From IMG/VR virus record IMGVR_UViG_3300047319_001872, positions 124,001-188,000 of that record: a stretch of DNA of 64,000 bases; one strand, written 5' to 3'. The stretch comes from a virus. Positions 1 through 64,000 of the stretch are shown piece by piece. Below the pieces are notes generated by a model. That model was not told the origin of the DNA. It saw only the letters and a program-made list of their open reading frames with translations, and ran no database searches. A program made the translations under genes and the position numbers. How positions within the stretch are numbered: the stretch's first letter is position 1; every line of letters begins with the position of its first letter.

Positions 1-460
1 CAGTGTTCTCCCAGATGGAGAAGCCTGGTTCAGCGATGCTGTGCACACGCAGCGACATGGCGTCGATTTCCTGCACATACCACGGCCTTTTCAGGTCACG
101 ATCCGCACGCATCACTGCATCGAACTCAGCGAAGGGATCGGCCGAACCGTGCGGCAGGATCACCACGCGGAACTTCCAGCAATCCGGGTTGCTGACTGGC
201 AGCTCACGAATGGCGTACTGATACAGCGTCTTCAGGCTATCGCGCTCGCGCTCCGCCACGATTGCGTCCACCAGCGTCGGCATCGTCGGACGACCATGCG
301 AGAGGTTCCAGATCACAGCGGCCAGCATAACGCTGTGGTTCCAGGTGTGATACTTATTGCCAGCGGCGAAGAGCGCAGCCAGGGTAGCGTAGTCAAAGCG
401 CTGATTGCCTGACTTCAATGCCTGGAACTGCTCATACGCGCCATTGTCTTTCTTTTCCAC
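1..460 (-). CDS. Hypothetical protein, 3' end outside the window (partial)
   Basis: A minus-strand reading frame opens with GTG at 460, preceded by AGGTG five bases upstream, and stays open to the window edge (153 codons seen). The visible part is a soluble, mixed-charge protein containing Trp-rich stretches such as KYHTWNHSV; no family was recognised and no signal peptide or membrane segment is seen. A CCTATATNAC-like promoter motif lies about 50 bp upstream, and a terminator hairpin lies just beyond that, so this gene probably starts a new transcription unit. The start codon is well supported; function is unknown. Confidence 0.8.
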   Translation of the reverse strand, partial: MEKKDNGAYEQFQALKSGNQRFDYATLAALFAAGNKYHTWNHSVMLAAVIWNLSHGRPTMPTLVDAIVAERERDSLKTLYQYAIRELPVSNPDCWKFRVVILPHGSADPFAEFDAVMRADRDLKRPWYVQEIDAMSLRVHSIAEPGFSIWENT

Positions 461-508
461 TTTTTCACCTCGTTGTAGTAGACCTGTTTAGTTACTGCTC
501 GAGGTTGT

Positions 509-514
509 AATATA
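509..514 (-). promoter_or_regulatory. Putative phage promoter (CAATATATTAC variant)
   Basis: On the minus strand the sequence reads CAATATATTACAACC, a variant of the CCTATATNAC motif found at eight other unit starts. It lies 49 bp upstream of the GTG at 460 and just downstream of a terminator hairpin. Confidence 0.45.
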
Positions 515-535
515 TTGCCCAAACTGGTTTCATTA

Positions 536-562
536 CGGCATAAACCAGAGCACCTGCTCCGG
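536..562 (-). terminator. Terminator hairpin with TTTATGCCG tail
   Basis: Minus-strand hairpin with arms CCGGAGC/GCTCTGG followed by TTTATGCCG, the tail shared by most terminators in this window. It closes the unit that contains the genes upstream (876 onward). Confidence 0.7.
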
Positions 563-875
563 ACTACTTTCTTATCGTTTTAAGGGAAATAAAAAGCGGG
601 GCAACAGACCTCGCGTATCGGTGGAGAACGAGCTTGCTGTCTGCACCCCGTGGACAAACAAAAAAGAAGGAGGGACCCTGGTCCGGTGTTGGACAGACCA
701 GCGCTGTAGCCCCTCCCCTGAGAGAACTGGTGAAGAAAAAAGTGAAGGCCAAGCGGCAGACAGGAGGAGGTGAGCCTAACCGCCCGGCCTTCGAGAGGAG
801 ACCTCTACAATTGCACAAACGAGGAACAGTCTACTACAGCACTACAGCCGCATGCAAAAGACAGCAGCCCGAAAG
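563..875. other. Non-coding stretch with a nested stem-loop
   Basis: About 310 bp without a convincing gene; the open frame at 564-818 (minus) has low-complexity composition and no ribosome site. It contains a nested stem-loop: GGAGGG at 669-674 pairs with CCCTCC at 711-716, and inside it CTGGTC (678-683) pairs with GACCAG (696-701). The stretch lies between the stop of the gene at 876 and the terminator at 536-562, so it would be a 3' untranslated region or a small RNA of the minus-strand unit. Confidence 0.4.
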
Positions 876-1244
876 TTAATCGTTAACCTGCCAGTGTTTG
901 GCCGCAGCAATCACCTTCGCGGCGCGTTCTTCGACAGGCAGCTCGAGAAGACGGCGATGCGCAGCAATGTCCGCTTCGGTGTAGGGTACAATCGTTGCTT
1001 TACCATTACCCCACACGGCGCGACCGGGTGCATCCTGGCGCGCTTTGAACCAACGACCCGCGAGCACTTCGACCGGCGAGAGTTCATTGAGCTCATCGCA
1101 CGAAGTGACCAAGAACGCATTCGATCCTTCCACGCGTTTTTCATGCTGGTTCAGCGTCTCGAGCAACACCTCGGGGGACTGCTCAGCCGCTAAGGTTCCG
1201 TCTTGAAAAACCGAATGCATGAAAAGACCCATTGCCACACTCAT
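876..1244 (-). CDS. Hypothetical protein, paralogue of the gene at 57147-57482
   Basis: A 122-residue protein starting at ATG 1244 behind AAGGAGG. Family unknown, but it aligns by eye with the protein at the other end of the window (57147-57482): both have FQDG followed by E-x-S-x-E-x-LL near the N-terminus, an LS-x-x-E-(V/I)-L-x-G-(R/K) segment in the middle and a V-(I/M)-x-x-A-(K/R)-HW motif near the C-terminus. No membrane segments or known catalytic motifs are visible. It is followed in the same unit only by the non-coding stretch and a terminator. Confidence 0.85.
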   Translation of the reverse strand: MSVAMGLFMHSVFQDGTLAAEQSPEVLLETLNQHEKRVEGSNAFLVTSCDELNELSPVEVLAGRWFKARQDAPGRAVWGNGKATIVPYTEADIAAHRRLLELPVEERAAKVIAAAKHWQVND

Positions 1245-1255
1245 TGCGTGCCTCC

Positions 1256-1588
1256 TTAGGCGAAGAATTGCACAGCCAGTAAACGAATCCGGTTAATACG
1301 CATGTTCGTGCCTGCTGCCCCCATTTTCCAGTCGGCGAGGATCTGAGGCGAGGGATGCGACTTACTGTGTTTGAGCAGACCACAGGCCAGGTACTCAATC
1401 GGAGCCAGTCCACCCAAGGTGTTCTGCGTGGAGGGCTTAGTGAGCGCTTGCCGTGCGGTGTCCGGAATACCTGGCAACGCACACAGCTCATCGAGCAGAG
1501 TATCCGGATCGCCAATATTCGCATTGGTGAGTTGCGTGAGCACTTGTGCGCTCTTACCTACAAACATCTGTTGCCAAGCCGTACCCAT
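1256..1588 (-). CDS. Hypothetical protein
   Basis: A 110-residue soluble protein with ATG at 1588 behind AAGGACACGATC. Its central segment GLAPIEYLACGLL loosely resembles the LSPVEVLAG segment of the next gene, so the two may be distant relatives. No domain recognised. The next gene starts 12 bp downstream, so the two are co-transcribed. Confidence 0.8.
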   Translation of the reverse strand: MGTAWQQMFVGKSAQVLTQLTNANIGDPDTLLDELCALPGIPDTARQALTKPSTQNTLGGLAPIEYLACGLLKHSKSHPSPQILADWKMGAAGTNMRINRIRLLAVQFFA

Positions 1589-1603
1589 GATCGTGTCCTT
1601 GAA

Positions 1604-1638
1604 AGAGAGGATGAACTACACAAGATTTCATCCTCTCT
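1604..1638 (-). terminator. Hairpin between two genes, terminator-like
   Basis: An 11-bp perfect stem (AGAGAGGATGA at 1604-1614, TCATCCTCTCT at 1628-1638) with a 13-base loop, followed on the minus strand by TTTC. It sits immediately downstream of the cyclophilin gene and upstream of the gene at 1256-1588. It lacks the TATGCCG tail of the other terminators. Confidence 0.5.
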
Positions 1639-1657
1639 CGGCGCGCGTTACTGCTGC

Positions 1658-2662
1658 TTAGACGACGTGCGTGCCTTCGACTTCCCGTGCAATACGGGCG
1701 CGCGTACGACGCTGCAGGGCTTCGATCGCGGCGTTGATGTGATCCAGTGCTTCCTGGTTTTCGTCACAGGCGAACTTGCCGTCCTGGAAACCTTGCAGGC
1801 GATGACCGCAGGCCGCGAGCACAGCTTCGAGCGTGACGCCGTTCTGACCGACCACCGGCACCACACCGTTCTGGAACAACAGGTGCAGCATCAGGCTTTG
1901 GCCAGCGTAGCCTTCTTCCAACACCGACGGATGCGTTTCCGCATTGAAGCCCGAGAAGACGTAGTAGTGATTCGCACCGCTGACTTCGTTGGCGTTATCG
2001 CCGACGGCGACGAGCAGCTGCGTGTCTGCACCTTCGACCAGATGTTGGGTAATCACGGCACCCTTCTGGCGACCGAGGGCGCGCGCCTGCGCTTCCTGTT
2101 CCAGCCGCACAGCAGTATCTTCCGGTGACTCACACGGGTCGCCCAGATGATCGCCTGCTGCATCCGTTTCGTAAGCGGCAGTGATGACGATGTCTTCGAG
2201 CGGCACGTCTTGATGAAAGCCCCTGCTGCCGGTCTTCACCTGACGGATCGCGTCGATCACTTCTTCACCGACGATCACCTTGCCGAATACAGCGTAGCCC
2301 CAGCCTTGCGGCGACAGCGACGAGTGATTCAGGAAGTCGTTGTCGTTCACGTTGATGAAGAATTGCGCGGTTGCCGAATGCGGGTCGTTCGTGCGAGCCA
2401 TCGCGATCGTGTACAGTTCGTTCTTCAAACCGTTTTGCGCTTCGTTCGCGATCGGTGCATCCGTTTCGCGTTGGGTCTTCATGTTGGCTTCAAAGCCGCC
2501 GCCTTGCACCATGAAGCCGTTGATCACGCGATGGAAGATCAGACCGTTGTAATGGCCCTTGTTCACGTAAGCGAGGAAATTCGCGACAGTCTTGGGGGCA
2601 CGCTCATCGTCGAGCTCGACGAGGAAGTTACCCTTGGTGGTTTCGAATAGAGCGTGTTTCAT
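1658..2662 (-). CDS. Cyclophilin-type peptidyl-prolyl isomerase fused to an Acb2/Tad1-like C-terminal domain
   Basis: Residues 1-163 are a complete PpiB-type cyclophilin: FHRV at 43-46 (catalytic Arg), MVQGGG at 51-56 and an [15 protein letters not shown] segment near residues 88-102. Such enzymes isomerise Xaa-Pro bonds and are normally about 165 residues long. Here about 170 more follow: a linker with a [11 protein letters not shown] segment, then FQNGVV...[17 protein letters not shown], an [16 protein letters not shown] helix and RRTRARI...VEGTH at the C-terminus. I recall this pattern from phage proteins annotated with the Acb2/Tad1 hairpin domain, a family that includes sponges of immune cyclic nucleotides. 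That match is from memory and needs a profile search. No frameshift is seen. The ribosome site is weak. Confidence 0.85.
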
Positions 2663-2706
2663 GGCGTGGTGATATGATTGTAAGAGTAGCGTGTGGCCGA
2701 GAGGTC

Positions 2707-3468
2707 TTAAACCGGATGGTATTCGGGTGAAGCCCGATACCGCGCAGCGAGCGTGTCTGCTGCAACAGCTTGCAGGTTTTCCTGCGAGACATACTGCGGC
2801 GCTCTGAGCGCGTTCAAGCGATCGATGTCCAGATCGTAGCCAACGAGCATCACGTCGGTGAGTACAATCTGAACGAGGTCGTCCCGAATCTTCTTGCGAA
2901 TGTCGTCATCGGCCAGCGCAGGCGTATCGGGAAACTGGAATCCCCCCTCGCCGATTTGCGACGCGTAGAAACACGTGTCACCCAGGTGCAGATTCACCCG
3001 ACCGGCGACTTGCGCTTCAACCGTGATAACAATGCCCGCGGCTGTGAACGGATCGATCACGTTCAAAATCTTGCCGTTGACGTCACGCGTGTAGCGATCC
3101 AGGCGAACCGAAAGTCGGTGATCTTTCAGCTCGATCGTACGGTACGAGCCAGTAGGTCCGGGACTCAACGGCACATTGATCGGTGCACAGACGTACTGCT
3201 CGCCGATCTGTAGATAGACGTTTTCCAGCAATGCCTTGTGACCGATGTGATCCGTCATGTCGAGAAGCGCTGTCTCGAGTAGCGCTTTGGTTTCTCCCAA
3301 TGCCAGCACTGAGAACGCCGCCCCAAAGCGATACGGTGCCGTGAGGACCGCCTCGTCGTCGATCGTCGCACTGCGTTGCAGATCTGCCACAATGTAACTG
3401 GCGGCTTCCGGTCGCACGATAGGAACAATCCGTGCCCCGCGGAACCGTTTGAATTGTTGTGCTTCCAC
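2707..3468 (-). CDS. Hypothetical protein
   Basis: A 253-residue protein. The GTG at 3468 is chosen because AAGGACGG lies just upstream; the frame stays open to 3609 but without a better ribosome site. The protein looks globular and beta-rich with acidic helices near the C-terminus; no family, signal peptide or membrane segment was recognised. It follows 500 bp of hairpin-rich non-coding DNA, which could be its leader. Confidence 0.75.
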
Positions 3469-3968
3469 TTTCCGTCCTTTTCTTTTAAGTTTGTTGACGC
3501 ACTCCACAGATTGCTCTTTGATACTTCTCTGTCTTACCGTCCTTCTTTCGATTAAAGCGGTAGTCCTCAACAGGGTCGTCGACACGTGAGGGCGTGTCGT
3601 TTGGACCAAAGAACTTTCTGCAGGCTGCGTCCCTTACTTAGTCATCGACTTATCGTTGGCTTGCGAGTCCAACCTTACGTCACCTTTTCGTTTCAGGGTA
3701 CAACTTGCCTTGACTCCGGTAGCACCGTAAGTCTTAGCCGGACGATTTGAGTCAGCGTATCAACTTGGCGGTATCTCGCTGGTGTGTACATACCCGACGG
3801 GCAGCACACCTCCTAAAAGGATCGTGAACCTTTTGCTCTTAGGGGAGCGAGAACTCCCCTTTCGCGGGCGTTACACCCACGAATTACCAATCGTCCCTTG
3901 AGAAGGGTGTCTTAACAGATGGACGATTGATAACCGTTGCCGACTTGCACGGCTCATCAGAGAGCTTA
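3469..3968. other. Hairpin-rich non-coding region, candidate structured RNA
   Basis: 500 bp with no supported gene but many inverted repeats. Examples: CGACACG/CGTGTCG around a 6-base loop near 3580-3600; GTTGG..CCAAC around 3655-3675; GGTGTG/CACACC around 3780-3812; AAAAGG/CCTTTT around 3817-3835; GGGGAG/CTCCCC around 3842-3860; and CAATCGTCC/GGACGATTG (about 3890-3931) enclosing a smaller CCCTTGAGAAGGG hairpin. The density of stems suggests a folded RNA rather than spacer. No tRNA, group I intron core or known riboswitch was recognised. Strand unknown; both flanking genes are on the minus strand. Confidence 0.5.
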
Positions 3969-4274
3969 CTACGCAACCCGGAAAATGGGGTTGTCTGCCT
4001 CACGCATGCGCTTCAAGAAGTCGCGATGTCCATGGCGCTTGAGTTGACCTTCCAAGAGGTCGGCCGCTTCAAAGCACTCGATCATCTTGTTTTCAATGAC
4101 CACCGCCACAGAGCCCTTACACTTCTCATCGGACTCCAACGACGTGCGCAGCTGATACGCTTCAGAGCGCGTCGTTTCAATCGCAATCCACAGTGCTTCT
4201 GAATAAGCACGTGAATATTCGATCGGTTTAAAGTTGTTGTCGTTCACGATTATCCCGTTTGATCTGAACAGCAT
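3969..4274 (-). CDS. Hypothetical protein
   Basis: A 101-residue soluble protein; ATG at 4274 is chosen because GGAAAGAG precedes it, over the upstream ATG at 4298. Contains a mixed-charge helical C-terminal half (residues 50-95). No recognised domain. It is the first gene after the terminator at 4350-4380. Confidence 0.8.
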   Translation of the reverse strand: MLFRSNGIIVNDNNFKPIEYSRAYSEALWIAIETTRSEAYQLRTSLESDEKCKGSVAVVIENKMIECFEAADLLEGQLKRHGHRDFLKRMREADNPIFRVA

Positions 4275-4349
4275 GTCTCTTTCCAGATTATGCCGCACCT
4301 CAGTAAGTTTTCCTATTCTGTTGTTTCCTTTAATAAATCCCTGTTATTA

Positions 4350-4380
4350 CGGCATAAAGGCAGGACCGAAGCCCCGCCTT
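4350..4380 (-). terminator. Terminator hairpin with TTTATGCCG tail
   Basis: Minus-strand stem GGCGGGGC/GTCCTGCC capped by TTCG, then TTTATGCCG. Ends the unit containing 4393-4752. Confidence 0.85.
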
Positions 4381-4392
4381 TATTAGACGCGC

Positions 4393-4752
4393 TTAGGCGC
4401 CTGCTTGTGCTTCGCCACCTTCGGACGACGGCGTGCCGTTGGCAGCGTGCGTCGTGCCGTCGGCCGGAACCGCGTAGCCGACTGCCGTCACGAACGGACC
4501 CGTGGCCGGGGGTGCTTCGCCTGCATCGACGAAGGGAACGTTGTTCGTCGAAAACGCGCCCGACGGGGTTTGCTTCGCTTGTGCCGGATTCTCGATCGCG
4601 ACATTCACGCGCGAGCCACCGGTCAGGACCTTGACGATCGTGCAAGGCAACGGATCGATGTTGGTGACGGTAGCACCCGTGCCGTCCAGACCCAGTGCGG
4701 GCGACGTGAATTGCGGGAAGTACTGAGCGGCGGTGTTATTTGCTGCAGGCAT
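4393..4752 (-). CDS. Small Ala/Gly/Pro-rich protein, paralogue of the next gene upstream
   Basis: 119 residues, ATG at 4752 behind GGAGTCATCG. Rich in Ala, Gly, Pro, Thr and Asn with few charges, as in virion decoration or fibre-like proteins. It shares a pattern with the protein at 4810-5271: T-I-x-x-(V/L) followed by V-N-(V/L), a Pro-x-x segment, then NVP(F/Y) and a Gly-Tyr near the end of the shared part. Function unknown; a structural role is only a guess from composition. Confidence 0.8.
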   Translation of the reverse strand: MPAANNTAAQYFPQFTSPALGLDGTGATVTNIDPLPCTIVKVLTGGSRVNVAIENPAQAKQTPSGAFSTNNVPFVDAGEAPPATGPFVTAVGYAVPADGTTHAANGTPSSEGGEAQAGA

Positions 4753-4809
4753 CGATGACTCCAGTTAAGAAAGGGAAAAGGCTACTGCATGTGTGCCGAA
4801 CCGAAAAGC

Positions 4810-5271
4810 TTAGTTCGGATCTTGCGCGACCGGGGTTTCCGGAGCCTCGACGGGCGTACCCGTCTCGTCGGCCATGATCTTGACCGGCGTGTAAGGCTGC
4901 GCGCTGTCTTCCGGGTTGGCCGGGGGATTGATCGGCGAGAGCGGCATGTTCCAGCCCGCTTTCTGATACGGCACCGTCTTGGGCGGCGGGAAGGCCGGAG
5001 CGTCGTTCGGGTCCACACAATAACCACCCACACCAGGGATGATGTTCGTGTAGGGGCGTGCCGCGTATTCGCTATCGAAGTACGGCACGTTCTTCAGCAT
5101 GTACTGGCGACCCGTGGGACCCGTGACCGTGAGGTTCACTTTGAGCGTCGGACCCACATAACGAATGGTGGCGTTCAGCGGCGTGATCGCTTCGATCGCA
5201 TTCAGGTCAGCCAGCTGGCCGCCGCGTTCCGGATAGAACTGGACCGCTTGGCCGATTGTCGGTGCACCCAT
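4810..5271 (-). CDS. Hypothetical protein, Pro-rich C-terminus
   Basis: 153 residues. Its ATG overlaps the stop of the 33-codon gene upstream (TGATG), with GGGGGATC as ribosome site, so the two are translationally coupled. The first 90 residues look beta-rich with LKVNLTV and KNVPYFD segments shared with 4393-4752; the last 60 are rich in Pro, Glu and Asp and probably disordered. No known family. Confidence 0.85.
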   Translation of the reverse strand: MGAPTIGQAVQFYPERGGQLADLNAIEAITPLNATIRYVGPTLKVNLTVTGPTGRQYMLKNVPYFDSEYAARPYTNIIPGVGGYCVDPNDAPAFPPPKTVPYQKAGWNMPLSPINPPANPEDSAQPYTPVKIMADETGTPVEAPETPVAQDPN

Positions 5272-5372
5272 CAGATCCCCCAGAGCAGAAACGGGTTGAA
5301 CAACGCCATCGATTGGAGCATGGCGCGCTGTGTGACGCCATTCATCAGCATGGCGTACGTCATGAAAGACAT
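5271..5372 (-). CDS. Micro-protein, 33 residues, hydrophobic
   Basis: ATG at 5372 behind AAGGAATCTGAC; stop TGA overlaps the next start as TGATG. The peptide is Met-rich and hydrophobic (begins MSFMTYAMLMNG, ends FNPFLLWGI), with one possible membrane segment. The strong ribosome site and start/stop overlap support it as a real gene although it is very short. Function unknown. Confidence 0.7.
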   Translation of the reverse strand: MSFMTYAMLMNGVTQRAMLQSMALFNPFLLWGI

Positions 5373-5384
5373 GTCAGATTCCTT

Positions 5385-5729
5385 TTATTGACCACCGCGG
5401 AACTCAGGCGGCGGCATCGGGATTTCGGAGTTTTGCTTCAGCTTCACGCCCCAGGCCGCAGCGAGTGCTTGGCCCGAGATCGCTACGCAGCCACCCGAGA
5501 AGGCGAGACTGTTAAACGAGTGATTCTTCAGCGTGTCGTAGATTGTGAGTGCGATGAAGACAAAGCCGCACAGCAGCACAAATCCGTAACCAATCAGACG
5601 GGCCGGGTCATAGTCACCGTTCCAGTTCTGGAACATGTCGCCGAAAGTCTTGGCGATCAAGGCGCGCGTTTCTTTCATCGTGAGCTTGTCACGCAGCCAT
5701 TTCAAGAAGGCCAGGAATTTGGCGCTCAT
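5385..5729 (-). CDS. Small two-helix membrane protein, holin-like topology
   Basis: 114 residues, ATG at 5729 behind AAAGGAAACTAAC. A basic amphipathic N-terminus (1-40) is followed by membrane segments around 45-67 and 74-93, then a short Pro-rich tail. Size and topology fit a phage holin or an unrelated small inner-membrane protein; I cannot separate these. It opens the run of membrane proteins that continues to 10466. Confidence 0.85.
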   Translation of the reverse strand: MSAKFLAFLKWLRDKLTMKETRALIAKTFGDMFQNWNGDYDPARLIGYGFVLLCGFVFIALTIYDTLKNHSFNSLAFSGGCVAISGQALAAAWGVKLKQNSEIPMPPPEFRGGQ

Positions 5730-5740
5730 GTTAGTTTCCT

Positions 5741-6130
5741 TTATTGATCGTCCGGCGGAAAGTCCTCTAGCGGAATCGTGACTCCTGCCAGCTTATGGGT
5801 CGAATCACCACAGTACACCAGATAGCCGCCTGTGATGAAGTAGTGGCACACCACATCCACTATTTGCTCATAATGATCGGGCTTTCGCGTGGGCAAATCG
5901 AGTCGCTCGTCAAAGCGTCGCGTATAGCGCAGCAGCAGCGACGGATGGCAGGTAAGTTGTTCGTTGAATTGACCATTCCACGTCCAGACAGGATGTGGGT
6001 GGGCTTGAAGCTGCTGTGCAACATAAACCACATGGTTCATATCGCACGCAGGACAGTAGTGAACAATTCCGATTCGATGATTCGGATCTTTCGAATCGAC
6101 CAGCCAGCGCAACTTCTTCGAGTCAGTCAT
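5741..6130 (-). CDS. DUF6527-like putative zinc-binding protein
   Basis: 129 residues. ATG at 6130 follows GGAGGATC and is preferred over the start at 6157. The order of motifs matches a small phage family (DUF6527 type): a CPAC zinc knuckle near residue 27, WTWNG about 25 residues later, a C-H-P-S-L-L segment, a CHYFITGG motif and a C-terminal GDSTHKLAG. Function of the family is unknown; the Cys/His pattern suggests a bound metal. Confidence 0.8.
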   Translation of the reverse strand: MTDSKKLRWLVDSKDPNHRIGIVHYCPACDMNHVVYVAQQLQAHPHPVWTWNGQFNEQLTCHPSLLLRYTRRFDERLDLPTRKPDHYEQIVDVVCHYFITGGYLVYCGDSTHKLAGVTIPLEDFPPDDQ

Positions 6131-6192
6131 GATCCTCCGTCCATACTGCGACGCCATAAAGCCAAAAAAAAAAAGATGGGGTAAGAGGAGGC

Positions 6193-6220
6193 GAGTCAGA
6201 CACCCGAAGGCATCTGACTC
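6193..6220 (-). terminator. Hairpin with CTTCGG cap
   Basis: GAGTCAGA (6193-6200) pairs with TCTGACTC (6213-6220). It lies just downstream of the gene at 6233-6589. No T-run follows directly; a poly-T appears only about 20 bases later on the minus strand. Confidence 0.5.
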
Positions 6221-6232
6221 ACAGAATGAAGC

Positions 6233-6589
6233 TCACGCTGGCATGCAGCAAAGCTCCTGGCCTAAGAGGATGTGATTAAAGCGCTGGGCGACTGTGTCTT
6301 GGGCGGCATACAGCCACTGGATGCACTGCAAGCACATGTAGGCGAGTACCGCTAGAGCTGTGATCGGCAAGCCCACGAACCAGGCACCAAAGGCCAAGAA
6401 GGTGTAGACGAGCACGGCAATCACCATCTCCGTGCCGGGGATGAGATTCGCCGAGAGGAACGACTTTTGCAGCCAGAGCGTCAGCTTGCTTTGGGGGTCT
6501 TGAATCGTGAGAGAGACGAACGCCCTCACGACCCAGAACGCGACCAGCGCAACGAAGACGACCAGACCGATTGCGTATGCGATGGCCAT
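6233..6589 (-). CDS. Three-helix small membrane protein
   Basis: 118 residues with hydrophobic segments at about 3-23, 53-72 and 74-92 and a short amphipathic C-terminus containing two adjacent Cys. Starts at ATG 6589, 9 bp after the stop of the gene upstream; ribosome site weak, so coupling is likely. No family recognised. Confidence 0.8.
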   Translation of the reverse strand: MAIAYAIGLVVFVALVAFWVVRAFVSLTIQDPQSKLTLWLQKSFLSANLIPGTEMVIAVLVYTFLAFGAWFVGLPITALAVLAYMCLQCIQWLYAAQDTVAQRFNHILLGQELCCMPA

Positions 6590-6597
6590 GATAAAAT

Positions 6598-6951
6598 TTA
6601 GTGAACAGTGGGGGATTGGGGGCGAGCGGCTTGCGACACAGGCGCATTCGCGTCGGCCAGGATCGCCTTCAGGTCTTTGTCAATATCCTTAATCACGGCT
6701 TGCATCATGAGGTCCAGAAAACCCATGCCGAGATCTAACGTCGCATTGATTGTCTTCTCAGCGAAGATGCGGTCTTGAGCCGTTGAGTCGTACTCGCAGG
6801 TGCCATGCACGAGCGACAGTTCACGACGATTCGCTTCGGCCTTCTTTTCGTTGGCGTAGGCCACGTTCAGGTAGATCACGTAGGCGAACATGCCCACAAG
6901 CAGCGCGCTCGGAATGATGGCGGAAAGGTTTGGGTGAATGAAGTTCAGCAT
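6598..6951 (-). CDS. Single-helix membrane protein with long charged tail
   Basis: 117 residues, ATG at 6951 behind CCAGGAGTC. One membrane segment at about 10-30, then a polar helical region with one Cys at about residue 52, ending in a Pro/Ala-rich tail. Function unknown; belongs to the membrane-protein block. Confidence 0.85.
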   Translation of the reverse strand: MLNFIHPNLSAIIPSALLVGMFAYVIYLNVAYANEKKAEANRRELSLVHGTCEYDSTAQDRIFAEKTINATLDLGMGFLDLMMQAVIKDIDKDLKAILADANAPVSQAARPQSPTVH

Positions 6952-6990
6952 GGTAAGACTCCTGGAAAAGATTGATCAACTCATGGAAGA

Positions 6991-7016
6991 CGCAGAGGAG
7001 CCCGAACTCCCCTGCG
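6991..7016 (-). terminator. Terminator-like hairpin
   Basis: GCAGAGGAG/CTCCCCTGC stem with one mismatch around CCCGAA; on the minus strand the loop is TTCGGG, as in other terminators here. No clear T-run follows. Confidence 0.45.
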
Positions 7017-7048
7017 GGTACTACAGTGCTACAGTGCTACAGCAACCC

Positions 7049-7258
7049 TTAGGCTGCAGCGGCTTGGGCGCCATTGGCGGCGTCCTTGCCTGCGCCGTTG
7101 ACCGGCGACATCATCGAGTCGATGGTCTTCGCTGCCTTCTTCGCCGCGCTACGGCGACGCAGGGCCTGGATGCCCTTGTAGCCGCCGAAGCCGACACCGG
7201 CGCCGCCGATAACACCACCAGCGATGATTGCGATCTTGATTGCGAGTGCTTGATTCAT
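7049..7258 (-). CDS. Small Gly-rich membrane protein
   Basis: 69 residues, ATG at 7258 behind AGGAGC. A glycine-zipper-like segment (GGVIGGAGVGFGGYKG, about residues 14-29) is followed by a basic patch (RRRSAAKKAAK) and an Ala-rich tail. Such a layout could insert in membranes or bind other helices. Function unknown. Confidence 0.8.
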   Translation of the reverse strand: MNQALAIKIAIIAGGVIGGAGVGFGGYKGIQALRRRSAAKKAAKTIDSMMSPVNGAGKDAANGAQAAAA

Positions 7259-7330
7259 GGTAAAGCTCCTATAACGGTTTAAAGTAACTACCTGTTGTAC
7301 TACGGGGGTGCACGCTCTTAAGCGACGTGC

Positions 7331-7417
7331 TTACTGTCGCCGAGTCATCAGCGAAAACCAGACCAGCAAAGTCAGAACCACGAAGACGGTCCACTTGCCA
7401 CTACGTTTCTTGGCCAT
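7331..7417 (-). CDS. Micro-protein, 28 residues, single membrane helix
   Basis: ATG at 7417 begins two bases before the stop of the 17-codon gene upstream is cleared (stop TAA at 7422-7420, ATG at 7417). The peptide has a basic N-terminus (MAKKRSGK), a hydrophobic core (VFVVLTLLVWFSL) and a basic end (TRRQ), typical of a tiny inner-membrane protein. No independent ribosome site is clear, so coupled translation is likely. Confidence 0.55.
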   Translation of the reverse strand: MAKKRSGKWTVFVVLTLLVWFSLMTRRQ

Positions 7418-7419
7418 GA

Positions 7420-7473
7420 TTACATCACAATCAAGATGTAGATAAGCGCCGCCAGAAAGAGGATCTTGCGCAT
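7420..7473 (-). CDS. Micro-protein, 17 residues, hydrophobic
   Basis: MRKILFLAALIYILIVM, with AAGGAG five bases before the ATG at 7473 and the next micro-gene starting two bases after its stop. The good ribosome site and position inside a run of membrane-protein genes argue that it is translated; it could also be a leader peptide for the next gene. Confidence 0.5.
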   Translation of the reverse strand: MRKILFLAALIYILIVM

Positions 7474-7482
7474 CACAACTCC

Positions 7483-7818
7483 TTAGAAGGAGAAGCTCGC
7501 GAACTTCTTGGAGGTGCTTTCCTTGAGTTCACCGAGCTTACGGTTAAGCACCATCACGGCACCGATCACGACCGTGAAACCCATCACCGCGGCGAAGATG
7601 CGATAGTCGGCGTGCACGAGCGAGATGATCGCCGCGCCCACGATACCGGCATTCAAGATCTCGCTTTCGCCTGCGGTCTTTTGTGCGTGGTGAAACATGG
7701 CGCGCACCCGCTCCACACTGGGGTTCTTCGCAGAACGGGTATGAAAGTTGTACCACACGCCCATGGCGAACGAGATCATGCCGATGATTTGCAAAACGAT
7801 GAAGAGGGTTTCGAACAT
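7483..7818 (-). CDS. Small membrane protein
   Basis: 111 residues; ATG at 7818 follows AAGGAGAACGTC and is preferred over the start at 7905, which lies inside the previous gene. One membrane segment at about 2-22, a basic soluble loop, then two adjacent hydrophobic segments at about 60-95 and a Lys/Ser-rich end. No family recognised. Confidence 0.85.
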   Translation of the reverse strand: MFETLFIVLQIIGMISFAMGVWYNFHTRSAKNPSVERVRAMFHHAQKTAGESEILNAGIVGAAIISLVHADYRIFAAVMGFTVVIGAVMVLNRKLGELKESTSKKFASFSF

Positions 7819-7874
7819 GACGTTCTCCTTTAAGCGAAGTGGAATGAAGGGCGGCTCATAACTGCCCTGATCGT

Positions 7875-8252
7875 TTACTGCGCGAAATCTTCCCCTTTGG
7901 GCCAATGCCAGGCTGGGGGGTCATTCGGTTGATGGTCGACATCGCGCTCCGCAATATCGATCCAGTTCTGAATCGTCACGTAGGAGACGAGACAGCACAC
8001 CAGTGCCAGTCCCAGGAAGATCGCAAGCAGATGCAGCTCGACGTACACGGCGCCCGCGAAGAGCACCGTGAGCAACAGCGTCGTAAGCACCGAAGGACGC
8101 CGCGTCACGTTGTAGTCCTCCAGGTTCTTCTGTGCGCTGGCGCGACGATTGGCGATTTCATCATTCGTCAACTCGTCTTCGGACTTGATCAAGCCCAGCC
8201 ACGTAGCGACACGCACCACCACCTTTTTCAAGGCACGGAAAATATGCTTCAT
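7875..8252 (-). CDS. Two-helix small membrane protein
   Basis: 125 residues, ATG at 8252 behind AAGGAGGGTTATC. Basic N-terminal amphipathic helix, acidic segment SEDELTNDE, then membrane segments at about 54-73 and 74-94, and an acidic tail ending KGEDFAQ. Similar in size to the three tandem genes upstream but without the N-terminal membrane helix. Confidence 0.85.
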   Translation of the reverse strand: MKHIFRALKKVVVRVATWLGLIKSEDELTNDEIANRRASAQKNLEDYNVTRRPSVLTTLLLTVLFAGAVYVELHLLAIFLGLALVCCLVSYVTIQNWIDIAERDVDHQPNDPPAWHWPKGEDFAQ

Positions 8253-8279
8253 GATAACCCTCCTTAGGGTCGAGTGAAA

Positions 8280-8657
8280 TTAGGCAAATGCTGCTTCAGC
8301 CACGAGATCCATCGGCACGTCGTTCTTGCGAGCGATATGCATCGTGATGGATTGCTCGATGGCACGAGCCAGTGCTCCTGCAGCAAAGACGCCGATGGCC
8401 GACGCCGTGAAAGCCCAGCCCGCTGCGAGAACCAGGCCCATCGTCACGTACAGAATCGCTGCCCGCATAAACGCCGGGGAGAACTTACGACCACGCAACT
8501 GCTCGCGATCCATCTTGACATTCGCCGCCGCGATTTCCACCACTTGCTTGTGAATCGGTGCCTTCTTGAACTTATCAAGACCTTCGATCGTGCTCCAGGC
8601 GAGGATCACGGCGAGGATAACGAAGACAACAACGTAATAGACGACGAGTGCAACCAT
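8280..8657 (-). CDS. Three-helix membrane protein, tandem family member 1
   Basis: 125 residues, ATG at 8657 behind GGAG. Layout: N-terminal membrane helix (2-20), about 40 polar residues with a Lys-rich patch (KFKK), a hydrophobic pair (about 66-105), short polar tail. The same layout and length recur in the next two genes upstream (8692-9057 and 9087-9464), which suggests tandem duplication although sequence identity is low. Confidence 0.85.
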   Translation of the reverse strand: MVALVVYYVVVFVILAVILAWSTIEGLDKFKKAPIHKQVVEIAAANVKMDREQLRGRKFSPAFMRAAILYVTMGLVLAAGWAFTASAIGVFAAGALARAIEQSITMHIARKNDVPMDLVAEAAFA

Positions 8658-8691
8658 GATAATCTCCTAGACCGGCGAAAAGGTGAATGAG

Positions 8692-9057
8692 TTAGTACGC
8701 GTACACGCCTGCTTGTTCCAGGGTGTCGTGGTGACGTGCGACACGATGCATCAGCAGCTTCGAGATAAGGTGCGAAGCAGCGTCGCCTGCGTACCAGATG
8801 CACAGGACGGCTGCACCATAGAAGCCAACCAGACCCAGGAACACGCCGAACACAAAGAAGAACGACACGAAACCCAGATCGAAGTCGATCGAACCCGCTA
8901 CCGAGAGACGTTCTTTGGTGCGCTCGATGTCACGGGCTTGATCAGCCGCGTCTTTCTTCAAGAACTTCTTGTAGGCGCCGATCGCGCCGCGCGCTTTGAT
9001 AGCGCCGATGATCAGGATAGCGAGGGCGAGGATAGCCACGAAGAGAGCGACGGACAT
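8692..9057 (-). CDS. Three-helix membrane protein, tandem family member 2
   Basis: 121 residues, ATG at 9057 behind AAGGAACC. N-terminal membrane helix (2-20), Lys-rich stretch YKKFLKKDAAD, then two hydrophobic segments (about 60-98) and a His-rich amphipathic tail. See the neighbouring genes for the shared layout. Confidence 0.85.
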   Translation of the reverse strand: MSVALFVAILALAILIIGAIKARGAIGAYKKFLKKDAADQARDIERTKERLSVAGSIDFDLGFVSFFFVFGVFLGLVGFYGAAVLCIWYAGDAASHLISKLLMHRVARHHDTLEQAGVYAY

Positions 9058-9086
9058 GAGAGGTTCCTTGTAATCAGTAATGGGGG

Positions 9087-9464
9087 TTATGCGGGCGTAA
9101 CGTTCAAGCCACGACCTGTTTGCCAGAAGCGGACCAGGTAGATGTCCTTAAGTTGTTCCAGGAAATCCGCGAAGCAGCAGGCAAAGCACAGCGTGAAGAA
9201 GAGCGAAGTGAGCGACAGACCAGCCATCGCACACACCAAGGCGAGCGCCGCAGCGATCATGAAGTAGCTCGCATCAGGCAGCGGATCGTTGTCGATCTGT
9301 ACCGACAGGCCCTTCGCAGCCAGGCGCACTTTCTTGATCTCGATGTACGACGCGCAGAATTCCTGCGTTTGTACGGTCAGCAGTTTCTTGGCTTCTTCCA
9401 TGTTGATCGCGAAGAGCACGAGCAGCAACGCTGCGATCACAAACAAAGCGAACAGGATGATCAT
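9087..9464 (-). CDS. Three-helix membrane protein, tandem family member 3
   Basis: 125 residues, ATG at 9464 behind AAGGAGCATCACC. N-terminal membrane helix (1-20), polar region with EEAKKLL, hydrophobic pair at about 68-103 with a Cys-rich stretch (CFACCFADF), then a short tail. First gene after the promoter motif at 9522. Confidence 0.85.
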   Translation of the reverse strand: MIILFALFVIAALLLVLFAINMEEAKKLLTVQTQEFCASYIEIKKVRLAAKGLSVQIDNDPLPDASYFMIAAALALVCAMAGLSLTSLFFTLCFACCFADFLEQLKDIYLVRFWQTGRGLNVTPA

Positions 9465-9521
9465 GGTGATGCTCCTTAACAGGTGTTGGGGTAGAAGCTA
9501 TTTGCTTCAGTTCAAGTCGGT

Positions 9522-9527
9522 TATATA
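9522..9527 (-). promoter_or_regulatory. Putative phage promoter CCTATATAAC
   Basis: Minus strand reads TTTCAAACCTATATAACC, 58 bp upstream of the start at 9464 and downstream of the terminator at 9581-9602. One of nine copies; no consistent -35 box at normal spacing. Confidence 0.6.
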
Positions 9528-9580
9528 GGTTTGAAATCTTTTTCAATCCACTTTTCAAGTGGGTTCAAAGAGAGTCCAAG

Positions 9581-9602
9581 CCAGGGAGCCGAAGCCCCCT
9601 GG
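9581..9602 (-). terminator. Terminator hairpin
   Basis: CCAGGG/CCCTGG stem with a GCTTCGG-type loop, immediately after the stop of 9611-9964. No TATGCCG tail; CTTGGACTCT follows. Confidence 0.6.
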
Positions 9603-9610
9603 TAACTAAC

Positions 9611-9964
9611 TTACATCCACTGGCACAGCGGATGCAGCTGCTTCGGACGGTAGTTGCGCGCCGGGTTCACGCGCATCAGCAACGTACGCGTCACACAGGC
9701 CACTGCGCCCAGGAAGGTGAATACCGCCGCAGCCTTCCAGCCGAAGTGGAACAGCATAGCGGCCACCGCCAGGTAAGCAATCGGCGTCCCGATGTCTTGC
9801 CACAACTCCAGCATGCGGCGTGTCGGTGCGACGAACATCACACGACGGCACCAGTCGGTAGCCGGATGATTGATCGGTCCGAGTGCTCCCACCAGCATCA
9901 CGACGGTGTGGAATGCAAAACTGTATGCCATCACTCCCGTCACGATCATTTCGAATGTGCTCAT
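9611..9964 (-). CDS. Three-helix membrane protein
   Basis: 117 residues, ATG at 9964 behind AGGAGTTACAA. Hydrophobic segments at about 8-30, 62-79 and 80-98, with a soluble loop containing DWCRRVMF and a basic end. It forms a single-gene unit: promoter motif at 10029 and hairpin at 9581. Function unknown. Confidence 0.85.
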   Translation of the reverse strand: MSTFEMIVTGVMAYSFAFHTVVMLVGALGPINHPATDWCRRVMFVAPTRRMLELWQDIGTPIAYLAVAAMLFHFGWKAAAVFTFLGAVACVTRTLLMRVNPARNYRPKQLHPLCQWM

Positions 9965-10028
9965 TTGTAACTCCTAGTTTGATTTAGTAGAGGGTTTGAG
10001 TTCGATACTGGTTTGAACTCAGCCGGGG

Positions 10029-10034
10029 AATATA
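10029..10034 (-). promoter_or_regulatory. Putative phage promoter (CATATATTCCCC variant)
   Basis: Minus strand reads AATTCAAACATATATTCCCC, 65 bp upstream of the start at 9964 and downstream of the terminator at 10074. Confidence 0.5.
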
Positions 10035-10073
10035 TGTTTGAATTTTATTTGAATTTGCTCAAAAAAGAATCGA

Positions 10074-10102
10074 CGTCATAAAGGCGAGCCCGAAGGCCCG
10101 CC
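10074..10102 (-). terminator. Terminator hairpin with TTTATGACG tail
   Basis: Minus-strand GGCGGGCC-TTCG-GGCTCGCC followed by TTTATGACGTC. A clear example of the family; ends the unit that contains 10110-10466. Confidence 0.85.
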
Positions 10103-10109
10103 TCTAGGT

Positions 10110-10466
10110 CTATAGGTGATGGTTTGAAGTGAGGCGACGAATCTCCTCACTCTGATGCTCAATCACTTCAGGAGGTACATCAGCCTCAGGCGGATAGACA
10201 ATGTAGTTGCCATCACTCGGCTCCTCCACGTCAACACGCTTGCCGCTCTTGCGATCACGACACTCGCCCTTCTGGCAGTGCACCAGTTGGCCACCCAGTT
10301 CCTCCACATCCGACAGTACCGTCTCCACACTGTCGTACTGGTGTGTTGCCGCGTACTTTAACTGGGCGTACCGGTGATACTTCGTCGCCAACAACGTTAT
10401 CGCCACCAATACGACTACGAGAGCGATAATGACTTTCTTGGACCTTTTGGTCTCTCTAACTGGCAT
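10110..10466 (-). CDS. Membrane-anchored protein with acidic extracytoplasmic domain
   Basis: 118 residues, ATG at 10466 behind CAGGAAGATC. A basic N-terminus (about 1-11), one membrane helix (12-28) and a 90-residue acidic domain with two Cys close together (HCQKGEC). The topology suggests a periplasm-facing domain. Family not recognised. Confidence 0.85.
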   Translation of the reverse strand: MPVRETKRSKKVIIALVVVLVAITLLATKYHRYAQLKYAATHQYDSVETVLSDVEELGGQLVHCQKGECRDRKSGKRVDVEEPSDGNYIVYPPEADVPPEVIEHQSEEIRRLTSNHHL

Positions 10467-10487
10467 GATCTTCCTGAGGTAAGCCGG

Positions 10488-10832
10488 TTAATCTTTCAGA
10501 CTGTCGAGGTACGCACCATCAATACAACCTTCCGGGTCCAGTGTGATAAGAAAGGTTGAAAAGTGGTGTACCGTAAAACGCCGCTGAGTGGGAGGCGCGC
10601 TGACTTGTCGCACTCGAACGATGCGACGATTCTCTTTACCGGTGTAAACGAGCTCGAACGCGATGTCAAAGTGAAGTTCTCCGCGCGGAGAGAATTCCCG
10701 CGCTTTGGACTGACCGACCCACACATGGCTTAACACTTTGTGGAACGTTGCACTATTGACACAGTTACGACGCATGTACTCCAGCCCGCGACGCTCGTCA
10801 ATCTCCTCATTCACGTACATCATCAGGCTCAT
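10488..10832 (-). CDS. Hypothetical protein
   Basis: 114 residues, ATG at 10832 behind AGGAGAGAGCG. Soluble, beta-rich middle part (LHFDIAFELVYTG, RFTVHHFSTFLITL). No recognised family. Confidence 0.8.
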   Translation of the reverse strand: MSLMMYVNEEIDERRGLEYMRRNCVNSATFHKVLSHVWVGQSKAREFSPRGELHFDIAFELVYTGKENRRIVRVRQVSAPPTQRRFTVHHFSTFLITLDPEGCIDGAYLDSLKD

Positions 10833-10841
10833 CGCTCTCTC

Positions 10842-11207
10842 CTAAGCGTAGTGCGTCTCCCAGACTGGATTGCGCAGCCGAATGGTCTCGATGACTTCCT
10901 GCTTGTCATTGAGAATCTGCACTTTGATGACGTCTTCCATGTCCACCAGCATGCCTTCAGCCTGGTCGTCCCATTCCTTACCAAAGAGTCGGATCAGAAA
11001 GAGCGTGCTGGCATCGAAGTCAAAGACCTTCTTCGGAATCACGAGCTTCCCGATTTCCTCGACGACATTATGGGCATGCCAGAGTGTCGCAAATGGCACA
11101 GCATCCTCAACCTTCTCTACCAGCGTCCACAGGTAAGGCTGATTCAGATCCGCCAGTCCCAGAAAGACACGCGCTTGTTGCCACCGTTTAAAACGCAACA
11201 CATACAT
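10842..11207 (-). CDS. Hypothetical protein
   Basis: 121 residues. ATG at 11207 is chosen for the AAGGAG seven bases upstream; the frame extends to 11294 but overlaps the previous gene. Soluble and acidic, with FGKEWDDQ and VDMEDVIKVQI segments. Ten bases separate it from the next gene; co-transcribed. Confidence 0.85.
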   Translation of the reverse strand: MYVLRFKRWQQARVFLGLADLNQPYLWTLVEKVEDAVPFATLWHAHNVVEEIGKLVIPKKVFDFDASTLFLIRLFGKEWDDQAEGMLVDMEDVIKVQILNDKQEVIETIRLRNPVWETHYA

Positions 11208-11218
11208 CACGACTCTCC

Positions 11219-11722
11219 TTACGCCGCTACCGGCACTTTGAGCGTACGCAAGAACCGCTCCATGTCTTCCATCGGCTCCGCCATGTTGCCCCACTGCACC
11301 GGTGCGATGTCGCCATAGGTGGTCTTGAGAAACAACTCGACCGCCTTCTTGCTCATGTCGCTCTTGGCGCGCAAGAACCAGTACGCCGTGAGTAGCGACA
11401 TCTCCTTGATTTCGCCGTGTTTCAGGAACAGCACCCGACTCGGTTCGGGTGTGTGCACCGAGACGGTTTCGGCGAAGATGATTGGCGCGAAGAGCAAGCC
11501 CGTGACCTGGTAGCGGTTGTTCAAGAATTCCATCTTCTCCTGAATGGAGACGGCAAAACGACGCTCCATGTCAAAGAGGATAAAGCTCGGTCCCAACGGC
11601 GTACGCGAGAGGATCGGTGGCATGGCCGATTCCACGAAGAGGTCACCCCCGATGTGGCGCAACTGCAAGTCGGTGAGCAACCGATGCATGGTCGTGATGA
11701 TTTGTGCGTTTTGAATGTTCAT
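11219..11722 (-). CDS. Hypothetical protein
   Basis: 167 residues starting at ATG 11722, two bases after the stop of the gene upstream; ribosome site weak, so coupling is likely. Begins with a predicted helix, then a beta-rich centre; no recognised domain or membrane segment. Confidence 0.8.
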   Translation of the reverse strand: MNIQNAQIITTMHRLLTDLQLRHIGGDLFVESAMPPILSRTPLGPSFILFDMERRFAVSIQEKMEFLNNRYQVTGLLFAPIIFAETVSVHTPEPSRVLFLKHGEIKEMSLLTAYWFLRAKSDMSKKAVELFLKTTYGDIAPVQWGNMAEPMEDMERFLRTLKVPVAA

Positions 11723-11724
11723 TG

Positions 11725-12186
11725 CTAGATGTCAAACAACTGATGGTGGAAGGTCTTGTAGTGCTGACCATGAAACTGAAGGTCCAGTATCTTACTCTCT
11801 TCGTAAAGCTGATTAATCTTCTCGAGGAACTGCTCGTCGGTATCCATCCAGCTCAACACCTTGAATACATCCACAAGCCACTGGGCGAGCTGCTGTGACC
11901 GGCGAATCCCCACCGGCAGGAGCTGCGCATGCCAGCACTGCGTATCACCCGGCACGACGCGATTGGCGGTGATTGTCAACGTGAATGGCGCGTTCGGTCC
12001 TTCCTGGCCCAGCAGCACCATCCCGCCAGTCTCCGGCGAGATGAGGGTCAGGACCTTCTCGCGATCGTAGCGCGAATGCATGTAGTCCAGCGAATACTTC
12101 ATATCCTGATCCTGCTCGCCCGCAGCGATCATGTTACGAACCAAGATATTACCGAATTGAATCAGACTGGACTGGCGGATCTGCAT
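11725..12186 (-). CDS. Hypothetical protein
   Basis: 153 residues, ATG at 12186 behind CCAGGAGAGTACAGC. Soluble; a helix-rich C-terminus contains LSWMDTDEQFLEKINQLYEESK. First gene after the terminator at 12263. Function unknown. Confidence 0.8.
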   Translation of the reverse strand: MQIRQSSLIQFGNILVRNMIAAGEQDQDMKYSLDYMHSRYDREKVLTLISPETGGMVLLGQEGPNAPFTLTITANRVVPGDTQCWHAQLLPVGIRRSQQLAQWLVDVFKVLSWMDTDEQFLEKINQLYEESKILDLQFHGQHYKTFHHQLFDI

Positions 12187-12262
12187 GCTGTACTCTCCTG
12201 GTTAAAGTGGGTCATGCCCCTTATTTCAATTGATGGGTCTGTGGCGTCAAAAACACTTAGTC

Positions 12263-12290
12263 AGCATAAAGACGGGACCGAAGTCCCGTC
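12263..12290 (-). terminator. Terminator hairpin
   Basis: Minus-strand GACGGGAC-TTCG-GTCCCGTC followed by TTTATGCTGA. Ends the unit containing 12294-12869. Confidence 0.85.
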
Positions 12291-12293
12291 AGG

Positions 12294-12869
12294 CTAGGCC
12301 GTTTCGCTCTGTTGTGCGGTCCGATAAATTTCCATCCCCCGAATAAGCCCCGCTGCAGTGAGGTCCAGGTTCAGGCGCGCGCAGGCGCGATGCTCACGGG
12401 TCACCCGCTGACCTGCCGGAAAGTCAAAGAGCACCACAAAGACGCGATCGAAGATGTCGCGCCCTACCCGCCAGGCGGCGTTGCGCGCTCGCAGATTCGC
12501 CATGCCTTCAAACTGTACCTCCCCCATCTCGTCCATCTTACGGGCGAGCTTCAGTTGCGTCGCCTCGTTCTTACAGAAAGGCCCTAAGAGATTCAAAATC
12601 TCCTGGTACGAAAGGGTTTCGCCTTGCACTGAGCGCAGGTCGTACACGCCGCCTGTTTTGCTGGCTTTGATCCGAGTCGGGCAAAAGCCTTCCTTCAGAT
12701 AACTGCACAGCTCGCGGTAGAGCTTTACGCCGTAGTATTCACGAGTGATCTGGTCGCGATACTGGCGATGGGTGTATTGATCCTTGCCGATTTCCTTGGC
12801 ACGCAGCTTAGCAGCGCGCACAATCCAGGATTTAATCTTCTCGGCTTCTTCTTGCGTTACTGCAATCAT
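12294..12869 (-). CDS. Hypothetical protein
   Basis: 191 residues from ATG 12869; the upstream ATG at 12896 has no ribosome site. Basic helical N-terminus (about 5-60), a central region starting TGGVYDLRSVQGE, and a C-terminal half with FDRVFVVLFDFPAGQ. No family recognised. Flanked by terminators on both sides, so it is a single-gene unit. Confidence 0.8.
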   Translation of the reverse strand: MIAVTQEEAEKIKSWIVRAAKLRAKEIGKDQYTHRQYRDQITREYYGVKLYRELCSYLKEGFCPTRIKASKTGGVYDLRSVQGETLSYQEILNLLGPFCKNEATQLKLARKMDEMGEVQFEGMANLRARNAAWRVGRDIFDRVFVVLFDFPAGQRVTREHRACARLNLDLTAAGLIRGMEIYRTAQQSETA

Positions 12870-12925
12870 GCTACCTGCTCCGAAATTTTTTGCCATCTCA
12901 TAAGTGCTGAGGGTAAAAAATTGAC

Positions 12926-12956
12926 GGGCATAAGAGAGGACCCGAAGGCCCTCTCT
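12926..12956 (-). terminator. Terminator hairpin with TTATGCCCG tail
   Basis: Minus-strand AGAGAGGGCC-TTCG-GGTCCTCTCT followed by TATGCCCG. Ends the unit containing 12960-13385. Confidence 0.85.
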
Positions 12957-12959
12957 CAG

Positions 12960-13385
12960 TTACTCGTAGGGTACCGACGGCGCGGGATTCACAATCCCCA
13001 CACTGCCAAAGGTCCAGCGGGAAAACAGATGCACGCCAAAATCCGTAATCATGCCGGTCGTCGGATCGAGCTTGTACGACATCCGTGCATAGCGCGGTTG
13101 CTTAAGCGCAGTAGCGTCCAGCGCGACCGCCGAGGCGATCACTGCGAGATCCAGCGACGGATCGCTCGTGTAGTACATGACGAACTGCTCGGGTGTCAAG
13201 ACCTGGTTGTGCTCAGCAAACTTACGCTGGGCAAACGAGATGAACCGGTAATAACTGTCCCGCGCCTGCCAGCCCGCCAGCGTGGTCTGATCCGAGTACA
13301 TAATCAGATCGTTCCAGAAGGTTGCTGCATCCGTTGCCACTAAGGAGCCGTCACGCGGCACCTTACTCCAAAAACCTGCTGCCAT
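12960..13385 (-). CDS. Hypothetical protein
   Basis: 141 residues, ATG at 13385 behind AAAAGGAGCCCGAAC. Aromatic-rich soluble protein (FWNDLIMYSD, YYRFISFAQ, YYTSDPSLD), no known family. Its neighbours upstream include a LemA-like gene, but no functional link can be shown. Confidence 0.8.
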   Translation of the reverse strand: MAAGFWSKVPRDGSLVATDAATFWNDLIMYSDQTTLAGWQARDSYYRFISFAQRKFAEHNQVLTPEQFVMYYTSDPSLDLAVIASAVALDATALKQPRYARMSYKLDPTTGMITDFGVHLFSRWTFGSVGIVNPAPSVPYE

Positions 13386-13427
13386 GTTCGGGCTCCTTTT
13401 TTCCTCACACAGGATGAGGCGAGGCTC

Positions 13428-13946
13428 TTAGGGCTGGATGTCGCCGTCTTCAGGGACTTCAGGCAGCGGGGTGGTGGCGTAGGACTTCACCCGCTCCGGA
13501 TCAAGCGTATTCGGCTCTGGCAACACCAGTTCCGGGACTTTCAGGCCGTAGGCCGGATACAACAGCTCGATGCCTTGACGATCGGTCTTGATGTGGCCGG
13601 TCTGCTCGAGGAAGCGTTTGACTAGCTCGAACGAGACGTTCGCAATGCGCTTCATGTCCACGGTCCATTCCTGCGACCACTTGGCTTCCCCCTTGAGCAT
13701 CATGACCACCATCAGCACGATGCCTGTGGGGACACCCTGCTTAGCGACAGCAAACGCATGCAACTCACGACCTTCCTCCGGCAGCTTGCACGAGAGTGTT
13801 TCGATCGGCTTGCCATCCCACTGCAGTGCACCGTGCGTGAAATAGAGGCCGCAGTCGGGCAGCTCGCGCCGCTCAATGTCCAGCAAAAGCCGCATGAAGA
13901 ATTGCTTCTCCAGCGGCGTTTCCATGCCACAGTTTCTGATACGCAC
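13428..13946 (-). CDS. Hypothetical protein
   Basis: 172 residues, GTG at 13946 behind GGAGAG. Contains a hydrophobic stretch GIVLMVVMML at about residue 75, too short for a confident membrane segment, and a Pro-rich acidic C-terminus. Function unknown. Confidence 0.75.
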   Translation of the reverse strand: MRIRNCGMETPLEKQFFMRLLLDIERRELPDCGLYFTHGALQWDGKPIETLSCKLPEEGRELHAFAVAKQGVPTGIVLMVVMMLKGEAKWSQEWTVDMKRIANVSFELVKRFLEQTGHIKTDRQGIELLYPAYGLKVPELVLPEPNTLDPERVKSYATTPLPEVPEDGDIQP

Positions 13947-13961
13947 TACTTCTCTCCTAGG

Positions 13962-14558
13962 TTATTGCGACGCCGGACGCAGGTTCACTGCATGCGACTT
14001 GCCAGTAGCGAATTGCTTCGAGACGTCTCCGTCCACCAGCGGCTTGTACTTGTCCAGGTCCAGATGCGGGTAGCCCACGATGTGCAGCGCCGCCCCACCA
14101 GGAAATGAGCCGAGCGCCGTCTTGTAGGAGCGGGTGGCATCAATCAACGCGGTCTGGTTGTTCTGGAATTCATCCCGTCCGGCCTGAATGATTTCCTGGA
14201 GCTTACGATAGACAGTCGAATCGATCTGCGGGTTCTGCTCGTGAATCGCCTGGAACACCGCTTTCGCGCCGTCCGTCCCATAGCGGTTTTGCAACGCCGC
14301 CGTGATCACTTCCTTGATGTCGGACTTCTGCATGTCGGTCACCTGAGCGGCTTCCTGCACCTTCTGCGTGTAGTTCGACAGGATGTTTTGGTTGTTCTGG
14401 TAGACCGCGTCGATGTGTTGCTCGAAGCGATTGCCCGAGTTGTACGCCCCGACCAGGGCGCCACCGACCACCATGACCGCCAAAATGATGAGCCCGAGCA
14501 CAGTCAGCAGAGCAAAGACGAGTGTCTTGTTGGTGCCGTTGGTTTGTGTGGTTGCCAT
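13962..14558 (-). CDS. LemA-like membrane-anchored protein
   Basis: 198 residues, ATG at 14558 behind AAGGAAGT. Layout fits the LemA family: one N-terminal membrane helix (about 12-36), then a long helical domain starting GAYNSGNRFEQHIDAVYQNN, and a late Y-x-x-A-L-x-x-FPGG motif as in LemA proteins. LemA proteins are about 190 residues, anchored in the inner membrane with a periplasmic helical bundle, role poorly defined; bacterial genes often sit beside TPM-domain genes. The next gene looks TPM-like, which strengthens the call. Confidence 0.7.
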   Translation of the reverse strand: MATTQTNGTNKTLVFALLTVLGLIILAVMVVGGALVGAYNSGNRFEQHIDAVYQNNQNILSNYTQKVQEAAQVTDMQKSDIKEVITAALQNRYGTDGAKAVFQAIHEQNPQIDSTVYRKLQEIIQAGRDEFQNNQTALIDATRSYKTALGSFPGGAALHIVGYPHLDLDKYKPLVDGDVSKQFATGKSHAVNLRPASQ

Positions 14559-14575
14559 GTTCTTTTACTTCCTTT

Positions 14576-15658
14576 TTAGTAGCGATAGCGCCGACGGCGC
14601 GGTTTATGAAGAAAGAGGATGATGCCCGCGGCAGTAGCGGCCAGTGAGAGCAACGCAATGATGACACAAGCCGACATCGAGGGGGTCGACTCCCAGGCGA
14701 GGTAGTTGAAGTCCTTCATGTGCTTGCGGTGGAAGTCGCGGTTGACCCAGCCGCCGATTAACGTCGTCGTATCGACAGGGTCAAGCGTGCCCTGGTCTTG
14801 GAGCGCGTCAGCCAACTGAATCTTGAAGGCTTCGTTATCCGTCCAACTAAAGACACGGGCCCAATCGATTTTCGGATAGTGACTCGTCCCGATGACCGCG
14901 ACCACGTCGTTTTTCTTGCCGCCCAGCCAAGCCGCTCGAAGAGCATTGGCAAAATTAGGATCTTGAACAGTCGTAAGCACAATGATGACATTGACTTGTT
15001 TCCTCGGCCCGAGGGGACGCAGCATCAGTGATAACTGCTGGTTCCAGGCATTGTGTTTGAGCTCATCCATGGGTACATTGCCGACCAACAAGACCCGATT
15101 GATCTTGTAGTAGTCGTAGATGTTATCCGGATAGGACGGAATCACTGACTGGTAGCGAGCAATCAGGGTCTTCTGTTCTCGCGTATTAAAGAGCGAATCC
15201 TTCGCCCCCATTACGTAGTTCACGAAGTAGTGATCCTGCGAGACAGGATCGCCCGAGTGCGCCTCAGTAAAACGCGGCGGCTCATCGATACCTTGCTGAT
15301 CCACGCGCCGGATCTTGATGTCCTTACCGGCGGTGTTCTCGAGCTTCCAGTCCACATCGTAAGTGTGCTCGTAACAAGTCTGGCAGCTTTGTCGCCCGTC
15401 CTTATCTGTCGTACAGTTACAGGAATAGCTGTGCTGGCACGACACTTCTTCGCGCACCTTCTTGGTGATCTCCCCGTTCCAGATCTCGGTGTCGACCCGA
15501 TTGTGAAAGAGCACGCTACCGTAACCGATCACCACCACCAGCGGACCCAGTACGGCCAGTGCAATCAAGGCATTGCGTTCAAACTTCTTGCGATGCCAGA
15601 AAAGTGCACCGGCGGTGAACCCACCACTGAGGGCGAGCAGATAGAGAAGAGATTCCAT
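14576..15658 (-). CDS. Membrane protein with TPM-like domain
   Basis: 360 residues; ATG at 15658 follows AAGAAAGAAA and avoids overlap with the gene upstream. Two N-terminal hydrophobic segments (about 4-18 and 28-48), a Cys-rich region (six Cys within about 25 residues starting SCQHSYSCNC), a domain around 170-290 with VNVIIVLTTVQDPNFANAL and a W..GGKKNDVVAVIG stretch that resembles TPM/TLP18.3 domains, and a C-terminal membrane helix (about 335-352) ending in a basic RRRRYRY. The TPM match is by eye. It lies between a LemA-like gene and a membrane-protein gene. Confidence 0.6.
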   Translation of the reverse strand: MESLLYLLALSGGFTAGALFWHRKKFERNALIALAVLGPLVVVIGYGSVLFHNRVDTEIWNGEITKKVREEVSCQHSYSCNCTTDKDGRQSCQTCYEHTYDVDWKLENTAGKDIKIRRVDQQGIDEPPRFTEAHSGDPVSQDHYFVNYVMGAKDSLFNTREQKTLIARYQSVIPSYPDNIYDYYKINRVLLVGNVPMDELKHNAWNQQLSLMLRPLGPRKQVNVIIVLTTVQDPNFANALRAAWLGGKKNDVVAVIGTSHYPKIDWARVFSWTDNEAFKIQLADALQDQGTLDPVDTTTLIGGWVNRDFHRKHMKDFNYLAWESTPSMSACVIIALLSLAATAAGIILFLHKPRRRRYRY

Positions 15659-15669
15659 TTTCTTTCTTA

Positions 15670-15960
15670 TTAAATCCCAAGTTTCATAATGACGACCATC
15701 AGGATCGCCGCTAATACGACATACGCAATAACCAACCCTACCATGACGCGGCGCCACCAACGCGCTTTTTGCTTAAGCTCAGGCGTGTCTTCAAAGAGCG
15801 GGACTTGTTGCCAACTCAGATAGAGTGCCGCCAGGAACGGCAAGAACATCACCAGTACAATGCCCTGCCAAATGACCGGCCCCGCATGACTCGTTTCCGT
15901 CGAGCCCATGTTGGCTACGGCGACAGCAGCCACCATCCCCGTGGCGATTGCGATACTCAT
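15670..15960 (-). CDS. Three-helix small membrane protein
   Basis: 96 residues, ATG at 15960 behind AAAGGACAATC. Hydrophobic segments at about 2-18, 30-48 and 70-92. Located 12 bp before the TPM-like gene; likely works with it and the LemA-like protein, but this is inference from position only. Confidence 0.8.
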   Translation of the reverse strand: MSIAIATGMVAAVAVANMGSTETSHAGPVIWQGIVLVMFLPFLAALYLSWQQVPLFEDTPELKQKARWWRRVMVGLVIAYVVLAAILMVVIMKLGI

Positions 15961-16023
15961 GATTGTCCTTTCTTGAACTATTAATCAACACACACCGTAA
16001 GATAACGGCACTGTGTAAATTTC

Positions 16024-16431
16024 CTAGACAAGTTTGGGCTGTTCGTCATCAGTAAGGTTGGCAGCTTTGGAGAGCACAAGGTTATCCACGACGCCTTGGG
16101 CGTTGATGATAAAAAGCGCATCCACTTCAACCGTAGGATGGTGAGGCTCTTGCCCGACGATACTGAGCTTGAGCTGATACGCCAGCATCTCAGCGTCTTC
16201 GCCATGAAAGTCAAACACTGCCTTGACCTTCTGGAGCTCGAGCGTGCATTCGACGGCGTCGGTGTTATAGCTCTTGCCGTAGAGCGAGAGCTCTTGGGTG
16301 ACCCACTCCCGCGCGAGCCGGAACATGTGGGGTTTGCGTGCGGGGTCCATCTGAGGGTCGAGAAACGCAAAGATCGCGTCGAGCTGACTCCCGTTTGCAG
16401 CATCGCTTAACATAATCTGGTTGTTGGACAT
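16024..16431 (-). CDS. Hypothetical protein
   Basis: 135 residues; ATG at 16431 is preferred because of GGAGAACCGT and a promoter motif just upstream at 16461. Soluble and acidic, with an FAFLDPQMDP segment and beta-rich C-terminus. It diverges from the plus-strand protease gene. Confidence 0.85.
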   Translation of the reverse strand: MSNNQIMLSDAANGSQLDAIFAFLDPQMDPARKPHMFRLAREWVTQELSLYGKSYNTDAVECTLELQKVKAVFDFHGEDAEMLAYQLKLSIVGQEPHHPTVEVDALFIINAQGVVDNLVLSKAANLTDDEQPKLV

Positions 16432-16460
16432 ACGGTTCTCCTGATTGATGACATAGCAGT

Positions 16461-16466
16461 AATATA
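16461..16466 (-). promoter_or_regulatory. Putative phage promoter CCTATATTAC
   Basis: Minus strand reads CGCACCTATATTACTGC, 30 bp upstream of the start at 16431 in the divergent region. Confidence 0.55.
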
Positions 16467-16553
16467 GGTGCGTAATCTTTTTCGGTAAGTAAAAAAATAT
16501 TGGATCGTATGAAGTGTATTTTTTCGCTTCGATCACTACCGACAGGGGTTAGC

Positions 16554-17345
16554 ATGAGTAACAGTAAGTACAACCGTAAACTGAAGACGCCCGATGCGCG
16601 CGACTTCGTTTACCAAGGCCACAAGACCTTCGGTGCGGCACTGATTCCGCCCAAAGCGGATTTGACGCCTTACCTCGGCCCGGTCTTCGATCAAGATCAA
16701 CTCGGTAGCTGCACGGCCAACGCCTGCGCAGGCGCGCTTGAATACGAACAAAACATCCAGAACAACAACGACAACGCGGTGCAACTCTCGCGGCTGTTCC
16801 TGTACTGGAACGAGCGCAATCTCGAAGGCACGGTGGATCAGGATTCGGGCGGTCAGATTCGGGACGTGGTGAAGGCCGCCGCGCAATACGGTGCGCCGCT
16901 CGAAACCACCTGGCCGTACAACGAACAAGCGTTTCGTCAGAAGCCCTCGCTCGAAGCGTACAACGAAGGCCTGCAACATCGGGCGCTGCAGTACGAAGCA
17001 GTACCGCAAGACCTGACGGCATTCAAGCACGTGCTGGCAGTGCTCAATCGACCGATTCTGATCGGCATCATCGTGTACGATTCGTTCGAAGCACCGCAGA
17101 CGATCGCCTCGGGTGTGGTACCGATGCCGGGTCCGACTGAAACCTGCCAAGGCGGTCACGCCGTGCTTGCGGTAGGTTACGACGACAGCAAGCAAGCGAT
17201 TCTGGTCCGCAACTCGTGGAACACGATCTACCCGCCTGCCTGGCCGGGTTCGAACGAGCGCGGTTCATTCTGGCTGCCGTACGAGTACCTCATGAATCCG
17301 CAGCTCGCTGAAGACTTCTGGGTGATCACTCAGGTCGCTGGTTAA
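16554..17345 (+). CDS. Papain-like (C1 family) cysteine protease
   Basis: 263 residues. ATG at 16554 follows AGGGGTTAGC; the frame is open from 16500 but lacks a better site. C1 peptidase hallmarks: oxyanion Gln47 and nucleophile Cys53 in DQDQLGSCTANA, His202 in GGHAVLAVGYDD and Asn220 in VRNSWN. No signal peptide and no obvious inhibitory pro-region, so the enzyme may act in the cytoplasm or as a virion component; targets unknown. One of only two plus-strand protein genes here, a single-gene unit with its own terminator at 17371. Confidence 0.93.
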   Translation: MSNSKYNRKLKTPDARDFVYQGHKTFGAALIPPKADLTPYLGPVFDQDQLGSCTANACAGALEYEQNIQNNNDNAVQLSRLFLYWNERNLEGTVDQDSGGQIRDVVKAAAQYGAPLETTWPYNEQAFRQKPSLEAYNEGLQHRALQYEAVPQDLTAFKHVLAVLNRPILIGIIVYDSFEAPQTIASGVVPMPGPTETCQGGHAVLAVGYDDSKQAILVRNSWNTIYPPAWPGSNERGSFWLPYEYLMNPQLAEDFWVITQVAG

Positions 17346-17370
17346 AGAAAAAAGAAAGAGTAGCATAGAC

Positions 17371-17400
17371 GCCCTCCCCGTAACGGGGAGGGCTTATGCC
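17371..17400 (+). terminator. Plus-strand terminator with TTATGCC tail
   Basis: GCCCTCCCCG/CGGGGAGGGC stem, then TTATGCCGC on the plus strand, directly after the protease gene. It shows that the TTATGCC tail lies 3' of the hairpin in the direction of transcription. It may also stop the converging minus-strand gene at 17403. Confidence 0.85.
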
Positions 17401-17402
17401 GC

Positions 17403-17606
17403 TTAGACCTTCAGGTCAACGTTGATCATCGGCACCGAGTAGTCACGACCTTCGCAGTTGATTTGGAGCAAACCGCTATTGCACTGCTTAACAAGCGTAG
17501 CGTCCTTGCCAATGATGCGTCGGATGTCGCCGTCGATGCCGATGTCACGGAGCGGATTGACAGTCACTGCCTTACCGATACTGTCTGCAATTTGTTGCTT
17601 TTTCAT
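17403..17606 (-). CDS. Hypothetical small protein
   Basis: 67 residues; ATG at 17606 behind GAGGAGCAAAGCAA. Basic N-terminus MKKQQIADSIGK, then a beta-rich domain with IRRIIGKDATLV and QINCEGRDYSV. The size and beta-rich pattern could fit a small nucleic-acid-binding barrel, but no family was recognised. Confidence 0.75.
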   Translation of the reverse strand: MKKQQIADSIGKAVTVNPLRDIGIDGDIRRIIGKDATLVKQCNSGLLQINCEGRDYSVPMINVDLKV

Positions 17607-17629
17607 TTGCTTTGCTCCTCGGAAAAGAC

Positions 17630-17860
17630 TTAGTTGCCTTCGGCTACTTCCTTGACTTGGTGCCACGTCCAGACGCGATACTCGGTCGCGTAGTCAGTGG
17701 TGGGGCTGAAGGGGTCCCGCAGGCCGTTGCGATCGAAGGACTCGCGCGTTGCCACTGGGTGCTCGCCACCTTGATCGAGGTTGTACTTCTGGCTGAGCTC
17801 GTTGCGACTGAGCTTCACATCCTCTTTACAAAGGTCGATTTCTTGCTGGGTGAGACACAT
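17630..17860 (-). CDS. Hypothetical small protein
   Basis: 76 residues; ATG at 17860 behind AAGGAAGAAGTC. An N-terminal helix with two Cys (MCLTQQEIDLCKED) is followed by a polar segment and a WTWHQVKEVAE end. Directly downstream of the IS110-like gene (13 bp apart), so in its operon. Confidence 0.75.
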   Translation of the reverse strand: MCLTQQEIDLCKEDVKLSRNELSQKYNLDQGGEHPVATRESFDRNGLRDPFSPTTDYATEYRVWTWHQVKEVAEGN

Positions 17861-17873
17861 GACTTCTTCCTTC

Positions 17874-19172
17874 TTAGGCTGAGTGATTGGGATGCTGGCC
17901 GCCCGCTGCCGCGCGGTAACGCGGGTGTTGCCAACCAGCTTCCTTCGCGACACCGTGCACCTTGCCCAACACGCCTTCCGAGTACTCCGGAGCGACGACC
18001 AGACCTTCCAGCGCACGCCACTTGTTGTACAGATCGACCAAGAAGCGCTTGACCATATACCGGATCGCCATGTTGTGCTTATGCAGGTCCGTCTTCTCAG
18101 CGTGGCGAGGATCGTTCTTCAGGCGGTTCTTGTAATTGTTGTAGATCACCGCATACGGGCTCGGTTCGACGACTACCGTGTGACCCTTGGCGCGCAGATA
18201 GATGATGACAGCTTGGTCTTCGTCCATCTCCGCGTAGTCCTTCGGATCAAAGCCTTCTTCCTTGGCCAGTTCCAGTCGACGGACTGCGCCGACCTTCTTG
18301 CCATCCACGGTGGAGATGCCTGCGCGCAAGAACGAGGTACCCGCCACACCGATCAGCTTAGTCTTCAGGAACGGGTTGAAGGTGATCGAATCCCGCAACG
18401 CCTGCTCGCCCTCGCGATTGGTGTATTCCTTCTGCACCAAACAGAAGTCGCGCCGCGAACGACCAACTGCCTCGAAGGTCACCGGGTACTTGCCTTCGGC
18501 GAGCATCGGCAGATCGAAGTTCTTGCTGTCGGCGTACCAGGCGTCGATTTCTTGCCCGCGCACGGTCTGCTCACGACCCTTGTCGTCGACGTACTTGCCA
18601 ATATGCACCACGTCCAGCCCAGCGAGCTTCCACAGGCTTGACGGATACTCGGCCTTGGTGATGTCGATTTCGGAGACGATGATGCCCGCCAAAGCCGGAC
18701 CAATGCCGCGCACCCCGGACAAGAACTCTGTGTAGATCGGGATCTTCTTCAGAATCCGCTCCATGTCCTTGAAGTGGTGCTCTTCGTTCTTGAGCGTGTT
18801 CAGGTAGTTATCCACCAGCAGCAGTTCGCTGTAGTGCGTGATGAGCTCGTCGCCCTTGAATTTCTTCTCGGTGGGAAGCTTAGCGGTCATCGTTTCGATG
18901 GCTTCTGTGGTGTCGTCGTGGTGCTCGTCGATGATGCCGTCAGTGATACGACGATAGGACTTGCGCAACTGCTCGAGCAGGTTCTTTTCCTGCTTCTCGA
19001 GTTCGGCCTCGCTCATGCCGTCCTGACGCAGACCGAGCTTGGCTTTGAAGCTGGCGGTCACGCGGTTCCCCATCTGAATGCGCAGACCCTGCATGTCGTA
19101 GGCTGAGCGCACCATGGTGCGAATCACAGCGAGATTCGGGTTGTAGGTCGGGGCGATGATCGGGGTATTCAT
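17874..19172 (-). CDS. IS110-type transposase C-terminal-domain protein without a visible DEDD domain
   Basis: 432 residues; ATG at 19172 follows AAGGAAACCG and is preferred over 19193. Residues 150-190 (LSGVRGIGPALAGIIVSEI...YPSSLWKLAGLD) match the helix-hairpin-helix of the Transposase_20 domain of IS110/IS116/IS902 recombinases, and 265-390 (FNPFLKTKLIG; YKNRLKND; HKHNMAIRYMVKRFL) match the end of that domain. The N-terminal 145 residues are helical and charged and lack the usual IS110 opening of the RuvC-like DEDD domain. IS110 recombinases are directed by a structured bridge RNA. No insertion-sequence ends are seen, so it looks like a resident phage gene. Its start faces the repeat array at 19219, which runs the other way. 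Confidence 0.8.
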   Translation of the reverse strand: MNTPIIAPTYNPNLAVIRTMVRSAYDMQGLRIQMGNRVTASFKAKLGLRQDGMSEAELEKQEKNLLEQLRKSYRRITDGIIDEHHDDTTEAIETMTAKLPTEKKFKGDELITHYSELLLVDNYLNTLKNEEHHFKDMERILKKIPIYTEFLSGVRGIGPALAGIIVSEIDITKAEYPSSLWKLAGLDVVHIGKYVDDKGREQTVRGQEIDAWYADSKNFDLPMLAEGKYPVTFEAVGRSRRDFCLVQKEYTNREGEQALRDSITFNPFLKTKLIGVAGTSFLRAGISTVDGKKVGAVRRLELAKEEGFDPKDYAEMDEDQAVIIYLRAKGHTVVVEPSPYAVIYNNYKNRLKNDPRHAEKTDLHKHNMAIRYMVKRFLVDLYNKWRALEGLVVAPEYSEGVLGKVHGVAKEAGWQHPRYRAAAGGQHPNHSA

Positions 19173-19184
19173 GATTCGGTTTCC

Positions 19185-19212
19185 TTGTTTCAATTGTAAG
19201 TGGTTGTATACG
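19185..19212 (+). promoter_or_regulatory. Weak candidate promoter for the repeat-array transcript
   Basis: TTGTTT (19185-19190), 16 bases, TATACG (19207-19212) on the plus strand, just before the first repeat unit. It is a weak match to a sigma70-type promoter and the only candidate seen. Confidence 0.25.
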
Positions 19213-19218
19213 CGTTGG

Positions 19219-20458
19219 TGTTACACTAGCTGCTCTTGGGTGAGAGTCTACTGGTTTGATACACTACGTCGTCATGGATGAATACAGCTTACTGATGCAC
19301 TAGTTGTTCAGGGGTGACTGCGTTCTGTCGATCCACTATGCGAGATTGGGTGAATTTGCTACGATGATACACTGTGGGAATATGAGTGAATAAAGGTTGC
19401 TGATACATTTGACGCAATTGGGCGAATAAGACCGTTTGATACGCTGTTGTATGTTGGATGAAACTGTCCAACTGGTTCATTCTATCTGGATGGGTGCTTT
19501 TCTTACTTTGATACACTTTCTGGCTCTGGGTGACTGAAGTTTGGTGATGCACTAACCGGAATTGGGTGACTGTTTGACCGTGATGCGTTACTCTACACTG
19601 GGTGATGTTCCCCTCTGAGACACACTGCGAATTGATGGGGGTTTCAAGACTTTTGATACACTGAGCTATCTGGATGACTCATGCACGATGATACACTGAC
19701 CTCGCATGGGCGACAACAGTGCCTAGATACACTGATTACATCTGGTTGAATTACTTCACTTGGTACATTCTATCACAATGGGTGACTGGAGCAGATTGAT
19801 ACACTCGAGATCGTGGGTGACATTCGTCCTACCTTGATACGCTGTCTCTTTTTGGGAGACCTTCCCGAAGTGGCCCACTAAAATTTTTTGGGTGTCTGCG
19901 TATTTTTGATGCGGTCGATTACCTGGGTAACTTCCATGTTTTGACCCGTATTACTTAATTGGGTGACAACACCCTTTGACGCACTTCTCCTCCACGGGCG
20001 AAATTAAACCGATGGTACGATTTCGACTCTCTGGGGGACTATGTCAGTCTGACACACTAGACTACAATGGGGGACTTTTACTCATTGGTGCAATTATCCG
20101 GTTTGGGCGGCTAACAAAAACATGATGCATTTTCCGTCTCTCCTGGGTGTTTCAACGTGCCTGATGCGCAAGTGTAGTATGGGTGAATTCATCTTCTCTG
20201 GCACACATTTCCCCTATGGGTGTGATACCGATGTGATACATTCAACGGAGCTGGGTGAGTTTCTCCGAGCGATACGATAGTCTATGATGGGTGACTCGCC
20301 GCATTTGACCCACTGGCGTAGGGTGGATGGGGCTTGAGTTTTCTGATGCACTTCGACAACTGGGTGACTTGACTTCCTTGGTCAACTACGCGGGACTGGG
20401 TGACATCGATACTCTGATACACTAAATCGCTTGGGTGGCTGACTGTCCTTGATGCTTA
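19219..20458 (+). repeat. Array of about 35 degenerate 36-bp units with two conserved boxes
   Basis: Read by hand on the plus strand, each unit is TGATACACT (box A; commonly TGATGCACT, TGATACATT, TGATACGCT), about 9 variable bases, TGGGTGA (box B; variants TGGATGA, TGGGCGA, TGGTTGA), then about 11 variable bases. Box A starts include 19219, 19257, 19293, 19329, 19365, 19401, 19437, 19473, 19509, 19545 and 19581, and continue to 20415 and 20450. Of 34 steps, 20 are exactly 36 bp and the rest 35-39; box B mostly starts 18 bp after box A. The two variable parts differ in every unit. TGA in both boxes closes two plus-strand frames, and length changes break any minus-strand frame. Confidence 0.97.
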
Positions 20459-20462
20459 CTGC

Positions 20463-20492
20463 AGCCCGAGGCTTGCCTCGGGCTTTATGCCG
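20463..20492 (+). terminator. Plus-strand terminator after the repeat array
   Basis: AGCCCGAGGC/GCCTCGGGCT stem with a TT loop, followed on the plus strand by TTATGCCG. On the minus strand the hairpin is followed by GCAGTAAG with no T-run, so it serves plus-strand transcription. Confidence 0.8.
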
Positions 20493-20500
20493 CACTGCTG

Positions 20501-20800
20501 TTAATGCACCGTATCGTTACCGCGATGCAGCACCGTCAGGTTCTCCTTCACCAGCTCGACCTTGGTCGTCGTCTTCGAGATGATGTCGTCGACATAGGCG
20601 AGCACTTCAGTAGCCTTGTCGATCAGGACCAGATCGTTCTCCGCCATGCCTTGGCCCGCTTCGTAGAACGGCTTCACGCGTGCGGTGATCTTGGTGATAC
20701 ACTGGCTCAGCTCGTCGAACGTCGCGAACGAATTCGGCGGGTTGTTTACAAACGCCACGAGTTCTTCACGCTCTTCGGGGGTGAGTTCAAAACGTTCCAT
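20501..20800 (-). CDS. Hypothetical protein, helical
   Basis: 99 residues, ATG at 20800 behind CAGGAGAAGACG. Almost entirely charged, helix-forming sequence (FELTPEEREELVAFV; VDDIISKTTTKVELVKE). Possibly a small bundle or dimerising protein. Function unknown. Confidence 0.85.
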   Translation of the reverse strand: MERFELTPEEREELVAFVNNPPNSFATFDELSQCITKITARVKPFYEAGQGMAENDLVLIDKATEVLAYVDDIISKTTTKVELVKENLTVLHRGNDTVH

Positions 20801-20821
20801 CGTCTTCTCCTGGTGATCTTG

Positions 20822-21178
20822 CTACTGCGGGACTTCCACGACTTCACCCGGAATCACACGAATCGAATCCGGCTCGTAGACATCCTTGTAACCTTGCGGG
20901 TACTTCAGGCCGATCTCACTGTCGTCGTTACGCGGGTCCCAGCGCACGACGTACGGGCAGCGATTGCCGTCGTAGAAGCCGCCCACCAGCGCGCCCATCA
21001 TAGCGCTCTGCAAAGCCGCATCCTGAATGGTCGCGATGGCTTCAGCGGCCGCACGGGGGTTTTCCTTCGCGTAGTTGTTAGGCGTGATGCGGTTGTAACC
21101 GACGATCGTGCCTTTGCCATGCGAATGCGGACCACCATCGAAGTGGGTGACGCGCTGGCCGATAGGGAGCAGTTCCAT
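20822..21178 (-). CDS. Hypothetical protein with possible SH3-like barrel
   Basis: 118 residues; ATG at 21178 overlaps the upstream stop (TAATG) behind AGGAGGCCAAG. Begins PIGQRVTHFDGG followed by GKGTIVGYN, and later YVVRWDP and EPDSIRVIPG, a pattern of short strands with Gly turns like SH3-type barrels in many phage proteins. No function can be given. Confidence 0.8.
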   Translation of the reverse strand: MELLPIGQRVTHFDGGPHSHGKGTIVGYNRITPNNYAKENPRAAAEAIATIQDAALQSAMMGALVGGFYDGNRCPYVVRWDPRNDDSEIGLKYPQGYKDVYEPDSIRVIPGEVVEVPQ

Positions 21179-21633
21179 TACTTGGCCTCCTGGTCTTTTA
21201 TCGAAGAACGGCTTTGCCAACCACCGAGCTCATGGCGCTCGAAGACGCCGTATTTGTAAGCCGAGGCTTGCAGTGAGAAGAAGATCTCGATGGCATTCAT
21301 CACGCCTGGGCACGAGAGCGTGATCTTGAAGCCGTCGTAATAGTCGTAGTCGCCATTGTCTTTGGCCACCGCCTTGTAGAACTTGACCGGCAGCCAGTTG
21401 TAGCGCACTTCACCGGTATCTTTGCCGTCGAAGCCATTGGTCAGCTGCAGCAGCGCGTATGCGGCATCCGTCACGCGCTTCATGATGCGAATGACGAACT
21501 TGTCATTGGCATATTCGTCGAGCAGGGTGGCCTGATGGACCATCTCGGTAAGCTCGCGTAGATTCGGCAGATCGATGTCTTGCATCATGAAGAAATTATT
21601 CGTTGGGTCGTAAGGCGTGCGAATGGGGTTCAT
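21178..21633 (-). CDS. Hypothetical protein
   Basis: 151 residues, ATG at 21633, coupled to the gene upstream (stop two bases before). Contains VIRIMKRVTDAAYALL helix and an aromatic region DNGDYDYYDGF. No recognised family. Confidence 0.8.
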   Translation of the reverse strand: MNPIRTPYDPTNNFFMMQDIDLPNLRELTEMVHQATLLDEYANDKFVIRIMKRVTDAAYALLQLTNGFDGKDTGEVRYNWLPVKFYKAVAKDNGDYDYYDGFKITLSCPGVMNAIEIFFSLQASAYKYGVFERHELGGWQSRSSIKDQEAK

Positions 21634-21635
21634 CG

Positions 21636-21983
21636 TCAGTGCTTCACAATTAGGTTGGTAGGAAGCTCGGGGTCTTGCTCAGCAATCCGGATAATGCGAT
21701 CCTGCTCATTCACGAAGAGCGCCCACTTGGTGACCAGCTGGTCAGCGCGCGTCATGGTGAGCAGGTACGCGGGATTGGAATTACCATCAAGCGTCTTGAT
21801 CAAACCGTAGACCAGGCTGTAACGCAAGGTCTGGCCATTGAAACGTCGCAAAATCGTTTCAAAGTACGGCTTGGCCAACAAATGCAACTGGTGCTTCGCT
21901 TCCAGATCGTGGCACTGTGCATAGATGGCCTGAACCACATCGCCGACATTACCTCGAGCGGCCACTTCGAGTAGCGACGCCAT
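21636..21983 (-). CDS. Hypothetical protein
   Basis: 115 residues, ATG at 21983 behind CAGGAGGTGAGTC. Helical N-terminal half, then TLRYSLVYGLIKTL and a WALFVNEQDRIIRI strand region. No recognised family. Confidence 0.8.
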   Translation of the reverse strand: MASLLEVAARGNVGDVVQAIYAQCHDLEAKHQLHLLAKPYFETILRRFNGQTLRYSLVYGLIKTLDGNSNPAYLLTMTRADQLVTKWALFVNEQDRIIRIAEQDPELPTNLIVKH

Positions 21984-22009
21984 GACTCACCTCCTGGGAC
22001 ATAGGAACC

Positions 22010-22510
22010 TCAATTGCTCGCAAGGAGCAGCGGAATATGTTTGGGTGGAAGAGATGCTACATGCACAGTCTGCTGCTTAGCTGCAAGAATCGTCTTTACC
22101 ACTTGACGGACCTTGATGGCGTACACCGCACGCTCTTTGGGCGTGTTGGAATGATAGCCCCCGACGGCAGCCCAGGTGTTGCCGTACCGGTTCATCGAGC
22201 GACGCAGCAACCAGGCTGCGACGTATATGTTCTTGCAGCTCTGCATCAAGTCCCGGCGGCCGATCTTGTACCTCTTCAGCTCCGGGAGATGAATCGAATT
22301 GACCTGCATCAGGCCAAAATCAACCGAGCCATTCTTGTTACGGTTTAATGCCTTCGGGTCGTTCTGACTTTCCACCACCGCAATCCCACGCAGGATTAGC
22401 GGGTTGACTTTCTGATACGACGCCGCGTCGGTAAAGCAGTCAGCTTCGCAAACCCCGGAAAACAACACGGCTAAAGCAGTGAGGGCGGCTAAGATTGTTA
22501 TTCTAACCAT
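22010..22510 (-). CDS. Lytic transglycosylase (SLT/VirB1-like) with signal peptide
   Basis: 166 residues, ATG at 22510. Residues 1-23 form a signal peptide; the mature part carries the lysozyme-like SLT fold motifs: catalytic Glu47 in AVVESQNDP, FGLMQVN at 65-71 and AVGGYHS at about 115-121. Such enzymes cleave the MurNAc-GlcNAc bond of peptidoglycan; VirB1/IpgF relatives open the wall locally for secretion systems. In a phage it could serve host lysis or genome entry. It starts a unit with a promoter motif at 22570. Confidence 0.93.
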   Translation of the reverse strand: MVRITILAALTALAVLFSGVCEADCFTDAASYQKVNPLILRGIAVVESQNDPKALNRNKNGSVDFGLMQVNSIHLPELKRYKIGRRDLMQSCKNIYVAAWLLRRSMNRYGNTWAAVGGYHSNTPKERAVYAIKVRQVVKTILAAKQQTVHVASLPPKHIPLLLASN

Positions 22511-22569
22511 CGTTTATTCTTCCTTGTAATTAGCGTTGATGAAGGTGCTTCCTGTAATGCTAAGTTAGT

Positions 22570-22575
22570 GATATA
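22570..22575 (-). promoter_or_regulatory. Putative phage promoter CCCTATATCAC
   Basis: Minus strand reads TTTCAGCCCTATATCACT, 60 bp upstream of the transglycosylase start and downstream of the terminator at 22593. Confidence 0.6.
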
Positions 22576-22592
22576 GGGCTGAAACTCGTTTG

Positions 22593-22625
22593 ACGTCATA
22601 GAGCGAGGAAGCTCTCCTCCCCGCT
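22593..22625 (-). terminator. Terminator hairpin with CTATGACG tail
   Basis: Minus-strand AGCGGGGAGGA..TCCTCGCT stem with an imperfect base, followed by CTATGACGTC. Ends the unit containing 22645-22956. Confidence 0.65.
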
Positions 22626-22644
22626 TTTCACGATGCTTGTTGTT

Positions 22645-22956
22645 TTAGTGATGCACTGCTGCGAACAGATCCGTCACCGTCCAATGGTGCTCACGATAAC
22701 GCGCCGCCAACTGGTTCGACCACGCGAGGCACTCCGCATGCGTGCCGACATCGCACACAGCCAGAGCCCGCCCGTCCTTGTGACGCAAGTACGCCGAAAA
22801 GAATTCCGGCTTCTCGTTGTCCATCACGCACGGATGACGACCGTCTTCGACCGAACCGGTAGCGATGCGCACGCCACTGATTTCTACGCCAGTGAAGTTC
22901 TCCGGCTGATCTTTGATGACCGCCGCTGCGAAGAATTCGTTCTTGAAACCTTCCAT
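22645..22956 (-). CDS. Hypothetical protein
   Basis: 103 residues; ATG at 22956 follows AGGAGCAGTACC. The longer frame to 23175 overlaps the zinc-ribbon gene and is rejected. Soluble protein with EFFSAYLRHKDGRALAVCDVGTHAECLAW, two Cys. No family recognised. Confidence 0.8.
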   Translation of the reverse strand: MEGFKNEFFAAAVIKDQPENFTGVEISGVRIATGSVEDGRHPCVMDNEKPEFFSAYLRHKDGRALAVCDVGTHAECLAWSNQLAARYREHHWTVTDLFAAVHH

Positions 22957-22985
22957 GGTACTGCTCCTGTAGTGAGACGTTATAG

Positions 22986-23318
22986 TTAGCGCACTTGCGG
23001 CGGGACGAGGTGAGGGACAGTCTCGCCGTGATGCGTGAGGTAGTCGGCGGGCACAGGCCAGTGATGCAACTGGTAGACGACGTCCCGACAACCAAAGCAG
23101 AACACCTTGCGCGTGTGAATGTCGTAATGACCACAGCGACTTCCACACTTCGGACAGTCTGGATTGGCACCCCAAGTCCTACGAGGCGTTGGAGGAGGCT
23201 GCTTCTTCCAGACTAACCTCCACTCGCCTTGCTTCTTGACGTAGAGGCGTTTGACCGGGAGGAGCTGAAGCTTCACCCCTCTCGGCTCAAAGAGCCACTT
23301 AAATAACCGACTCAGCAT
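22986..23318 (-). CDS. Zinc-ribbon protein
   Basis: 110 residues, ATG at 23318 with GGTGGG upstream, inside the end of the HicB-like gene. Basic N-terminal half, then CPKCGSRCGHY...FCFGC, two CxxC knuckles about 18 residues apart that should bind one zinc. Function unknown. Confidence 0.75.
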   Translation of the reverse strand: MLSRLFKWLFEPRGVKLQLLPVKRLYVKKQGEWRLVWKKQPPPTPRRTWGANPDCPKCGSRCGHYDIHTRKVFCFGCRDVVYQLHHWPVPADYLTHHGETVPHLVPPQVR

Positions 23319-23748
23319 AGTGCCCACCAACCTGAAACGAAAAGTTCAGTTTGACCATCACCGCCAGACTGGCCAGGACATCGAGCGACACCGGGTCGTC
23401 GAGGTTCTTGAACTTCGTCATCGGGTACTTAAGCGGACCAAGACGCTTGGCTATCTGTGCCGGTTTGAGACCCAGCTTCACGATTTCGTTCCAGATCAGG
23501 AGTTTGGCTTCGATGTTCAGACTCAGCGTCATGGCCAATTCGCCGTGTTGCGGTTGCGAAGGCAAGGGGATCGGTCGGCCACGCTCCATCAGGAGTTCGG
23601 CGACGATCTTGAATGCCTCGTAACCCATTTTCACTGCGAATTCTTTCGTCGTGCCGCGCGGTGCACCCGTCACCAGTTGCCGTATATCGCGGGACTCTAC
23701 AAGCCAGCCCGGATCATCGACCGTGACCTTAAGCGGATAAATCAGCAT
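23299..23748 (-). CDS. HicB-family antitoxin-like protein
   Basis: 149 residues, ATG at 23748 behind AAAGGAAAG. Matches HicB antitoxins: MLIYPLKVTVDD-PGWLVESRDI opening (partial RNase H fold), TTKEFAVKMGYEAF helix, RGRPIPLPSQPQHGE linker, LSLNIEAKLLIWNEIVKLGL then AQIAKRLG, a helix-turn-helix for DNA binding. No HicA-type toxin (about 60 residues) is seen beside it, so it is an orphan that may neutralise host HicA or act as a regulator. Confidence 0.8.
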   Translation of the reverse strand: MLIYPLKVTVDDPGWLVESRDIRQLVTGAPRGTTKEFAVKMGYEAFKIVAELLMERGRPIPLPSQPQHGELAMTLSLNIEAKLLIWNEIVKLGLKPAQIAKRLGPLKYPMTKFKNLDDPVSLDVLASLAVMVKLNFSFQVGGHYAESVI

Positions 23749-23761
23749 TTCTTTCCTTTAA

Positions 23762-24145
23762 TTAATCAAACTTAATATCACGGAGCGACTCCTTCGCTGG
23801 GGCACGCAGCCAGCCGAAGCTTAGCACCCAGCGCGTGCCTTGCTCGATCGGCGTGACCATGTGCAAACACTGATCCGGCCGAAAGAGCGCAATGCGCCAC
23901 CACCGGAAGATGCACTTCTCCACCACGAAGAAGCCACCGACTTTGGGTCGCTTCACTTCGATGTTGAGTCGATAGTGACGCTGGTCAAAGTTGGCTTTGT
24001 CTTTGTGGGGCGGAATCGACGACCCAGTGGGATACTGGATCAGATGCATGTCGAACTTGAGCTGCGAGCTGTTGATGAACGTCATGATTCGATACCCTGA
24101 ACCCTGACGCCCCTCACTCCACTTAGGCAGCAGACGCCTCAGCAT
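23762..24145 (-). CDS. 2-oxoglutarate/Fe(II)-dependent oxygenase-like protein
   Basis: 127 residues; ATG at 24145 overlaps the upstream stop as TGATG. Jelly-roll signature: HxD at His47/Asp49 in SIPPHKDK, distal His95 in LHMVTP and Arg105 in GTRWVLSFGW, which would bind iron and 2-oxoglutarate. Shorter than most of the family. Substrate unknown; phage members are suspected of modifying nucleic acids or proteins. Confidence 0.75.
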   Translation of the reverse strand: MLRRLLPKWSEGRQGSGYRIMTFINSSQLKFDMHLIQYPTGSSIPPHKDKANFDQRHYRLNIEVKRPKVGGFFVVEKCIFRWWRIALFRPDQCLHMVTPIEQGTRWVLSFGWLRAPAKESLRDIKFD

Positions 24146-24435
24146 CACTCCACCCGCTCCAGATCTTTCTCGGTCACACGCGGTTCAGCCTTCGGCGGCT
24201 CGGGCGGAATGTCCTGCAGCCAATCTTCAGCCACTGTGACGTACATGCCGGTAGCGCCATACTGCGAGACAAACTCCCGACCATCGGCCGACTCCACGTA
24301 CCAGAGCGGGCCGTGCTCGATGTGATCGAGTGGCTGGCGATGAATCGTCTTACACTTGCGACCCACCGAGAGACCTTTGGGGCCATTGGCCGAGCCAATG
24401 ATCAGATAGACTTTCCCCGGAACGACGTTTGCCAT
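24145..24435 (-). CDS. Hypothetical SH3-like small protein
   Basis: 96 residues with ATG at 24435 overlapping the upstream stop (TAATG). A strand/turn pattern (GKVYLIIGSANGP, GRKCKTI, GPLWYVESADG) followed by W-L-x-x-I-P and an acidic tail resembles a small phage barrel family of unknown role. Confidence 0.75.
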   Translation of the reverse strand: MANVVPGKVYLIIGSANGPKGLSVGRKCKTIHRQPLDHIEHGPLWYVESADGREFVSQYGATGMYVTVAEDWLQDIPPEPPKAEPRVTEKDLERVE

Positions 24436-24839
24436 TATGCTGCTTCCTTTGCTTCTGCGCCCGTATTCAGGCGTCCTTTAATAGGGAGGGCCAACAAGCG
24501 CATCACATCCAGCAGACGCGGCACGTCGGCAACATTGTCGATTTCCAGCAGGCGGTGTTCTTCGCTGCGCGACAGACGCAGCGACAAACGAATGCCGCAG
24601 TAGAACGGTTTGGTCGGATCGTCTTCCTGACAGATCGGACGTAGCGTGTAGCGAGCGCCATGGTGCGTAACGAACTCATGGATATTGGAACCCTGTCGCC
24701 ACTCCTTGAAACCCACGTGCTTGGCTGCACCTTGCATCGCTTCGATGAAGGGCAGGATATACTTCGCGTGGTGATCCGCGTTGGCTACCGTGCCTTTGAT
24801 ACCTTTACCGCCTTTACGCAACAACGTTACTTCAGTCAT
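24435..24839 (-). CDS. Hypothetical protein
   Basis: 134 residues, ATG at 24839 behind AAAGGAGCTGAG. Basic N-terminus (LLRKGGKGIKG), His-rich middle (EFVTHHGARY), C-terminal helix. No family recognised. Confidence 0.8.
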   Translation of the reverse strand: MTEVTLLRKGGKGIKGTVANADHHAKYILPFIEAMQGAAKHVGFKEWRQGSNIHEFVTHHGARYTLRPICQEDDPTKPFYCGIRLSLRLSRSEEHRLLEIDNVADVPRLLDVMRLLALPIKGRLNTGAEAKEAA

Positions 24840-24905
24840 CTACTCAGCTCCTTTAAGCTTGAGATTGAGCCGACCTCAAAGTCTGGCTCGGGTTGGATAA
24901 AACAT

Positions 24906-25268
24906 TTAGCCTGCTCTCGCCAAGGAGAACAGGTTGTAGCAAGCGAACACCACCCACGGAATCAGAATCACCGCCCCGATGACTTTACGAATGCTCGCTT
25001 TACGCGTCGCACTCAGTACGATCATCAGTACCCCGGAGACCAACATCATGAAAATGAAGACGGTGAAGTCAGTCGACAGCGGCTTTTCTTCTGGCAGGGG
25101 CAACTGATGCGGCGGCTGCACCACCTGAATCGTCGTGCCTGCCGGAGCTTGCACAATGATGACTTGGGGTTGGGTCTGCTGGCTCGCCGCAGGCGAATTG
25201 TTGCTGTCCATCGCCGAGCTCAAAGCGAGGTTCACCCCGACATTGTTAGTGAGGGGGAGGTAGCTCAT
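24906..25268 (-). CDS. Membrane protein with Gln/Pro-rich N-terminal region
   Basis: 120 residues; ATG at 25268 overlaps the stop of the gene upstream (ATGA). Residues 1-60 are rich in Ser, Asn, Gln and Pro, then two membrane helices at about 67-86 and 95-114. Role unknown. Confidence 0.8.
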   Translation of the reverse strand: MSYLPLTNNVGVNLALSSAMDSNNSPAASQQTQPQVIIVQAPAGTTIQVVQPPHQLPLPEEKPLSTDFTVFIFMMLVSGVLMIVLSATRKASIRKVIGAVILIPWVVFACYNLFSLARAG

Positions 25269-25594
25269 TCGGGCTCCGGCACGTACATGATCGTGAACTG
25301 ACGGATCTCCGAAGCGCTCGGGCCCATCTTGACCCACTTGAGGATCACTTGATCTTTGCTGACCGTGATCGTCTTTGTGTCCGACTGCAGCATCTCGTCG
25401 ATCTCGTCTTTGCAGAAGAGGCCACTCTCACGCATGTCGCGCAGCGTCTTGTCAATACCCGTCATTGCCGCGCAGATCAACGTGCCCGCTTCTTCGTTTT
25501 GCAGATGACTCGTCAGGTTACGGCTCGTGTCGAGTTTGACATCCGGCGTCGGCACGCGATGTTGCCTGAATTCCATCTTGGTGAAGTCTGCCAT
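25265..25594 (-). CDS. Hypothetical protein
   Basis: 109 residues, ATG at 25594 behind AAGGAGAAGAAAA. Soluble; helical middle (TGIDKTLRDMRESGLFCKDEIDEML), beta-rich end. No family recognised. Confidence 0.8.
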   Translation of the reverse strand: MADFTKMEFRQHRVPTPDVKLDTSRNLTSHLQNEEAGTLICAAMTGIDKTLRDMRESGLFCKDEIDEMLQSDTKTITVSKDQVILKWVKMGPSASEIRQFTIMYVPEPE

Positions 25595-25624
25595 TTTTCT
25601 TCTCCTTATTAACTTCGAGGAAGG

Positions 25625-26494
25625 TTACACCCGCGCGGTTGTGATGCCCATCTGGCCTTGATACTTGCCCGCGCGCTTGGCGTAGTCGATCTCGCACGGC
25701 TCGCCTTGCAAGAACATGAACTGCGCGATGCCCATGTCCGCGTACACCTTCATCGGAAGCGGTGTCTGGTTAGCGATCTCGATGACCACCTGACCCTTGA
25801 AGCCGGGTTCGATCGGCGTCACGTTGATGGCGCAGCCCGCTCGCGCGTACGTCGACTTGCCCACACAGATCGCCACCACGTCGTTGGGCATGTTGAAGTA
25901 CTCGATCGTGTGGCCGAGCACGTAGCTGTTGGGCGGGATGACGACGTAGTCGCCTTCCATATCGACGTAGGCTTCATCCGGCATATTCAGCGGGTCGATC
26001 ACGGCGCCGTAGACGTTCGTGAAGACCTTGAACTTACGCCCAAGCCGCACGTCGTAGCCCATGCTGCTGGTGCCGTAGGAAATGATCTTCTGACCGGGAT
26101 TCGTCGCAATGGCGCCGTCCTTAGTACCGAAGCGCCAGGCTTGCTTGTCATCGTCCCAGTATTTGTCAGCAGTGCGAACCTGGCCCGGCACAAAGGGCGT
26201 GATCATGCGACCCCATTGGCCGTTTAGCTGACCAACCACCAAATCCTGATCCGGGTCCGGAACAAAACAGGCGCCGCCTGCGAAGCCTACGGCCTGCTCG
26301 GTCGTGAGCTCCTTCAGACCCCGCATGGCTTCTTCCATACCGCCTTTGCAGCGCGTGTCGTCGCGATAGCCGTCCCCGATGCAGTACAGTTCATCGCCGA
26401 CCAGCGCATAGAGCGTACGCCGCAGGTTGTTATCGACTCGCTGGTGGGTGGGCATCAGCGAGAGCTTTCTGATTGCGCGGTCATTCAAAATCAT
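25625..26494 (-). CDS. dcd: dCTP deaminase family protein with N-terminal insertion
   Basis: 289 residues, ATG at 26494 behind AAGGAAGATTGAC. Clear Dcd/DCD-DUT motifs: GKSTYARAG with Ser214 and Arg218, VVIEIANQ with catalytic Glu239, SMGYDVRLG at 144-152 and the C-terminal RAGKYQGQMGIT. The reaction is dCTP to dUTP (or directly to dUMP in bifunctional members). The usual enzyme is about 190 residues; here about 75 extra residues (roughly 20-93) lie between the first strand (MILNDRAI) and MITPF. It probably supplies dUTP/dTTP precursors during phage replication. Confidence 0.93.
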   Translation of the reverse strand: MILNDRAIRKLSLMPTHQRVDNNLRRTLYALVGDELYCIGDGYRDDTRCKGGMEEAMRGLKELTTEQAVGFAGGACFVPDPDQDLVVGQLNGQWGRMITPFVPGQVRTADKYWDDDKQAWRFGTKDGAIATNPGQKIISYGTSSMGYDVRLGRKFKVFTNVYGAVIDPLNMPDEAYVDMEGDYVVIPPNSYVLGHTIEYFNMPNDVVAICVGKSTYARAGCAINVTPIEPGFKGQVVIEIANQTPLPMKVYADMGIAQFMFLQGEPCEIDYAKRAGKYQGQMGITTARV

Positions 26495-26547
26495 GTCAAT
26501 CTTCCTTGTTTTATACCCACTTGATGGGGCGTGGGTGTAATTTAAAG

Positions 26548-26922
26548 CTAGAGCTTCACCTCGGCATCATCCGTCGAGGTCGACGCACCGTACTGGCGCA
26601 AGAACTCACGAGCTTCGTTAAAGATGGAAGCGTTCCAGTTACCGTGCTCGATCTGCCAGAGCTTGCCGCTACCCGGTGCACCTTCCACACCCTCGAGCGT
26701 GCGATAAAGTCGCCAGTGGCCGTAGGCTTCACAGCTCTTGGGCACTTCCCGGTCCGCAGCCTTTAGCGCCGCGCTCGGAATGACCTTGAAGTCCCGCTCG
26801 TGCTGTGCGCCATTGAGCCAGGGACTACACATCTCGATCACACACCACGCTACTGAATGGGTCGATGTCTCGATCATCCCGAGTTCATCTTCGGGAATGT
26901 TTACTGCAATACGTGCGCCCAT
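26548..26922 (-). CDS. Hypothetical protein
   Basis: 124 residues; ATG at 26922 behind AAGGAGGTTAAG. Begins with a strand (MGARIAVNIPEDEL), has two Cys in WCVIEMCSPW and an aromatic W-x-x-E-H-G-N-W region. No family recognised. Confidence 0.8.
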   Translation of the reverse strand: MGARIAVNIPEDELGMIETSTHSVAWCVIEMCSPWLNGAQHERDFKVIPSAALKAADREVPKSCEAYGHWRLYRTLEGVEGAPGSGKLWQIEHGNWNASIFNEAREFLRQYGASTSTDDAEVKL

Positions 26923-26923
26923 C

Positions 26924-27226
26924 TTAACCTCCTTGTTGACGAGCCAGATAGGCCTGCACCCGAGCAATCTCGTCGGGTGTAGGGTCCTGGGGTAATTCAT
27001 CATGGATCACGGGTTTCAGACGGATCTCTTTTACGAAACCGATCTTGGTGCCGCAATAAGAGCACCAACACTGGCCGTTGGTATTCTCTTCGAAGAGTTC
27101 ATCCATGACGATACCTTCGCCCAGATCCTCGAGACTGACATCGTGCTCACTCAAGCGAGTCTGGTAGCGAACGTAGTTCTTACACTTCGGACACCCAAAC
27201 GTCACATCCCAAACGACACCCATCAT
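26924..27226 (-). CDS. Zinc-ribbon protein
   Basis: 100 residues, ATG at 27226 overlapping the end of the gene upstream (AATGATG). CPKC near residue 12 and CWCSYC near residue 53 form a probable zinc ribbon split by an acidic helix. C-terminal helix with PTPDEIARVQAYL. Function unknown. Confidence 0.8.
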   Translation of the reverse strand: MMGVVWDVTFGCPKCKNYVRYQTRLSEHDVSLEDLGEGIVMDELFEENTNGQCWCSYCGTKIGFVKEIRLKPVIHDELPQDPTPDEIARVQAYLARQQGG

Positions 27227-28416
27227 TCCTCCTTCTTGATTTCAGGATCGTCGAACTTCAGTTTTTCGGGGCTACCCTGAACCGTGATCTTCGTGCCGTT
27301 CAAGATCTGATCAGCAAAGGCCAGCACTTCCGGCGAAGGTTGCTCGTCAGCGGGCGGGAACTCGGCCGGAGAAACCGTCCACTCGTGCGTGATCTTGTCG
27401 CCGTTACCGATCACCACTTTGGTGAGCGTCAGGCCAGCAGGATCGAAACCCAGCTTTGCGACCGGCTTGCCCTGGATGGACGCCTCGACTTCCACGAAGC
27501 GCTTGCCCGGTGGGTCGATGATGTGTGCTTCGTCCAGAATCACGAAGTCCTTCTCGATCTGAGCACGTTGCTCCGGCATGAGATCGCCCGGAATGATCAC
27601 TTGTCCCGGATAGAGCTTACGCACGCCACCGTCACGGATGTGAGCTTTCCGTGCTTCCGGCGTGGGGAGCTGTTCCCAGAAACCCGTGAAGAAGTTCTCC
27701 ATGTCCTTGAAGTGCTCTTTCGGCGTAACGCCCAGATGCACGTCGCTGAGGCACTTGATCGGCCCACTCGGATACACCATCGAGAGTTCCTTGGCGCTTT
27801 CTCGCATGGAGTGCTCAAGCGCACTATCGGGCGTGCTCTGATTCATCACCGTGCCACCCATGAGGAACTCAGTCGGGCGCAGCCGCAACCACGGACGATG
27901 GCTGTTGCCCTGCGTCGGGATGTCACCCACCACCATGGGGCGGCCATTCCACGACCGACACACGCGCTTGCGCAGTCCTGTCGTCTTCCACTGTGCTGGA
28001 TGTTCAAACAGATGCGCGTAAGTGACCGAACGCACATGCTCGTAATAACGCATCGCAGCTTTCTTAGACACGAAGAGGAAGGTGCAGTCGACTTCCGGAC
28101 GCACATCGGTCGGAATCCCCACGATACTGCAATCCATCGTGAGTTCATACGAGTCGCCGGAGGGATAGAATTCCCGCACTACAAAGGACCAGTCCGGCTT
28201 CGGCTTCGAGACTGCGCTCGGACCATGGTCGGTCATCGTGCGAAACGGTCGCTGGGTTACCACCAATCGCTCAGGTTCATGCACCCAGCTGAGGTTCAGC
28301 TTGTCCTGGTTGCCTTCCTCACCAATAAGCGCTTTACCGTAACCAGCCCGCACAAGCCACAGCGTCTTACCCGCTTTGAGATCCTTCAGTGTTGCACGAC
28401 CTGCTTTTGTTGCCAT
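27223..28416 (-). CDS. M-x-T-K-x-G-R family protein 1 (large)
   Basis: 397 residues; ATG at 28416 follows AAGGAGAGTTACC. The first 20 residues (MATKAGRATLKDLKAGKTLW) are nearly repeated at the start of 28442-29002 and, more distantly, 35823-36359, defining a family of phage paralogues with a common N-terminal strand-turn module and different bodies. No enzyme motif was recognised. Lies head-to-tail with member 2. Confidence 0.85.
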   Translation of the reverse strand: MATKAGRATLKDLKAGKTLWLVRAGYGKALIGEEGNQDKLNLSWVHEPERLVVTQRPFRTMTDHGPSAVSKPKPDWSFVVREFYPSGDSYELTMDCSIVGIPTDVRPEVDCTFLFVSKKAAMRYYEHVRSVTYAHLFEHPAQWKTTGLRKRVCRSWNGRPMVVGDIPTQGNSHRPWLRLRPTEFLMGGTVMNQSTPDSALEHSMRESAKELSMVYPSGPIKCLSDVHLGVTPKEHFKDMENFFTGFWEQLPTPEARKAHIRDGGVRKLYPGQVIIPGDLMPEQRAQIEKDFVILDEAHIIDPPGKRFVEVEASIQGKPVAKLGFDPAGLTLTKVVIGNGDKITHEWTVSPAEFPPADEQPSPEVLAFADQILNGTKITVQGSPEKLKFDDPEIKKEE

Positions 28417-28441
28417 GGTAACTCTCCTTGTTTTTGAACAG

Positions 28442-29002
28442 TTAGGCCGACTGCGCTTCCGCAAGCGCGGCTTGGGCCGCCTGAGTGGCTTCGAACAGAT
28501 TGAACGGTGACGACGGATGCCGCTCGTACTTCGCTTCGTTCACCAGCCATTGTTCCGTCTTGACGAACTGGTTGTCCGCCAGATTGGCGGTGTCGATTCC
28601 CGAACGGCGAAGAAAGTGCGAACCGTACTTGAAGACCCGTCGATCTTCGCAGAGCGTCTCGACCCGATTGCTTTCGTAGCGCTTAATCCAGCGCAGCACG
28701 GCTGAGCGACTGACAAAGCACTTATCGAAGGACGGCTCCTCCTTGTGATTCAGCGGGAAATTCTCGATGTAAATCAAGCGGCCGCTCAGTTGGCCGCGTC
28801 GATAGTCGTAGAAAACCCAGAAGACTTCGGGCGCGGCGCTACCATCTGGCAACTCACGCTGGCGGATAAGCTTTCTGGCCGACGTCCCCACCAGTGTCGG
28901 TAACGGATAACGCTTACCCGTAGCGTGATCGATTGCCGCATACCACAGTGTCTTCCCCGCGCGAACATCACTGACTTCGGCACGGCCTGCTTTAGTTGCC
29001 AT
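28442..29002 (-). CDS. M-x-T-K-x-G-R family protein 2
   Basis: 186 residues, ATG at 29002 behind AAGGAAAGAAGAAG. Shares MATKAGRA-x4-D(L/V)(K/R)AGKTLW with the next gene. Further shared features are a beta-rich region followed by a segment V-S-(R/K)-x-A-x-x-R with aromatic residues (SRSAVLRWIKRYE here, SKKAAMRYYEHV in member 1). Ala/Gln-rich C-terminus. Function unknown. Confidence 0.85.
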   Translation of the reverse strand: MATKAGRAEVSDVRAGKTLWYAAIDHATGKRYPLPTLVGTSARKLIRQRELPDGSAAPEVFWVFYDYRRGQLSGRLIYIENFPLNHKEEPSFDKCFVSRSAVLRWIKRYESNRVETLCEDRRVFKYGSHFLRRSGIDTANLADNQFVKTEQWLVNEAKYERHPSSPFNLFEATQAAQAALAEAQSA

Positions 29003-29189
29003 CTTCTTCTTTCCTTTCGTTTATCTTCTTTAGACGGGCTTCGAGTTCTTCTTTGGGCACGTACACCAGCAAGTGCTGCCAGGCACGGGAATCCACCGAT
29101 TTGGTTTCGGCAGGAAACGCTGCGAACACATCAGTGAGCTCCATCACCTTGTCGTTGATGTGTTCTCTCATGGGTTTGCGCTGACTCAT
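28992..29189 (-). CDS. Hypothetical small protein
   Basis: 65 residues with ATG at 29189, its 3' end overlapping the next start by 11 bp. Charged helical ends; no family recognised. Confidence 0.75.
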   Translation of the reverse strand: MSQRKPMREHINDKVMELTDVFAAFPAETKSVDSRAWQHLLVYVPKEELEARLKKINERKEEDGN

Positions 29190-29386
29190 GGCATCTCTCC
29201 GCAGCTGTCGATCACCATCATTACCGGTGCAGCTTTCACTGCAGCAATGTCGGCCGCTGTGAAGACGCGCGCGGGCGGTGCGTTGTGGAGCTGGCGCGTT
29301 TGAATCAGCTCCATGTTGGCGTTCAGGCGATCCATGTAACCTTCTGTATCGAGGGCGACTTCGCCTTTCTCATTGAACAGAACCAT
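29186..29386 (-). CDS. Hypothetical small protein
   Basis: 66 residues from ATG 29386, overlapping the next start by ATGA. Contains a strand pair at the start (MVLFNEKGEVALD) and a C-terminal VMMVIDSCGEMP. No family recognised. Confidence 0.75.
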   Translation of the reverse strand: MVLFNEKGEVALDTEGYMDRLNANMELIQTRQLHNAPPARVFTAADIAAVKAAPVMMVIDSCGEMP

Positions 29387-29395
29387 GTCGTTCTC

Positions 29396-29746
29396 CTAAT
29401 GCATAGTGGGTTGGAATTGCAACAGCTCGACGATCTTCCCACATTCGGAAACCCGCATAAAGAGCTCGGCCTTCTTGTACTGCTCGGGCTTCAGAAGCGG
29501 GTCTTCGAAGATCATCGAAAACACATGCCCGTACTGTTTGTTAGTGTAGCCCGGCACTTGCAGCCAGGCGCGCTCCGTGAGCGAAATCGTCACCGCTTCG
29601 GCCAAATCGCAGGCATCGAAAAGAGCAAACTGTTTACGACACCACGCGTGGAATTGCCACAGCAGCGCCGCCTCTTCGACGTTGTTCTCGACGTACACGT
29701 GGGCCATCGCGTTCATGGCGATGCGCTGCAAGTGGTCTGTCTGCAT
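29396..29746 (-). CDS. Hypothetical helical protein
   Basis: 116 residues; ATG at 29746 behind AGGAGGTGTG. Mostly helical with Trp/Cys-containing core (LLWQFHAWCRKQFALFDACDL). No family recognised. Confidence 0.8.
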   Translation of the reverse strand: MQTDHLQRIAMNAMAHVYVENNVEEAALLWQFHAWCRKQFALFDACDLAEAVTISLTERAWLQVPGYTNKQYGHVFSMIFEDPLLKPEQYKKAELFMRVSECGKIVELLQFQPTMH

Positions 29747-29755
29747 CACACCTCC

Positions 29756-30013
29756 TTAGAGCGGCCACTTGAGTACATCGTAGCGGCCGGTGAAGACACC
29801 CCAGGCCAGTTTAAAACGCCGTTTCAAACCGTAGAGACCCCAGTCCTGCCAGCCCATCGGGCGCGCCGGAACCCAGTCGCCATTGTTGGCTTCGACCGAC
29901 ACGTCCCAACGCCTGAGTTGCTCCGGCGTATAGAGGTTCGGCGCGCCCTTGCCGTTGCCTTGCTCTTCCCGACGCCGTGCGGCCTTACCGCGCACCATTC
30001 CTACAGTCGACAT
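29756..30013 (-). CDS. Hypothetical basic small protein
   Basis: 85 residues, ATG at 30013 behind AAGGAGTAGCATAA. Strongly basic N-terminus (RGKAARRREEQGNGK), Trp-rich C-terminal half. Could bind nucleic acid, but this is a guess from charge. Confidence 0.8.
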   Translation of the reverse strand: MSTVGMVRGKAARRREEQGNGKGAPNLYTPEQLRRWDVSVEANNGDWVPARPMGWQDWGLYGLKRRFKLAWGVFTGRYDVLKWPL

Positions 30014-30025
30014 TTATGCTACTCC

Positions 30026-30553
30026 TTAGCGAATATAAACAGTCATGAGTTGGGTGTATTCGACATCCAGCGTGTGGTAGTCTGGCGTGCCGGACTTGTT
30101 GCCTTTGACCCACGTGGTGATGAGCGAGCGCAGCCATTTGCCTGCGATCCGTATCTTCCAGTCGCGCGGATAATGCGTGTGGTCCAGCCGACCCAATTCA
30201 CGATTGAGCAGGGCCACGAAATTCTCGTGTTCGACGAGCGCGTCCAGATGGGCTTTGCCACCTGCCAAATCAGAGCCCTCGACCAGAAACAACGCGTCGC
30301 TATTCAGTTTGGAATAGGGCGTGTACTTGACCGCTTTGGGTACGCGAATGGTTTCCCATTCGAACGACACGCGCGTCTTACACCAGTAGCACACGACCTG
30401 TTCAGTCAATGCCATCAGCGCTGTCGTCATCGCAGCATTGGCGTTGTGCAAGGTCGCATGGCTGACAACCGTATCACCATTGTCCAGTTCGAGTCGGTCG
30501 GACTTACCGCACTTCTCATTCGGACATGTATAGTAAAGCAAACTCTTGGTCAT
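30026..30553 (-). CDS. Hypothetical protein with split zinc knuckles
   Basis: 175 residues, ATG at 30553 behind AAAGGAATC. CPNEKC at about residue 10 and CYWC at about residue 55 form a likely zinc site, as in 26924-27226. C-terminal part helical and basic. First gene after the promoter motif at 30599. Confidence 0.8.
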   Translation of the reverse strand: MTKSLLYYTCPNEKCGKSDRLELDNGDTVVSHATLHNANAAMTTALMALTEQVVCYWCKTRVSFEWETIRVPKAVKYTPYSKLNSDALFLVEGSDLAGGKAHLDALVEHENFVALLNRELGRLDHTHYPRDWKIRIAGKWLRSLITTWVKGNKSGTPDYHTLDVEYTQLMTVYIR

Positions 30554-30598
30554 GATTCCTTTACGTCAGATTTAAGAGCTACACTACTCACCAGGGGT

Positions 30599-30604
30599 AA
30601 TATA
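30599..30604 (-). promoter_or_regulatory. Putative phage promoter CCTATATTAC
   Basis: Minus strand reads TTTAAAACCTATATTACCCC, 46 bp upstream of the start at 30553. Confidence 0.6.
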
Positions 30605-30642
30605 GGTTTTAAATCGGATTCAGTATCAAAAAAAGAAAGGCT

Positions 30643-30670
30643 GTCACAAAGCGGAGCCCGAAGGCTCCGC
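30643..30670 (-). terminator. Terminator hairpin
   Basis: Minus-strand GCGGAGCC-TTCG-GGCTCCGC followed by TTTGTGACAG, a variant of the usual tail. Ends the unit containing 30690-31073. Confidence 0.8.
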
Positions 30671-30689
30671 TCATATGCCGTGGTTCAGC

Positions 30690-31073
30690 TTACAGCTTGA
30701 TGGCGACAGCGCCAGTCGGGCGCGGGCCGCGGTGCATCGGCGACTGCTTCGGGCGACCATCCGCGGCGGGCTTAACAGCCTTCTCGGTTTTGGTTTCCTT
30801 CGGCACTTCGACCTTCTTGGTGCGTGCCTTGCCGAGGGCCGCGAGTTGATCCGCCGACTGCGCGTTCAGAATGTCGTGGGCATCGATACCCATGGTCTGT
30901 TCGAGCTTGAGCGCCAAGGCCGGGCTGATTTCCATCTCGCCATCCAGCACGAGCTGGAAGTCTTCATCCGACAAACCGCAGTCGGACGCGATACGGTGCT
31001 TGTGGTTGCCCAGGGCCGGGGCCGTCATCTTTTCGAAACCTTTGCACAGCAGGTTGACAATGTTCTTAACCAT
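30690..31073 (-). CDS. HigA/XRE-like helix-turn-helix protein
   Basis: 127 residues, ATG at 31073. Residues about 33-72 (LSDEDFQLVLDGEMEISPALALKLEQTMGIDAHDIL) match the second half of an XRE/HigA-type helix-turn-helix; the C-terminal 50 residues are basic and Pro-rich. Could be an antitoxin-like repressor; no HigB-like toxin is adjacent. Confidence 0.65.
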   Translation of the reverse strand: MVKNIVNLLCKGFEKMTAPALGNHKHRIASDCGLSDEDFQLVLDGEMEISPALALKLEQTMGIDAHDILNAQSADQLAALGKARTKKVEVPKETKTEKAVKPAADGRPKQSPMHRGPRPTGAVAIKL

Positions 31074-31140
31074 GGTTGTATTTCCTTTCCTCGTTTGTTT
31101 AACGGAGACTGCTTTTAGTGTGGGTACTGCAGAAAAACCT

Positions 31141-32022
31141 TTACTTATTTTTCTTCACTTCAGTGACTGCCTTTTCACCGGAGAGCTTGGTGTAGGGCAG
31201 CTTCTGGGTTTTGGGCTTCGCCTTGGCGACCTTCGTCGGCACGACCGGAATGGGCACGCCCTGCTTGCGCAAGATGTCGAGCTGCTTTTTCAGGCGCTTA
31301 TTCTGATCGAACAGCTTCTGATTCATATTGGCAATGTTGATGATGTCCTGCGTGTTCTTCGCATTGCGCACGAATTGCAGCGGGATCTCTTCCATGTCGG
31401 CATGGAACTTCTCCATCACGGCCCGAATCAGATCAGTGGGAATCGGTTCACACAACCCCACACGCCGAAAGCGCTTCAGGCCATCGTCTTCGCGCAACGC
31501 CCAACAGTCGATCCAGCCACCCGAAGTCGTATCGGTGATGAAGGTTTCCATCATCGCGCGAATCGGGTCCCGATGGTGCGTGATATTGCGAATCACGTCT
31601 TGCGAGCCACTGCCAAACGCCACGGTTTGATCCAGCTCGTAGCGCGTGTAGATAAAGCCGTGGTGGTCCAACCGAAAACTGTGGTTGGCTTGCTCGCCGA
31701 TGAAGAAGATCTCGAACGTATTGCCTGGCACCACCATGTTGGAGGTCGAGATCATGTCGTAGAAAGCGAGCGTGAGCTTGCTATCCTCGCGCTCCTTGAC
31801 ATTGCCCTGCAAATGCTCAGCAAAGGCCTCCATCGCGTCCTGGCTGCCCGTGCCCGAGTAGCCGTAGACGATGTCATCGAATTCGAACTCCGGTCTGTCC
31901 GAGAGGATTTTAAACGGCGGGTTCAGCAACACGATCTTTTCCAGACTGTTGATGCGATCACTACCTTTGTAGATAGTGGAATCAGCGAAGAGTCGGCCGT
32001 CGTGGTAAAGGATGGTGGTCAT
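31141..32022 (-). CDS. Proteasome-like (Ntn-hydrolase) protein
   Basis: 293 residues; ATG at 32022 follows AGGTTGAGAAC. It begins MTTILYHDGRLFADS with a Lys later in the same region (LEKIVLL), then YGYSGTGSQDAMEAF, matching phage and bacterial HslV/proteasome-beta-like proteins in which Thr2 becomes the N-terminal nucleophile after Met removal. About 100 C-terminal residues form a Lys-rich helical extension. Protease activity is plausible but not certain; some relatives have lost it. Confidence 0.65.
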   Translation of the reverse strand: MTTILYHDGRLFADSTIYKGSDRINSLEKIVLLNPPFKILSDRPEFEFDDIVYGYSGTGSQDAMEAFAEHLQGNVKEREDSKLTLAFYDMISTSNMVVPGNTFEIFFIGEQANHSFRLDHHGFIYTRYELDQTVAFGSGSQDVIRNITHHRDPIRAMMETFITDTTSGGWIDCWALREDDGLKRFRRVGLCEPIPTDLIRAVMEKFHADMEEIPLQFVRNAKNTQDIINIANMNQKLFDQNKRLKKQLDILRKQGVPIPVVPTKVAKAKPKTQKLPYTKLSGEKAVTEVKKNK

Positions 32023-32057
32023 GTTCTCAACCTGTAGTGTCAATCTCGTTATTATGC

Positions 32058-32387
32058 CTATTCGCTATCAATGAGCAGTATCGAACCAAACTCTGGCTCG
32101 AAGAAGTCCGTGAAGTAGCGCTTACCTGTTCTTTCAAACATCTCTTCTGCCAAGGGTAGAAAACCCTGCAGCAGTTCAAACGTGCCTTTGCTGTCGTGGA
32201 CCGTAATGGTCACCACAGTTCCGAGTTCTTTATTGTTGTACCTACCCTCTGACACCGACATCACGAACGGTCGCTCGTTGATTTTGCTAAAGAAACTCGC
32301 AAACTTATCGATCGATTCGGGATTGGCAATCAGGCCATAGAGCAGTTCGATTGTCTCCCTTACTGAACTCCGAACTAAATCAGACAT
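32058..32387 (-). CDS. Hypothetical protein
   Basis: 109 residues; ATG at 32387 behind GGGGATTCACA. Acidic soluble protein; helix at the start, beta-rich middle (GTVVTITVHDSKG), acidic end. Its leader lies next to the inverted-repeat element at 32423-32578. Confidence 0.8.
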   Translation of the reverse strand: MSDLVRSSVRETIELLYGLIANPESIDKFASFFSKINERPFVMSVSEGRYNNKELGTVVTITVHDSKGTFELLQGFLPLAEEMFERTGKRYFTDFFEPEFGSILLIDSE

Positions 32388-32422
32388 TGTGAATCCCCGG
32401 CTATGCGCATATGGCTCACCAA

Positions 32423-32578
32423 TCACCTGAGTGCTGGGGGTTGGATTCAGGCAGAGAGGTTTCCACGCCCCTCATCCCTACCAACGGGCCTTTTCCCACC
32501 GACTTGATAATCCGGCCAAACCTGAAAACCGGCACGATGGACCACTCCCCGTGAGTGCCGCGCCCAGCACTCAGGTGA
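32423..32578. ncRNA. Structured element closed by a perfect 16-bp inverted repeat
   Basis: TCACCTGAGTGCTGGG (32423-32438) is exactly complementary to CCCAGCACTCAGGTGA (32563-32578). The 124 bases between hold further stems: GTTGG/CCAAC in the left half, CGGCAC/GTGCCG (about 32530-32560) and CCGG/CCGG around CCAAACCTGAAAA. No open frame of note. It sits between minus-strand genes at 32387 and 32595, so it may be a cis-acting leader RNA, a stand-alone RNA or a DNA site. No known riboswitch or ribozyme core was recognised. Confidence 0.6.
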
Positions 32579-32594
32579 CTAGCACTAATACAGC

Positions 32595-33014
32595 TCAGAT
32601 ACCGTGTGGCGCCTTCAGCCGTTCTTCGACGGCTTGCACTTCTTCTTCTGACACCTGAGGCCAGCTAAAACACGCGGGTTGTTTACAGAGGTCAACAATC
32701 GCCTCTTGCAGAACACGCGTGTCAGGCTTGGGCACCAGGCTCACCATTGCCCCCATCGAAGCGAAGTCGTTCAGCCGCATCTTCTTGTGGACGAACTCTC
32801 CGGTGCGTGTCTTAAGATACCCCTGCTCGAGCAAAATTTGCTCGACGATGGCTTCTCGTTCCGGGGCGATAGTAGCTTCCAAGGAGAACGACGTGTCCTG
32901 CATGAATTTCACATGATCCCGGCCAACGGTAGTGATAATGCGTTTCACCGTCCTCACGGCAATGTGTTCCATCTGTTGCCGGTAGGTGAGGCGCTTGACC
33001 CCAATCCCACGCAT
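32595..33014 (-). CDS. Hypothetical protein
   Basis: 139 residues; ATG at 33014 lies 5 bp after the stop of the gene upstream, ribosome site weak. Basic N-terminus (RGIGVKRLTYRQQMEH), acidic C-terminus (SEEEVQAVEERL). No family recognised. Confidence 0.75.
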   Translation of the reverse strand: MRGIGVKRLTYRQQMEHIAVRTVKRIITTVGRDHVKFMQDTSFSLEATIAPEREAIVEQILLEQGYLKTRTGEFVHKKMRLNDFASMGAMVSLVPKPDTRVLQEAIVDLCKQPACFSWPQVSEEEVQAVEERLKAPHGI

Positions 33015-33018
33015 GATT

Positions 33019-33516
33019 TTACGACGTCTGCGAATCGCGGAACTCCGGCTCACGCTCTCCCCCTTGATTAGCTTTGATACAATCGGCGATCGCTTCGTCA
33101 GCCACCTGAGCCAGCTCGTCCAGCGCGACACCACCGCCCGTGACCTCAAACAACACCGTCATCAGGTTAGCCCGTGCATAGTGCCAGCGAGCATCTTCAG
33201 TCATGAAGCCCAACAGTGCATCGTGCTCGTTGAGGTAAGACTGGATCGATTTACGAGCCTGCTCTTTGAGCTGCGTCATGATGCGTTGCTTCACCAGATC
33301 CCAGAGACAGCGGGAATTGGCGTGACCCTTACTGACCCGCATCGACTTCTGGAAGACTTTGTCGACATTCCACTTGTCGGCTTCTTCCATCAGCGCAAGC
33401 GCTTGGTCAATGTACGGGTTGAGTTGTCGCGGATCGCCGTTCTCACCGTACTTGAGCTGACGCTCGTAGTCCGTGAGCTCATCATCGGGCTTGGTCAATA
33501 GATCCTTCGGGTACAT
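33019..33516 (-). CDS. Hypothetical helical protein
   Basis: 165 residues; ATG at 33516 behind GAGGAGGAAAG, overlapping the end of the RHH gene by 35 bp. Mostly helical and charged; no family recognised. Confidence 0.8.
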   Translation of the reverse strand: MYPKDLLTKPDDELTDYERQLKYGENGDPRQLNPYIDQALALMEEADKWNVDKVFQKSMRVSKGHANSRCLWDLVKQRIMTQLKEQARKSIQSYLNEHDALLGFMTEDARWHYARANLMTVLFEVTGGGVALDELAQVADEAIADCIKANQGGEREPEFRDSQTS

Positions 33517-33763
33517 CTTTCCTCCTCGGCGGAAAAAGCAACATTTCGTAGGGCGTACTGCCATCCTTCGGGTACACCATGACGCGATCGCCCCGGTCGT
33601 GAGCTTCCAGAACGCTCGTGACGGCCTTCACACAGCGACGGATAACCTCACCCATGCTGTCGGCGCTCAGGCGCTCCTGGATGGCCTGAATTTCGGCTTT
33701 GACTTGCGGATGCATGTCCAGATTCAGGCGTACCTTCTCCACCGTGTGCGCTGGCCTGGGCAT
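33482..33763 (-). CDS. Ribbon-helix-helix-like protein
   Basis: 93 residues, ATG at 33763. VEKVRLNLDMHPQVKAEI (strand then helix) followed by MGEVIRRCVKAVTSVLE (second helix) fits the ribbon-helix-helix DNA-binding fold seen in small phage repressors and antitoxins. Role and target unknown; coupled to the gene upstream by TAATG overlap. Confidence 0.65.
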   Translation of the reverse strand: MPRPAHTVEKVRLNLDMHPQVKAEIQAIQERLSADSMGEVIRRCVKAVTSVLEAHDRGDRVMVYPKDGSTPYEMLLFPPRRKDVPEGSIDQAR

Positions 33764-34305
33764 TACGCCTCCTTCCTGTTCATGATGCGTTGCAGCTCCG
33801 AGGCGGCGATCGCTGCCGCTTCTTTAGGAGACGGTGCATTCATGCACATCAGCGCCTGCGTGATGGTCACTGCCATGTCAAACGTGGTGCTGCCGACAAA
33901 GTACGCCCGCGCCATGATTTCCGTGGCCCGATTACGCAACAGCACGCTGACCTTATCGTCGACGAGCTTGTGCTCGATGCACACGAAGCTCAGGGCGTCG
34001 TGCAGCACTTGACCGAGCGTCAGCTCTTCGCGCTCAAAAGCAGCATGGGCGGAGTTCTCGATCAGGCAGAAGAAATCCCCTTCTTCGTTCACGATCCCTC
34101 GGCTATTGACACCGATCGGACCCCCGTACGGAAACGCCATTACAAAGAAGTCCCCAATCGGCTTGTCGACCCGCGGCAAAACAAAGTTAATCTCGCGCTG
34201 CATGGTCAGCAGTTTACCAATCATGGGCAACGCCCGTGCCACGACCGGGCGCATACGCTTTTCGTTAAACGAGAGGATCGCCGGAACTGCCTTTTCTTCT
34301 GCCAT
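33763..34305 (-). CDS. Hypothetical protein
   Basis: 180 residues, ATG at 34305 behind AAGGAGTAGG. Soluble, mixed fold (GDFFVMAFPYGGPIGVNSRG; AREIM-type helices near the end). No family recognised. Confidence 0.8.
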   Translation of the reverse strand: MAEEKAVPAILSFNEKRMRPVVARALPMIGKLLTMQREINFVLPRVDKPIGDFFVMAFPYGGPIGVNSRGIVNEEGDFFCLIENSAHAAFEREELTLGQVLHDALSFVCIEHKLVDDKVSVLLRNRATEIMARAYFVGSTTFDMAVTITQALMCMNAPSPKEAAAIAASELQRIMNRKEA

Positions 34306-34332
34306 TTGTCCTACTCCTTTTAATTAGCCTAT

Positions 34333-34641
34333 TTACTCTTCTTCGTCGAGCACGCACCCCGTCACGTCAAAGAGCATGAACGGAGCCCAGTACTTGCCCT
34401 TGGACGTCGCGATGTAGCGCGCGAGCTCGGGCACGTTCGCTTCCTTATCATTGACCTGATAGAAGCAGAGCTTACGCGTTTCGAGCTCATCGCCCATATT
34501 CTCGGGTTCGAGGATCACCAACTGTACTGTACTCTCGCCCGTATGGTCGATAAAATCCAACACCTTCGTGCCTTTATCGAGCACGACTTCGAACGGCCTC
34601 AGCTTGCCGTTCATGAGGATGTCAAACGTTTTGAGCTTCAT
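34333..34641 (-). CDS. Hypothetical protein
   Basis: 102 residues, ATG at 34641, overlapping the gene upstream by 20 bp. Beta-rich start (FDILMNGKLRPFEVVLD), acidic end. No family recognised. Confidence 0.8.
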   Translation of the reverse strand: MKLKTFDILMNGKLRPFEVVLDKGTKVLDFIDHTGESTVQLVILEPENMGDELETRKLCFYQVNDKEANVPELARYIATSKGKYWAPFMLFDVTGCVLDEEE

Positions 34642-35161
34642 CGGCGATCCCTAGATCTTTGGCCATTTGGGTGAGCAAGGCACGCATGTTCAGATCCTGC
34701 TCGGGCGTGGCGCGCAGTTGTTCGTACGTGACGAACTTCATGAAGTCCGCGTGATCGGGCGACGGCATCACGTACTCCTGACTGACAGGCTTACCGTCAT
34801 TCCACGGGTAGCGGACCGACGACCAGCTTTTGCCTTGCAGGTTCTCTTGCACTGCCACCTTCCACTCAGCACAGAGCTCACCGATCTTGACCGACAGTTC
34901 TGTGGGCACATAGGTGAAGATCGCCGCGCCGTATTCGACTTCCTTGAACGGGTTCGTTTCGTGCAGCGCATTCAGAGCGTCGCGAAAGGGCTTTTGCTCC
35001 ATCGCTTTTTCGCGACGCTGCTCCAGATAGTTCACATAGAAGTCGTGGTCAGTGTAGGGCGTGTTGTGCTTGCCGTAGCCGCCGTTTACCATCATGGACT
35101 GCAGCGCGAGCGGGAGTTTCTTCTGGGCGAGGCGGCGTTGTGCGGCGTTCGACTTACTCAT
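34622..35161 (-). CDS. Hypothetical protein
   Basis: 179 residues, ATG at 35161 behind AAGGAAGTC, overlapping the stop upstream by ATGA. Basic N-terminus (AAQRRLAQKKL), then a soluble domain. No family recognised. Confidence 0.8.
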   Translation of the reverse strand: MSKSNAAQRRLAQKKLPLALQSMMVNGGYGKHNTPYTDHDFYVNYLEQRREKAMEQKPFRDALNALHETNPFKEVEYGAAIFTYVPTELSVKIGELCAEWKVAVQENLQGKSWSSVRYPWNDGKPVSQEYVMPSPDHADFMKFVTYEQLRATPEQDLNMRALLTQMAKDLGIADEAQNV

Positions 35162-35583
35162 GACTTGACTTCCTTGTTATCGTTAGTGATTTCGATGCCC
35201 ATGCTCTTGAGCGCGGTTTCGAAGCGTTCCTGGTCATACGGCGACCCTTCCTGCTCGAAGCGGAACACGGGTTTAAAGTTCGGGTCTTCAGCCATCTTGC
35301 GCAAGACCGTGTGGAACATGACGTCCGACTTGCGTTCACTCGGGCGCGGGGACGTCATAAAGAGCGTCAGCTCGCCCGGCTTGAAACCACCCTTCGGGAT
35401 CATTTCTTCGATGGTCTTGAATCGCGTCGGAATGATCGGCGGCAATTCGTGGTCTTTCAGCAGGGTGCGGATCTGCTCGCACAGGCGCTGGGTCGCCTTC
35501 GGATTGGGGTCCGGCTTGCGCGGGATCAGACTGAGGTAATCCACAATCTTAACGGGTTCAGCAGCTTCTTTACTCGGTTCCAT
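35158..35583 (-). CDS. Short protein with a DnaB/RecA-like remnant
   Basis: 141 residues, ATG at 35583 behind GAGGAAAGAAT. Residues about 64-90 (GGFKPGELTLFMTSPRPSERKSDVMF) resemble the DnaB/KaiC-type P-loop approach (GGxxPGEL....GR.S.GK(S/T)), but the GK(S/T) is degraded to ERKS, so ATP binding is doubtful, and the rest of a helicase domain is absent. It may be a relic or a repurposed fragment. Confidence 0.7.
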   Translation of the reverse strand: MEPSKEAAEPVKIVDYLSLIPRKPDPNPKATQRLCEQIRTLLKDHELPPIIPTRFKTIEEMIPKGGFKPGELTLFMTSPRPSERKSDVMFHTVLRKMAEDPNFKPVFRFEQEGSPYDQERFETALKSMGIEITNDNKEVKS

Positions 35584-35818
35584 ATTCTTTCCTCGGGAAA
35601 AATGTCAGTTGTTCAGCACGACCACCCAGCGGGCGGTTCCCTTTGGCCTCCGGATTCTTACGGACTTCCAGATAGCTGAAGTTGTGGTTGGTGCGGTAGC
35701 GACACTCTTCGCACTGAATCACGGTGTTATAGCCGCACACGTACACCACGCCTACGGGTGAGTCCCGATACTCACCCCGGCAGCACGGATGCTTCTCGCT
35801 GGACGTAGTGATCGCCAT
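35570..35818 (-). CDS. Small putative zinc-binding protein
   Basis: 82 residues from ATG 35818. Cys pair near residue 12 (PCCRGEYR) and C-x-x-C near residue 37 (CEECRYRTN) suggest a metal site. Function unknown. Confidence 0.75.
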   Translation of the reverse strand: MAITTSSEKHPCCRGEYRDSPVGVVYVCGYNTVIQCEECRYRTNHNFSYLEVRKNPEAKGNRPLGGRAEQLTFFPRKEYGTE

Positions 35819-35822
35819 TCTT

Positions 35823-36359
35823 TTAACCTGCCTGACGACCGCTGTAGTCCGGTGTGCTGCCGCGCGTGGGTTCCCATTTCAGATCGTTGAATTCGATCGG
35901 GTCGGGCAGATCACCGCCGAGCTTCGCGTGCTTTTCCACCGCTTCGCGGGTAGGACTTCCCACCACGATGCCGTGCGTCTTCTCGTCGATGCGACCGGCT
36001 TCGAGATCCTCGAGATACTGCTGGCAGCGCCGACGGCTCGTGAAGCCATTGCGCAGACACAGCGACCCATCGGGCAGTTCCACCACCGCGAAGTTACGCG
36101 TCGGATGAAAGGTGAGGAGGGACGGAGTCTTACTGTGCGACATGGCGCTCGGCTTGCTGACGGAATACATTGGCAGGCTGTAGCCTTCGAGGATACCGTC
36201 CTCGTTAGCGACCAGCCCCATCAGACGGTAGCTAATGCCGAAGCTGACCAGGTGAGCCTTGGGAACCATCTTCTTTTGCTTCGGATCAAAGAACGGCTGG
36301 AAGATGGTTTTGCCCTGACGGACGTCTTCCAGTTTGATACGACCTGATTTGGTAGGCAT
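35823..36359 (-). CDS. M-x-T-K-x-G-R family protein 3
   Basis: 178 residues, ATG at 36359 behind AAGGATAAATC. The N-terminus MPTKSGRIKLEDVRQGKTIF matches the opening of the two paralogues at 27223 and 28442; a later FTSRRRCQQYLEDLE parallels their SRSAVLRW/SKKAAMRYY segments. First gene of its unit, downstream of the terminator at 36408. Function unknown. Confidence 0.85.
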   Translation of the reverse strand: MPTKSGRIKLEDVRQGKTIFQPFFDPKQKKMVPKAHLVSFGISYRLMGLVANEDGILEGYSLPMYSVSKPSAMSHSKTPSLLTFHPTRNFAVVELPDGSLCLRNGFTSRRRCQQYLEDLEAGRIDEKTHGIVVGSPTREAVEKHAKLGGDLPDPIEFNDLKWEPTRGSTPDYSGRQAG

Positions 36360-36407
36360 GATTTATCCTTGTATGGGTACTCAACCGATGGGGCGACAGC
36401 GTAAAAA

Positions 36408-36436
36408 CGGCATAGAAGGCAGCCCGTAGGCCGCCA
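36408..36436 (-). terminator. Terminator hairpin with CTATGCCG tail
   Basis: Minus-strand GGCGGCC-TAC-GGGCTGCC followed by TTCTATGCCG. Ends the unit containing 36442-36804. Confidence 0.75.
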
Positions 36437-36441
36437 TCTAC

Positions 36442-36804
36442 TTACATTGTGGCTGACAACTTTAAGACGGGACTACTAAAGCGTTGTTCCAGCGCATGGG
36501 TGTCAATAATGCGATGGCGGAAGGTGCGTATCTGCCCATCCACCACCCGGGCCGCCCCCAGTTCAAAAAGGCGGGCCTTTTGTTGCAGTGTTTTCAAGAG
36601 GTTCGGATCAAACAGCGTCCGACCAGTCTTGTATTGCACGTGCATACAGAGTGCATCGAAAAGTGACGAGAGATCTCCCTCATTTGGGAGGATTTCAGCG
36701 CGGTCCAATTCACCATACCAATCTCCGAGCTTTCCTGACTCTACTCTACCGAGATACAACATCTTCCCCGTATAGAGCCGTGCAGTAATTACATTCGACG
36801 GCAT
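36442..36804 (-). CDS. Hypothetical protein
   Basis: 120 residues, ATG at 36804 behind GGAGGATAAGAAAC. Beta-rich N-terminus, helical C-terminal half. No family recognised. Confidence 0.8.
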   Translation of the reverse strand: MPSNVITARLYTGKMLYLGRVESGKLGDWYGELDRAEILPNEGDLSSLFDALCMHVQYKTGRTLFDPNLLKTLQQKARLFELGAARVVDGQIRTFRHRIIDTHALEQRFSSPVLKLSATM

Positions 36805-36875
36805 GTTTCTTATCCTCCATATTACAAGTGGGCAATACTCCTGGTTAGATTACTGGTTTTCTCCAACTACTCTCT

Positions 36876-37415
36876 TTATGCCTGCTTATGCGTGTGGTCT
36901 GCAAGCGCCGCAGCTACTTTGCGCCAGCTTTCCACTGATGGCATCGAAAAGATCGGCAAGTTCTCGATGTGTCTGAACGACGGCTGAACCCCGAGCTCTT
37001 TGTCATTGCCCGTCGGTGCGCCGTAAGGCAGCAGCCCTGAGGGTTCCAGCGGACCATGGAATTCAGGCGGTGGCCCAAACAACGGGTTAAAGTGAGTCAG
37101 CGTTTTGGTACGCGGAATCTTCGCCTCGTCCAACAACTGCGCGAGCGGCTTGGGCAGATGCAGGACAAAGCGAAAGAGATCGTCCAAGTGCGCGATCTGA
37201 TACACATCGAACTCTTTCATGAGCTCGCGTGCATCATGTTCCCGATACCCGAGGAACATGTGCCAGCGCTCGGCGAGGGAGAGCGCGATGTCTTCCGAGT
37301 AGTACTCACCGGGTCGAGTCTTCAATCCCGGCTGAAAGCAACGCCACTCTTCACCCTTCGGGGCAAAGCCGATCTGGCGTAGCCTGGGACGCCATGCCAT
37401 CTCGCCGAAGTTCAT
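36876..37415 (-). CDS. Hypothetical protein
   Basis: 179 residues, ATG at 37415 behind AAGGACGCAGT, overlapping the gene upstream by ATGA. Contains an acidic helical region (GYREHDARELMKEFDVYQ) and a Pro-rich loop (NPLFGPPPEFHGP). No family recognised. Confidence 0.8.
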   Translation of the reverse strand: MNFGEMAWRPRLRQIGFAPKGEEWRCFQPGLKTRPGEYYSEDIALSLAERWHMFLGYREHDARELMKEFDVYQIAHLDDLFRFVLHLPKPLAQLLDEAKIPRTKTLTHFNPLFGPPPEFHGPLEPSGLLPYGAPTGNDKELGVQPSFRHIENLPIFSMPSVESWRKVAAALADHTHKQA

Positions 37416-37702
37416 ACTGCGTCCTTATAACGAAGCTCCAACACGTCCACCTCCCACTTGGTGCCACCGATTCGGCGCTTCGCGTCGGCGTCGTGGCGCA
37501 TGCGGTTCAGGAAATGGTCCACGAATGATTTACGCGTAGCGGTTTCCACCAGCGTCTGCTGAGCCCCCGGTGCGTAGATTGCGGAGCGCTCAATTTCGAC
37601 GACGGTGTTGAAGTTCTCAGGCCGCGTGAGCTCCTGGCGTTTGATCTTACCAATGACTCGCACGCGTGCCTGGACTTCAATCTTCTTTTTTGTTCTATCC
37701 AT
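37412..37702 (-). CDS. Hypothetical protein
   Basis: 96 residues; ATG at 37702 behind AAAAGGTC. Basic N-terminus (MDRTKKKIEVQARVRVIGKIKR) followed by a mixed domain. No family recognised. Confidence 0.75.
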   Translation of the reverse strand: MDRTKKKIEVQARVRVIGKIKRQELTRPENFNTVVEIERSAIYAPGAQQTLVETATRKSFVDHFLNRMRHDADAKRRIGGTKWEVDVLELRYKDAV

Positions 37703-37721
37703 TGTAATGACCTTTTCGCAG

Positions 37722-38006
37722 TTAGAGACGCACCGCTGCACTCGTGACTGCTTCGCCGTGACCGAACTGTTCCACAGTCAAGTGACCTGTGACTTGTTTC
37801 CAGGTCGGCCGGATCAAGCCATTGCGAACCAACGACTGACCGTGTAGCGTCGAGCGCAACATCCCAAAATCATGACTCGCTGCTGTTCCGTCCGGATACA
37901 ACGTGGCGTCCTGGATGTTCTCATGGAAGCCCTGCGGCGTGCGTTGTCCGTTGGAATAGTAGAGCTTGCGACCATCGTCGCAGTTGAGTATGATCAGATT
38001 AAGCAT
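37722..38006 (-). CDS. Hypothetical protein
   Basis: 94 residues; ATG at 38006 behind GGGGAGGTTGT. Soluble, small; starts with a hydrophobic strand (MLNLIILNCDDG). Divergent from the plus-strand gene at 38075. Confidence 0.8.
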   Translation of the reverse strand: MLNLIILNCDDGRKLYYSNGQRTPQGFHENIQDATLYPDGTAASHDFGMLRSTLHGQSLVRNGLIRPTWKQVTGHLTVEQFGHGEAVTSAAVRL

Positions 38007-38074
38007 ACAACCTCCCCTAGGGAAACACATATCTGATGAACCCCCACACCGATCCTCTTTCTTGGAGCATTCTA

Positions 38075-38470
38075 ATGAGTACTGTTAATCCAGCGACCAC
38101 CGTACTCAGTGTGGTTCAAACGACTCCCAGTGGTGATCGCCCTAACAACCCTGGCATTATCCAGGAAGCCCAACGTCTGGGTGTTCTGGATGCAGCCGAC
38201 CCTACCAAACTCGGTGCTGCTGTCCTTGCGAACCCGCAAGGGGTGACACTGAATTTTGCACACGCGATCTTTGCAGCGATTGCGTTCACAAAAGAACGCG
38301 AAGCGCAGGATGCGACGCAACCCAAACCGGTGACCAGTGAGCAGGATCTGTGGCAATACATCGAGCGCATGATTGCGAAGTGTAATGCCGCGGGTCTGAG
38401 CTTTACGATCACCCTGGATGAAAACGGGAAGATGGTTCCCGCCATCCAAAAAGCAGCGCCCACCGCGTAA
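38075..38470 (+). CDS. Hypothetical protein, plus-strand single-gene unit
   Basis: 131 residues. ATG at 38075 behind TTGGAGCATTCTA. Helical, Ala-rich protein with a middle segment LNFAHAIFAAIAFTKEREAQ and a C-terminal strand pair (FTITLDENGKMV). Not recognised. It is notable as one of only two protein genes on the plus strand; like the protease it forms its own unit with a terminator at 38488. Confidence 0.85.
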   Translation: MSTVNPATTVLSVVQTTPSGDRPNNPGIIQEAQRLGVLDAADPTKLGAAVLANPQGVTLNFAHAIFAAIAFTKEREAQDATQPKPVTSEQDLWQYIERMIAKCNAAGLSFTITLDENGKMVPAIQKAAPTA

Positions 38471-38487
38471 CGCGAGGCAGACGCTTT

Positions 38488-38516
38488 CCCCCGGCCGCTG
38501 CCGGGGGTTTATGCCG
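38488..38516 (+). terminator. Plus-strand terminator with TTTATGCCG tail
   Basis: CCCCCGGC/GCCGGGGG stem, then TTTATGCCG on the plus strand after the gene at 38075-38470. Together with 17371 it fixes the orientation rule for this terminator family. Confidence 0.9.
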
Positions 38517-39111
38517 TCTGATGGCTGTCGGGGTGAATCAGCCGTTTAGCTACCGACTGCTTGAAGCCTTGCTTGCCATGGATGCGTGGCTCGTGCGCCA
38601 AGTGCTCGCGATACAACGTGAAATCAAACGTACCGTCGCTGATGTGGTTGTACACGTCAACTGCGGCCTTCTTCACGTTGTTCATGCGGGGATGGGCGTT
38701 CAGCGAATAATCCACTTCCAGCATATCGAGCAGTTCTCGGGCGATGGGGTGCGCACGACCATGCGGACCACGCACGGTGCGCCACACCAAGTAACGAATC
38801 CGGACCTTGGTGCGATCATCATCGAAGCAGATGACTTTCGCCAGATGGTACGTGCTCGATGCCTGGGTGCGTTTGGCCACCATGTCCCCGTGCAGCTTTA
38901 ATTCAAAAGCGAAGTAGCCGTCCCCCGCTTCCTGCCCGTAAGTGAGTGCTTGCCGGTTCCGCGGATTGTTCAGGTTATGGCCACGTACCCACGAGAGCAA
39001 CGTGAGCGTAAAGTCATGCAGATTGCACTCGACCAGCGGCGAGAATGACTGGGGCTGCTGCGTCTTTTCGTCGATACAGTTCCAGTCACACAGCGTTTCC
39101 GTTGGGATCAT
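38509..39111 (-). CDS. Hypothetical protein
   Basis: 200 residues; ATG at 39111 behind AAGGAGTTAGGTG. Soluble; LVECNLHDFTLTLLSWVRG and FDDDRTKVRIRYLVW segments suggest an alpha/beta fold. Its 3' end overlaps the tail of the plus-strand terminator. No family recognised. Confidence 0.8.
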   Translation of the reverse strand: MIPTETLCDWNCIDEKTQQPQSFSPLVECNLHDFTLTLLSWVRGHNLNNPRNRQALTYGQEAGDGYFAFELKLHGDMVAKRTQASSTYHLAKVICFDDDRTKVRIRYLVWRTVRGPHGRAHPIARELLDMLEVDYSLNAHPRMNNVKKAAVDVYNHISDGTFDFTLYREHLAHEPRIHGKQGFKQSVAKRLIHPDSHQTA

Positions 39112-39150
39112 CACCTAACTCCTTGTTATTGTTGACATCTAGTCCATATA

Positions 39151-39204
39151 CGGCATAAAAGGAGGCTACCCCGTTAGTTTTACCTAGCGGGAATAGCGCT
39201 CCTT
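39151..39204 (-). terminator. Long terminator hairpin with TTTATGCCG tail
   Basis: Minus-strand GGAG..CTCC, CCCG..CGGG and TAG..CTA arms form a long interrupted stem followed by TTTTATGCCG. Ends the unit containing 39219-40310. Confidence 0.8.
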
Positions 39205-39218
39205 ATGCTCGTTATGAA

Positions 39219-40310
39219 TTAGAGCTTGACTTCTTCCATGTAGAACGGCTGCTTCAAGTACACCGACCCCACTGCCTTTTGGTCCTCGATGTCAATCAGC
39301 TCCGCCCACACTTCTTCACTGCCCCGAATCAACTGCGACTTCAACGCCTGGAAGGGCAACGGTTCTTGCCCTGCTGCCAGGTCCTTCACGTCGCTCATTT
39401 CCATCAGACTGCGCAACAACTCCACACCCTCGTTCATGCTGACGATGAGTGCTTCATCGGGTACGTAGTCTTCACTGGTCTGGCCATCGGCGGTGAGCCA
39501 GAGATCGGCCATCGGTTCGCGTACGATGCGTACGGTGAAATGATGGGCGTCACTGATCTTCACCACCGTGCGCAGCATGTGCGTCTCGACGGTCTCCTCT
39601 CGATTCACGTCGACGATTTCAAGTACCACCTTCTCGTACCACCACAGTCCTTTGGAGGGGCTGCCGTCGGCGTCCTGGGGTACTTCCTCGGTATAGTCGG
39701 CCGGGCGCCTACAGAGATGCAGCTTGAGCTGCGACCAACCGTCGCTTTGCTCGAGTGCTGTGTCTGCGCTTTCCACCGACTCATGGTCCACACCGATTTC
39801 ACCAATCGTCGCATCCTGCAATTGCTGGATGATCTGTCGCACTAAGTTAATGTGCCCGTAGAGGGTTGCTTCCTCCTTGTTCACGGTGAGGTTGATGTTG
39901 GCATCTTCGTCGACGTTGACATACACGTCGTCTTGGCCTTCGCGCACGACTTTCAGCTGGAAAGCATCGGAGTCTTGCGAATTCGCAGGCGCCTTTGCGC
40001 TATCATCCAGGTACGCGATGCTGTGCATGATCGCATCGTCATCGGTGCGCACGACATACAGTGCCGCCACGTCCCCATCGAGTTGCTCTTTCAGGCTGAT
40101 GAAAAGCCCGTCGCCGATCTCATCATTGGCAATCGCCTCCAACTTCGTAATCGCCATGGCCAGATCACTGAACTGGGCCGCCTGGTCGCGTTGCGCCCAG
40201 AATTCCCGATCGAACAAGAACGCGTAAAAGGCTTCTGCGGTGTTGCCGGACTTCACGCATTTGATCATGTACTGCGACTGCATCGGGCTGGTCGCTTGCA
40301 ACTCATTCAT
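39219..40310 (-). CDS. Hypothetical acidic protein
   Basis: 363 residues, ATG at 40310 behind GGAGCAGTGAG. Acidic throughout, with alternating strands and helices (DDVYVNVDEDANINLTVN; HFTVRIVREPMADLWL). No membrane segment, signal or enzyme motif recognised. Coupled to 40325-40657. Confidence 0.85.
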   Translation of the reverse strand: MNELQATSPMQSQYMIKCVKSGNTAEAFYAFLFDREFWAQRDQAAQFSDLAMAITKLEAIANDEIGDGLFISLKEQLDGDVAALYVVRTDDDAIMHSIAYLDDSAKAPANSQDSDAFQLKVVREGQDDVYVNVDEDANINLTVNKEEATLYGHINLVRQIIQQLQDATIGEIGVDHESVESADTALEQSDGWSQLKLHLCRRPADYTEEVPQDADGSPSKGLWWYEKVVLEIVDVNREETVETHMLRTVVKISDAHHFTVRIVREPMADLWLTADGQTSEDYVPDEALIVSMNEGVELLRSLMEMSDVKDLAAGQEPLPFQALKSQLIRGSEEVWAELIDIEDQKAVGSVYLKQPFYMEEVKL

Positions 40311-40324
40311 CTCACTGCTCCTCG

Positions 40325-40657
40325 TTAAGAACGGTTAAAAGAACCCAGGTCAAACGTGCTCTCCGCGCGAGCACCATCACTCAGGGCTCGTTCGAGCGCT
40401 GAGGAGTTCGACATGAGATCGTCCATCTGTTTGATCTTCTCTTGCAGGAATGCATCCGGGTACTCAGCGCGGTTAATACGTTCGAGCACCACGGTGTAGT
40501 TCGCATCCATGAAATACTTCGCCAAGCGACGGCGGTAAAACTGGCGACGATCCGACATGATCGCCCCCGACCCGCGCACCTTTTCGGCCTCCAGCGCTAG
40601 ATTATTGAGTTTCCGCACGAACTCTTGACCCAGCTCTTTCTGTGTGGTATCGGTCAT
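40325..40657 (-). CDS. Hypothetical helical protein
   Basis: 110 residues, ATG at 40657 behind GGAGGAAGTATT. Strongly helical, basic middle (DRRQFYRRRLAKYF). First gene after the promoter motif at 40705. Function unknown. Confidence 0.8.
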   Translation of the reverse strand: MTDTTQKELGQEFVRKLNNLALEAEKVRGSGAIMSDRRQFYRRRLAKYFMDANYTVVLERINRAEYPDAFLQEKIKQMDDLMSNSSALERALSDGARAESTFDLGSFNRS

Positions 40658-40704
40658 AATACTTCCTCCAAAGTTAACGACCTCGGTTGCATTGCTACTT
40701 GATG

Positions 40705-40710
40705 ATATAT
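40705..40710 (-). promoter_or_regulatory. Putative phage promoter (CATATATCATC variant)
   Basis: Minus strand reads AATAAACATATATCATC, 48 bp upstream of the start at 40657. Confidence 0.5.
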
Positions 40711-40756
40711 GTTTATTTTGTCCTTCAATAGAAAAGAAAAAGGAACCGGACGAGTC

Positions 40757-40774
40757 GGGAGCCTACTGGCTCCC
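40757..40774 (-). terminator. Terminator-like hairpin
   Basis: GGGAGCC/GGCTCCC stem with a 4-base loop; on the minus strand a T-rich stretch follows about 15 bases later. Located just after the stop of 40783-41478. Confidence 0.55.
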
Positions 40775-40782
40775 TATGCACT

Positions 40783-41478
40783 TTAGTGCAAGTCCAATTC
40801 CGCCAGTGCACGCGAACCGAACGCAGTCACGCCACCTGCCAGAGCATCGCGCTGCACTTCGCTCACCAACTGAATGGTTTGCTTGGCATAGCACAATTCC
40901 TGGACATCGGTTTTAATCGGCGGCTGGTTAAAACCCATGCGCTGCCAGTCCCGCAGAATTTCCTCAGCCTTCTGCGTCGCGACGAGCTTGCCCACCCAGC
41001 AGCAATGCGCGGCAAACATCGGGTCACCCACGCCTGACCACTCTCCCCCGACAAAGTGGTAGACCGGCATGTCACTGCCACCGTACCAGAGGGACTCGTT
41101 TTCGCGTCCTTCCAGCGTGAGCTTGATCCCAAAGCGTCGCGTCGGCCTGCCTGCGATGCGATCGGTTGCCGTAGTGATGATCTGGAACGTGCTTTCCTTC
41201 GTCACCCGAATCACGTCCGACACCGCATGCGGCGGCAAACCATCGATCTTGGAGCGGATCACTTCTTTGATGATGAGTTCGCGGATCTTGTCGTAATCCC
41301 CCGGATCACGATAGTCAAAATCCACCAACCCGAGACTGTCCATCGACGGTGTCAGCATTCCCTCTGGCACGTGCACTGTGTCGGACACGACGAGCGTCCG
41401 CACGAGATTATTGTCCTTATACGCCGGGTGGCGCAGTTCAAAGGTAATCTTCTTCACCCAGGTCGGTGCGTTGTTCAT
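40783..41478 (-). CDS. Hypothetical protein
   Basis: 231 residues; ATG at 41478 follows AAGAGGAATGAA, 11 bp beyond the stop of the 32-codon gene upstream. Contains a beta-rich N-terminal half (KKITFELRHPAY; LVRTLVVSDTV) and HCCWVGKLV later. No family recognised. Confidence 0.8.
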   Translation of the reverse strand: MNNAPTWVKKITFELRHPAYKDNNLVRTLVVSDTVHVPEGMLTPSMDSLGLVDFDYRDPGDYDKIRELIIKEVIRSKIDGLPPHAVSDVIRVTKESTFQIITTATDRIAGRPTRRFGIKLTLEGRENESLWYGGSDMPVYHFVGGEWSGVGDPMFAAHCCWVGKLVATQKAEEILRDWQRMGFNQPPIKTDVQELCYAKQTIQLVSEVQRDALAGGVTAFGSRALAELDLH

Positions 41479-41488
41479 TTCATTCCTC

Positions 41489-41587
41489 TTATTGGCTATA
41501 ATAGCCATTTATCATACCGCCTATTAGTGCGCCCAGACACAAGAGCGCAAAAATAAGATCGGCTTTTGTTATTTTCAATTTACTCAT
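41489..41587 (-). CDS. Micro-protein, 32 residues, single membrane helix
   Basis: ATG at 41587, stop TAA at 41489, immediately before the ribosome site of the next gene. Sequence starts MSKLKITKADL, then one hydrophobic segment (IFALLCLGALIGGMI) and a short polar end. The ribosome site is weak, so the call rests on hydrophobicity and spacing. Confidence 0.5.
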   Translation of the reverse strand: MSKLKITKADLIFALLCLGALIGGMINGYYSQ

Positions 41588-41609
41588 TACGCATCGTCGA
41601 TTTTCGAAC

Positions 41610-41683
41610 GGGAGGAGGGCGAACTCCTAGCAGAGCGCGTGTCGCATGCGAGCACAACGGTCTGTGCCCTCTCCCCGTTCATG
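41610..41683. other. Long stem-loop, candidate structured RNA or terminator
   Basis: CGGGAGGAGGGC at the left pairs with GCCCTCTCCCCG at the right (11 of 12 positions, one mismatch), enclosing about 45 bases that contain CAGA/TCTG and further short stems. Lies downstream of 41720-42457 on the minus strand. No T-run or TATGCCG tail, so it differs from the standard terminators. Confidence 0.45.
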
Positions 41684-41719
41684 GAACAGTACTCACTCGA
41701 TGATGCCACTACGTTAATT

Positions 41720-42457
41720 TTACCATCCTGTCCCCACCGACCAACCACGTCCCCGAATCACAGCGTAACCGCTGTCCCGATAGACCGGGTAAGGTTGGTA
41801 GTAACGCGGTTGTGAGCGCACCACATAACCAGGCTGTACATAGACTGGTTGCGGGGCGATATAAACCGGCCGGGGCGGCGGCTGATAGCCAGGGGGCGGG
41901 TACGGGTCGTAGCCATATTCTTCCATGGCTTCTTGCCGGTTACGCCAGCTGGGTGCGCGACCAAAGTCAGTCGCAGGCTGGTAGTAGCGCGGGTCCGGCT
42001 GAACGACATTCACCACAACCGGTGGCTGAGCAGCATGTACGTACTGTTGCGGTTGCGGCTGATAGGCGACCTCAGCTTGCTGTTGGGGCGCAGCATAGAC
42101 GGGCGCTGGCGCTTGACGCACAACAGGTTTAGGGATGGCAGCCACTTGGGCGGCTTGGGGGTAGCCTGCGTAACCTTTCGGTAGCGGCGGCAGGGGCGGA
42201 TAGTTTTGGGCATCTTTTTCTTTTTGTTCTGCGGCACCTTGTATCCGACCATTGCGAAAGGCGCGGGCGGTTCCGGTCATCGGTGCAGCGGGGTCTTCTT
42301 GTGCTCCATCGATGTTGTATTGGCTTTCGGGGATGACGCGCTCGTTCGGGGCGAGCGCAAGATCCTCAGTACCGTCATAGGCGCTGAGGGGGCCGTCTGC
42401 GAGCGCCATGCTCGAGACACTAACAAGCAATGCAGCTGCTAACAGATGCTTAATCAT
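41720..42457 (-). CDS. Exported Pro/Tyr/Gln-rich protein
   Basis: 245 residues; ATG at 42457 behind CAGGAGAACGTA. A signal peptide (about 1-20, ending SMALA) is followed by an acidic stretch and then long low-complexity sequence rich in Pro, Tyr, Gln and Val (PVYAAPQQQAEVAYQPQPQ, PPPGYQPPPRP). Probably secreted to the periplasm or surface and largely disordered. It resembles host-type envelope proteins in composition; function unknown. Confidence 0.85.
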   Translation of the reverse strand: MIKHLLAAALLVSVSSMALADGPLSAYDGTEDLALAPNERVIPESQYNIDGAQEDPAAPMTGTARAFRNGRIQGAAEQKEKDAQNYPPLPPLPKGYAGYPQAAQVAAIPKPVVRQAPAPVYAAPQQQAEVAYQPQPQQYVHAAQPPVVVNVVQPDPRYYQPATDFGRAPSWRNRQEAMEEYGYDPYPPPGYQPPPRPVYIAPQPVYVQPGYVVRSQPRYYQPYPVYRDSGYAVIRGRGWSVGTGW

Positions 42458-42479
42458 TACGTTCTCCTGAAAGAAAGCG

Positions 42480-42511
42480 ACGTCATAAAGCCAGGACCCG
42501 AAGGTCCCGGC
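42480..42511 (-). terminator. Terminator hairpin with TTTATGACG tail
   Basis: Minus-strand GCCGGGACC-TTCG-GGTCCTGGC followed by TTTATGACGTC. Only 23 bp separate it from the next start codon (42457), so the tail sits against the following ribosome site. Confidence 0.85.
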
Positions 42512-42523
42512 CATGCACTACGT

Positions 42524-44164
42524 TTAACGCTTGACAGCGTGGCTACCGAAACCTTCAGCGAGCAGCGCCTTGACGATCTCATCGAGCTCGTTCTTCTCGA
42601 ACACGATGCCCTTGATGGTGACTTGCTGATTCACCAACGACAGCTGCGAGACGGCGCCCGACTCACGGCCGTAGCCGAGTGCGCGCAGTTCTTCAACGAG
42701 CTGACGGCATTCGGCGAAGCTGAACTTCTCGCCCTTGATAGGGATGGCGAGTTCGATCAGGGGTGCAGCGATCGGCGCAGCTTTCGGAGCGACTTGCACG
42801 AGGGAGGGCTTGGACATGTCTTCGGTTTCCTTGGATTCGGTGATTTCGGGTTGTGCTACCGGCGCTGCACTCTGCACGGCGTCCACCGGCAGTTCTTGTT
42901 GTGGCGACTTCGACTGGGCTGCACGCAGGCTCGCGTGGTGCGCGGCCAGCGGCTCGTTCACTTTCAGGTTCGGATTGGGAATGCCGGGCTTCAGAGCCCA
43001 GACATTCGCGCGGCCTTCCTTCGAGATATTAAACCAGCCGTCGATACCGAGTGCCGAGAGACGGTTGCCGATGCTCTTCGCTGACTGGCTCGGGCGCACC
43101 AGCTGCACCAGCGTGACCACGTCCTCCGACTTGTACGGCTTGTGGTCGGACATCGCCTTCCAGATGAGTGTGTTCAAATGGTCGTCTTCCACCATCGTCG
43201 GGGCGAGGTCAATCACGGGATTCATCGGGGCTTCCGAGGTTGCGTTTACTTGCTTGATAACTTCAGCCGAGGCTTCTTCCTGCGCCAGCACGCTTGCACC
43301 ATCGACCTTCTCAGCATGCTCGCTATTGAGCGCATTCGAGACGATCGAAAACACCGAACCGACTTCACGCGAAGCCGAATGCAGCGGAGCGAAGTTGCCC
43401 TGCGCGCTGGATTCATACATCGCGCGGATGCGAATTTCGCGTTCGTCTTCGACGCGCGGTGTCGTGAGGTTGTCGCGGATCTTGGCGAGCGCCGTCTGCT
43501 CTTCCAGGAGCACCTGATTGAGCGGGGTAGGCATCGGCACGTGTTTCTTCATCGAGTAGCGCATGCCACCCGAGCCACCGTCACGACGGTCGAAGTAATT
43601 GCGCGAGTTGATCATCGAATCGACCCGGCGATTGATCTGGATGCGATCGAACTTGTACTCGGCCAGCATCGCGCAGATTTCGTTCTTGGTGCGCGCCTTG
43701 TTGTCCGACATCACCTTCCAGATGGCCACGTCCAGCCCTTCTTCAAGGACGATGACGCCCTTGGGGTCCGGAGCTTGCCGGGTGCCCACCGGATCAGTGA
43801 GCTTGAACGCCGCCGCTTTGTTGCGGGCGCTGGTGATAGTTTCCAGAGGCTTGCGCTTCAGGGTATACGTTGCAGGGCGACCTGTAATAGTCATAATTTC
43901 GAATTTTCCTTCATTGACGAACTTGTTCATGAGAGCCGGAATCTGATCTGCGTCCGGATGCTTGGCCAAACAACGCTGCACATCACCTACCGTCCAACCC
44001 CGGTAGTTGGTCATCAGTGCGAGCATCGCGACGTCGATGTCTTCGGCCGGAGGCGGTGCTTTCTCAGCAGCGGCCAGTTGTTGCGCAAAAGGTTTCTCAG
44101 GCTTCGCCGGAGTGAACAATTGGTGAATGTTACGCAGATCTTTCAGGGCACGACCTTTAGCCAT
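42524..44164 (-). CDS. Large protein with repeated winged-helix-like modules
   Basis: 546 residues; ATG at 44164 behind AAGGAGTTGTTTGTG. Three related modules are visible, roughly 42-105, 145-208 and 340-405: each begins (D/N)-x-x-(M/I)-(L/W)-x-x-M-(T/S)-(N/D), continues with a helix pair (TVGDVQRCLAKH; TKNEICAMLAEY; KSEDVVTLVQLV) and ends with a wing-like strand pair (ATYTL; GMRYSM; ANVWALK). The pattern suggests multiple winged helices binding DNA or protein. A Pro/Ala-rich linker and a C-terminal module follow. No known family; single-gene unit with a promoter motif at 44243. Confidence 0.75.
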   Translation of the reverse strand: MAKGRALKDLRNIHQLFTPAKPEKPFAQQLAAAEKAPPPAEDIDVAMLALMTNYRGWTVGDVQRCLAKHPDADQIPALMNKFVNEGKFEIMTITGRPATYTLKRKPLETITSARNKAAAFKLTDPVGTRQAPDPKGVIVLEEGLDVAIWKVMSDNKARTKNEICAMLAEYKFDRIQINRRVDSMINSRNYFDRRDGGSGGMRYSMKKHVPMPTPLNQVLLEEQTALAKIRDNLTTPRVEDEREIRIRAMYESSAQGNFAPLHSASREVGSVFSIVSNALNSEHAEKVDGASVLAQEEASAEVIKQVNATSEAPMNPVIDLAPTMVEDDHLNTLIWKAMSDHKPYKSEDVVTLVQLVRPSQSAKSIGNRLSALGIDGWFNISKEGRANVWALKPGIPNPNLKVNEPLAAHHASLRAAQSKSPQQELPVDAVQSAAPVAQPEITESKETEDMSKPSLVQVAPKAAPIAAPLIELAIPIKGEKFSFAECRQLVEELRALGYGRESGAVSQLSLVNQQVTIKGIVFEKNELDEIVKALLAEGFGSHAVKR

Positions 44165-44242
44165 CACAAACAACTCCTTTATCTTCTTCGTTGATCAATT
44201 CAAGCCTAGGAGAAGAGGGTACTACAACCTTCTCACTCCTGT

Positions 44243-44248
44243 TATATA
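44243..44248 (-). promoter_or_regulatory. Putative phage promoter CCCTATATAAC
   Basis: Minus strand reads AATCAGCCCTATATAACAGG, 79 bp upstream of the start at 44164. Confidence 0.6.
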
Positions 44249-44324
44249 GGGCTGATTTTATCTGGAATCCTTGATCCGGGTCCTCTTTCCACCATAGACA
44301 AATCATGGCGGCCACGAGTAAAAA

Positions 44325-44353
44325 CGGCATAGACCCAGGGCCGTAGCCCTGGG
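44325..44353 (-). terminator. Terminator hairpin with CTATGCCG tail
   Basis: Minus-strand CCCAGGGC-TACG-GCCCTGGG followed by TCTATGCCG. Ends the tail-fibre assembly gene unit. Confidence 0.85.
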
Positions 44354-44359
44354 CGTCGT

Positions 44360-44860
44360 TTAGGTCGGATTCGACCAGACGATCTTGGCAATGGCAGCCG
44401 GATCTTGCAGGCTCATCACCTGCACTTCAAGCTGAGCCTTTTGGGCGATGCACTTGCTAATCCAGTTAAAGCCGTCAATGCCGACTTGCTGGATTTGGGC
44501 TTGGTTGTGACCACGCATGGCCCAGTTACCGTACCGGTCTGCACACCAGAAGAGCACCGAAGTAAAACCCGGCAACATCGAGCGCTGCACCGCAGCTGCC
44601 AGGTTCGCCTGATCGGTGCTTTTGGCCGGATAGTGATAGGCGGCACCCAGTGAACTGGACGTGAAACCATTGACAATCGCCGCCGCACAGGCATCGTCGA
44701 TTTGCTGGATCTGCAAGTTCTGGATTTCACCCAAGGGTGTGGGAGTGTCCGCCAGCGCTTCCGCATCACTGATTATTGTGGCACCGGCAGGCAGATCATG
44801 CGCGAACGCAATCGAATTGAAAAAGAGCACATTGCCGCTCGCGTCGCGGTAGTAAGGCAT
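44360..44860 (-). CDS. DUF4376-type tail-fibre assembly-like protein
   Basis: 166 residues, ATG at 44860 behind GAGGTTTTACG. The C-terminal 110 residues match the DUF4376 pattern of phage tail-fibre assembly proteins: GFTSSSLGAAYHYPAKSTDQANLA, then FWCADRYGNWAMRGHNQAQIQQVG and a final K-A-x-L-x-x-QV helix. Such proteins are found next to fibre genes, as here (44881 and 45660), and may help folding or be part of the fibre. Confidence 0.85.
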   Translation of the reverse strand: MPYYRDASGNVLFFNSIAFAHDLPAGATIISDAEALADTPTPLGEIQNLQIQQIDDACAAAIVNGFTSSSLGAAYHYPAKSTDQANLAAAVQRSMLPGFTSVLFWCADRYGNWAMRGHNQAQIQQVGIDGFNWISKCIAQKAQLEVQVMSLQDPAAIAKIVWSNPT

Positions 44861-44880
44861 CGTAAAACCTCAAAATAAAA

Positions 44881-45564
44881 TTAGGACCAGGCGAGGCTTG
44901 CGCTTTGGTCAGGAGTGCCGTTAGAGACAGCAATCGAAGAGCCCGCAGCGGTGGCCGACACCCGATAGACATCGACCCGTACCACCCGCGCAATCGTGTT
45001 CGTGGTGACATTGCCCGAGGCATCCGTCACGATCTTACCAATGTACATGGTAGTGTTCGACTCCGCCAGGGCCGTGGACGAAGCGATGATGCTGATGACT
45101 CCCGCTGTCAGCTTCAGGTAATAAAGCGTCGTCGCATTGGTCGCATAGGCGAGACTGTAAGCACCCAACGTAAATGCCTGACCTGCAATCAGACACGGAA
45201 TGCCTGCGGTGAAATTCACCGTCTTGTTCGACGTATTGATGCTGACCGGAATCGGGGTGCCCATCGCATCGCCAAACGCGGACAGCGGAACAATACCGGA
45301 AGGCAAGAGCGCAGCGACGGCCGTGTCAATCTGGCCCGAACTATACGCGCCAATCTGGGCGGCGGTCGTACCGTGCGGGTTACTGGTGTTATTGGCGTGC
45401 GCGTCCGTATGGGCGTTTGCCGTGTCAGTCATCTGGGTGGCGGTCTGGCCATTAAGAGCCAGTGCGTTATCAGCCGAGTAGGCAGTTTGCACCTTCCGGC
45501 TAATCCCACCTACTACCGCCGTGCTAAAAGTATTCAGCGCGCCGTTCAATCCGCTCAGGTCCAT
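44881..45564 (-). CDS. Tail-fibre-like protein (short)
   Basis: 227 residues from ATG 45564. Contains the fibre motif HANNTSNPHGTTAAQIGAYS, a beta-rich receptor-type domain, and a C-terminal module (YRVSATAAGSSIAVSNGTPD...W) shared with the large fibre at 45660. The shared module probably trimerises or binds a receptor. Could be an accessory or alternative fibre tip. Confidence 0.8.
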   Translation of the reverse strand: MDLSGLNGALNTFSTAVVGGISRKVQTAYSADNALALNGQTATQMTDTANAHTDAHANNTSNPHGTTAAQIGAYSSGQIDTAVAALLPSGIVPLSAFGDAMGTPIPVSINTSNKTVNFTAGIPCLIAGQAFTLGAYSLAYATNATTLYYLKLTAGVISIIASSTALAESNTTMYIGKIVTDASGNVTTNTIARVVRVDVYRVSATAAGSSIAVSNGTPDQSASLAWS

Positions 45565-45613
45565 GATCACATCCGTGTAAAGAGATCTTCTATAAGATTG
45601 CCGATTAAACCGG

Positions 45614-45648
45614 CAGCATAAAAACCAGGATACCGAAGTACCCTGGTT
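45614..45648 (-). terminator. Terminator hairpin with TTTATGCTG tail
   Basis: Minus-strand AACCAGGGTAC-TTCG-GTATCCTGGTT followed by TTTATGCTGCC. Ends the long tail-fibre gene. Confidence 0.85.
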
Positions 45649-45659
45649 CTCATGAATGC

Positions 45660-48600
45660 TTACTTCCAGATAAGTGCTGCAGTGGCATCCGGCGTGCCTG
45701 CCGAAACCGGAATCGCGCCGCCTGCACGCGTGGCGGAGACCCGATAGTTCCCCAGCCGCGTGACCTTTTGCATGTTGATCGCACTGATCTGCGTTGCGTT
45801 GGTGACTAGCGTGCCCACGAACAGCACAGTCGGTGACTCGGGCTGATCGGTGGTGCGAATCACGTACGCTGGAGTCCCATTGGTGAACACCACGTAGATA
45901 TAGAAGGTCGTGTTCGCCGGGCTGGCCTGGATGGTGGTGAGATCAATCGTGGCGGGTTGTAGCTTGTAATACACGCCATTCATGATCAGGGGCTGAATGT
46001 CCGTAAAGTAGACAATCCAGCCTTGTGCCACATCCTGCGACACCTGCACCGACCAATTGGCTTGCGCGGACTGCGTCCACGCATCGTAGGTCGAGAGGTT
46101 GGTCGCAAAGGGTCGGAACGTGAGCTTAGTCAGGTCATCGGAATTCGTCACCAGCTGCTGGAATTCCCCGAAACCCTTCCCCGGCACCCCGCCCCAGAAA
46201 GTCGAGGCGATTTGTCCCCACACGGGATTGGTCACCAAGCGATTCCAGTCGGGACGGTTCGTACTCTTCGGTACCGCAAAACGATACGTGTAGACACCTG
46301 TGAAGAGCACTCGATTCAGGAAGTGTTTGGACGACCCACCAATGAGCCAGCAGTCCGAACACTCGACGATCGTCACGCCGCCACCCATGTAGGTGTACTT
46401 GTAATTACTCTGGTTGTCCGTGAAGCCACTCGCAAAGTTGTAATTCTGCTTTGCCGGTGACACCGACACCAGCGACAAGCCCGTAATCGCCCCTGCCCGA
46501 GAACCCGCTGTAATGGAGAGTTCTCCCAAAGCCGCCATGTCTCTCGCCACGGCATCGGTGGAGACCCAGTTTAGCACAGCAAACGGCGGAATCGAAGCAT
46601 TCTGCGGCACCACGATCGTCACACGTGAATCCACTGCCCCCACTCCCAATGCCGAGAGCATTGCAGATTTGATCGAACCATACAGCGCAGGGGCAATTGA
46701 GGTACTGCCCGTGAGCGTCAGGTTGCTATCACAGTTCGTGAACCCCGTATTGGAAATGTTCTCCATATACGACGCGCCCGTACAGGTGATTGCACCCGCA
46801 GCGGTAATTTCACTGATCATCCCCCCGTACGTAATCGGATTTTTCCCGATGTCCGTTAAGAACTGCCGGTAGGCATTCGGGGCAAAGCCCGTGAGCGTAC
46901 CAAAGTTCTGCGAGCTATAGGTGTAGCCATCCGCACCCTTTTGAGCCAAGATCAGATCGGTCTGGAAACCCCCCGCGGCGTTCTGGCCACCCCCGTAGAC
47001 CATCACCCGGTTATTGGGAAGCTGAAACGAGCCCATCAAACCCCCGCCAACCGCTGAACCATACGCCGGGGTGAATGCAGTGTTAAGCTTCCCCGTCACG
47101 GTGAGTCCGCCTGCCAACGCCAGCACGGGTGTAGTGGCACCCGCATTTAACTTACAGCGCGTCACCCAGCAGTTCAAGTCCGGTTGGTTCTGATCGACCA
47201 CCGAGACCCAGTAGCCCGAGGGATGATAGGAAAGCGTTTCGCCGGTGAGCCAGTTACCCGAGGAAATCGCGCTGCGATCCGTTAACAGAATGGGTCCCGA
47301 GAGCGCAACCTTATTGCTCCCGTTCACAGCCACGGTGAGTGGTCCCTTATAGGTCGCCTCCACACCACCGGTGCGATTGGTGGGATTCCACACAAAGGTG
47401 TAGAACATGTTCACCACTGGTTGCTCGCCGGTGGCTGGATTCTGCACCAGGAACTCCACCATGATGCGGGTGCGGACATTACCATCGGAGCCTTGTGCAC
47501 TGTACGTACAGTGGCCCAACTGGTTCGGATAGAACGGCACGATGTAGCAGCCGTTCGCGCTCGGGTCACGTACCACCAGCGGTTGATTGGCTGCCACATC
47601 CACGCAGGCATTGGCAAAGCGCATGTTGGTGCTGGCGATGTTCTGCCCGTAGAAACTATTGATCGTCCAGCCCGTGAGCGCCGTGGGGACAACGGTATTG
47701 CCATTGCCGATAGACGACAAGGGAATCTGGTAAATCTGGTATTCCACCGGTGAGCCAGTATTGTCCGTCACGTCCGCATTGGGGAAGATCAGGAAAACCG
47801 AATCATTACCGACGAATGCTTCCGGGTAGGCGTTATTAATCACCCCCGGCAGGCTACCGGCAGCAATCACGCAACCCGTATGATTGGCATCGTTAAAGGT
47901 GCCGTGCGTAAGTGAGAGGAACCAGCCCGTGAGATTGTTGCTGGCATCTTGCAGTCGGCCCAAAATACAGGCACCATTGATGTCACTGCGACACACGTAG
48001 CGCGCACTCGAGCCCGACGGGAAATACGCCGGAGCATACTTGCGGTTGGTTCGGGTGGGCGTCAGATCCGTGGCAGCCAGTACGTTCTTGGTGTACGCAT
48101 AGTACACCCCTTGCTTGGAGCCATTGGTCCCGCTGCGCAAGAAGACAAAGGTGCCATCATCTTCCACAATGCCTGGATAGTTACGCGCTTCCCCGTAGAG
48201 GGCGATGTTGGTGGTAGCACCCTCGAACGAACCGGACACGCCAGCCGGAAGATAACTGAGCTCCCCATAGCGCGTGAGCGGCATGCCGCTAAAGGCCACT
48301 CGACCCTGCAACTCGCTATCTACTTGCGTTTTCGAATAGGTCCCTGCTTGAACTGGCGTGACGTTGTGCGATTGACCGTAGGTCGCGGCGTGTGTATCCA
48401 GATCGGCTTCCAAGGCTGTGATCACAGCAGCAGGTGTTGCTCCACCCAGTTCGGCAGCACTGTCGGCAGTGACCGCTTCTTGCACCTTGGTATTCACGAG
48501 CGCTGAATTGTACGGTGCCGCAAAGTCCGTCATGGCGGTCTGCAGACTTTGCAACGAGGACGTGAGTGGGCTCGTGCTCGGTGTTGCTTTCAGTGCTCGA

Positions 48601-48977
48601 TGCGGCGCGGCCATCATCCGCAAGGCCATCCGAGGAACCGGAGCAGGCTCGACCACTTCATCGACCACGATGGGTTCGGGCTCAGGAGTCGGTTCGGGTG
48701 TTGGCTCGGGCTCAGCCACGGCTTCCGGTTCCACTTCGGCTTCAGCCACCACAACGGGCTCTTCGACCAGCGGCGCGGGTTCAGGTTCAGGAATCGGCTC
48801 TTCCACCGGCTCAACAACGGCGGGTTCTTGTGGAGGAGCTTCATCGACGCTGAGGGTCTCGGTAGACTCAGCCGTCTCAGTTGACACCGGCGGCTCTTGA
48901 ACTTCTTGTGGCATTAGCGCGCCAGTGGGGTCGAGTATTTTGACCAGCGCTGCCAGCTTGGCCTTGATCAAGCTCAT
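45660..48977 (-). CDS. Large tail-fibre protein
   Basis: 1105 residues, ATG at 48977 behind GAGGACATC. N-terminal 130 residues are acidic and Pro/Glu-rich (a PEPTPEPTPEPEP stretch), then a HAATYGQSHNVTPVQAGTYSKTQVD fibre motif like the short fibre, a long beta-rich body without clear repeats, and a C-terminal module (YRVSATRAGGAIPVSAGTPD...WK) shared with 44881-45564. This is the likely main receptor-binding fibre. No catalytic depolymerase motif was recognised. Confidence 0.88.
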   Translation of the reverse strand: MSLIKAKLAALVKILDPTGALMPQEVQEPPVSTETAESTETLSVDEAPPQEPAVVEPVEEPIPEPEPAPLVEEPVVVAEAEVEPEAVAEPEPTPEPTPEPEPIVVDEVVEPAPVPRMALRMMAAPHRALKATPSTSPLTSSLQSLQTAMTDFAAPYNSALVNTKVQEAVTADSAAELGGATPAAVITALEADLDTHAATYGQSHNVTPVQAGTYSKTQVDSELQGRVAFSGMPLTRYGELSYLPAGVSGSFEGATTNIALYGEARNYPGIVEDDGTFVFLRSGTNGSKQGVYYAYTKNVLAATDLTPTRTNRKYAPAYFPSGSSARYVCRSDINGACILGRLQDASNNLTGWFLSLTHGTFNDANHTGCVIAAGSLPGVINNAYPEAFVGNDSVFLIFPNADVTDNTGSPVEYQIYQIPLSSIGNGNTVVPTALTGWTINSFYGQNIASTNMRFANACVDVAANQPLVVRDPSANGCYIVPFYPNQLGHCTYSAQGSDGNVRTRIMVEFLVQNPATGEQPVVNMFYTFVWNPTNRTGGVEATYKGPLTVAVNGSNKVALSGPILLTDRSAISSGNWLTGETLSYHPSGYWVSVVDQNQPDLNCWVTRCKLNAGATTPVLALAGGLTVTGKLNTAFTPAYGSAVGGGLMGSFQLPNNRVMVYGGGQNAAGGFQTDLILAQKGADGYTYSSQNFGTLTGFAPNAYRQFLTDIGKNPITYGGMISEITAAGAITCTGASYMENISNTGFTNCDSNLTLTGSTSIAPALYGSIKSAMLSALGVGAVDSRVTIVVPQNASIPPFAVLNWVSTDAVARDMAALGELSITAGSRAGAITGLSLVSVSPAKQNYNFASGFTDNQSNYKYTYMGGGVTIVECSDCWLIGGSSKHFLNRVLFTGVYTYRFAVPKSTNRPDWNRLVTNPVWGQIASTFWGGVPGKGFGEFQQLVTNSDDLTKLTFRPFATNLSTYDAWTQSAQANWSVQVSQDVAQGWIVYFTDIQPLIMNGVYYKLQPATIDLTTIQASPANTTFYIYVVFTNGTPAYVIRTTDQPESPTVLFVGTLVTNATQISAINMQKVTRLGNYRVSATRAGGAIPVSAGTPDATAALIWK

Positions 48978-49015
48978 GATGTCCTCTTGCTTAGTATTAA
49001 CATAGCATGGACAAG

Positions 49016-49046
49016 CGGCATAAAGCCCGGAGGTTTCCCTCCGGGC
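49016..49046 (-). terminator. Terminator hairpin with TTTATGCCG tail
   Basis: Minus-strand GCCCGGAGG/CCTCCGGGC stem followed by TTTATGCCGC. Ends the unit containing 49056-49634. Confidence 0.9.
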
Positions 49047-49055
49047 CTATGACCA

Positions 49056-49634
49056 TTACTGAATGGGGAAATCCGCCTTCTTGATCTTCACCATGCGGCC
49101 ATCCGAGTGGTGCCACACAATGCCTTCAATCGAGCGAGCTTGCAAATACGCCTTCAGATCCGAGAACATGCGCGGACAGTCTTCGATCACATCCTTCCCA
49201 TGCGGGATTAGAACATGCTCCGTCAACTTCTCCGGATTCGCCCCATGACGGGTGCCAATCTTCGGCCCACACACCTCGTAGGTTCCATCGGGTACTTCCC
49301 CCCACGCGTCCAGCGCTTTCAAGACTGCTTCCATGACGTACTTACCGGCAGGTGTCTGCGCACTCACCCAACCCGGCCAGTGACCGGTAACGGGATCAGC
49401 TTCAGGCTGGGCGGGGATAAAGCCTTCCGGCCGTTGGCGACCCTGCTTCAGATCGAAACGCATGAAAGCGCTTCCTGCCTGAATCAAGACCGCGACGCCG
49501 TCCCACTTGCGCGTGGCAACCCCTTCGCCATTTAACACCCATTCTGCACCGGCAGTCACTTCATCACGAACACGCCGTTCCCCGTGCGTGTCCTTGTCCC
49601 AGTTGCGTTGAAACAGCGAGATGATCTTCTTCAT
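49056..49634 (-). CDS. RNA ligase-like nucleotidyltransferase
   Basis: 192 residues from ATG 49634. Ligase signatures in order: motif I TRKWDGVAV with Lys43 as the likely AMP-accepting residue, TYEVCGPKIG at about 118-127, EGIVWH (motif IV) at about 169-174 and KIKKADF (motif V) at about 184-190. This matches small phage RNA ligase-like proteins (DUF5565 type), which lack the C-terminal domain of Rnl1/Rnl2. Likely role is RNA repair after host tRNA or RNA cleavage, by family analogy only. Confidence 0.8.
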   Translation of the reverse strand: MKKIISLFQRNWDKDTHGERRVRDEVTAGAEWVLNGEGVATRKWDGVAVLIQAGSAFMRFDLKQGRQRPEGFIPAQPEADPVTGHWPGWVSAQTPAGKYVMEAVLKALDAWGEVPDGTYEVCGPKIGTRHGANPEKLTEHVLIPHGKDVIEDCPRMFSDLKAYLQARSIEGIVWHHSDGRMVKIKKADFPIQ

Positions 49635-49702
49635 TTTACTACCCTTTAACGGAGGTTCGATTAGTTTTCGAATCCCGCCGCCCCACCATTAAAGGTCCTG
49701 CT

Positions 49703-50053
49703 TTACCGCAGCTGACGATTGTAGTTCACGCGCGTGACGCGCACCGTCATCATCACCCCTTCGAGCGCCCCGACGTTCGTTGTTGGTGCCAAGGTGACAT
49801 CCCCGAGCTCCGTGTTGAATACCACCAGGCCTTCATGCTTGCCGTCGCGTTTGATCTCAAAACCGATCTGACGCGCAGGCATCGGCACTCGCCTGATGGC
49901 ATCCCACGTGAAGCCGTGCCCCGCAACACTCATTACTTCGACCGACTCCACGCAATCCGTGTCATCGGCGTACTCCATGCGATCCGTCTCAGACAACAAG
50001 TTGTGCGAGGCGGGCATCCCCAGGTCAATCTTAACTTCGTCGTAATTGCTCAT
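49703..50053 (-). CDS. Hypothetical protein
   Basis: 116 residues, ATG at 50053. Beta-rich soluble protein (QIGFEIKRDGKHEGLVVFN; VMMTVRVTRVNYN). It has an unusual leader (50054-50241) with nested stems and two very small open frames. No family recognised. Confidence 0.75.
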   Translation of the reverse strand: MSNYDEVKIDLGMPASHNLLSETDRMEYADDTDCVESVEVMSVAGHGFTWDAIRRVPMPARQIGFEIKRDGKHEGLVVFNTELGDVTLAPTTNVGALEGVMMTVRVTRVNYNRQLR

Positions 50054-50081
50054 CTTACACTCAAACAGAAACTGAAATGAA

Positions 50082-50189
50082 TTAGTACTTCTTCATCACG
50101 CTTCCTTTTTCATGTTGGCTCCTCGAGCAGGACGATCTGGTTGGTCTCCCCTGTTAGCCTCGCAATCGAGTGGGGAATCCGGTTAGATC
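50082..50189 (-). promoter_or_regulatory. Structured leader with nested stems and tiny open frames
   Basis: Between the QueC-like gene and 49703-50053. GATCT (50134-50138) pairs with AGATC (50185-50189), TCCCC (50147-50151) with GGGGA (50172-50176) and CTCG (50159-50162) with CGAG (50167-50170), giving a nested, tRNA-arm-like fold. Two overlapping minus-strand micro-frames (MKKEA at 50113-50096, MKKY at 50096-50082) follow GAGGAGCC. This could be a translational leader or riboswitch; no known class matched. Confidence 0.35.
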
Positions 50190-50241
50190 GGTCATGTGGT
50201 CATGTGTGCACAACATGGTGAATGCAAGGCAAAAATTACTT

Positions 50242-50985
50242 TTAGACGAAGTCCTTCGGCTGGACGGCCAATTCATGCAGCAAGGAACTCGGGTACTTGT
50301 CCGGATTCATTGCTTTGATCACTTCACCCAGGTAGTTCTGATGGTGATTGTCTTCCCAGTCTTTGACCGTGTGATGCAAGAGTCGACACGGACCACAGCG
50401 CGTACACGCTTTGATGGTCTTGTGCGCAGCCTCGCCGACTTCATACGGCGTCTCACACACCCAGGTGGCCATCACGAGCCGCTTGTCGATTCGATTGATG
50501 GTGTCGTACTTGGTGTGGTGCGTTTCCACCAGCGGGAAGACCAACTGCGGCACGGCCTCACGTGGTCCACGCGTCATCACCCAGCCCGCTTCCCAGTAAG
50601 CTTTAAACTGTTGCTGATAGACCGGTGCTTGGTCCCCGAGCACGTAGCCCGCGCTCACCGAATGATGGCGTTGCGAATCAAAGGCAATCAACGCCGCCGT
50701 CAACCAGCTGATCGGTTGCACCGCCTTGATGTCACTATTCTCGCCAAAGAGTCGATTCAGCTCGATCTCGTGATCCTGGAGTACGCGATGTTTATAGTGC
50801 TTTTCGAAGAGCGCGAAGAGCTTCTTGCGCGCCTCCTTTTCCTTGACCAACTTCAGCGGATGCGGGTTAGCTTGCACAAAGAGCGTATCCACATCCCCAT
50901 AGTGCAGGAACCACTGAAGCAGGTAGGTTGAGTCCATGCCGCCTGAAAAAAGCAGGAGGGGGACTTTCTTGTTGTCTTCTTCCAT
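50242..50985 (-). CDS. queC-like: QueC-like 7-cyano-7-deazaguanine synthase family protein
   Basis: 247 residues, ATG at 50985. An ATP-pyrophosphatase PP-loop (LLFSGGMDST, residues 11-20) near the start and a C-terminal CTRCGPC zinc cluster as in QueC, which turns 7-carboxy-7-deazaguanine into preQ0. Phages use preQ0 pathway enzymes to make 7-deazaguanine-modified DNA. No QueD, QueE, FolE or DpdA-like partner is in this window, so the substrate is unproven; other PP-loop enzymes are possible. Confidence 0.75.
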   Translation of the reverse strand: MEEDNKKVPLLLFSGGMDSTYLLQWFLHYGDVDTLFVQANPHPLKLVKEKEARKKLFALFEKHYKHRVLQDHEIELNRLFGENSDIKAVQPISWLTAALIAFDSQRHHSVSAGYVLGDQAPVYQQQFKAYWEAGWVMTRGPREAVPQLVFPLVETHHTKYDTINRIDKRLVMATWVCETPYEVGEAAHKTIKACTRCGPCRLLHHTVKDWEDNHHQNYLGEVIKAMNPDKYPSSLLHELAVQPKDFV

Positions 50986-50989
50986 GATG

Positions 50990-51403
50990 TTAGACGTTAA
51001 AGAGTTCTTCGATGCTCACCTTCTTGTAGACCGGTGAGTAGCTATCCAGCCAACCATCGGGCACGTAGTAGCACATGCCGTCCCGATAAAGACCGAGCTT
51101 GATGAACTGCTCGATCATGTACTGACCCACTAACTGGATTGCTCCCGCGTAGATCTTGCCATCGTTCTCGCAACCTTGCAGCGCATGTTCTCTGACAGTC
51201 CACTCCATGTACGACTTCAGTCCCTGCTCCGCGTCGATGGGGTTGTTGATGTACGGCGGCAAGAGCTCCAGCACTTCGGGTAGTGAACCCTCGAAGTCTT
51301 TCATCCAGTTGACCTTCTTGCGAAACGCGGGTTCGATGTCCCACAGATCGAACACAATGCGCTCCGGGCCCGGTGGTGTTTCCACAGTTTTAGGATAGAG
51401 CAT
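50990..51403 (-). CDS. Hypothetical protein
   Basis: 137 residues, ATG at 51403, 5 bp before the QueC-like start and therefore co-transcribed. Helix-rich; MLYPKTVETPPGPERIVFDLWDIE opening; aromatic C-terminal half with MCYYVPDGWLDSY. No family recognised. Confidence 0.8.
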   Translation of the reverse strand: MLYPKTVETPPGPERIVFDLWDIEPAFRKKVNWMKDFEGSLPEVLELLPPYINNPIDAEQGLKSYMEWTVREHALQGCENDGKIYAGAIQLVGQYMIEQFIKLGLYRDGMCYYVPDGWLDSYSPVYKKVSIEELFNV

Positions 51404-51405
51404 GA

Positions 51406-51807
51406 TTAGATCTTCGCGAGAATCAGGTCAGCGTGTGCAATGCGACCCGAGAGATGATAATTGAATTGGTGTTTCTCATCGTAAGCCCGCAGCTCACGCA
51501 GCTGGTCCACCAACGCATCACCCAACACCACGACGCCTTGCGCCAGAACAATAGATTCGGGTGCCGAGTCCGTCAAGAAACCATTGTCCTTGATTTCGTT
51601 GGCGTAGTCCCACAGCCGAGAGTGGGCCTGATGCTCGTGCGAGACACAATCAATCACCCGATCGAGCACCTGATCTAAATAGTCCTCGATGTATTCCTGA
51701 GCAATCACTTCACCATCGTACTGGGTCTGTCTAAAGAACGCCGTGTCCTTCAGAAACCGCCCTAATGGCTTCAGGGTATCGATGATTAAGTATTCTGTTT
51801 GTTCCAT
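51406..51807 (-). CDS. Hypothetical helical protein
   Basis: 133 residues; ATG at 51807 behind GAGGAGGAATTC. The frame extends upstream through the terminator region to 51990, which is rejected. Strongly acidic, helical (YIEDYLDQVLDRVIDCVSHEH). Function unknown. Confidence 0.8.
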   Translation of the reverse strand: MEQTEYLIIDTLKPLGRFLKDTAFFRQTQYDGEVIAQEYIEDYLDQVLDRVIDCVSHEHQAHSRLWDYANEIKDNGFLTDSAPESIVLAQGVVVLGDALVDQLRELRAYDEKHQFNYHLSGRIAHADLILAKI

Positions 51808-51855
51808 GAATTCCTCCTCATTTCCGCATACCGTAAGCCACATACGTAAAATTTG

Positions 51856-51884
51856 CAGCATAGAGCCGGGACCGAAGTCCCGGC
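51856..51884 (-). terminator. Terminator hairpin with CTATGCTG tail
   Basis: Minus-strand GCCGGGAC-TTCG-GTCCCGGC followed by TCTATGCTGC. First of two terminators 115 bp apart with no gene between. Confidence 0.85.
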
Positions 51885-51998
51885 ATCCATGTCCCCTTTC
51901 CGGAGGAGGTCTCACGGTCTCATCGAGCGTATGCGCTTTCAATGAAGCGCTCTCATCGCGTAGACTTAACAGGCCACACAGGCTCTGCATAACATAGC
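51885..51998 (-). ncRNA. Candidate small RNA between two terminators
   Basis: The terminators at 51999-52030 and 51856-51884 are both minus-oriented with about 114 bp between them and no convincing coding frame. The interval contains a GCGCTT/AAGCGC hairpin and TGAGACC repeats. A terminator closing such a short stretch suggests a small RNA of about 140 nt ending at 51856. No promoter was recognised. Confidence 0.4.
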
Positions 51999-52030
51999 GT
52001 CATAAAGGCAGGCCCGGAGAGCCCACCCTT
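51999..52030 (-). terminator. Terminator hairpin with TTTATGACG tail
   Basis: Minus-strand AAGGGTGGGCTC/GGGCCTGCCTT imperfect stem followed by TATGACGC. Ends the lipase unit. Confidence 0.75.
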
Positions 52031-52107
52031 ATAACCGGCTCGCGCCGAACGACAACCACCTCTCAGGAGAAGGAACGATGCCCCATCACGAACAGTTCCA
52101 TAGAATA

Positions 52108-52830
52108 CTAGAATTGCGGGAACCAGTTGCCATGAATGGCTTCTTGCACCCGCTCCACCAAACGGTCAATCGAGTGGTCCTGGTCTGAGAAGCCGGAGGG
52201 TTTCCAGTCAGTCGCCTTGATCCACTCAGCGGCGGTCGACATCAACCACATATACTTGCCTGCCGGGTTGTGGACATAGCCTTGACGCGGGGGCCAGGCA
52301 AACCAGCGGTCAGCACCTTGTACCGTACAGACCGCGTTCGCCAGATCGGGTCCATAGGCTGCCCACCATTCCGGGGTGGCAAACATCGGCGGCTCAAATG
52401 CATAGATGTCACCGACGCGTTCTTTGGGCAGAAACATCGGCGTGAGCAAAGCGCGCTCAGCCCCCAAGGAGTGACCCTCGACACTGATTTCTGCGGTAGC
52501 CGGGATCTTACTCAAAGCCCAGGCCCAGAACTTGTCCATGCCTTCGATGATGCCTGAGGCGACTTGACCGCCCTTTAAGCAGTCATGCGGTGCCAGCCAA
52601 ATATCAGCAAAGAGATCCGCCCCATAGCCTTCGGAGTAACGCGTGCCGGAAATGGACACATAGTAACGACCCTTGCTATCAGTCGATACAGCGCCTTGGT
52701 GAGTGGCATCCTGGTATTGTCCCAGGTAAGTCATCCCGAGCCCGCTGAAGGCCTTCTGAGCAGCCAGCGCATCGGGAATATAGACAGCTTGCGCACGCTG
52801 CGCCGCTGCCAGAAGGGCGATTGGGTTCAT
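52108..52830 (-). CDS. Lipase (class 3)-like alpha/beta hydrolase
   Basis: 240 residues, ATG at 52830. GHSLGA at 119-124 gives nucleophile Ser121, an upstream SISGTRYSEG resembles the oxyanion TRGT segment, and a C-terminal DHSIDRL supplies a likely catalytic His. Matches lipase_3 (Mbeg1/fungal-lipase-like) proteins. No signal peptide. Located among tail genes, so it could be a virion enzyme acting on host surface lipids or esters; this is inference. Confidence 0.8.
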   Translation of the reverse strand: MNPIALLAAAQRAQAVYIPDALAAQKAFSGLGMTYLGQYQDATHQGAVSTDSKGRYYVSISGTRYSEGYGADLFADIWLAPHDCLKGGQVASGIIEGMDKFWAWALSKIPATAEISVEGHSLGAERALLTPMFLPKERVGDIYAFEPPMFATPEWWAAYGPDLANAVCTVQGADRWFAWPPRQGYVHNPAGKYMWLMSTAAEWIKATDWKPSGFSDQDHSIDRLVERVQEAIHGNWFPQF

Positions 52831-52833
52831 TGC

Positions 52834-53547
52834 TTAAAGTGTCCTTACCACGTTACTGATGACTCCGTTGACCACATTGAACGTGACACCCACGGCGCCA
52901 TCCAAACAACCCGCATCCGTGCCACCGCTACCAATGCCGGTTTGATACGTCCCGGCGTAGAGCTCAGCCGCCTTGGTGCCCCCCTTGCTACCCAGCAGCA
53001 AGTACGCGCCTCGATACTGAATACTGTTTAACATCGAGCTCGAGGCTCCGAGCGCCACCAGTGCGTTATCAACCGCTGCGATCGGGGGATTAGTCACCCC
53101 TGGCTCAACGGGGGCGACACCACTCGCGGGTTCGTCGTAGGTGACGAGCACGAAGTTCGTACCCGTCGCGAGCGCGCCCACGTCGGCTGAAAACTGTGCC
53201 GAACCATACGGGGTCGCGGTAGGTGAGCCGTCCGAGGCTTCGCCGAAAATATCGTACGAGCGACTAAAGGCGATGTTGCCGTACTTGTCAAAGGTGACAA
53301 GACTGTAAGAGCGAGTCGGACCCAACTTCTGGGCCCCATTCATCCACAGTCCCCCATTGGCCGCCGCAATACGGTTCTGGAGCAAGCCCAACGAATACGC
53401 CGTAAAGTCGTTATCGCCGTGGTACTGCGTCCAGGTCCCGTTCACATTACGAAAGGCGCGCCGCACCTTGGTCCAGGTGCCGTTGATGTTGCGCCAGAGG
53501 TGTTTGGTGACAGTCCACGTTCCGCTAATGTTCTTGTAGATCGGCAT
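52834..53547 (-). CDS. Tail protein with three GTW repeats and an ILEI-like domain
   Basis: 237 residues; ATG at 53547, two bases after the stop upstream. The N-terminus has three tandem N-(I/V)-(S/N)-GTWT repeats (about residues 4-40), typical of phage tail fibres. The rest (NGAQKLGPTRSYSLVTFDKYG; ATGTNFVLVTYDEPA; LNSIQYRGAYLLLGSKGG) resembles the ILEI/PANDER domain found in some fibre tips. Likely a receptor-binding accessory. Confidence 0.75.
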   Translation of the reverse strand: MPIYKNISGTWTVTKHLWRNINGTWTKVRRAFRNVNGTWTQYHGDNDFTAYSLGLLQNRIAAANGGLWMNGAQKLGPTRSYSLVTFDKYGNIAFSRSYDIFGEASDGSPTATPYGSAQFSADVGALATGTNFVLVTYDEPASGVAPVEPGVTNPPIAAVDNALVALGASSSMLNSIQYRGAYLLLGSKGGTKAAELYAGTYQTGIGSGGTDAGCLDGAVGVTFNVVNGVISNVVRTL

Positions 53548-53549
53548 GT

Positions 53550-54074
53550 TTACACCTGATACCAAGTATCGCCATTCGCACCACCCGAGGGAGCCGCAGC
53601 GGACACTGTCGTCTTACCGTTGCCGCCACTTACATAGGTGCCGCCTTCGACCAGGTAGCTGGCACCGTCGTGATAGAGTTCAGCCGTCGTACCAGGGGCG
53701 AGCACCAGTGAAGCCGCGCCGTTGCTTTGCGAGGACAAAATGTTGGACGCCGTGAGCGTCCAGTTAAACCCCGAGGTATTTTCAAAGACCAAGCGCTTAC
53801 CCGCGTTGGCAGGTGCTGCAGCAGGCAAAGCAGTGCTCAGCGCACCCGTGGTGTTCGCCGCGTCGGTCTGGTAGACATACCCCCAAGGATCGGCTGGCAG
53901 GGTGCTGGCGCCCGTTTTGATCGATACCAGACCCCGTTGACTGCCGACCTGCGCGCCGAGCGCAATATCCGCATTCTGGCGCGTCGTGGCTTCAGCACTG
54001 TCTTTATTGTGGATCGCGGTGCCGGTGCTGGCAACTGCGGTTTGAAGTTGAGCGAGTTCGTCAGAGAGTGCCAT
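53550..54074 (-). CDS. Tail-associated structural protein
   Basis: 174 residues, ATG at 54074 behind GGAGCAGTAC. Helical N-terminus (SDELAQLQTAVASTGTAIHNKDSA) that could be coiled coil, then a beta-rich Gly/Ser/Ala body ending SGGANGDTWYQV, as in fibre or baseplate accessory proteins. No family recognised. Confidence 0.75.
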   Translation of the reverse strand: MALSDELAQLQTAVASTGTAIHNKDSAEATTRQNADIALGAQVGSQRGLVSIKTGASTLPADPWGYVYQTDAANTTGALSTALPAAAPANAGKRLVFENTSGFNWTLTASNILSSQSNGAASLVLAPGTTAELYHDGASYLVEGGTYVSGGNGKTTVSAAAPSGGANGDTWYQV

Positions 54075-54124
54075 GTACTGCTCCAGTGAGAAAGAATAGA
54101 TTCATACGATGGCTTTCGATTTAG

Positions 54125-54154
54125 CGGCATAGGAGGCGAGCCGAAGCCCGCCTC
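54125..54154 (-). terminator. Terminator hairpin with CTATGCCG tail
   Basis: Minus-strand GAGGCGGGC-TTCG-GCTCGCCTC followed by CTATGCCGC. Ends the unit containing 54163-54447. Confidence 0.85.
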
Positions 54155-54162
54155 AGGTCCAG

Positions 54163-54447
54163 TCACTCCACTGGCAAGATGTAGATCGGCGAACTATCCT
54201 GCGGTTCGTAAAGCGGTTTTTCTTCCCGACCCAACGAACGACGAATCGCTTGCTTCTGGCCTTGCTTTGCTTGCATGAAGTCGGCAATGCGGGCACCGGC
54301 CTCAGCCTGCGTATTGAAACGCATCGCACGAGTTTCCAGCGTCACGATGTTGGGGACATCGCCCCGGTCCGCGTGTTCGCTAAAGTACTCGATGTTGCTG
54401 TGCGCCCCGGCGCGTGTGGGCGAACCCAAAACAAATTGGTACGGCAT
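54163..54447 (-). CDS. Hypothetical protein
   Basis: 94 residues, ATG at 54447 behind GGGGAAGGACC. Soluble; helix with QAEAGARIADFMQAKQGQKQ in the middle. No family recognised. Confidence 0.8.
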   Translation of the reverse strand: MPYQFVLGSPTRAGAHSNIEYFSEHADRGDVPNIVTLETRAMRFNTQAEAGARIADFMQAKQGQKQAIRRSLGREEKPLYEPQDSSPIYILPVE

Positions 54448-54462
54448 GGTCCTTCCCCGATG

Positions 54463-54939
54463 TTACGGCTTCACACTCAACTGCTCAGCAAGCACATCGA
54501 GTCGTTCAGCCAGATTCATGATGCCCTTCTCCGGGACACCAAAGAGCCACAGCAGTTGTTCGAGTTGCGCGTCGTTGCCTTCTGCCTTGCGGATAAACCA
54601 GTGCGTGGCGACGGCGGTGGATTGCAGCAGCCCCAGCTTCAGGTTGTTCGGCTTACTCGGGTCTTCGATGTACTCGTACAACCCGATCGCACCGAGGCGC
54701 GTCATCAGCAGCACCACTCGCATGCCAGTCGTGGTCTTGAACTTGGCAAACGTGCCGTAAGCAAAGCGCACGTTGTCCACCCCGTGGCGCATGTCGATCG
54801 CTCCCTTCGGCGTCAGCGTAAAGCCGATGTCCGTCAGGTTCACTTCCGGGGTGGTTTCCCGTGCCCAGAGGAAGTTCTCGAAATACTCCCGGAACGAGTT
54901 CGTGTAACCCTTATCCAGTCCTTGAGCCAGCTGCTTCAT
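54463..54939 (-). CDS. Hypothetical protein
   Basis: 158 residues, ATG at 54939 behind GGAGGTGCAGAA, overlapping the DUF1289 gene by 4 bp. Helical start, then beta-rich MRVVLLMTRLGAIGLY and a helical end. No family recognised. Confidence 0.8.
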   Translation of the reverse strand: MKQLAQGLDKGYTNSFREYFENFLWARETTPEVNLTDIGFTLTPKGAIDMRHGVDNVRFAYGTFAKFKTTTGMRVVLLMTRLGAIGLYEYIEDPSKPNNLKLGLLQSTAVATHWFIRKAEGNDAQLEQLLWLFGVPEKGIMNLAERLDVLAEQLSVKP

Positions 54940-55112
54940 TTCTGCACCTCCGCCTGCCGCAGTCGTTCCTGTGCGTTTCGGACTGCTTCACGTTGTTCAT
55001 CTTCCGTGAGAAACACCCAGCCATCGACATCTGCCTGAGTGCGACCACAGCCCTTACACACTGCATCGAAAAGCGTGGAACACACGCCGATGCAACCCGA
55101 TTCAACTGCCAT
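54936..55112 (-). CDS. DUF1289-family Cys-rich small protein
   Basis: 58 residues; ATG at 55112 follows GAGGAAAAGA. The pattern C-I-G-V-C ... C-K-G-C-G-R-T-x-x-D-V-x-x-W with a TEDEQREAV helix after it matches DUF1289 proteins, small Cys-rich proteins thought to bind a metal or Fe-S cluster; function unknown even in bacteria. Confidence 0.75.
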   Translation of the reverse strand: MAVESGCIGVCSTLFDAVCKGCGRTQADVDGWVFLTEDEQREAVRNAQERLRQAEVQK

Positions 55113-55461
55113 TCTTTTCCTCAAATGCTTTCATCACGGACTTGAGTCGCTCCATGATGGCTTTAACGTCACTTTTCTCGAACACCACGAATTTCGCATT
55201 GGCGTGGCCGAGGGTATCGCGTGCCGGACAGCGTAAGTCCAGACTGAAACGACTGCAACTGGCTACCGCAGTGCGCTGAAGCATGCGGCTATGGTCCGCG
55301 TCATCGGCTTTCACCTCCAACACGTTCTGGAACATGTAGTCACCCTGAGCCGCCAGTCCCGTCTTGATACGCAGATCCCCCCAGCTCGCCTCGTTGTAAT
55401 ACTTACAGAAGAGGGTCTCGTTCGGCAGAGCGAGGAATTCTTCCAAGCCTACAATTCTCAT
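55102..55461 (-). CDS. Hypothetical protein
   Basis: 119 residues, ATG at 55461. Mixed fold; CRFSLDLRCPARD contains two Cys. Overlaps the next gene by 11 bp. No family recognised. Confidence 0.8.
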   Translation of the reverse strand: MRIVGLEEFLALPNETLFCKYYNEASWGDLRIKTGLAAQGDYMFQNVLEVKADDADHSRMLQRTAVASCSRFSLDLRCPARDTLGHANAKFVVFEKSDVKAIMERLKSVMKAFEEKNGS

Positions 55462-55463
55462 CG

Positions 55464-55703
55464 CTACCTCTTTGGTCCGATATTAATCGGCTTGCCCGTG
55501 ACCTTGGTGACGCCTTCGAGGACGAGGTAGGCGATGACCACGACATTGACCAGCGGCAAGCATGTGAGCACGGTCAGCCATTCTGCGCGCCCTAGTTTGC
55601 GACGATGTCCCACGTAGTGCAACACCATCATCATGGCCAGCAAACAACTGCCCATCGCGTAGCAGCCAAAGGCACTCGCCGTGATCTTCACCCACCAACT
55701 CAT
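55464..55703 (-). CDS. Two-helix small membrane protein
   Basis: 79 residues, ATG at 55703. Membrane segments at about 8-30 and 43-63 with a basic loop (GHRRKLGRAE) and basic tail. Coupled to the gene upstream. Function unknown. Confidence 0.8.
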   Translation of the reverse strand: MSWWVKITASAFGCYAMGSCLLAMMMVLHYVGHRRKLGRAEWLTVLTCLPLVNVVVIAYLVLEGVTKVTGKPINIGPKR

Positions 55704-55704
55704 G

Positions 55705-56040
55705 TCAGTCCCCTAAGAATACGTGTGCCTGGTTCGGCACGGATGCCAGTGCCGCTTGCATGCGGCCCAGCATGCGTTGAATGTCTGCCTCTTCCCAGAT
55801 CAGATACAGCTGGCTGCGCGTGTCGCCTGGTGCAGGCGTGAAGCGCGGCACGGACTTAACAAAAACAGGATCGAGGAAGAACGCGGTTTTCACGCCATCG
55901 ACTAACTTGATGGCTTCCCACTCTTCTGTGCCACGCAGTCCCGTGAACACAAACAGCTCGACGTAACTATTCGGAATCCACATCGAATACACAGTGGAGA
56001 TCGGCATCTGTAACATCAAACGACGATTAACGAGTCGCAT
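55705..56040 (-). CDS. Hypothetical protein
   Basis: 111 residues, ATG at 56040 behind AAAGGAACCT. Beta-rich (SYVELFVFTGLRG; SQLYLIWEEAD) with a C-terminal helix. No family recognised. Confidence 0.8.
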   Translation of the reverse strand: MRLVNRRLMLQMPISTVYSMWIPNSYVELFVFTGLRGTEEWEAIKLVDGVKTAFFLDPVFVKSVPRFTPAPGDTRSQLYLIWEEADIQRMLGRMQAALASVPNQAHVFLGD

Positions 56041-56050
56041 AGGTTCCTTT

Positions 56051-56458
56051 TCACTCTTTGATGCGAGGGTCTACTACCGAGACGTCGATGTAGCTGCCAC
56101 ACTCACGCACGATGCGCTTGCGACAGATTACGGTGACGCCCTGTCGGCCGATTGTCGAATCGGGTTGCGCGTCGGAATAGCGATCGCCAAAAGTCTTAAT
56201 GATTTCTTCGAGAAGCTGTTCGTGAGGCACAGCGTCTTCCTTCCACGGTACGGCCACCATGTCCATGTCCCGACGCAGTGGTCCATAAAGCGCCAAACAC
56301 CAGCCGAGTCGTCGAGCCATGTCACGCATGACAGGCAAGAGCGCCCAGTAGGCGTTTTCCGCTGATACCGCAGTCGCAGGAAAACCGCGACCACACTCTA
56401 CGCAAGCCGACGCGTCAAACACCCGTGCCGTCTTGCAGCTACTACACTTCTCTGCCAT
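56051..56458 (-). CDS. Zinc-ribbon-containing protein
   Basis: 135 residues; ATG at 56458 follows AGGAGGGAGGTG. CSSC at residues 5-8 and CVEC about 15 residues later form an N-terminal zinc ribbon, followed by a helix, a YGPLRRDMDMVAVPW strand region like nucleotidyltransferase-type folds, and CRKRIVRECGSY near the end. No firm family. Confidence 0.75.
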   Translation of the reverse strand: MAEKCSSCKTARVFDASACVECGRGFPATAVSAENAYWALLPVMRDMARRLGWCLALYGPLRRDMDMVAVPWKEDAVPHEQLLEEIIKTFGDRYSDAQPDSTIGRQGVTVICRKRIVRECGSYIDVSVVDPRIKE

Positions 56459-56474
56459 CACCTCCCTCCTGGCC

Positions 56475-56975
56475 TTACCCCACACGAACTGCTCGGGTCT
56501 GCAACTGCTCCCGAGCCTTCATGGTCAGGACACCACACAAGTTGGCACCTTTCCACTCATAGGGATTCTCGATACGGGGGTCGTCTTCATTGAGACCCAC
56601 GCCGTACACGGTATCGCGTTCGCTGGCTTCGACCAGGATGTCATTGCCCGTCTCAAGAAGCCACTGGCACTCCTGCGGGTTCTGACTATACTTCTCAAGC
56701 ATGCCAATGAGAATGAACTGCTCTCGCTTGGCCACCCACTCTGCATCGACGTAACCACGCACTTTGCGTCCTAAGACTTTCTGCGCTTGCGGGTTATCGG
56801 TCTTCAGAATGAGCTCCGCTACATCGTGGTCCTTAAAGAGCATCGCCTTGCAGTACATCATGAACTGCTCGAGCGACGAGAACGAAATGCCCTTCACTTT
56901 GAAGTGACAGATGTAGTGGTTCGACATGAAATCACGACGAGTGTAAAACGCCACGACGTTTCCCCATCGCCGCAT
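56475..56975 (-). CDS. NADAR-domain protein (YbiA-like)
   Basis: 166 residues, ATG at 56975 behind GGGAGAGAAGAC. Matches the NADAR/YbiA family along most of its length: FYTRRDFMSNHY opening, F-K-V-K-G-I-x-F-x-S-x-E-Q-F-M-M-Y-C-K-A, LGRKV, then LLETGNDILVEASERDTVYGVG. NADAR proteins are reported N-glycosidases that remove ADP-ribose from guanine in nucleic acids; in phage genomes this is a plausible anti-defence or NAD-metabolism function. Confidence 0.85.
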   Translation of the reverse strand: MRRWGNVVAFYTRRDFMSNHYICHFKVKGISFSSLEQFMMYCKAMLFKDHDVAELILKTDNPQAQKVLGRKVRGYVDAEWVAKREQFILIGMLEKYSQNPQECQWLLETGNDILVEASERDTVYGVGLNEDDPRIENPYEWKGANLCGVLTMKAREQLQTRAVRVG

Positions 56976-57016
56976 GTCTTCTCTCCCATCCAGGTTAATG
57001 GACCTGCTGCGCTACT

Positions 57017-57136
57017 TCACTTGGCTTCACGCCCTTGCACGTCGAAGTGCTCGTAGCAGTAGTCGCTGTTTAGCATGGTCGGGTTAATACAGCCCTTAAA
57101 CATGCACGGCAGGTAATGACAGTAACGCTTGTACAT
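57017..57136 (-). CDS. Cys-rich micro-protein, 39 residues
   Basis: ATG at 57136 behind AAGGAGCAACG. Four Cys and two His, including C-x-x-x-x-C early and DYCYEHF late, suggest a small metal-binding protein. The longer frame upstream to 57286 is rejected because it lacks a ribosome site. Confidence 0.7.
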   Translation of the reverse strand: MYKRYCHYLPCMFKGCINPTMLNSDYCYEHFDVQGREAK

Positions 57137-57146
57137 CGTTGCTCCT

Positions 57147-57482
57147 TTAAGCAGCTGCTGCAGTATTGCGTAGATGTTCCCAATGCCTTGCTTCGCGCAT
57201 GACGTGCTCGACGCGATCCGGCAGCGAACGGACCAGCAACTTCGCTTGCAGGTAATCCAGCCCGAATGCTTCGCGCTTGGCTTCACTGCGCTTGCCCGAG
57301 AGGATTTCGCAGACGCTCAGATTGAGCAAACCTGTCTTGGCCGAATGACGCAAGAAGGTCACAGTGTCTTCGCTACAGTCTTCGCGTGCCGACAGTTTCG
57401 CCAGCAACTCTTCTGCGCTGTGCTCACCTTCGAATGCGCCGTCTTGAAATGCAAATGCCAGGAACTTAATAAGTGAATCCAC
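57147..57482 (-). CDS. Hypothetical protein, paralogue of the gene at 876-1244
   Basis: 111 residues; GTG at 57482 behind TTGGAGACCGTT (the ORF extends to a TTG at 57494). Shares FQDG-x-x-x-x-E-x-S-x-E-x-LL, LS-x-x-E-(V/I)-L-x-G-(R/K) and V-(I/M)-x-x-A-(K/R)-HW with 876-1244. No domain recognised. Separated from the autotransporter upstream by a strong terminator. Confidence 0.75.
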   Translation of the reverse strand: MDSLIKFLAFAFQDGAFEGEHSAEELLAKLSAREDCSEDTVTFLRHSAKTGLLNLSVCEILSGKRSEAKREAFGLDYLQAKLLVRSLPDRVEHVMREARHWEHLRNTAAAA

Positions 57483-57511
57483 AACGGTCTCCAATTTAAT
57501 CTCGTTTTGAA

Positions 57512-57540
57512 CAAAAAAAAAGAGGGATCGAAATCCCTCT
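57512..57540 (-). terminator. Canonical intrinsic terminator of the autotransporter gene
   Basis: Minus-strand AGAGGGAT-TTCG-ATCCCTCT followed by nine T. Unlike the other terminators it has a classical T-run instead of the TTTATGCCG tail. Confidence 0.95.
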
Positions 57541-57586
57541 TCCCCAGCCGCTACGTCTTTCGACGCAGCGACCAGTGGTAGACTAC

Positions 57587-59782
57587 TTAGAACTGATAAC
57601 CTGCCGAGACCACCGCACCGACGTCGCCGCGGGTGCTGGTGGACACGCCACCCTTCATGACCCAGCGATTGTCGCCCGTCACGTAGGAACCACCGACAGC
57701 GATACCTTGCTGACCGTGGTAGGTCGACACAGCGGCCGACAACATCCCGCTACCTGCACGGGTCGGTTGCGGCAAGCCTGCGATAGCCAGCACCGAAGCG
57801 AGGCCACCATAGGTGTCTTGCTTGTAGCTGTCCATCTGGTTTTGAAGAGCGTTCACACGCTGGTCCGTATAACCCATCGACTGTTGCTGCGCGAAGTTCA
57901 CTTGACCGACGTTCGCTGCATCGGTCGGTGCCGTACCTGCGGCGACGTGGGTGATCTGACGCTCGCTGCCCGCAGAACCCACCGAGATCGCGTTGTCACG
58001 ATCTGCCACCGAGTTCGCACCCAAGGCGACTGCGTTCTTTGCAGCCATCTTGGTGTTCGCACCCATCAACCCCTTGTCGATCGTGTTGATCGCTTGGGTG
58101 TTGCTCGTGACTTGCGATTGCAGACCAGCTTCTGCCGTCTGAGCCCGCGTCGTTTCGTTGTCGATCTTCGTATTCAGGCCGCTTTCAGCAGTCTGGGCAC
58201 GAGTCGATTCCGAATTGATGTTGGACTGCAGCTGACCTTCTGCGGCCGTAGCACGCGACGTTTCTGCACCGACTTGCTTGTTGGTGTAGGCGTTCGCCGA
58301 CGAGAGGGTCTTGGCCGACGAAGCATCGGTGTAAGCGGCCGAGGTAGCCACGGCGCCGACATAAGCTGCACCGGCTGCGGCATCAGCGTGAGCGTTGGCG
58401 GATGTCAGCGTAGCGGCGCTCGATGCGTCCGTGTAGCTTTCAGCCGTCGAAACACCCTTCGCTACAGCCTTGTCGGTGTACTTGTTGGCCGACTTAAGCG
58501 TAGCAGCATCGCCCGCTTGTTGTGCCGTTTGCAGATCGTGCGCGACGTTATTGGTGTAGTCGAACGACGTGTCAATCGCCGTTTGCGTGGCAGTCGCAAC
58601 TTCAGCGTGGGTCGCGCTGTTCGTTTGCAGGTCCGAGATAGCCGAGCTGTTTTGCTTGGACTGATTCAGCGCCGTGTTCGCGGTCGACTGGGCGTGTTGT
58701 GCATCGCCTTCAGCCTTGCCTGCCAGACCGAGTGCTGCACCGCCGACTACCAGGGCGGCATCTGCCGTACCTTGTGCATGCGAAGCAGCTTTACCGGCTG
58801 CTGCCGCAGCAGAACCAGCGGCCGTGGCTTTGGCATCTGCCGTAGCAGCGACTTGACCAGCCGCAGTCGCAGTCGACTGTGCCGAGGCTGCAGCAACTGC
58901 TGCACCTTCAGCGACACCTTCTGCATGACCTGCGACAATCGCCGCACCCGTTGCCGTGATCGCTGCGCCGATAGCAACGCCTTCGGCTTGTTGTGCAGTG
59001 ACCGAAGCGCCTTGCGCGATCGACTTCGCTTGTGCCGAGGTATCGACAGCAGCTTGCGAATTGGCGAGAGCTGTATTGGCCGTAGCCCCAACACCGTTGA
59101 CTTGCGACTGCAGGTTCGCTTCTGCACCGGTTGCGCGAGTAGCTTCGGCTGCGGTAGCAGCGGCGGCCGTCGATGCATTGGTGGTGATTTGACCTTGCAG
59201 ACCGGCTTCGGCGCCCTTCGCACGCGTCGCTTCAGCAGCGGTCGCGTTGGCTGCCGTGGTGGCGTTGGTGTTGACTTGCGTTTGCAGGCTGGCTTCCGCC
59301 GCTTTCGCGCGATTGGTTTCACCGGCGACTTGCGTGGTCGTGTAAGCGTTCTGCGCAGCAGCCGAGTCAGCGACTTCTTGATGCGTAGCGCTGTTCACTT
59401 GCAAGGCGGCGATCGCACCGCCTTGCTGGCTCACCTGACCTTGCAGCTGCGTGATGTTCGACGTGTTCGCAGCGACGTTGGTGTTCGTGCTGTTCAGCTG
59501 TGCCGAAGTCGCCAGACCCGAGACTGTACCCGAAACCGACGAACCGTTGGACAACGTCGAGGTGACCGTCGTGCCGCTGATGCTCACGCCGGTGACCGAG
59601 GCACCGTCCTTGCCTGCAGCGCCGGTAGCACCTGTGGCGCCCGTTGCACCGGTGTCACCCTTCGGACCTTGCGGGCCTTGTTCACCGCAGCCGAACAGGC
59701 CGCAGGATGCATGCGCACCGATCGAAACCGAAGCGAGCAAAGCGATGAGGAGGGCGTTCTTTTTGATGGCGTTCTTTTTCAT
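57587..59782 (-). CDS. YadA-type trimeric autotransporter adhesin with collagen-like segment
   Basis: 731 residues, ATG at 59782. Basic signal peptide (1-25, ending near AHAS with a nearby Cys), a collagen-like run of G-x-y triplets (about 34-58, including GPKGDTGATGATG), a very long Ala/Thr/Asn-rich stalk of coiled-coil type with recurrent A-E-x-x-R-A-x-x-A-E-x-x-L units (about 80-620), then a C-terminal YadA anchor of about 90 residues ending GAVVSAGYQF with terminal Phe, which forms a trimeric beta-barrel in the outer membrane of Gram-negative bacteria. In a phage this suggests host surface modification. It has its own promoter motif and a strong terminator. Confidence 0.9.
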   Translation of the reverse strand: MKKNAIKKNALLIALLASVSIGAHASCGLFGCGEQGPQGPKGDTGATGATGATGAAGKDGASVTGVSISGTTVTSTLSNGSSVSGTVSGLATSAQLNSTNTNVAANTSNITQLQGQVSQQGGAIAALQVNSATHQEVADSAAAQNAYTTTQVAGETNRAKAAEASLQTQVNTNATTAANATAAEATRAKGAEAGLQGQITTNASTAAAATAAEATRATGAEANLQSQVNGVGATANTALANSQAAVDTSAQAKSIAQGASVTAQQAEGVAIGAAITATGAAIVAGHAEGVAEGAAVAAASAQSTATAAGQVAATADAKATAAGSAAAAAGKAASHAQGTADAALVVGGAALGLAGKAEGDAQHAQSTANTALNQSKQNSSAISDLQTNSATHAEVATATQTAIDTSFDYTNNVAHDLQTAQQAGDAATLKSANKYTDKAVAKGVSTAESYTDASSAATLTSANAHADAAAGAAYVGAVATSAAYTDASSAKTLSSANAYTNKQVGAETSRATAAEGQLQSNINSESTRAQTAESGLNTKIDNETTRAQTAEAGLQSQVTSNTQAINTIDKGLMGANTKMAAKNAVALGANSVADRDNAISVGSAGSERQITHVAAGTAPTDAANVGQVNFAQQQSMGYTDQRVNALQNQMDSYKQDTYGGLASVLAIAGLPQPTRAGSGMLSAAVSTYHGQQGIAVGGSYVTGDNRWVMKGGVSTSTRGDVGAVVSAGYQF

Positions 59783-59848
59783 GATGCGCTATTTTCCTAA
59801 AGGTAAGTGGTAACGACACGGTTGGCTTTGTTTCCAACTCACCTTTGT

Positions 59849-59854
59849 TATATA
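59849..59854 (-). promoter_or_regulatory. Putative phage promoter CCTATATAAC
   Basis: Minus strand reads ATCTCAGACCTATATAAC, 67 bp upstream of the autotransporter start. Confidence 0.65.
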
Positions 59855-59879
59855 GGTCTGAGATTATCTTGGATCGCCC

Positions 59880-60152
59880 TTATCGGGACGCCCGAGCCTT
59901 GAGCACATGCAGCACGCGTGTATTGCCCCGTACGCGTAAATTCACCATGCTACGATATTGCGCGTAGCACGCCATCCAGTCCTTGATCGCCTTGCGGTCC
60001 CAGAACCGTTCCTTGCCTTCCACCACCGTGGGTGACGGAAAGCGAACCGGTGCCTTTTCAGGACGCCTCAAATAGAGCTCGATCTTCTCTCGGCTCTTCT
60101 TGGTCAAGCGACACACATCCCCGATGGTCATTAACTTGACCTGTGCGTCCAC
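59880..60152 (-). CDS. AlpA/MerR-like helix-turn-helix protein
   Basis: 90 residues; GTG at 60152 behind AGGGAAAGTT. TIGDVCRLTKKSREKIELYLRR...RFPSPTVV-x-GKERFWDRKAIKDWM matches the AlpA/excisionase winged-helix pattern. These proteins regulate transcription or recombination; the C-terminal half is basic. Coupled to the GNAT gene upstream. Confidence 0.75.
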   Translation of the reverse strand: MDAQVKLMTIGDVCRLTKKSREKIELYLRRPEKAPVRFPSPTVVEGKERFWDRKAIKDWMACYAQYRSMVNLRVRGNTRVLHVLKARASR

Positions 60153-60160
60153 AACTTTCC

Positions 60161-60604
60161 CTACTGGTTAAACACGTACTCAAGCTTCCCCGCTCGGTAC
60201 ATGCCCTTTTCGACTTTGGTCAGATCGAAATCGAACAGATTGATAAACGGACGGGAGAACTGGTGAAACATCTCTTCAGCCACGGTACAGCTGGGCTTGT
60301 CGTCGTCCAATTGAACGAGCATTTTTTCAACGAGATGAATCCCGGTTCCCCGCTTCTGGTATTCCGGTAACACCCGCACGCAGCGCAGCTTAGTCTCGTG
60401 CGCGTTCTTCTTACCCAACGCCACGCCAATGACTTGGTGCTTATCCTTGGCGAGTATCAGGATGTCATGCCCGACCATGACGCCGGGCATGACTTTGTTG
60501 GTGAACCAGTAGCTAAAGTCCGGATAGAGAATATCCATGCCGTGCAGTAGCTTACCAGCTTCCAAGGTGTCGACGAGACGTGTGCCTTGCTCGTAGCGAA
60601 TCAT
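60161..60604 (-). CDS. GNAT-family acetyltransferase
   Basis: 147 residues from ATG 60604, overlapping the upstream stop by ATGA. GNAT core VIGVALGKKNAHETKLRCVRVLPEYQKRGTGIHLVEKML with the acetyl-CoA loop QKRGTG. Substrate unknown; phage GNATs can modify host proteins or antibiotics, but no hint of a target is visible. Confidence 0.8.
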   Translation of the reverse strand: MIRYEQGTRLVDTLEAGKLLHGMDILYPDFSYWFTNKVMPGVMVGHDILILAKDKHQVIGVALGKKNAHETKLRCVRVLPEYQKRGTGIHLVEKMLVQLDDDKPSCTVAEEMFHQFSRPFINLFDFDLTKVEKGMYRAGKLEYVFNQ

Positions 60605-61089
60605 GCCAACGCCGCCAGCTTGTTGAGCACCAACTCGGTGACGGCTTCAGCCAGGCGTGCCGGATACTGCATGTGGATCACGTCCGGGCCACCGATCACA
60701 CCCTGGTTCTCGTCGTGCAATTCGCTGTAGACCATCTGGCTCAGCTTCGAGACTTCTTCGTCCGAAACCAAATCCTTGGCCACCACGGCACGGATGTTCT
60801 TGAGCACGTCCGGGTTGATTTCGGTCGCTTGCTTGTAGTGACCTTCGATCAGTTCAGCCGGAACATACGACGAGGAAGCCTCGTTCGCACGGCGCACCCA
60901 GTAGCCACCCGGCTTCAGGGTATGGTGCAGCGAGAATTCGAACGGCAGCGTGAGTTCGTCAAAGCGTTCGTCTTCCGGAACCAACTTCGTCACATCCGCA
61001 CCGGCGATGTTGACAAACTTGATCTCTTTGATCTTCAGTGCTTCGACGACATCGAGCGAGCGATACTTCGGAATGAGGTGAAATTCCAT
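60601..61089 (-). CDS. Hypothetical protein
   Basis: 162 residues from ATG 61089, overlapping the gene upstream by TAATG. Soluble, mixed fold; begins MEFHLIPKYRSLDVVEAL. No family recognised. Confidence 0.8.
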   Translation of the reverse strand: MEFHLIPKYRSLDVVEALKIKEIKFVNIAGADVTKLVPEDERFDELTLPFEFSLHHTLKPGGYWVRRANEASSSYVPAELIEGHYKQATEINPDVLKNIRAVVAKDLVSDEEVSKLSQMVYSELHDENQGVIGGPDVIHMQYPARLAEAVTELVLNKLAALA

Positions 61090-61481
61090 TACAGATACTC
61101 TCCTGCTTCTTCGTCCTGCTCGGCATCCAAAGGACGATCAGCAAGTTCGCGCCAGTTACGCCCAGCGCACGGATTGACTTCTTCGACGATCTTCACGTCG
61201 CCCAGAAGCGTTTCGCCAAAGCTGCCGAAGCCCTTTAGCACCTTCCCCGTCACTAAAAAGCAGGGTTTGCCGTGCGAGGCATGCAGCTCAACGGCTGCGC
61301 GCTGCCATTCGTCACGTTTCATCCGGGGCATCAGAATGCGGTACTGCTTGCGATCACCGCACTCTTCTTCGACGGCTTCCCAGACACCCACCCCTGCTTC
61401 ATGCTTTTTCTTTTCCCGGTTGTAGCTCTTGCCTCCAATGGGCAAAACCCCGAACCGCAAATACACCAACGGCATGGCCAT
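61089..61481 (-). CDS. Hypothetical protein
   Basis: 130 residues; ATG at 61481 follows AAGGATT. Basic and acidic patches (REKKKHEAGVGVWEAVEEEC) flank a central strand region; no family recognised. Confidence 0.75.
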   Translation of the reverse strand: MAMPLVYLRFGVLPIGGKSYNREKKKHEAGVGVWEAVEEECGDRKQYRILMPRMKRDEWQRAAVELHASHGKPCFLVTGKVLKGFGSFGETLLGDVKIVEEVNPCAGRNWRELADRPLDAEQDEEAGEYL

Positions 61482-61544
61482 AATCCTTGTTTTTAGTTGT
61501 TGATCTCACTGTGCAATGGATGAGTCGCCCGAGTGAACTTTGCC

Positions 61545-62264
61545 TTAGTCGTCCGCGTAGAGCCGCTTGCTCACACCCGACACAGGGTGAAGCTTCTGCT
61601 TTTGCTTCTCGCGAATCTCGTCCTGCTTACCCCAGACCCGTGCGAGCTCGGTGTCGGCGGTATGATCCAGCTCGAGCCCTTCGGCGTTACAGACCATCGC
61701 CAAGGTGGTGGCGACGCCGCCCACTTCTTGATAGACCTTACCGGGCGCCTTGTCGTAAACGCTATCGACCATGCGGTGAGCGTCTTGACGACTCATGCCG
61801 CCTGCCTGCACCAGCTCTGTCGCCTCCTCGTAGAAGCGGAAGTAGCGCTGCAGCTTGTCCTTGATGCCTGCTGGGCCAAAGCACGACTTGAACCATTCCC
61901 ACACGCGCTGCTGAAACGACGGTACCGGGATACGCTGCATCTGCAACACTTGCAGTTGGTACTCCGCGAGCTCGCGTTGCAGGCTCAGATACATGCCGTA
62001 GGGCACGAACTCCCGACCCGTTTGCGGGATCAACTCATCGAGCTCTTGCAGTCGCTCAAAGCTGATCTTCTCCGCCACCGCAATCGCGTCATCCGGGTCC
62101 ATCGACATCTCGTAGCGACGTGAGGCTGCATCGAGCACCGACGTCACGGCAATACCGGGACGAAAGGTGGTATAGCCGACCCGCATCGAGTGGGTAATCT
62201 TGCCGTCTTTCGCATGTCGTCCAAACACTGGATCGACGTCGTAGACTTTGAGTTGGGAGTTCAT
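61545..62264 (-). CDS. MazG-like nucleotide pyrophosphohydrolase
   Basis: 239 residues, ATG at 62264. The C-terminal 110 residues match phage MazG-like NTP pyrophosphohydrolases: FRFYEEATELVQAGGMSRQDAHR, VYDKAPGKVYQEVGGV and LAMVCNAEGLELD, with the E-E-x-x-E and later E-x-x-x-x-(D/E) residues that bind magnesium. Expected reaction is NTP to NMP plus pyrophosphate; in phages such enzymes are thought to tune nucleotide or alarmone pools. The first 110 residues are unassigned. Confidence 0.8.
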   Translation of the reverse strand: MNSQLKVYDVDPVFGRHAKDGKITHSMRVGYTTFRPGIAVTSVLDAASRRYEMSMDPDDAIAVAEKISFERLQELDELIPQTGREFVPYGMYLSLQRELAEYQLQVLQMQRIPVPSFQQRVWEWFKSCFGPAGIKDKLQRYFRFYEEATELVQAGGMSRQDAHRMVDSVYDKAPGKVYQEVGGVATTLAMVCNAEGLELDHTADTELARVWGKQDEIREKQKQKLHPVSGVSKRLYADD

Positions 62265-62611
62265 AACTGACCAAACACCACAAAGAGGTAAAGGACCTTG
62301 CAGGCGATGTGTAGTGCCTGGTCGGTGTTATAGGTGATGTACTTCTTGCACTTGCCGTAGTCGATGAACGCGTGCGCCACCAGCTCAATCACCGCACAAT
62401 GCAGCGAGCCGGTAAAGAGCAAGACGAATCCGGACTGAATGTACGCATGGGCGAACAGCGCATGTTTCCACACGCCGTTCTGACCCAACGCACTATCGGG
62501 ATTCTTCGCTTCACTGAGGTACGGTCCCTGGAGCGGATAATCAGCCACAAAGTGGCCGAAGATCAACAGGTACAGGAGAGTAGTCGCGGAGTGATGGAAG
62601 AAGGCGAGCAT
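62261..62611 (-). CDS. DUF3307-like membrane protein
   Basis: 116 residues, ATG at 62611 behind AAGGAAAAGTA. Three or four hydrophobic segments with the family pattern FGHFVADYPLQGPYL and K-x-x-x-x-x-x-x-x-x-x-x-G-V-W-K-H-A-L-F-A-H, then IELVAHAFIDYGK. DUF3307 proteins are inner-membrane proteins of unknown function found in many phages. Confidence 0.75.
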   Translation of the reverse strand: MLAFFHHSATTLLYLLIFGHFVADYPLQGPYLSEAKNPDSALGQNGVWKHALFAHAYIQSGFVLLFTGSLHCAVIELVAHAFIDYGKCKKYITYNTDQALHIACKVLYLFVVFGQL

Positions 62612-63801
62612 TACTTTTCCTTCTTCGCTTGACGCTGCAGCTTCAGGTACACCGGCGTGTAGTCCGGGGTTTCAGAAGCGAGTTGCGTCTGCACTTCAGC
62701 GACGGTGTCGGCCATCTCAGGCACCTCGGGCAAGGGCGCTGGTTCTTCCGGCACGCTAATATACTGCTGGATCAGCCCGTCGAGCACCAGGTGCGCTTGC
62801 TTGAAGACTTCCTGGCGGGTGAATTCGCGCAGGTCACTCCACTGCACACGCATGTTGTACGGTCCAGCCCCATTCACCGACAGCAAGATATTGCGGCTTG
62901 CCCACTGGCCCTTCGTGTTCATGAAGGTGAGGATATACTCTTCGACCTGGATGCGAACAAACGAAGACAGGCCGTCATCGTTGCGCACGTAATGCTGGGT
63001 GACGTCCGGGAGCTTCTCTTCGGCATCGAAGACCTGGTCCATCTTCGTGTGCAGCTCAGCGAGGTTCGCCTCGACATCCACAGGCTTCTCAGCCGTGTAG
63101 CCGCTCTTGTTGGCGAGCTTCTCCCACTCGAGAGCAAACGCTTCCAGCACACCAGGGAAGATCGTCTCGCCCGGATCAGCCAACCAGACTTCTTCATGCG
63201 GGTGCCAGTACAGCAACACAGCGCGATGGTCCCGGCGCACGATGTAGCGCGCCTTCAGGCCGTTCTCGAGATCGGCAGCCAGTACCAGCCATTGCGGGCT
63301 CTCGCCCCCCGCTGCGTACGATTCCGGATTCGTACGGTGGATGCCCGAGGGCAGACCCACTTCGATACCAGGGTTGTAAGGTAGCGGCAACTCGATGTCG
63401 TGGTAAGTACCGAAGGCATTCATCGCTGCTTCTTCGAGCCACACCCGGAACGCCTTCGAGCGATCCGCGTCGTCCGTCACCGGCTGGAAGTCAAACTTCT
63501 TCAGCTTGTCTTCGAGCTTGAAAATGCCCATCGAGAAATGACGACTGATGGCCGCATAGTCGCGCAGCTTGTTGGCAATCGGACCGTGGCCCGAGAAGTA
63601 CTTCGCCACGCTCCACTTGTGCTGCGCCATGGCGACGATATGGCTATTCAGCGACTTGGCCAAACTCTCCAACTGCGGTTCGGGCTTCTTCATGCCGCTT
63701 CGCAGAAGCTCGATAAGCTCCAGCGTCACCATCGCCGAGGCACTATGGCCATCTTCTTCGATGGTGCTTTTGAGTTGTCCCACCATTTCGCTGTAAGTCA
63801 T
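62611..63801 (-). CDS. Hypothetical protein
   Basis: 396 residues from ATG 63801, near the end of the window. Helical N-terminal half (LESLAKSLNSHIVAMAQHK), mixed middle with DIELPLPYNPGIEVGLPSG and RRDHRAVLLYWHP, Pro/Glu-rich region near 350. No family recognised. Followed on the minus strand by the DUF3307 gene. Confidence 0.8.
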   Translation of the reverse strand: MTYSEMVGQLKSTIEEDGHSASAMVTLELIELLRSGMKKPEPQLESLAKSLNSHIVAMAQHKWSVAKYFSGHGPIANKLRDYAAISRHFSMGIFKLEDKLKKFDFQPVTDDADRSKAFRVWLEEAAMNAFGTYHDIELPLPYNPGIEVGLPSGIHRTNPESYAAGGESPQWLVLAADLENGLKARYIVRRDHRAVLLYWHPHEEVWLADPGETIFPGVLEAFALEWEKLANKSGYTAEKPVDVEANLAELHTKMDQVFDAEEKLPDVTQHYVRNDDGLSSFVRIQVEEYILTFMNTKGQWASRNILLSVNGAGPYNMRVQWSDLREFTRQEVFKQAHLVLDGLIQQYISVPEEPAPLPEVPEMADTVAEVQTQLASETPDYTPVYLKLQRQAKKEK

Positions 63802-63830
63802 GGTAATGCCAAAAAAAGTCGTGGTCTTGT

Positions 63831-63852
63831 CCCAGGGACCGTAGCCCCTGGG
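63831..63852 (-). terminator. Terminator-like hairpin
   Basis: Minus-strand CCCAGGGGC-TACG-GTCCCTGGG; T-rich sequence follows about 15 bases later. Ends the unit that enters from the right edge. Confidence 0.6.
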
Positions 63853-63858
63853 TACGTG

Positions 63859-64000
63859 TTATTGCTCGCGCTTCAGCTTCATTTCCGTCTTGAAGGCGAT
63901 GTGCTGCAACTGATCAATCGGGAACGCTTTGGTCACAACCTTCTTGACCACGTCCGGATCAGTGAAGAGGTACGCACCCTTATCGAGCAGGATACGCTTG
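63859..64000 (-). CDS. Hypothetical protein, N-terminus outside the window (partial)
   Basis: The last 46 codons of a minus-strand gene ending with TAA at 63861-63859, followed by the hairpin at 63831-63852. The visible end is basic and helical (DVVKKVVTKAFPIDQL; FKTEMKLKREQ). No family can be judged from this fragment. Confidence 0.8.
   Translation of the reverse strand, partial: KRILLDKGAYLFTDPDVVKKVVTKAFPIDQLQHIAFKTEMKLKREQ

What the first reader, a model, noticed from the sequence alone, without database searches (positions are those of the whole stretch)
19219..20458. Array of about 35 units with two conserved boxes and unique 9- and 11-base spacers
The period is close to 36 bp (20 of 34 steps exact) over 1.24 kb. 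Each unit holds box A (TGATACACT) and, 18 bp later, box B (TGGGTGA), while the two intervening segments of about 9 and 11 bases differ in every unit. This is neither a simple tandem repeat (spacers are not repeated) nor a CRISPR array (no long identical repeats, spacers too short, no cas genes). TGA in both boxes argues against plus-strand coding. Conserved boxes around short variable segments suggest many protein-binding sites on RNA or DNA, or a set of short guide-like segments. I know of no described element with this layout.
Basis: seen in the sequence. Interest (0 to 1): 0.9.

Follow-up and report, generated by a model that had tools for sequence, protein, structure and literature searches.

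The report
TIGR-Tas guide-RNA array in jumbo phage
A giant bacterial virus carries a long strip of 34 two-part RNA guides next to the gene for the protein that should load them (a TIGR-Tas system, first described in 2025), and comparison with sister viruses suggests that the guide letters are preserved by selection and that new guides appear mostly at one end.

Summary
This is a TIGR array (Tandem Interspaced Guide RNA; Faure et al. 2025, PMC12045711): 34 units of edge repeat TGATACACT, 9-nt spacer A, loop repeat TGGGTGACT, 9-nt spacer B, on the + strand. It ends in a truncated edge repeat and a terminator-like hairpin. The adjacent divergent gene (17874-19172, -) encodes a nuclease-less Tas protein (TasA class): NCBIfam TIGR_Tas_endo E=2e-28, and the ten best solved structures by fold are TasH and TasR. 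Of 27 viral relatives found, 25 hold such an array beside the gene. The record is a 313-kb phage related to Burkholderia phage FLC9.

What looks new is how the array changes across sister phages. Shared units are colinear. Promoter-proximal units are mostly replaced, distal units mostly kept. Shared spacers differ by 4-10%, while fourfold-degenerate sites of the tas gene differ by 37-38%. This points to purifying selection on guides and slow, 5'-polarised turnover. No target was found in its own, sister or FLC9 genomes, nor in the partial scans of phage, viral and bacterial collections. Targets, expression and processing are untested here. Verdict: a new, very long member of a known kind.

The parts
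19219..20458 (+). TIGR array: 34 units of edge repeat (TGATACACT) - spacer A (usually 9 nt) - loop repeat (TGGGTGACT) - spacer B (usually 9 nt), ending in a truncated edge repeat TGATG
17874..19172 (-). tasA: 432-aa Tas protein, Nop/IS110-type RNA-binding domain, no N-terminal RuvC or HNH domain, two inserts of about 50 aa (about residues 188-236 and 284-337) relative to shorter relatives
19173..19218 (.). 46-bp leader between the divergent tasA start and the first unit; presumed to hold the divergent promoters; well conserved in sisters L004-L006
   Evidence: no promoter identified by the consensus scan
20463..20484 (+). terminator-like hairpin (9-bp stem) just after the truncated edge repeat, followed by TTTAT; conserved in sisters
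   Evidence: fails the strict U-run rule of the terminator scan

Best explanation
A TIGR-TasA system. The array is transcribed rightward as one precursor and cut within edge repeats into 34 tigRNAs of about 36 nt. Each is held by a TasA dimer through its edge and loop repeats (UG = box D, ACU = box C). Spacer A pairs with one DNA strand and spacer B with the other, so a unit addresses an 18-bp site reading spacerA + reverse complement of spacerB. Without a nuclease, TasA most likely bends and occupies the site to block its transcription or replication, probably on rival mobile elements or the host. Shown here: array, Tas gene, co-occurrence, repeat anatomy, guide conservation. Inferred from the 2025 paper: processing, pairing rules, DNA binding. 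Inferred without evidence here: the blocking effect and the identity of the targets. The confidence given is for membership and guide function; for the blocking role I would give about 0.5.
For: NCBIfam NF052498 TIGR_Tas_endo E=2e-28 (99.8 bits, cut-off 100; relative L011 115.8 bits). PDB sequence search: 9mty (TasR by its entry title) E=2e-21 and TasH E=5e-15 with the family profile. The ten best fold matches are all TasH or TasR entries; weak matches to box C/D Nop5 and Prp31 follow further down. 36-nt units with 9-nt spacers, both repeats TG...ACT, truncated edge repeat and hairpin at the end, as in PMC12045711. Arrays beside 25 of 27 viral Tas relatives, with repeats of the same TG...(C/T)T form whose inner positions differ between loci.
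Against: No RNA data. Repeats are degenerate. No target found in own, sister or FLC9 genomes or in collection scans beyond chance, so the interference step has no direct support. The query misses the NCBIfam cut-off by 0.2 bits (probably because of its two inserts).
Confidence: 0.9

Rival explanations
1. A TIGR array, but the guides act inside the phage's own programme: TasA is a guided DNA-bending or regulatory protein on the phage genome or on transcripts, not a weapon.
For: TasA lacks a nuclease, so self-targeting would not be lethal; spacers are conserved across sister phages; spacer G+C tracks the G+C of the carrier locus (rho 0.81, p=0.0008, 13 loci).
Against: No own-genome site with 0-1 mismatch for any unit; 2- and 3-mismatch counts equal decoy pairings. 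RNA targets were not searched.
Confidence: 0.12
2. A decoy or sponge: an array of binding sites for a DNA- or RNA-binding protein (or promoter-like elements), with neutral filler between the boxes.
For: Box B to box A spacing resembles a promoter spacing; boxes are the most conserved parts within one array.
Against: The filler is not neutral: shared spacers differ by 4-10% where fourfold sites of tas differ by 37-38% and free repeat positions by about 15-41%. The promoter scan finds no more than shuffles. Array and Tas gene travel together in distant viruses.
Confidence: 0.02
3. A degenerate or dying TIGR array with relaxed function.
For: Repeats deviate by a mean of about 1.9-2.6 of 16 scored positions per unit, and spacer lengths vary from 8 to 12.
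Against: Edge G2 and C6 and loop G2 and G6 are unchanged, bar one case, in 74 pairwise comparisons of shared units; the tas gene is under strong constraint (positions 1+2 differ 2%, fourfold sites 37-38%); leader and hairpin are conserved.
Confidence: 0.05

Closest known systems
TIGR-Tas, TasA class (e.g. FpTIGR, Flavonifractor plautii; Faure et al. 2025, PMC12045711)
   Same: 36-nt edge/spacer A/loop/spacer B units, 9-nt spacers, UG...box C repeats, truncated end repeat, hairpin, nuclease-less Nop-domain protein beside the array
   Different: 34-45 units in the closest arrays instead of the usual 5-15; degenerate repeats; TasA with two inserts; array divergent from the gene; carrier is a phage of about 313 kb
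TasR (PDB 9mty) and TasH (PDB 9vzx, 9w02-04, 21kl)
   Same: Nop-domain core matched by sequence and fold
   Different: They carry RuvC or HNH nuclease domains; this protein has none. Box C here is ACT rather than the CCA reported for TasR
IS110 transposase with bridge RNA
   Same: related RNA-binding domain (Transposase_20 weakly matched; IS110 model E=6e-4, far below cut-off)
   Different: no DEDD catalytic domain, no bridge RNA; an array of many guides instead
CRISPR array
   Same: array of repeats and unique spacers; promoter-proximal turnover resembles leader-end acquisition
   Different: two short repeats, split 9-nt spacers, no cas family among the neighbours scanned
Box C/D snoRNP (Nop5, Prp31)
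   Same: Nop fold, box C/D-like guides (weak fold matches)
   Different: no fibrillarin or L7Ae seen among the neighbours scanned

Membership tests
TIGR-Tas | array of two alternating 8-12-nt repeats separated by spacers of about 9 nt, unit of about 36 nt | tested here: met
TIGR-Tas | adjacent gene for a Tas (Nop-domain) protein | tested here: met
   gene starts 47 bp from the array
TIGR-Tas | edge and loop repeats share box D (UG) and a covarying box C | tested here: met
   TG...ACT in both here; consensus pairs of the same form in other loci. Covariation itself was judged by eye, not by a statistic
TIGR-Tas | array begins and ends with truncated edge repeats, then a rho-independent terminator | tested here: met
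   truncated TGATG, then a 9-bp hairpin and TTTAT; the strict terminator scan does not call it
TIGR-Tas | processing into 36-nt tigRNAs bound by Tas | not testable with these tools
   needs RNA sequencing and pull-down
TIGR-Tas | two spacers address opposite strands of one DNA site | not testable with these tools
   binding not testable; composite-site searches found no target
TasA subclass | no RuvC or HNH domain | tested here: met
   helical Nop-type start at residue 12 in the model; no nuclease match in Pfam or PHROGs
TasA with ParB partner (TasParB) | operon with a ParB-like gene | tested here: not met
   no ParB match among the neighbours scanned
CRISPR-Cas | single repeat of about 25-36 nt with spacers of similar size and cas genes | tested here: not met
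   repeats and spacers are 9 nt; no cas family among the neighbours scanned
IS110 transposon | DEDD domain plus IS110-level match | tested here: not met
   NF033542 19 bits against cut-off 140

The most novel reading that the evidence does not exclude
TIGR arrays in this jumbo-phage lineage are slowly renewed, heritable guide libraries: new dual-spacer units enter mainly at the promoter-proximal end, as in CRISPR, yet without any adaptation genes seen nearby, and kept guides are held by purifying selection against conserved targets. If so, the guides face stable targets rather than a fast arms race, and these sister arrays are a natural time series for how TIGR arrays grow.
Probability: 0.5. 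Interest if true: 0.75.

Novelty: new member of a known kind. Interest (0 to 1): 0.55.

Why it matters
The discovery paper names open questions: natural targets, how arrays grow, and what nuclease-less TasA does. A family of phages of about 310 kb with related arrays of 34, 34, 40 and 45 units (plus one of 24 unrelated units) makes the second question testable by comparison. Evidence that guides are conserved while free repeat positions drift constrains answers to the first and third.

Tried and rejected
Self-targets, sister-phage targets and FLC9 targets: none with 0-1 mismatch in the spacerA + rc(spacerB) order, and counts at 2-3 mismatches equal decoys. In one search a few 1-mismatch hits appeared only in other spacer orders (for L005 and L006 units); not pursued. 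IMG/VR scans for composite sites of units 10, 16, 12 and 2 gave 2, 1, 3 and 0 contigs. A genome-collection scan for unit 16 gave 46 hits scattered over many phyla; most have a 1-base gap and would fit a common coding motif (GAD-x-VI, my reading, not tested), and four proteobacterial hits lie in coding frames reading YHKDLLP or YHKNLLP. Exact 18-mers of 11 units in the phage collection: none, with a positive control found. Unit 10 with 1 mismatch in 399 genomes of the order of a Nitrosospira genome: 3 genomes with a hit, no more than the reversed control. Promoter array: scan no better than shuffles. Rfam: nothing. Tas in the phage collection by tblastn: no match.

Full report
Observation. The array is real. 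Parsing the + strand with two 9-nt weight matrices gives 34 units plus a truncated end at 19219-20458; 20 of 34 steps are exactly 36 bp. The score is 712, against at most 19 for dinucleotide shuffles and 101 when matrices are refitted to each shuffle. The unit is edge TGATACACT, spacer A 9 nt, loop TGGGTGACT, spacer B 9 nt. Most spacers are 9 nt, a minority 8-12.

Identity. The gene starting 47 bp to the left on the other strand (17874-19172) encodes a 432-aa protein. Pfam sees only a weak Transposase_20 trace and PHROGs calls it 'transposase', but NCBIfam places it in TIGR_Tas_endo, E=2e-28, 0.2 bits under the cut-off. Profile search against solved structures returns 9mty and TasH, and the AlphaFold model (pLDDT 80) matches ten TasH and TasR chains before anything else. 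TM-scores by query length are modest (0.31-0.40), so fold similarity is a family-level statement. No RuvC or HNH domain precedes the Nop-type core: TasA class. Faure et al. 2025 (PMC12045711) describe arrays of this layout, with truncated edge repeats and a terminator, processed into 36-nt guides whose two spacers pair with opposite DNA strands. From their 8-nt 3' overhangs I derive the target order spacerA + rc(spacerB); the paper's figures could not be seen.

Family. 27 viral contigs encode relatives; 25 hold an array beside the gene that the window's own matrices detect, always on the strand opposite to tas, either divergent or convergent. Several of these contigs are near-copies of each other, so 25 is not 25 independent cases. 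With refitted matrices, edge and loop begin with TG and end in (C/T)T in the loci with a clear array; L027 did not give a clear array. The record is a 313-kb phage with about 77% DNA identity to parts of Burkholderia phage FLC9, which has no match to the Tas protein or the box pattern.

How the array changes. L004 (tas DNA 98.9% identical) has the same 34 units. L005 and L006 (tas DNA about 90% identical) have 40 and 45 units; 21 and 24 are recognisably shared with the window, and 21 and 23 of these are colinear. L007 (75%) shares none. Shared units are scarce at the promoter-proximal end: in the first 11 units of the window, L005 and L006, 5, 4 and 3 are shared, and in the rest 21 of 23, 24 of 29 and 27 of 31 (Fisher p = 0.007, 0.008, 0.0005). 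The cut at 11 was chosen after looking; rank correlations agree (p = 0.05, 0.0002, 0.005); the three arrays are not independent. The first unit itself is shared by the window and L005, so the pattern is not strict. That the 5' end is promoter-proximal assumes transcription from the leader toward the hairpin.

Constraint on guides. To limit selection bias, units were matched on one spacer and differences counted in the other: 4-8% in spacer B, 6-10% in spacer A, against 10-12% in the repeats of the same units; the spacer-repeat contrast is significant in two of six comparisons (p = 0.005 and 0.015). Fourfold sites differ by 37-38% in tas and 14-17% in the gene on the other side (only 42-43 sites). 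Free repeat positions (edge 3 and 5, loop 5 and 7) differ by about 15-41%, the core box bases almost never. So kept spacers look constrained, unless array segments were exchanged recently between these phages, which I did not test. Spacer G+C follows carrier G+C (rho 0.81).

Targets. None found (details in Tried and rejected). A conserved-guide reading predicts conserved targets; the units and collections tested here are too few to exclude host or rival elements. Function beyond guided DNA binding is therefore inference.

Verdict. Already described kind of system, new and unusually long member, with comparative evidence on array growth and guide constraint that I did not find in the papers available here (subscription journals and preprints are mostly not held).

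Noticed in passing
window 16500-17345 (+): Papain-family cysteine protease (Peptidase_C1, E=2e-13) encoded close to tasA, on the opposite strand from it.
   Followed up: no
window 22010-22510 (-) and 25625-26494 (-): Transglycosylase SLT domain protein and a dCTP deaminase-like protein.
   Followed up: no
L006, units 37-39 of the array: A stretch of about 100 bp inside the sister array does not parse as units, perhaps a short insertion into the array.
   Followed up: no
L006 units 22 and 23; units 15 and 41: Two pairs of units with nearly the same spacer A but a different spacer B (tcactgcc/ctcactgcc; gagctatc/gtagctatc), a possible trace of how units arise by partial copying.
   Followed up: partly
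window 17874-19172, about residues 188-236 and 284-337: Two inserts of about 50 aa present in this protein and in L005-L009 but absent from most shorter relatives; function unknown.
   Followed up: partly
spacers of window, L005, L006, L007: Spacer positions are not free: spacer A rarely ends in G, spacer B often ends in T, position 5 is poor in A (heterogeneity p = 6e-5 and 4e-4).
   Followed up: partly
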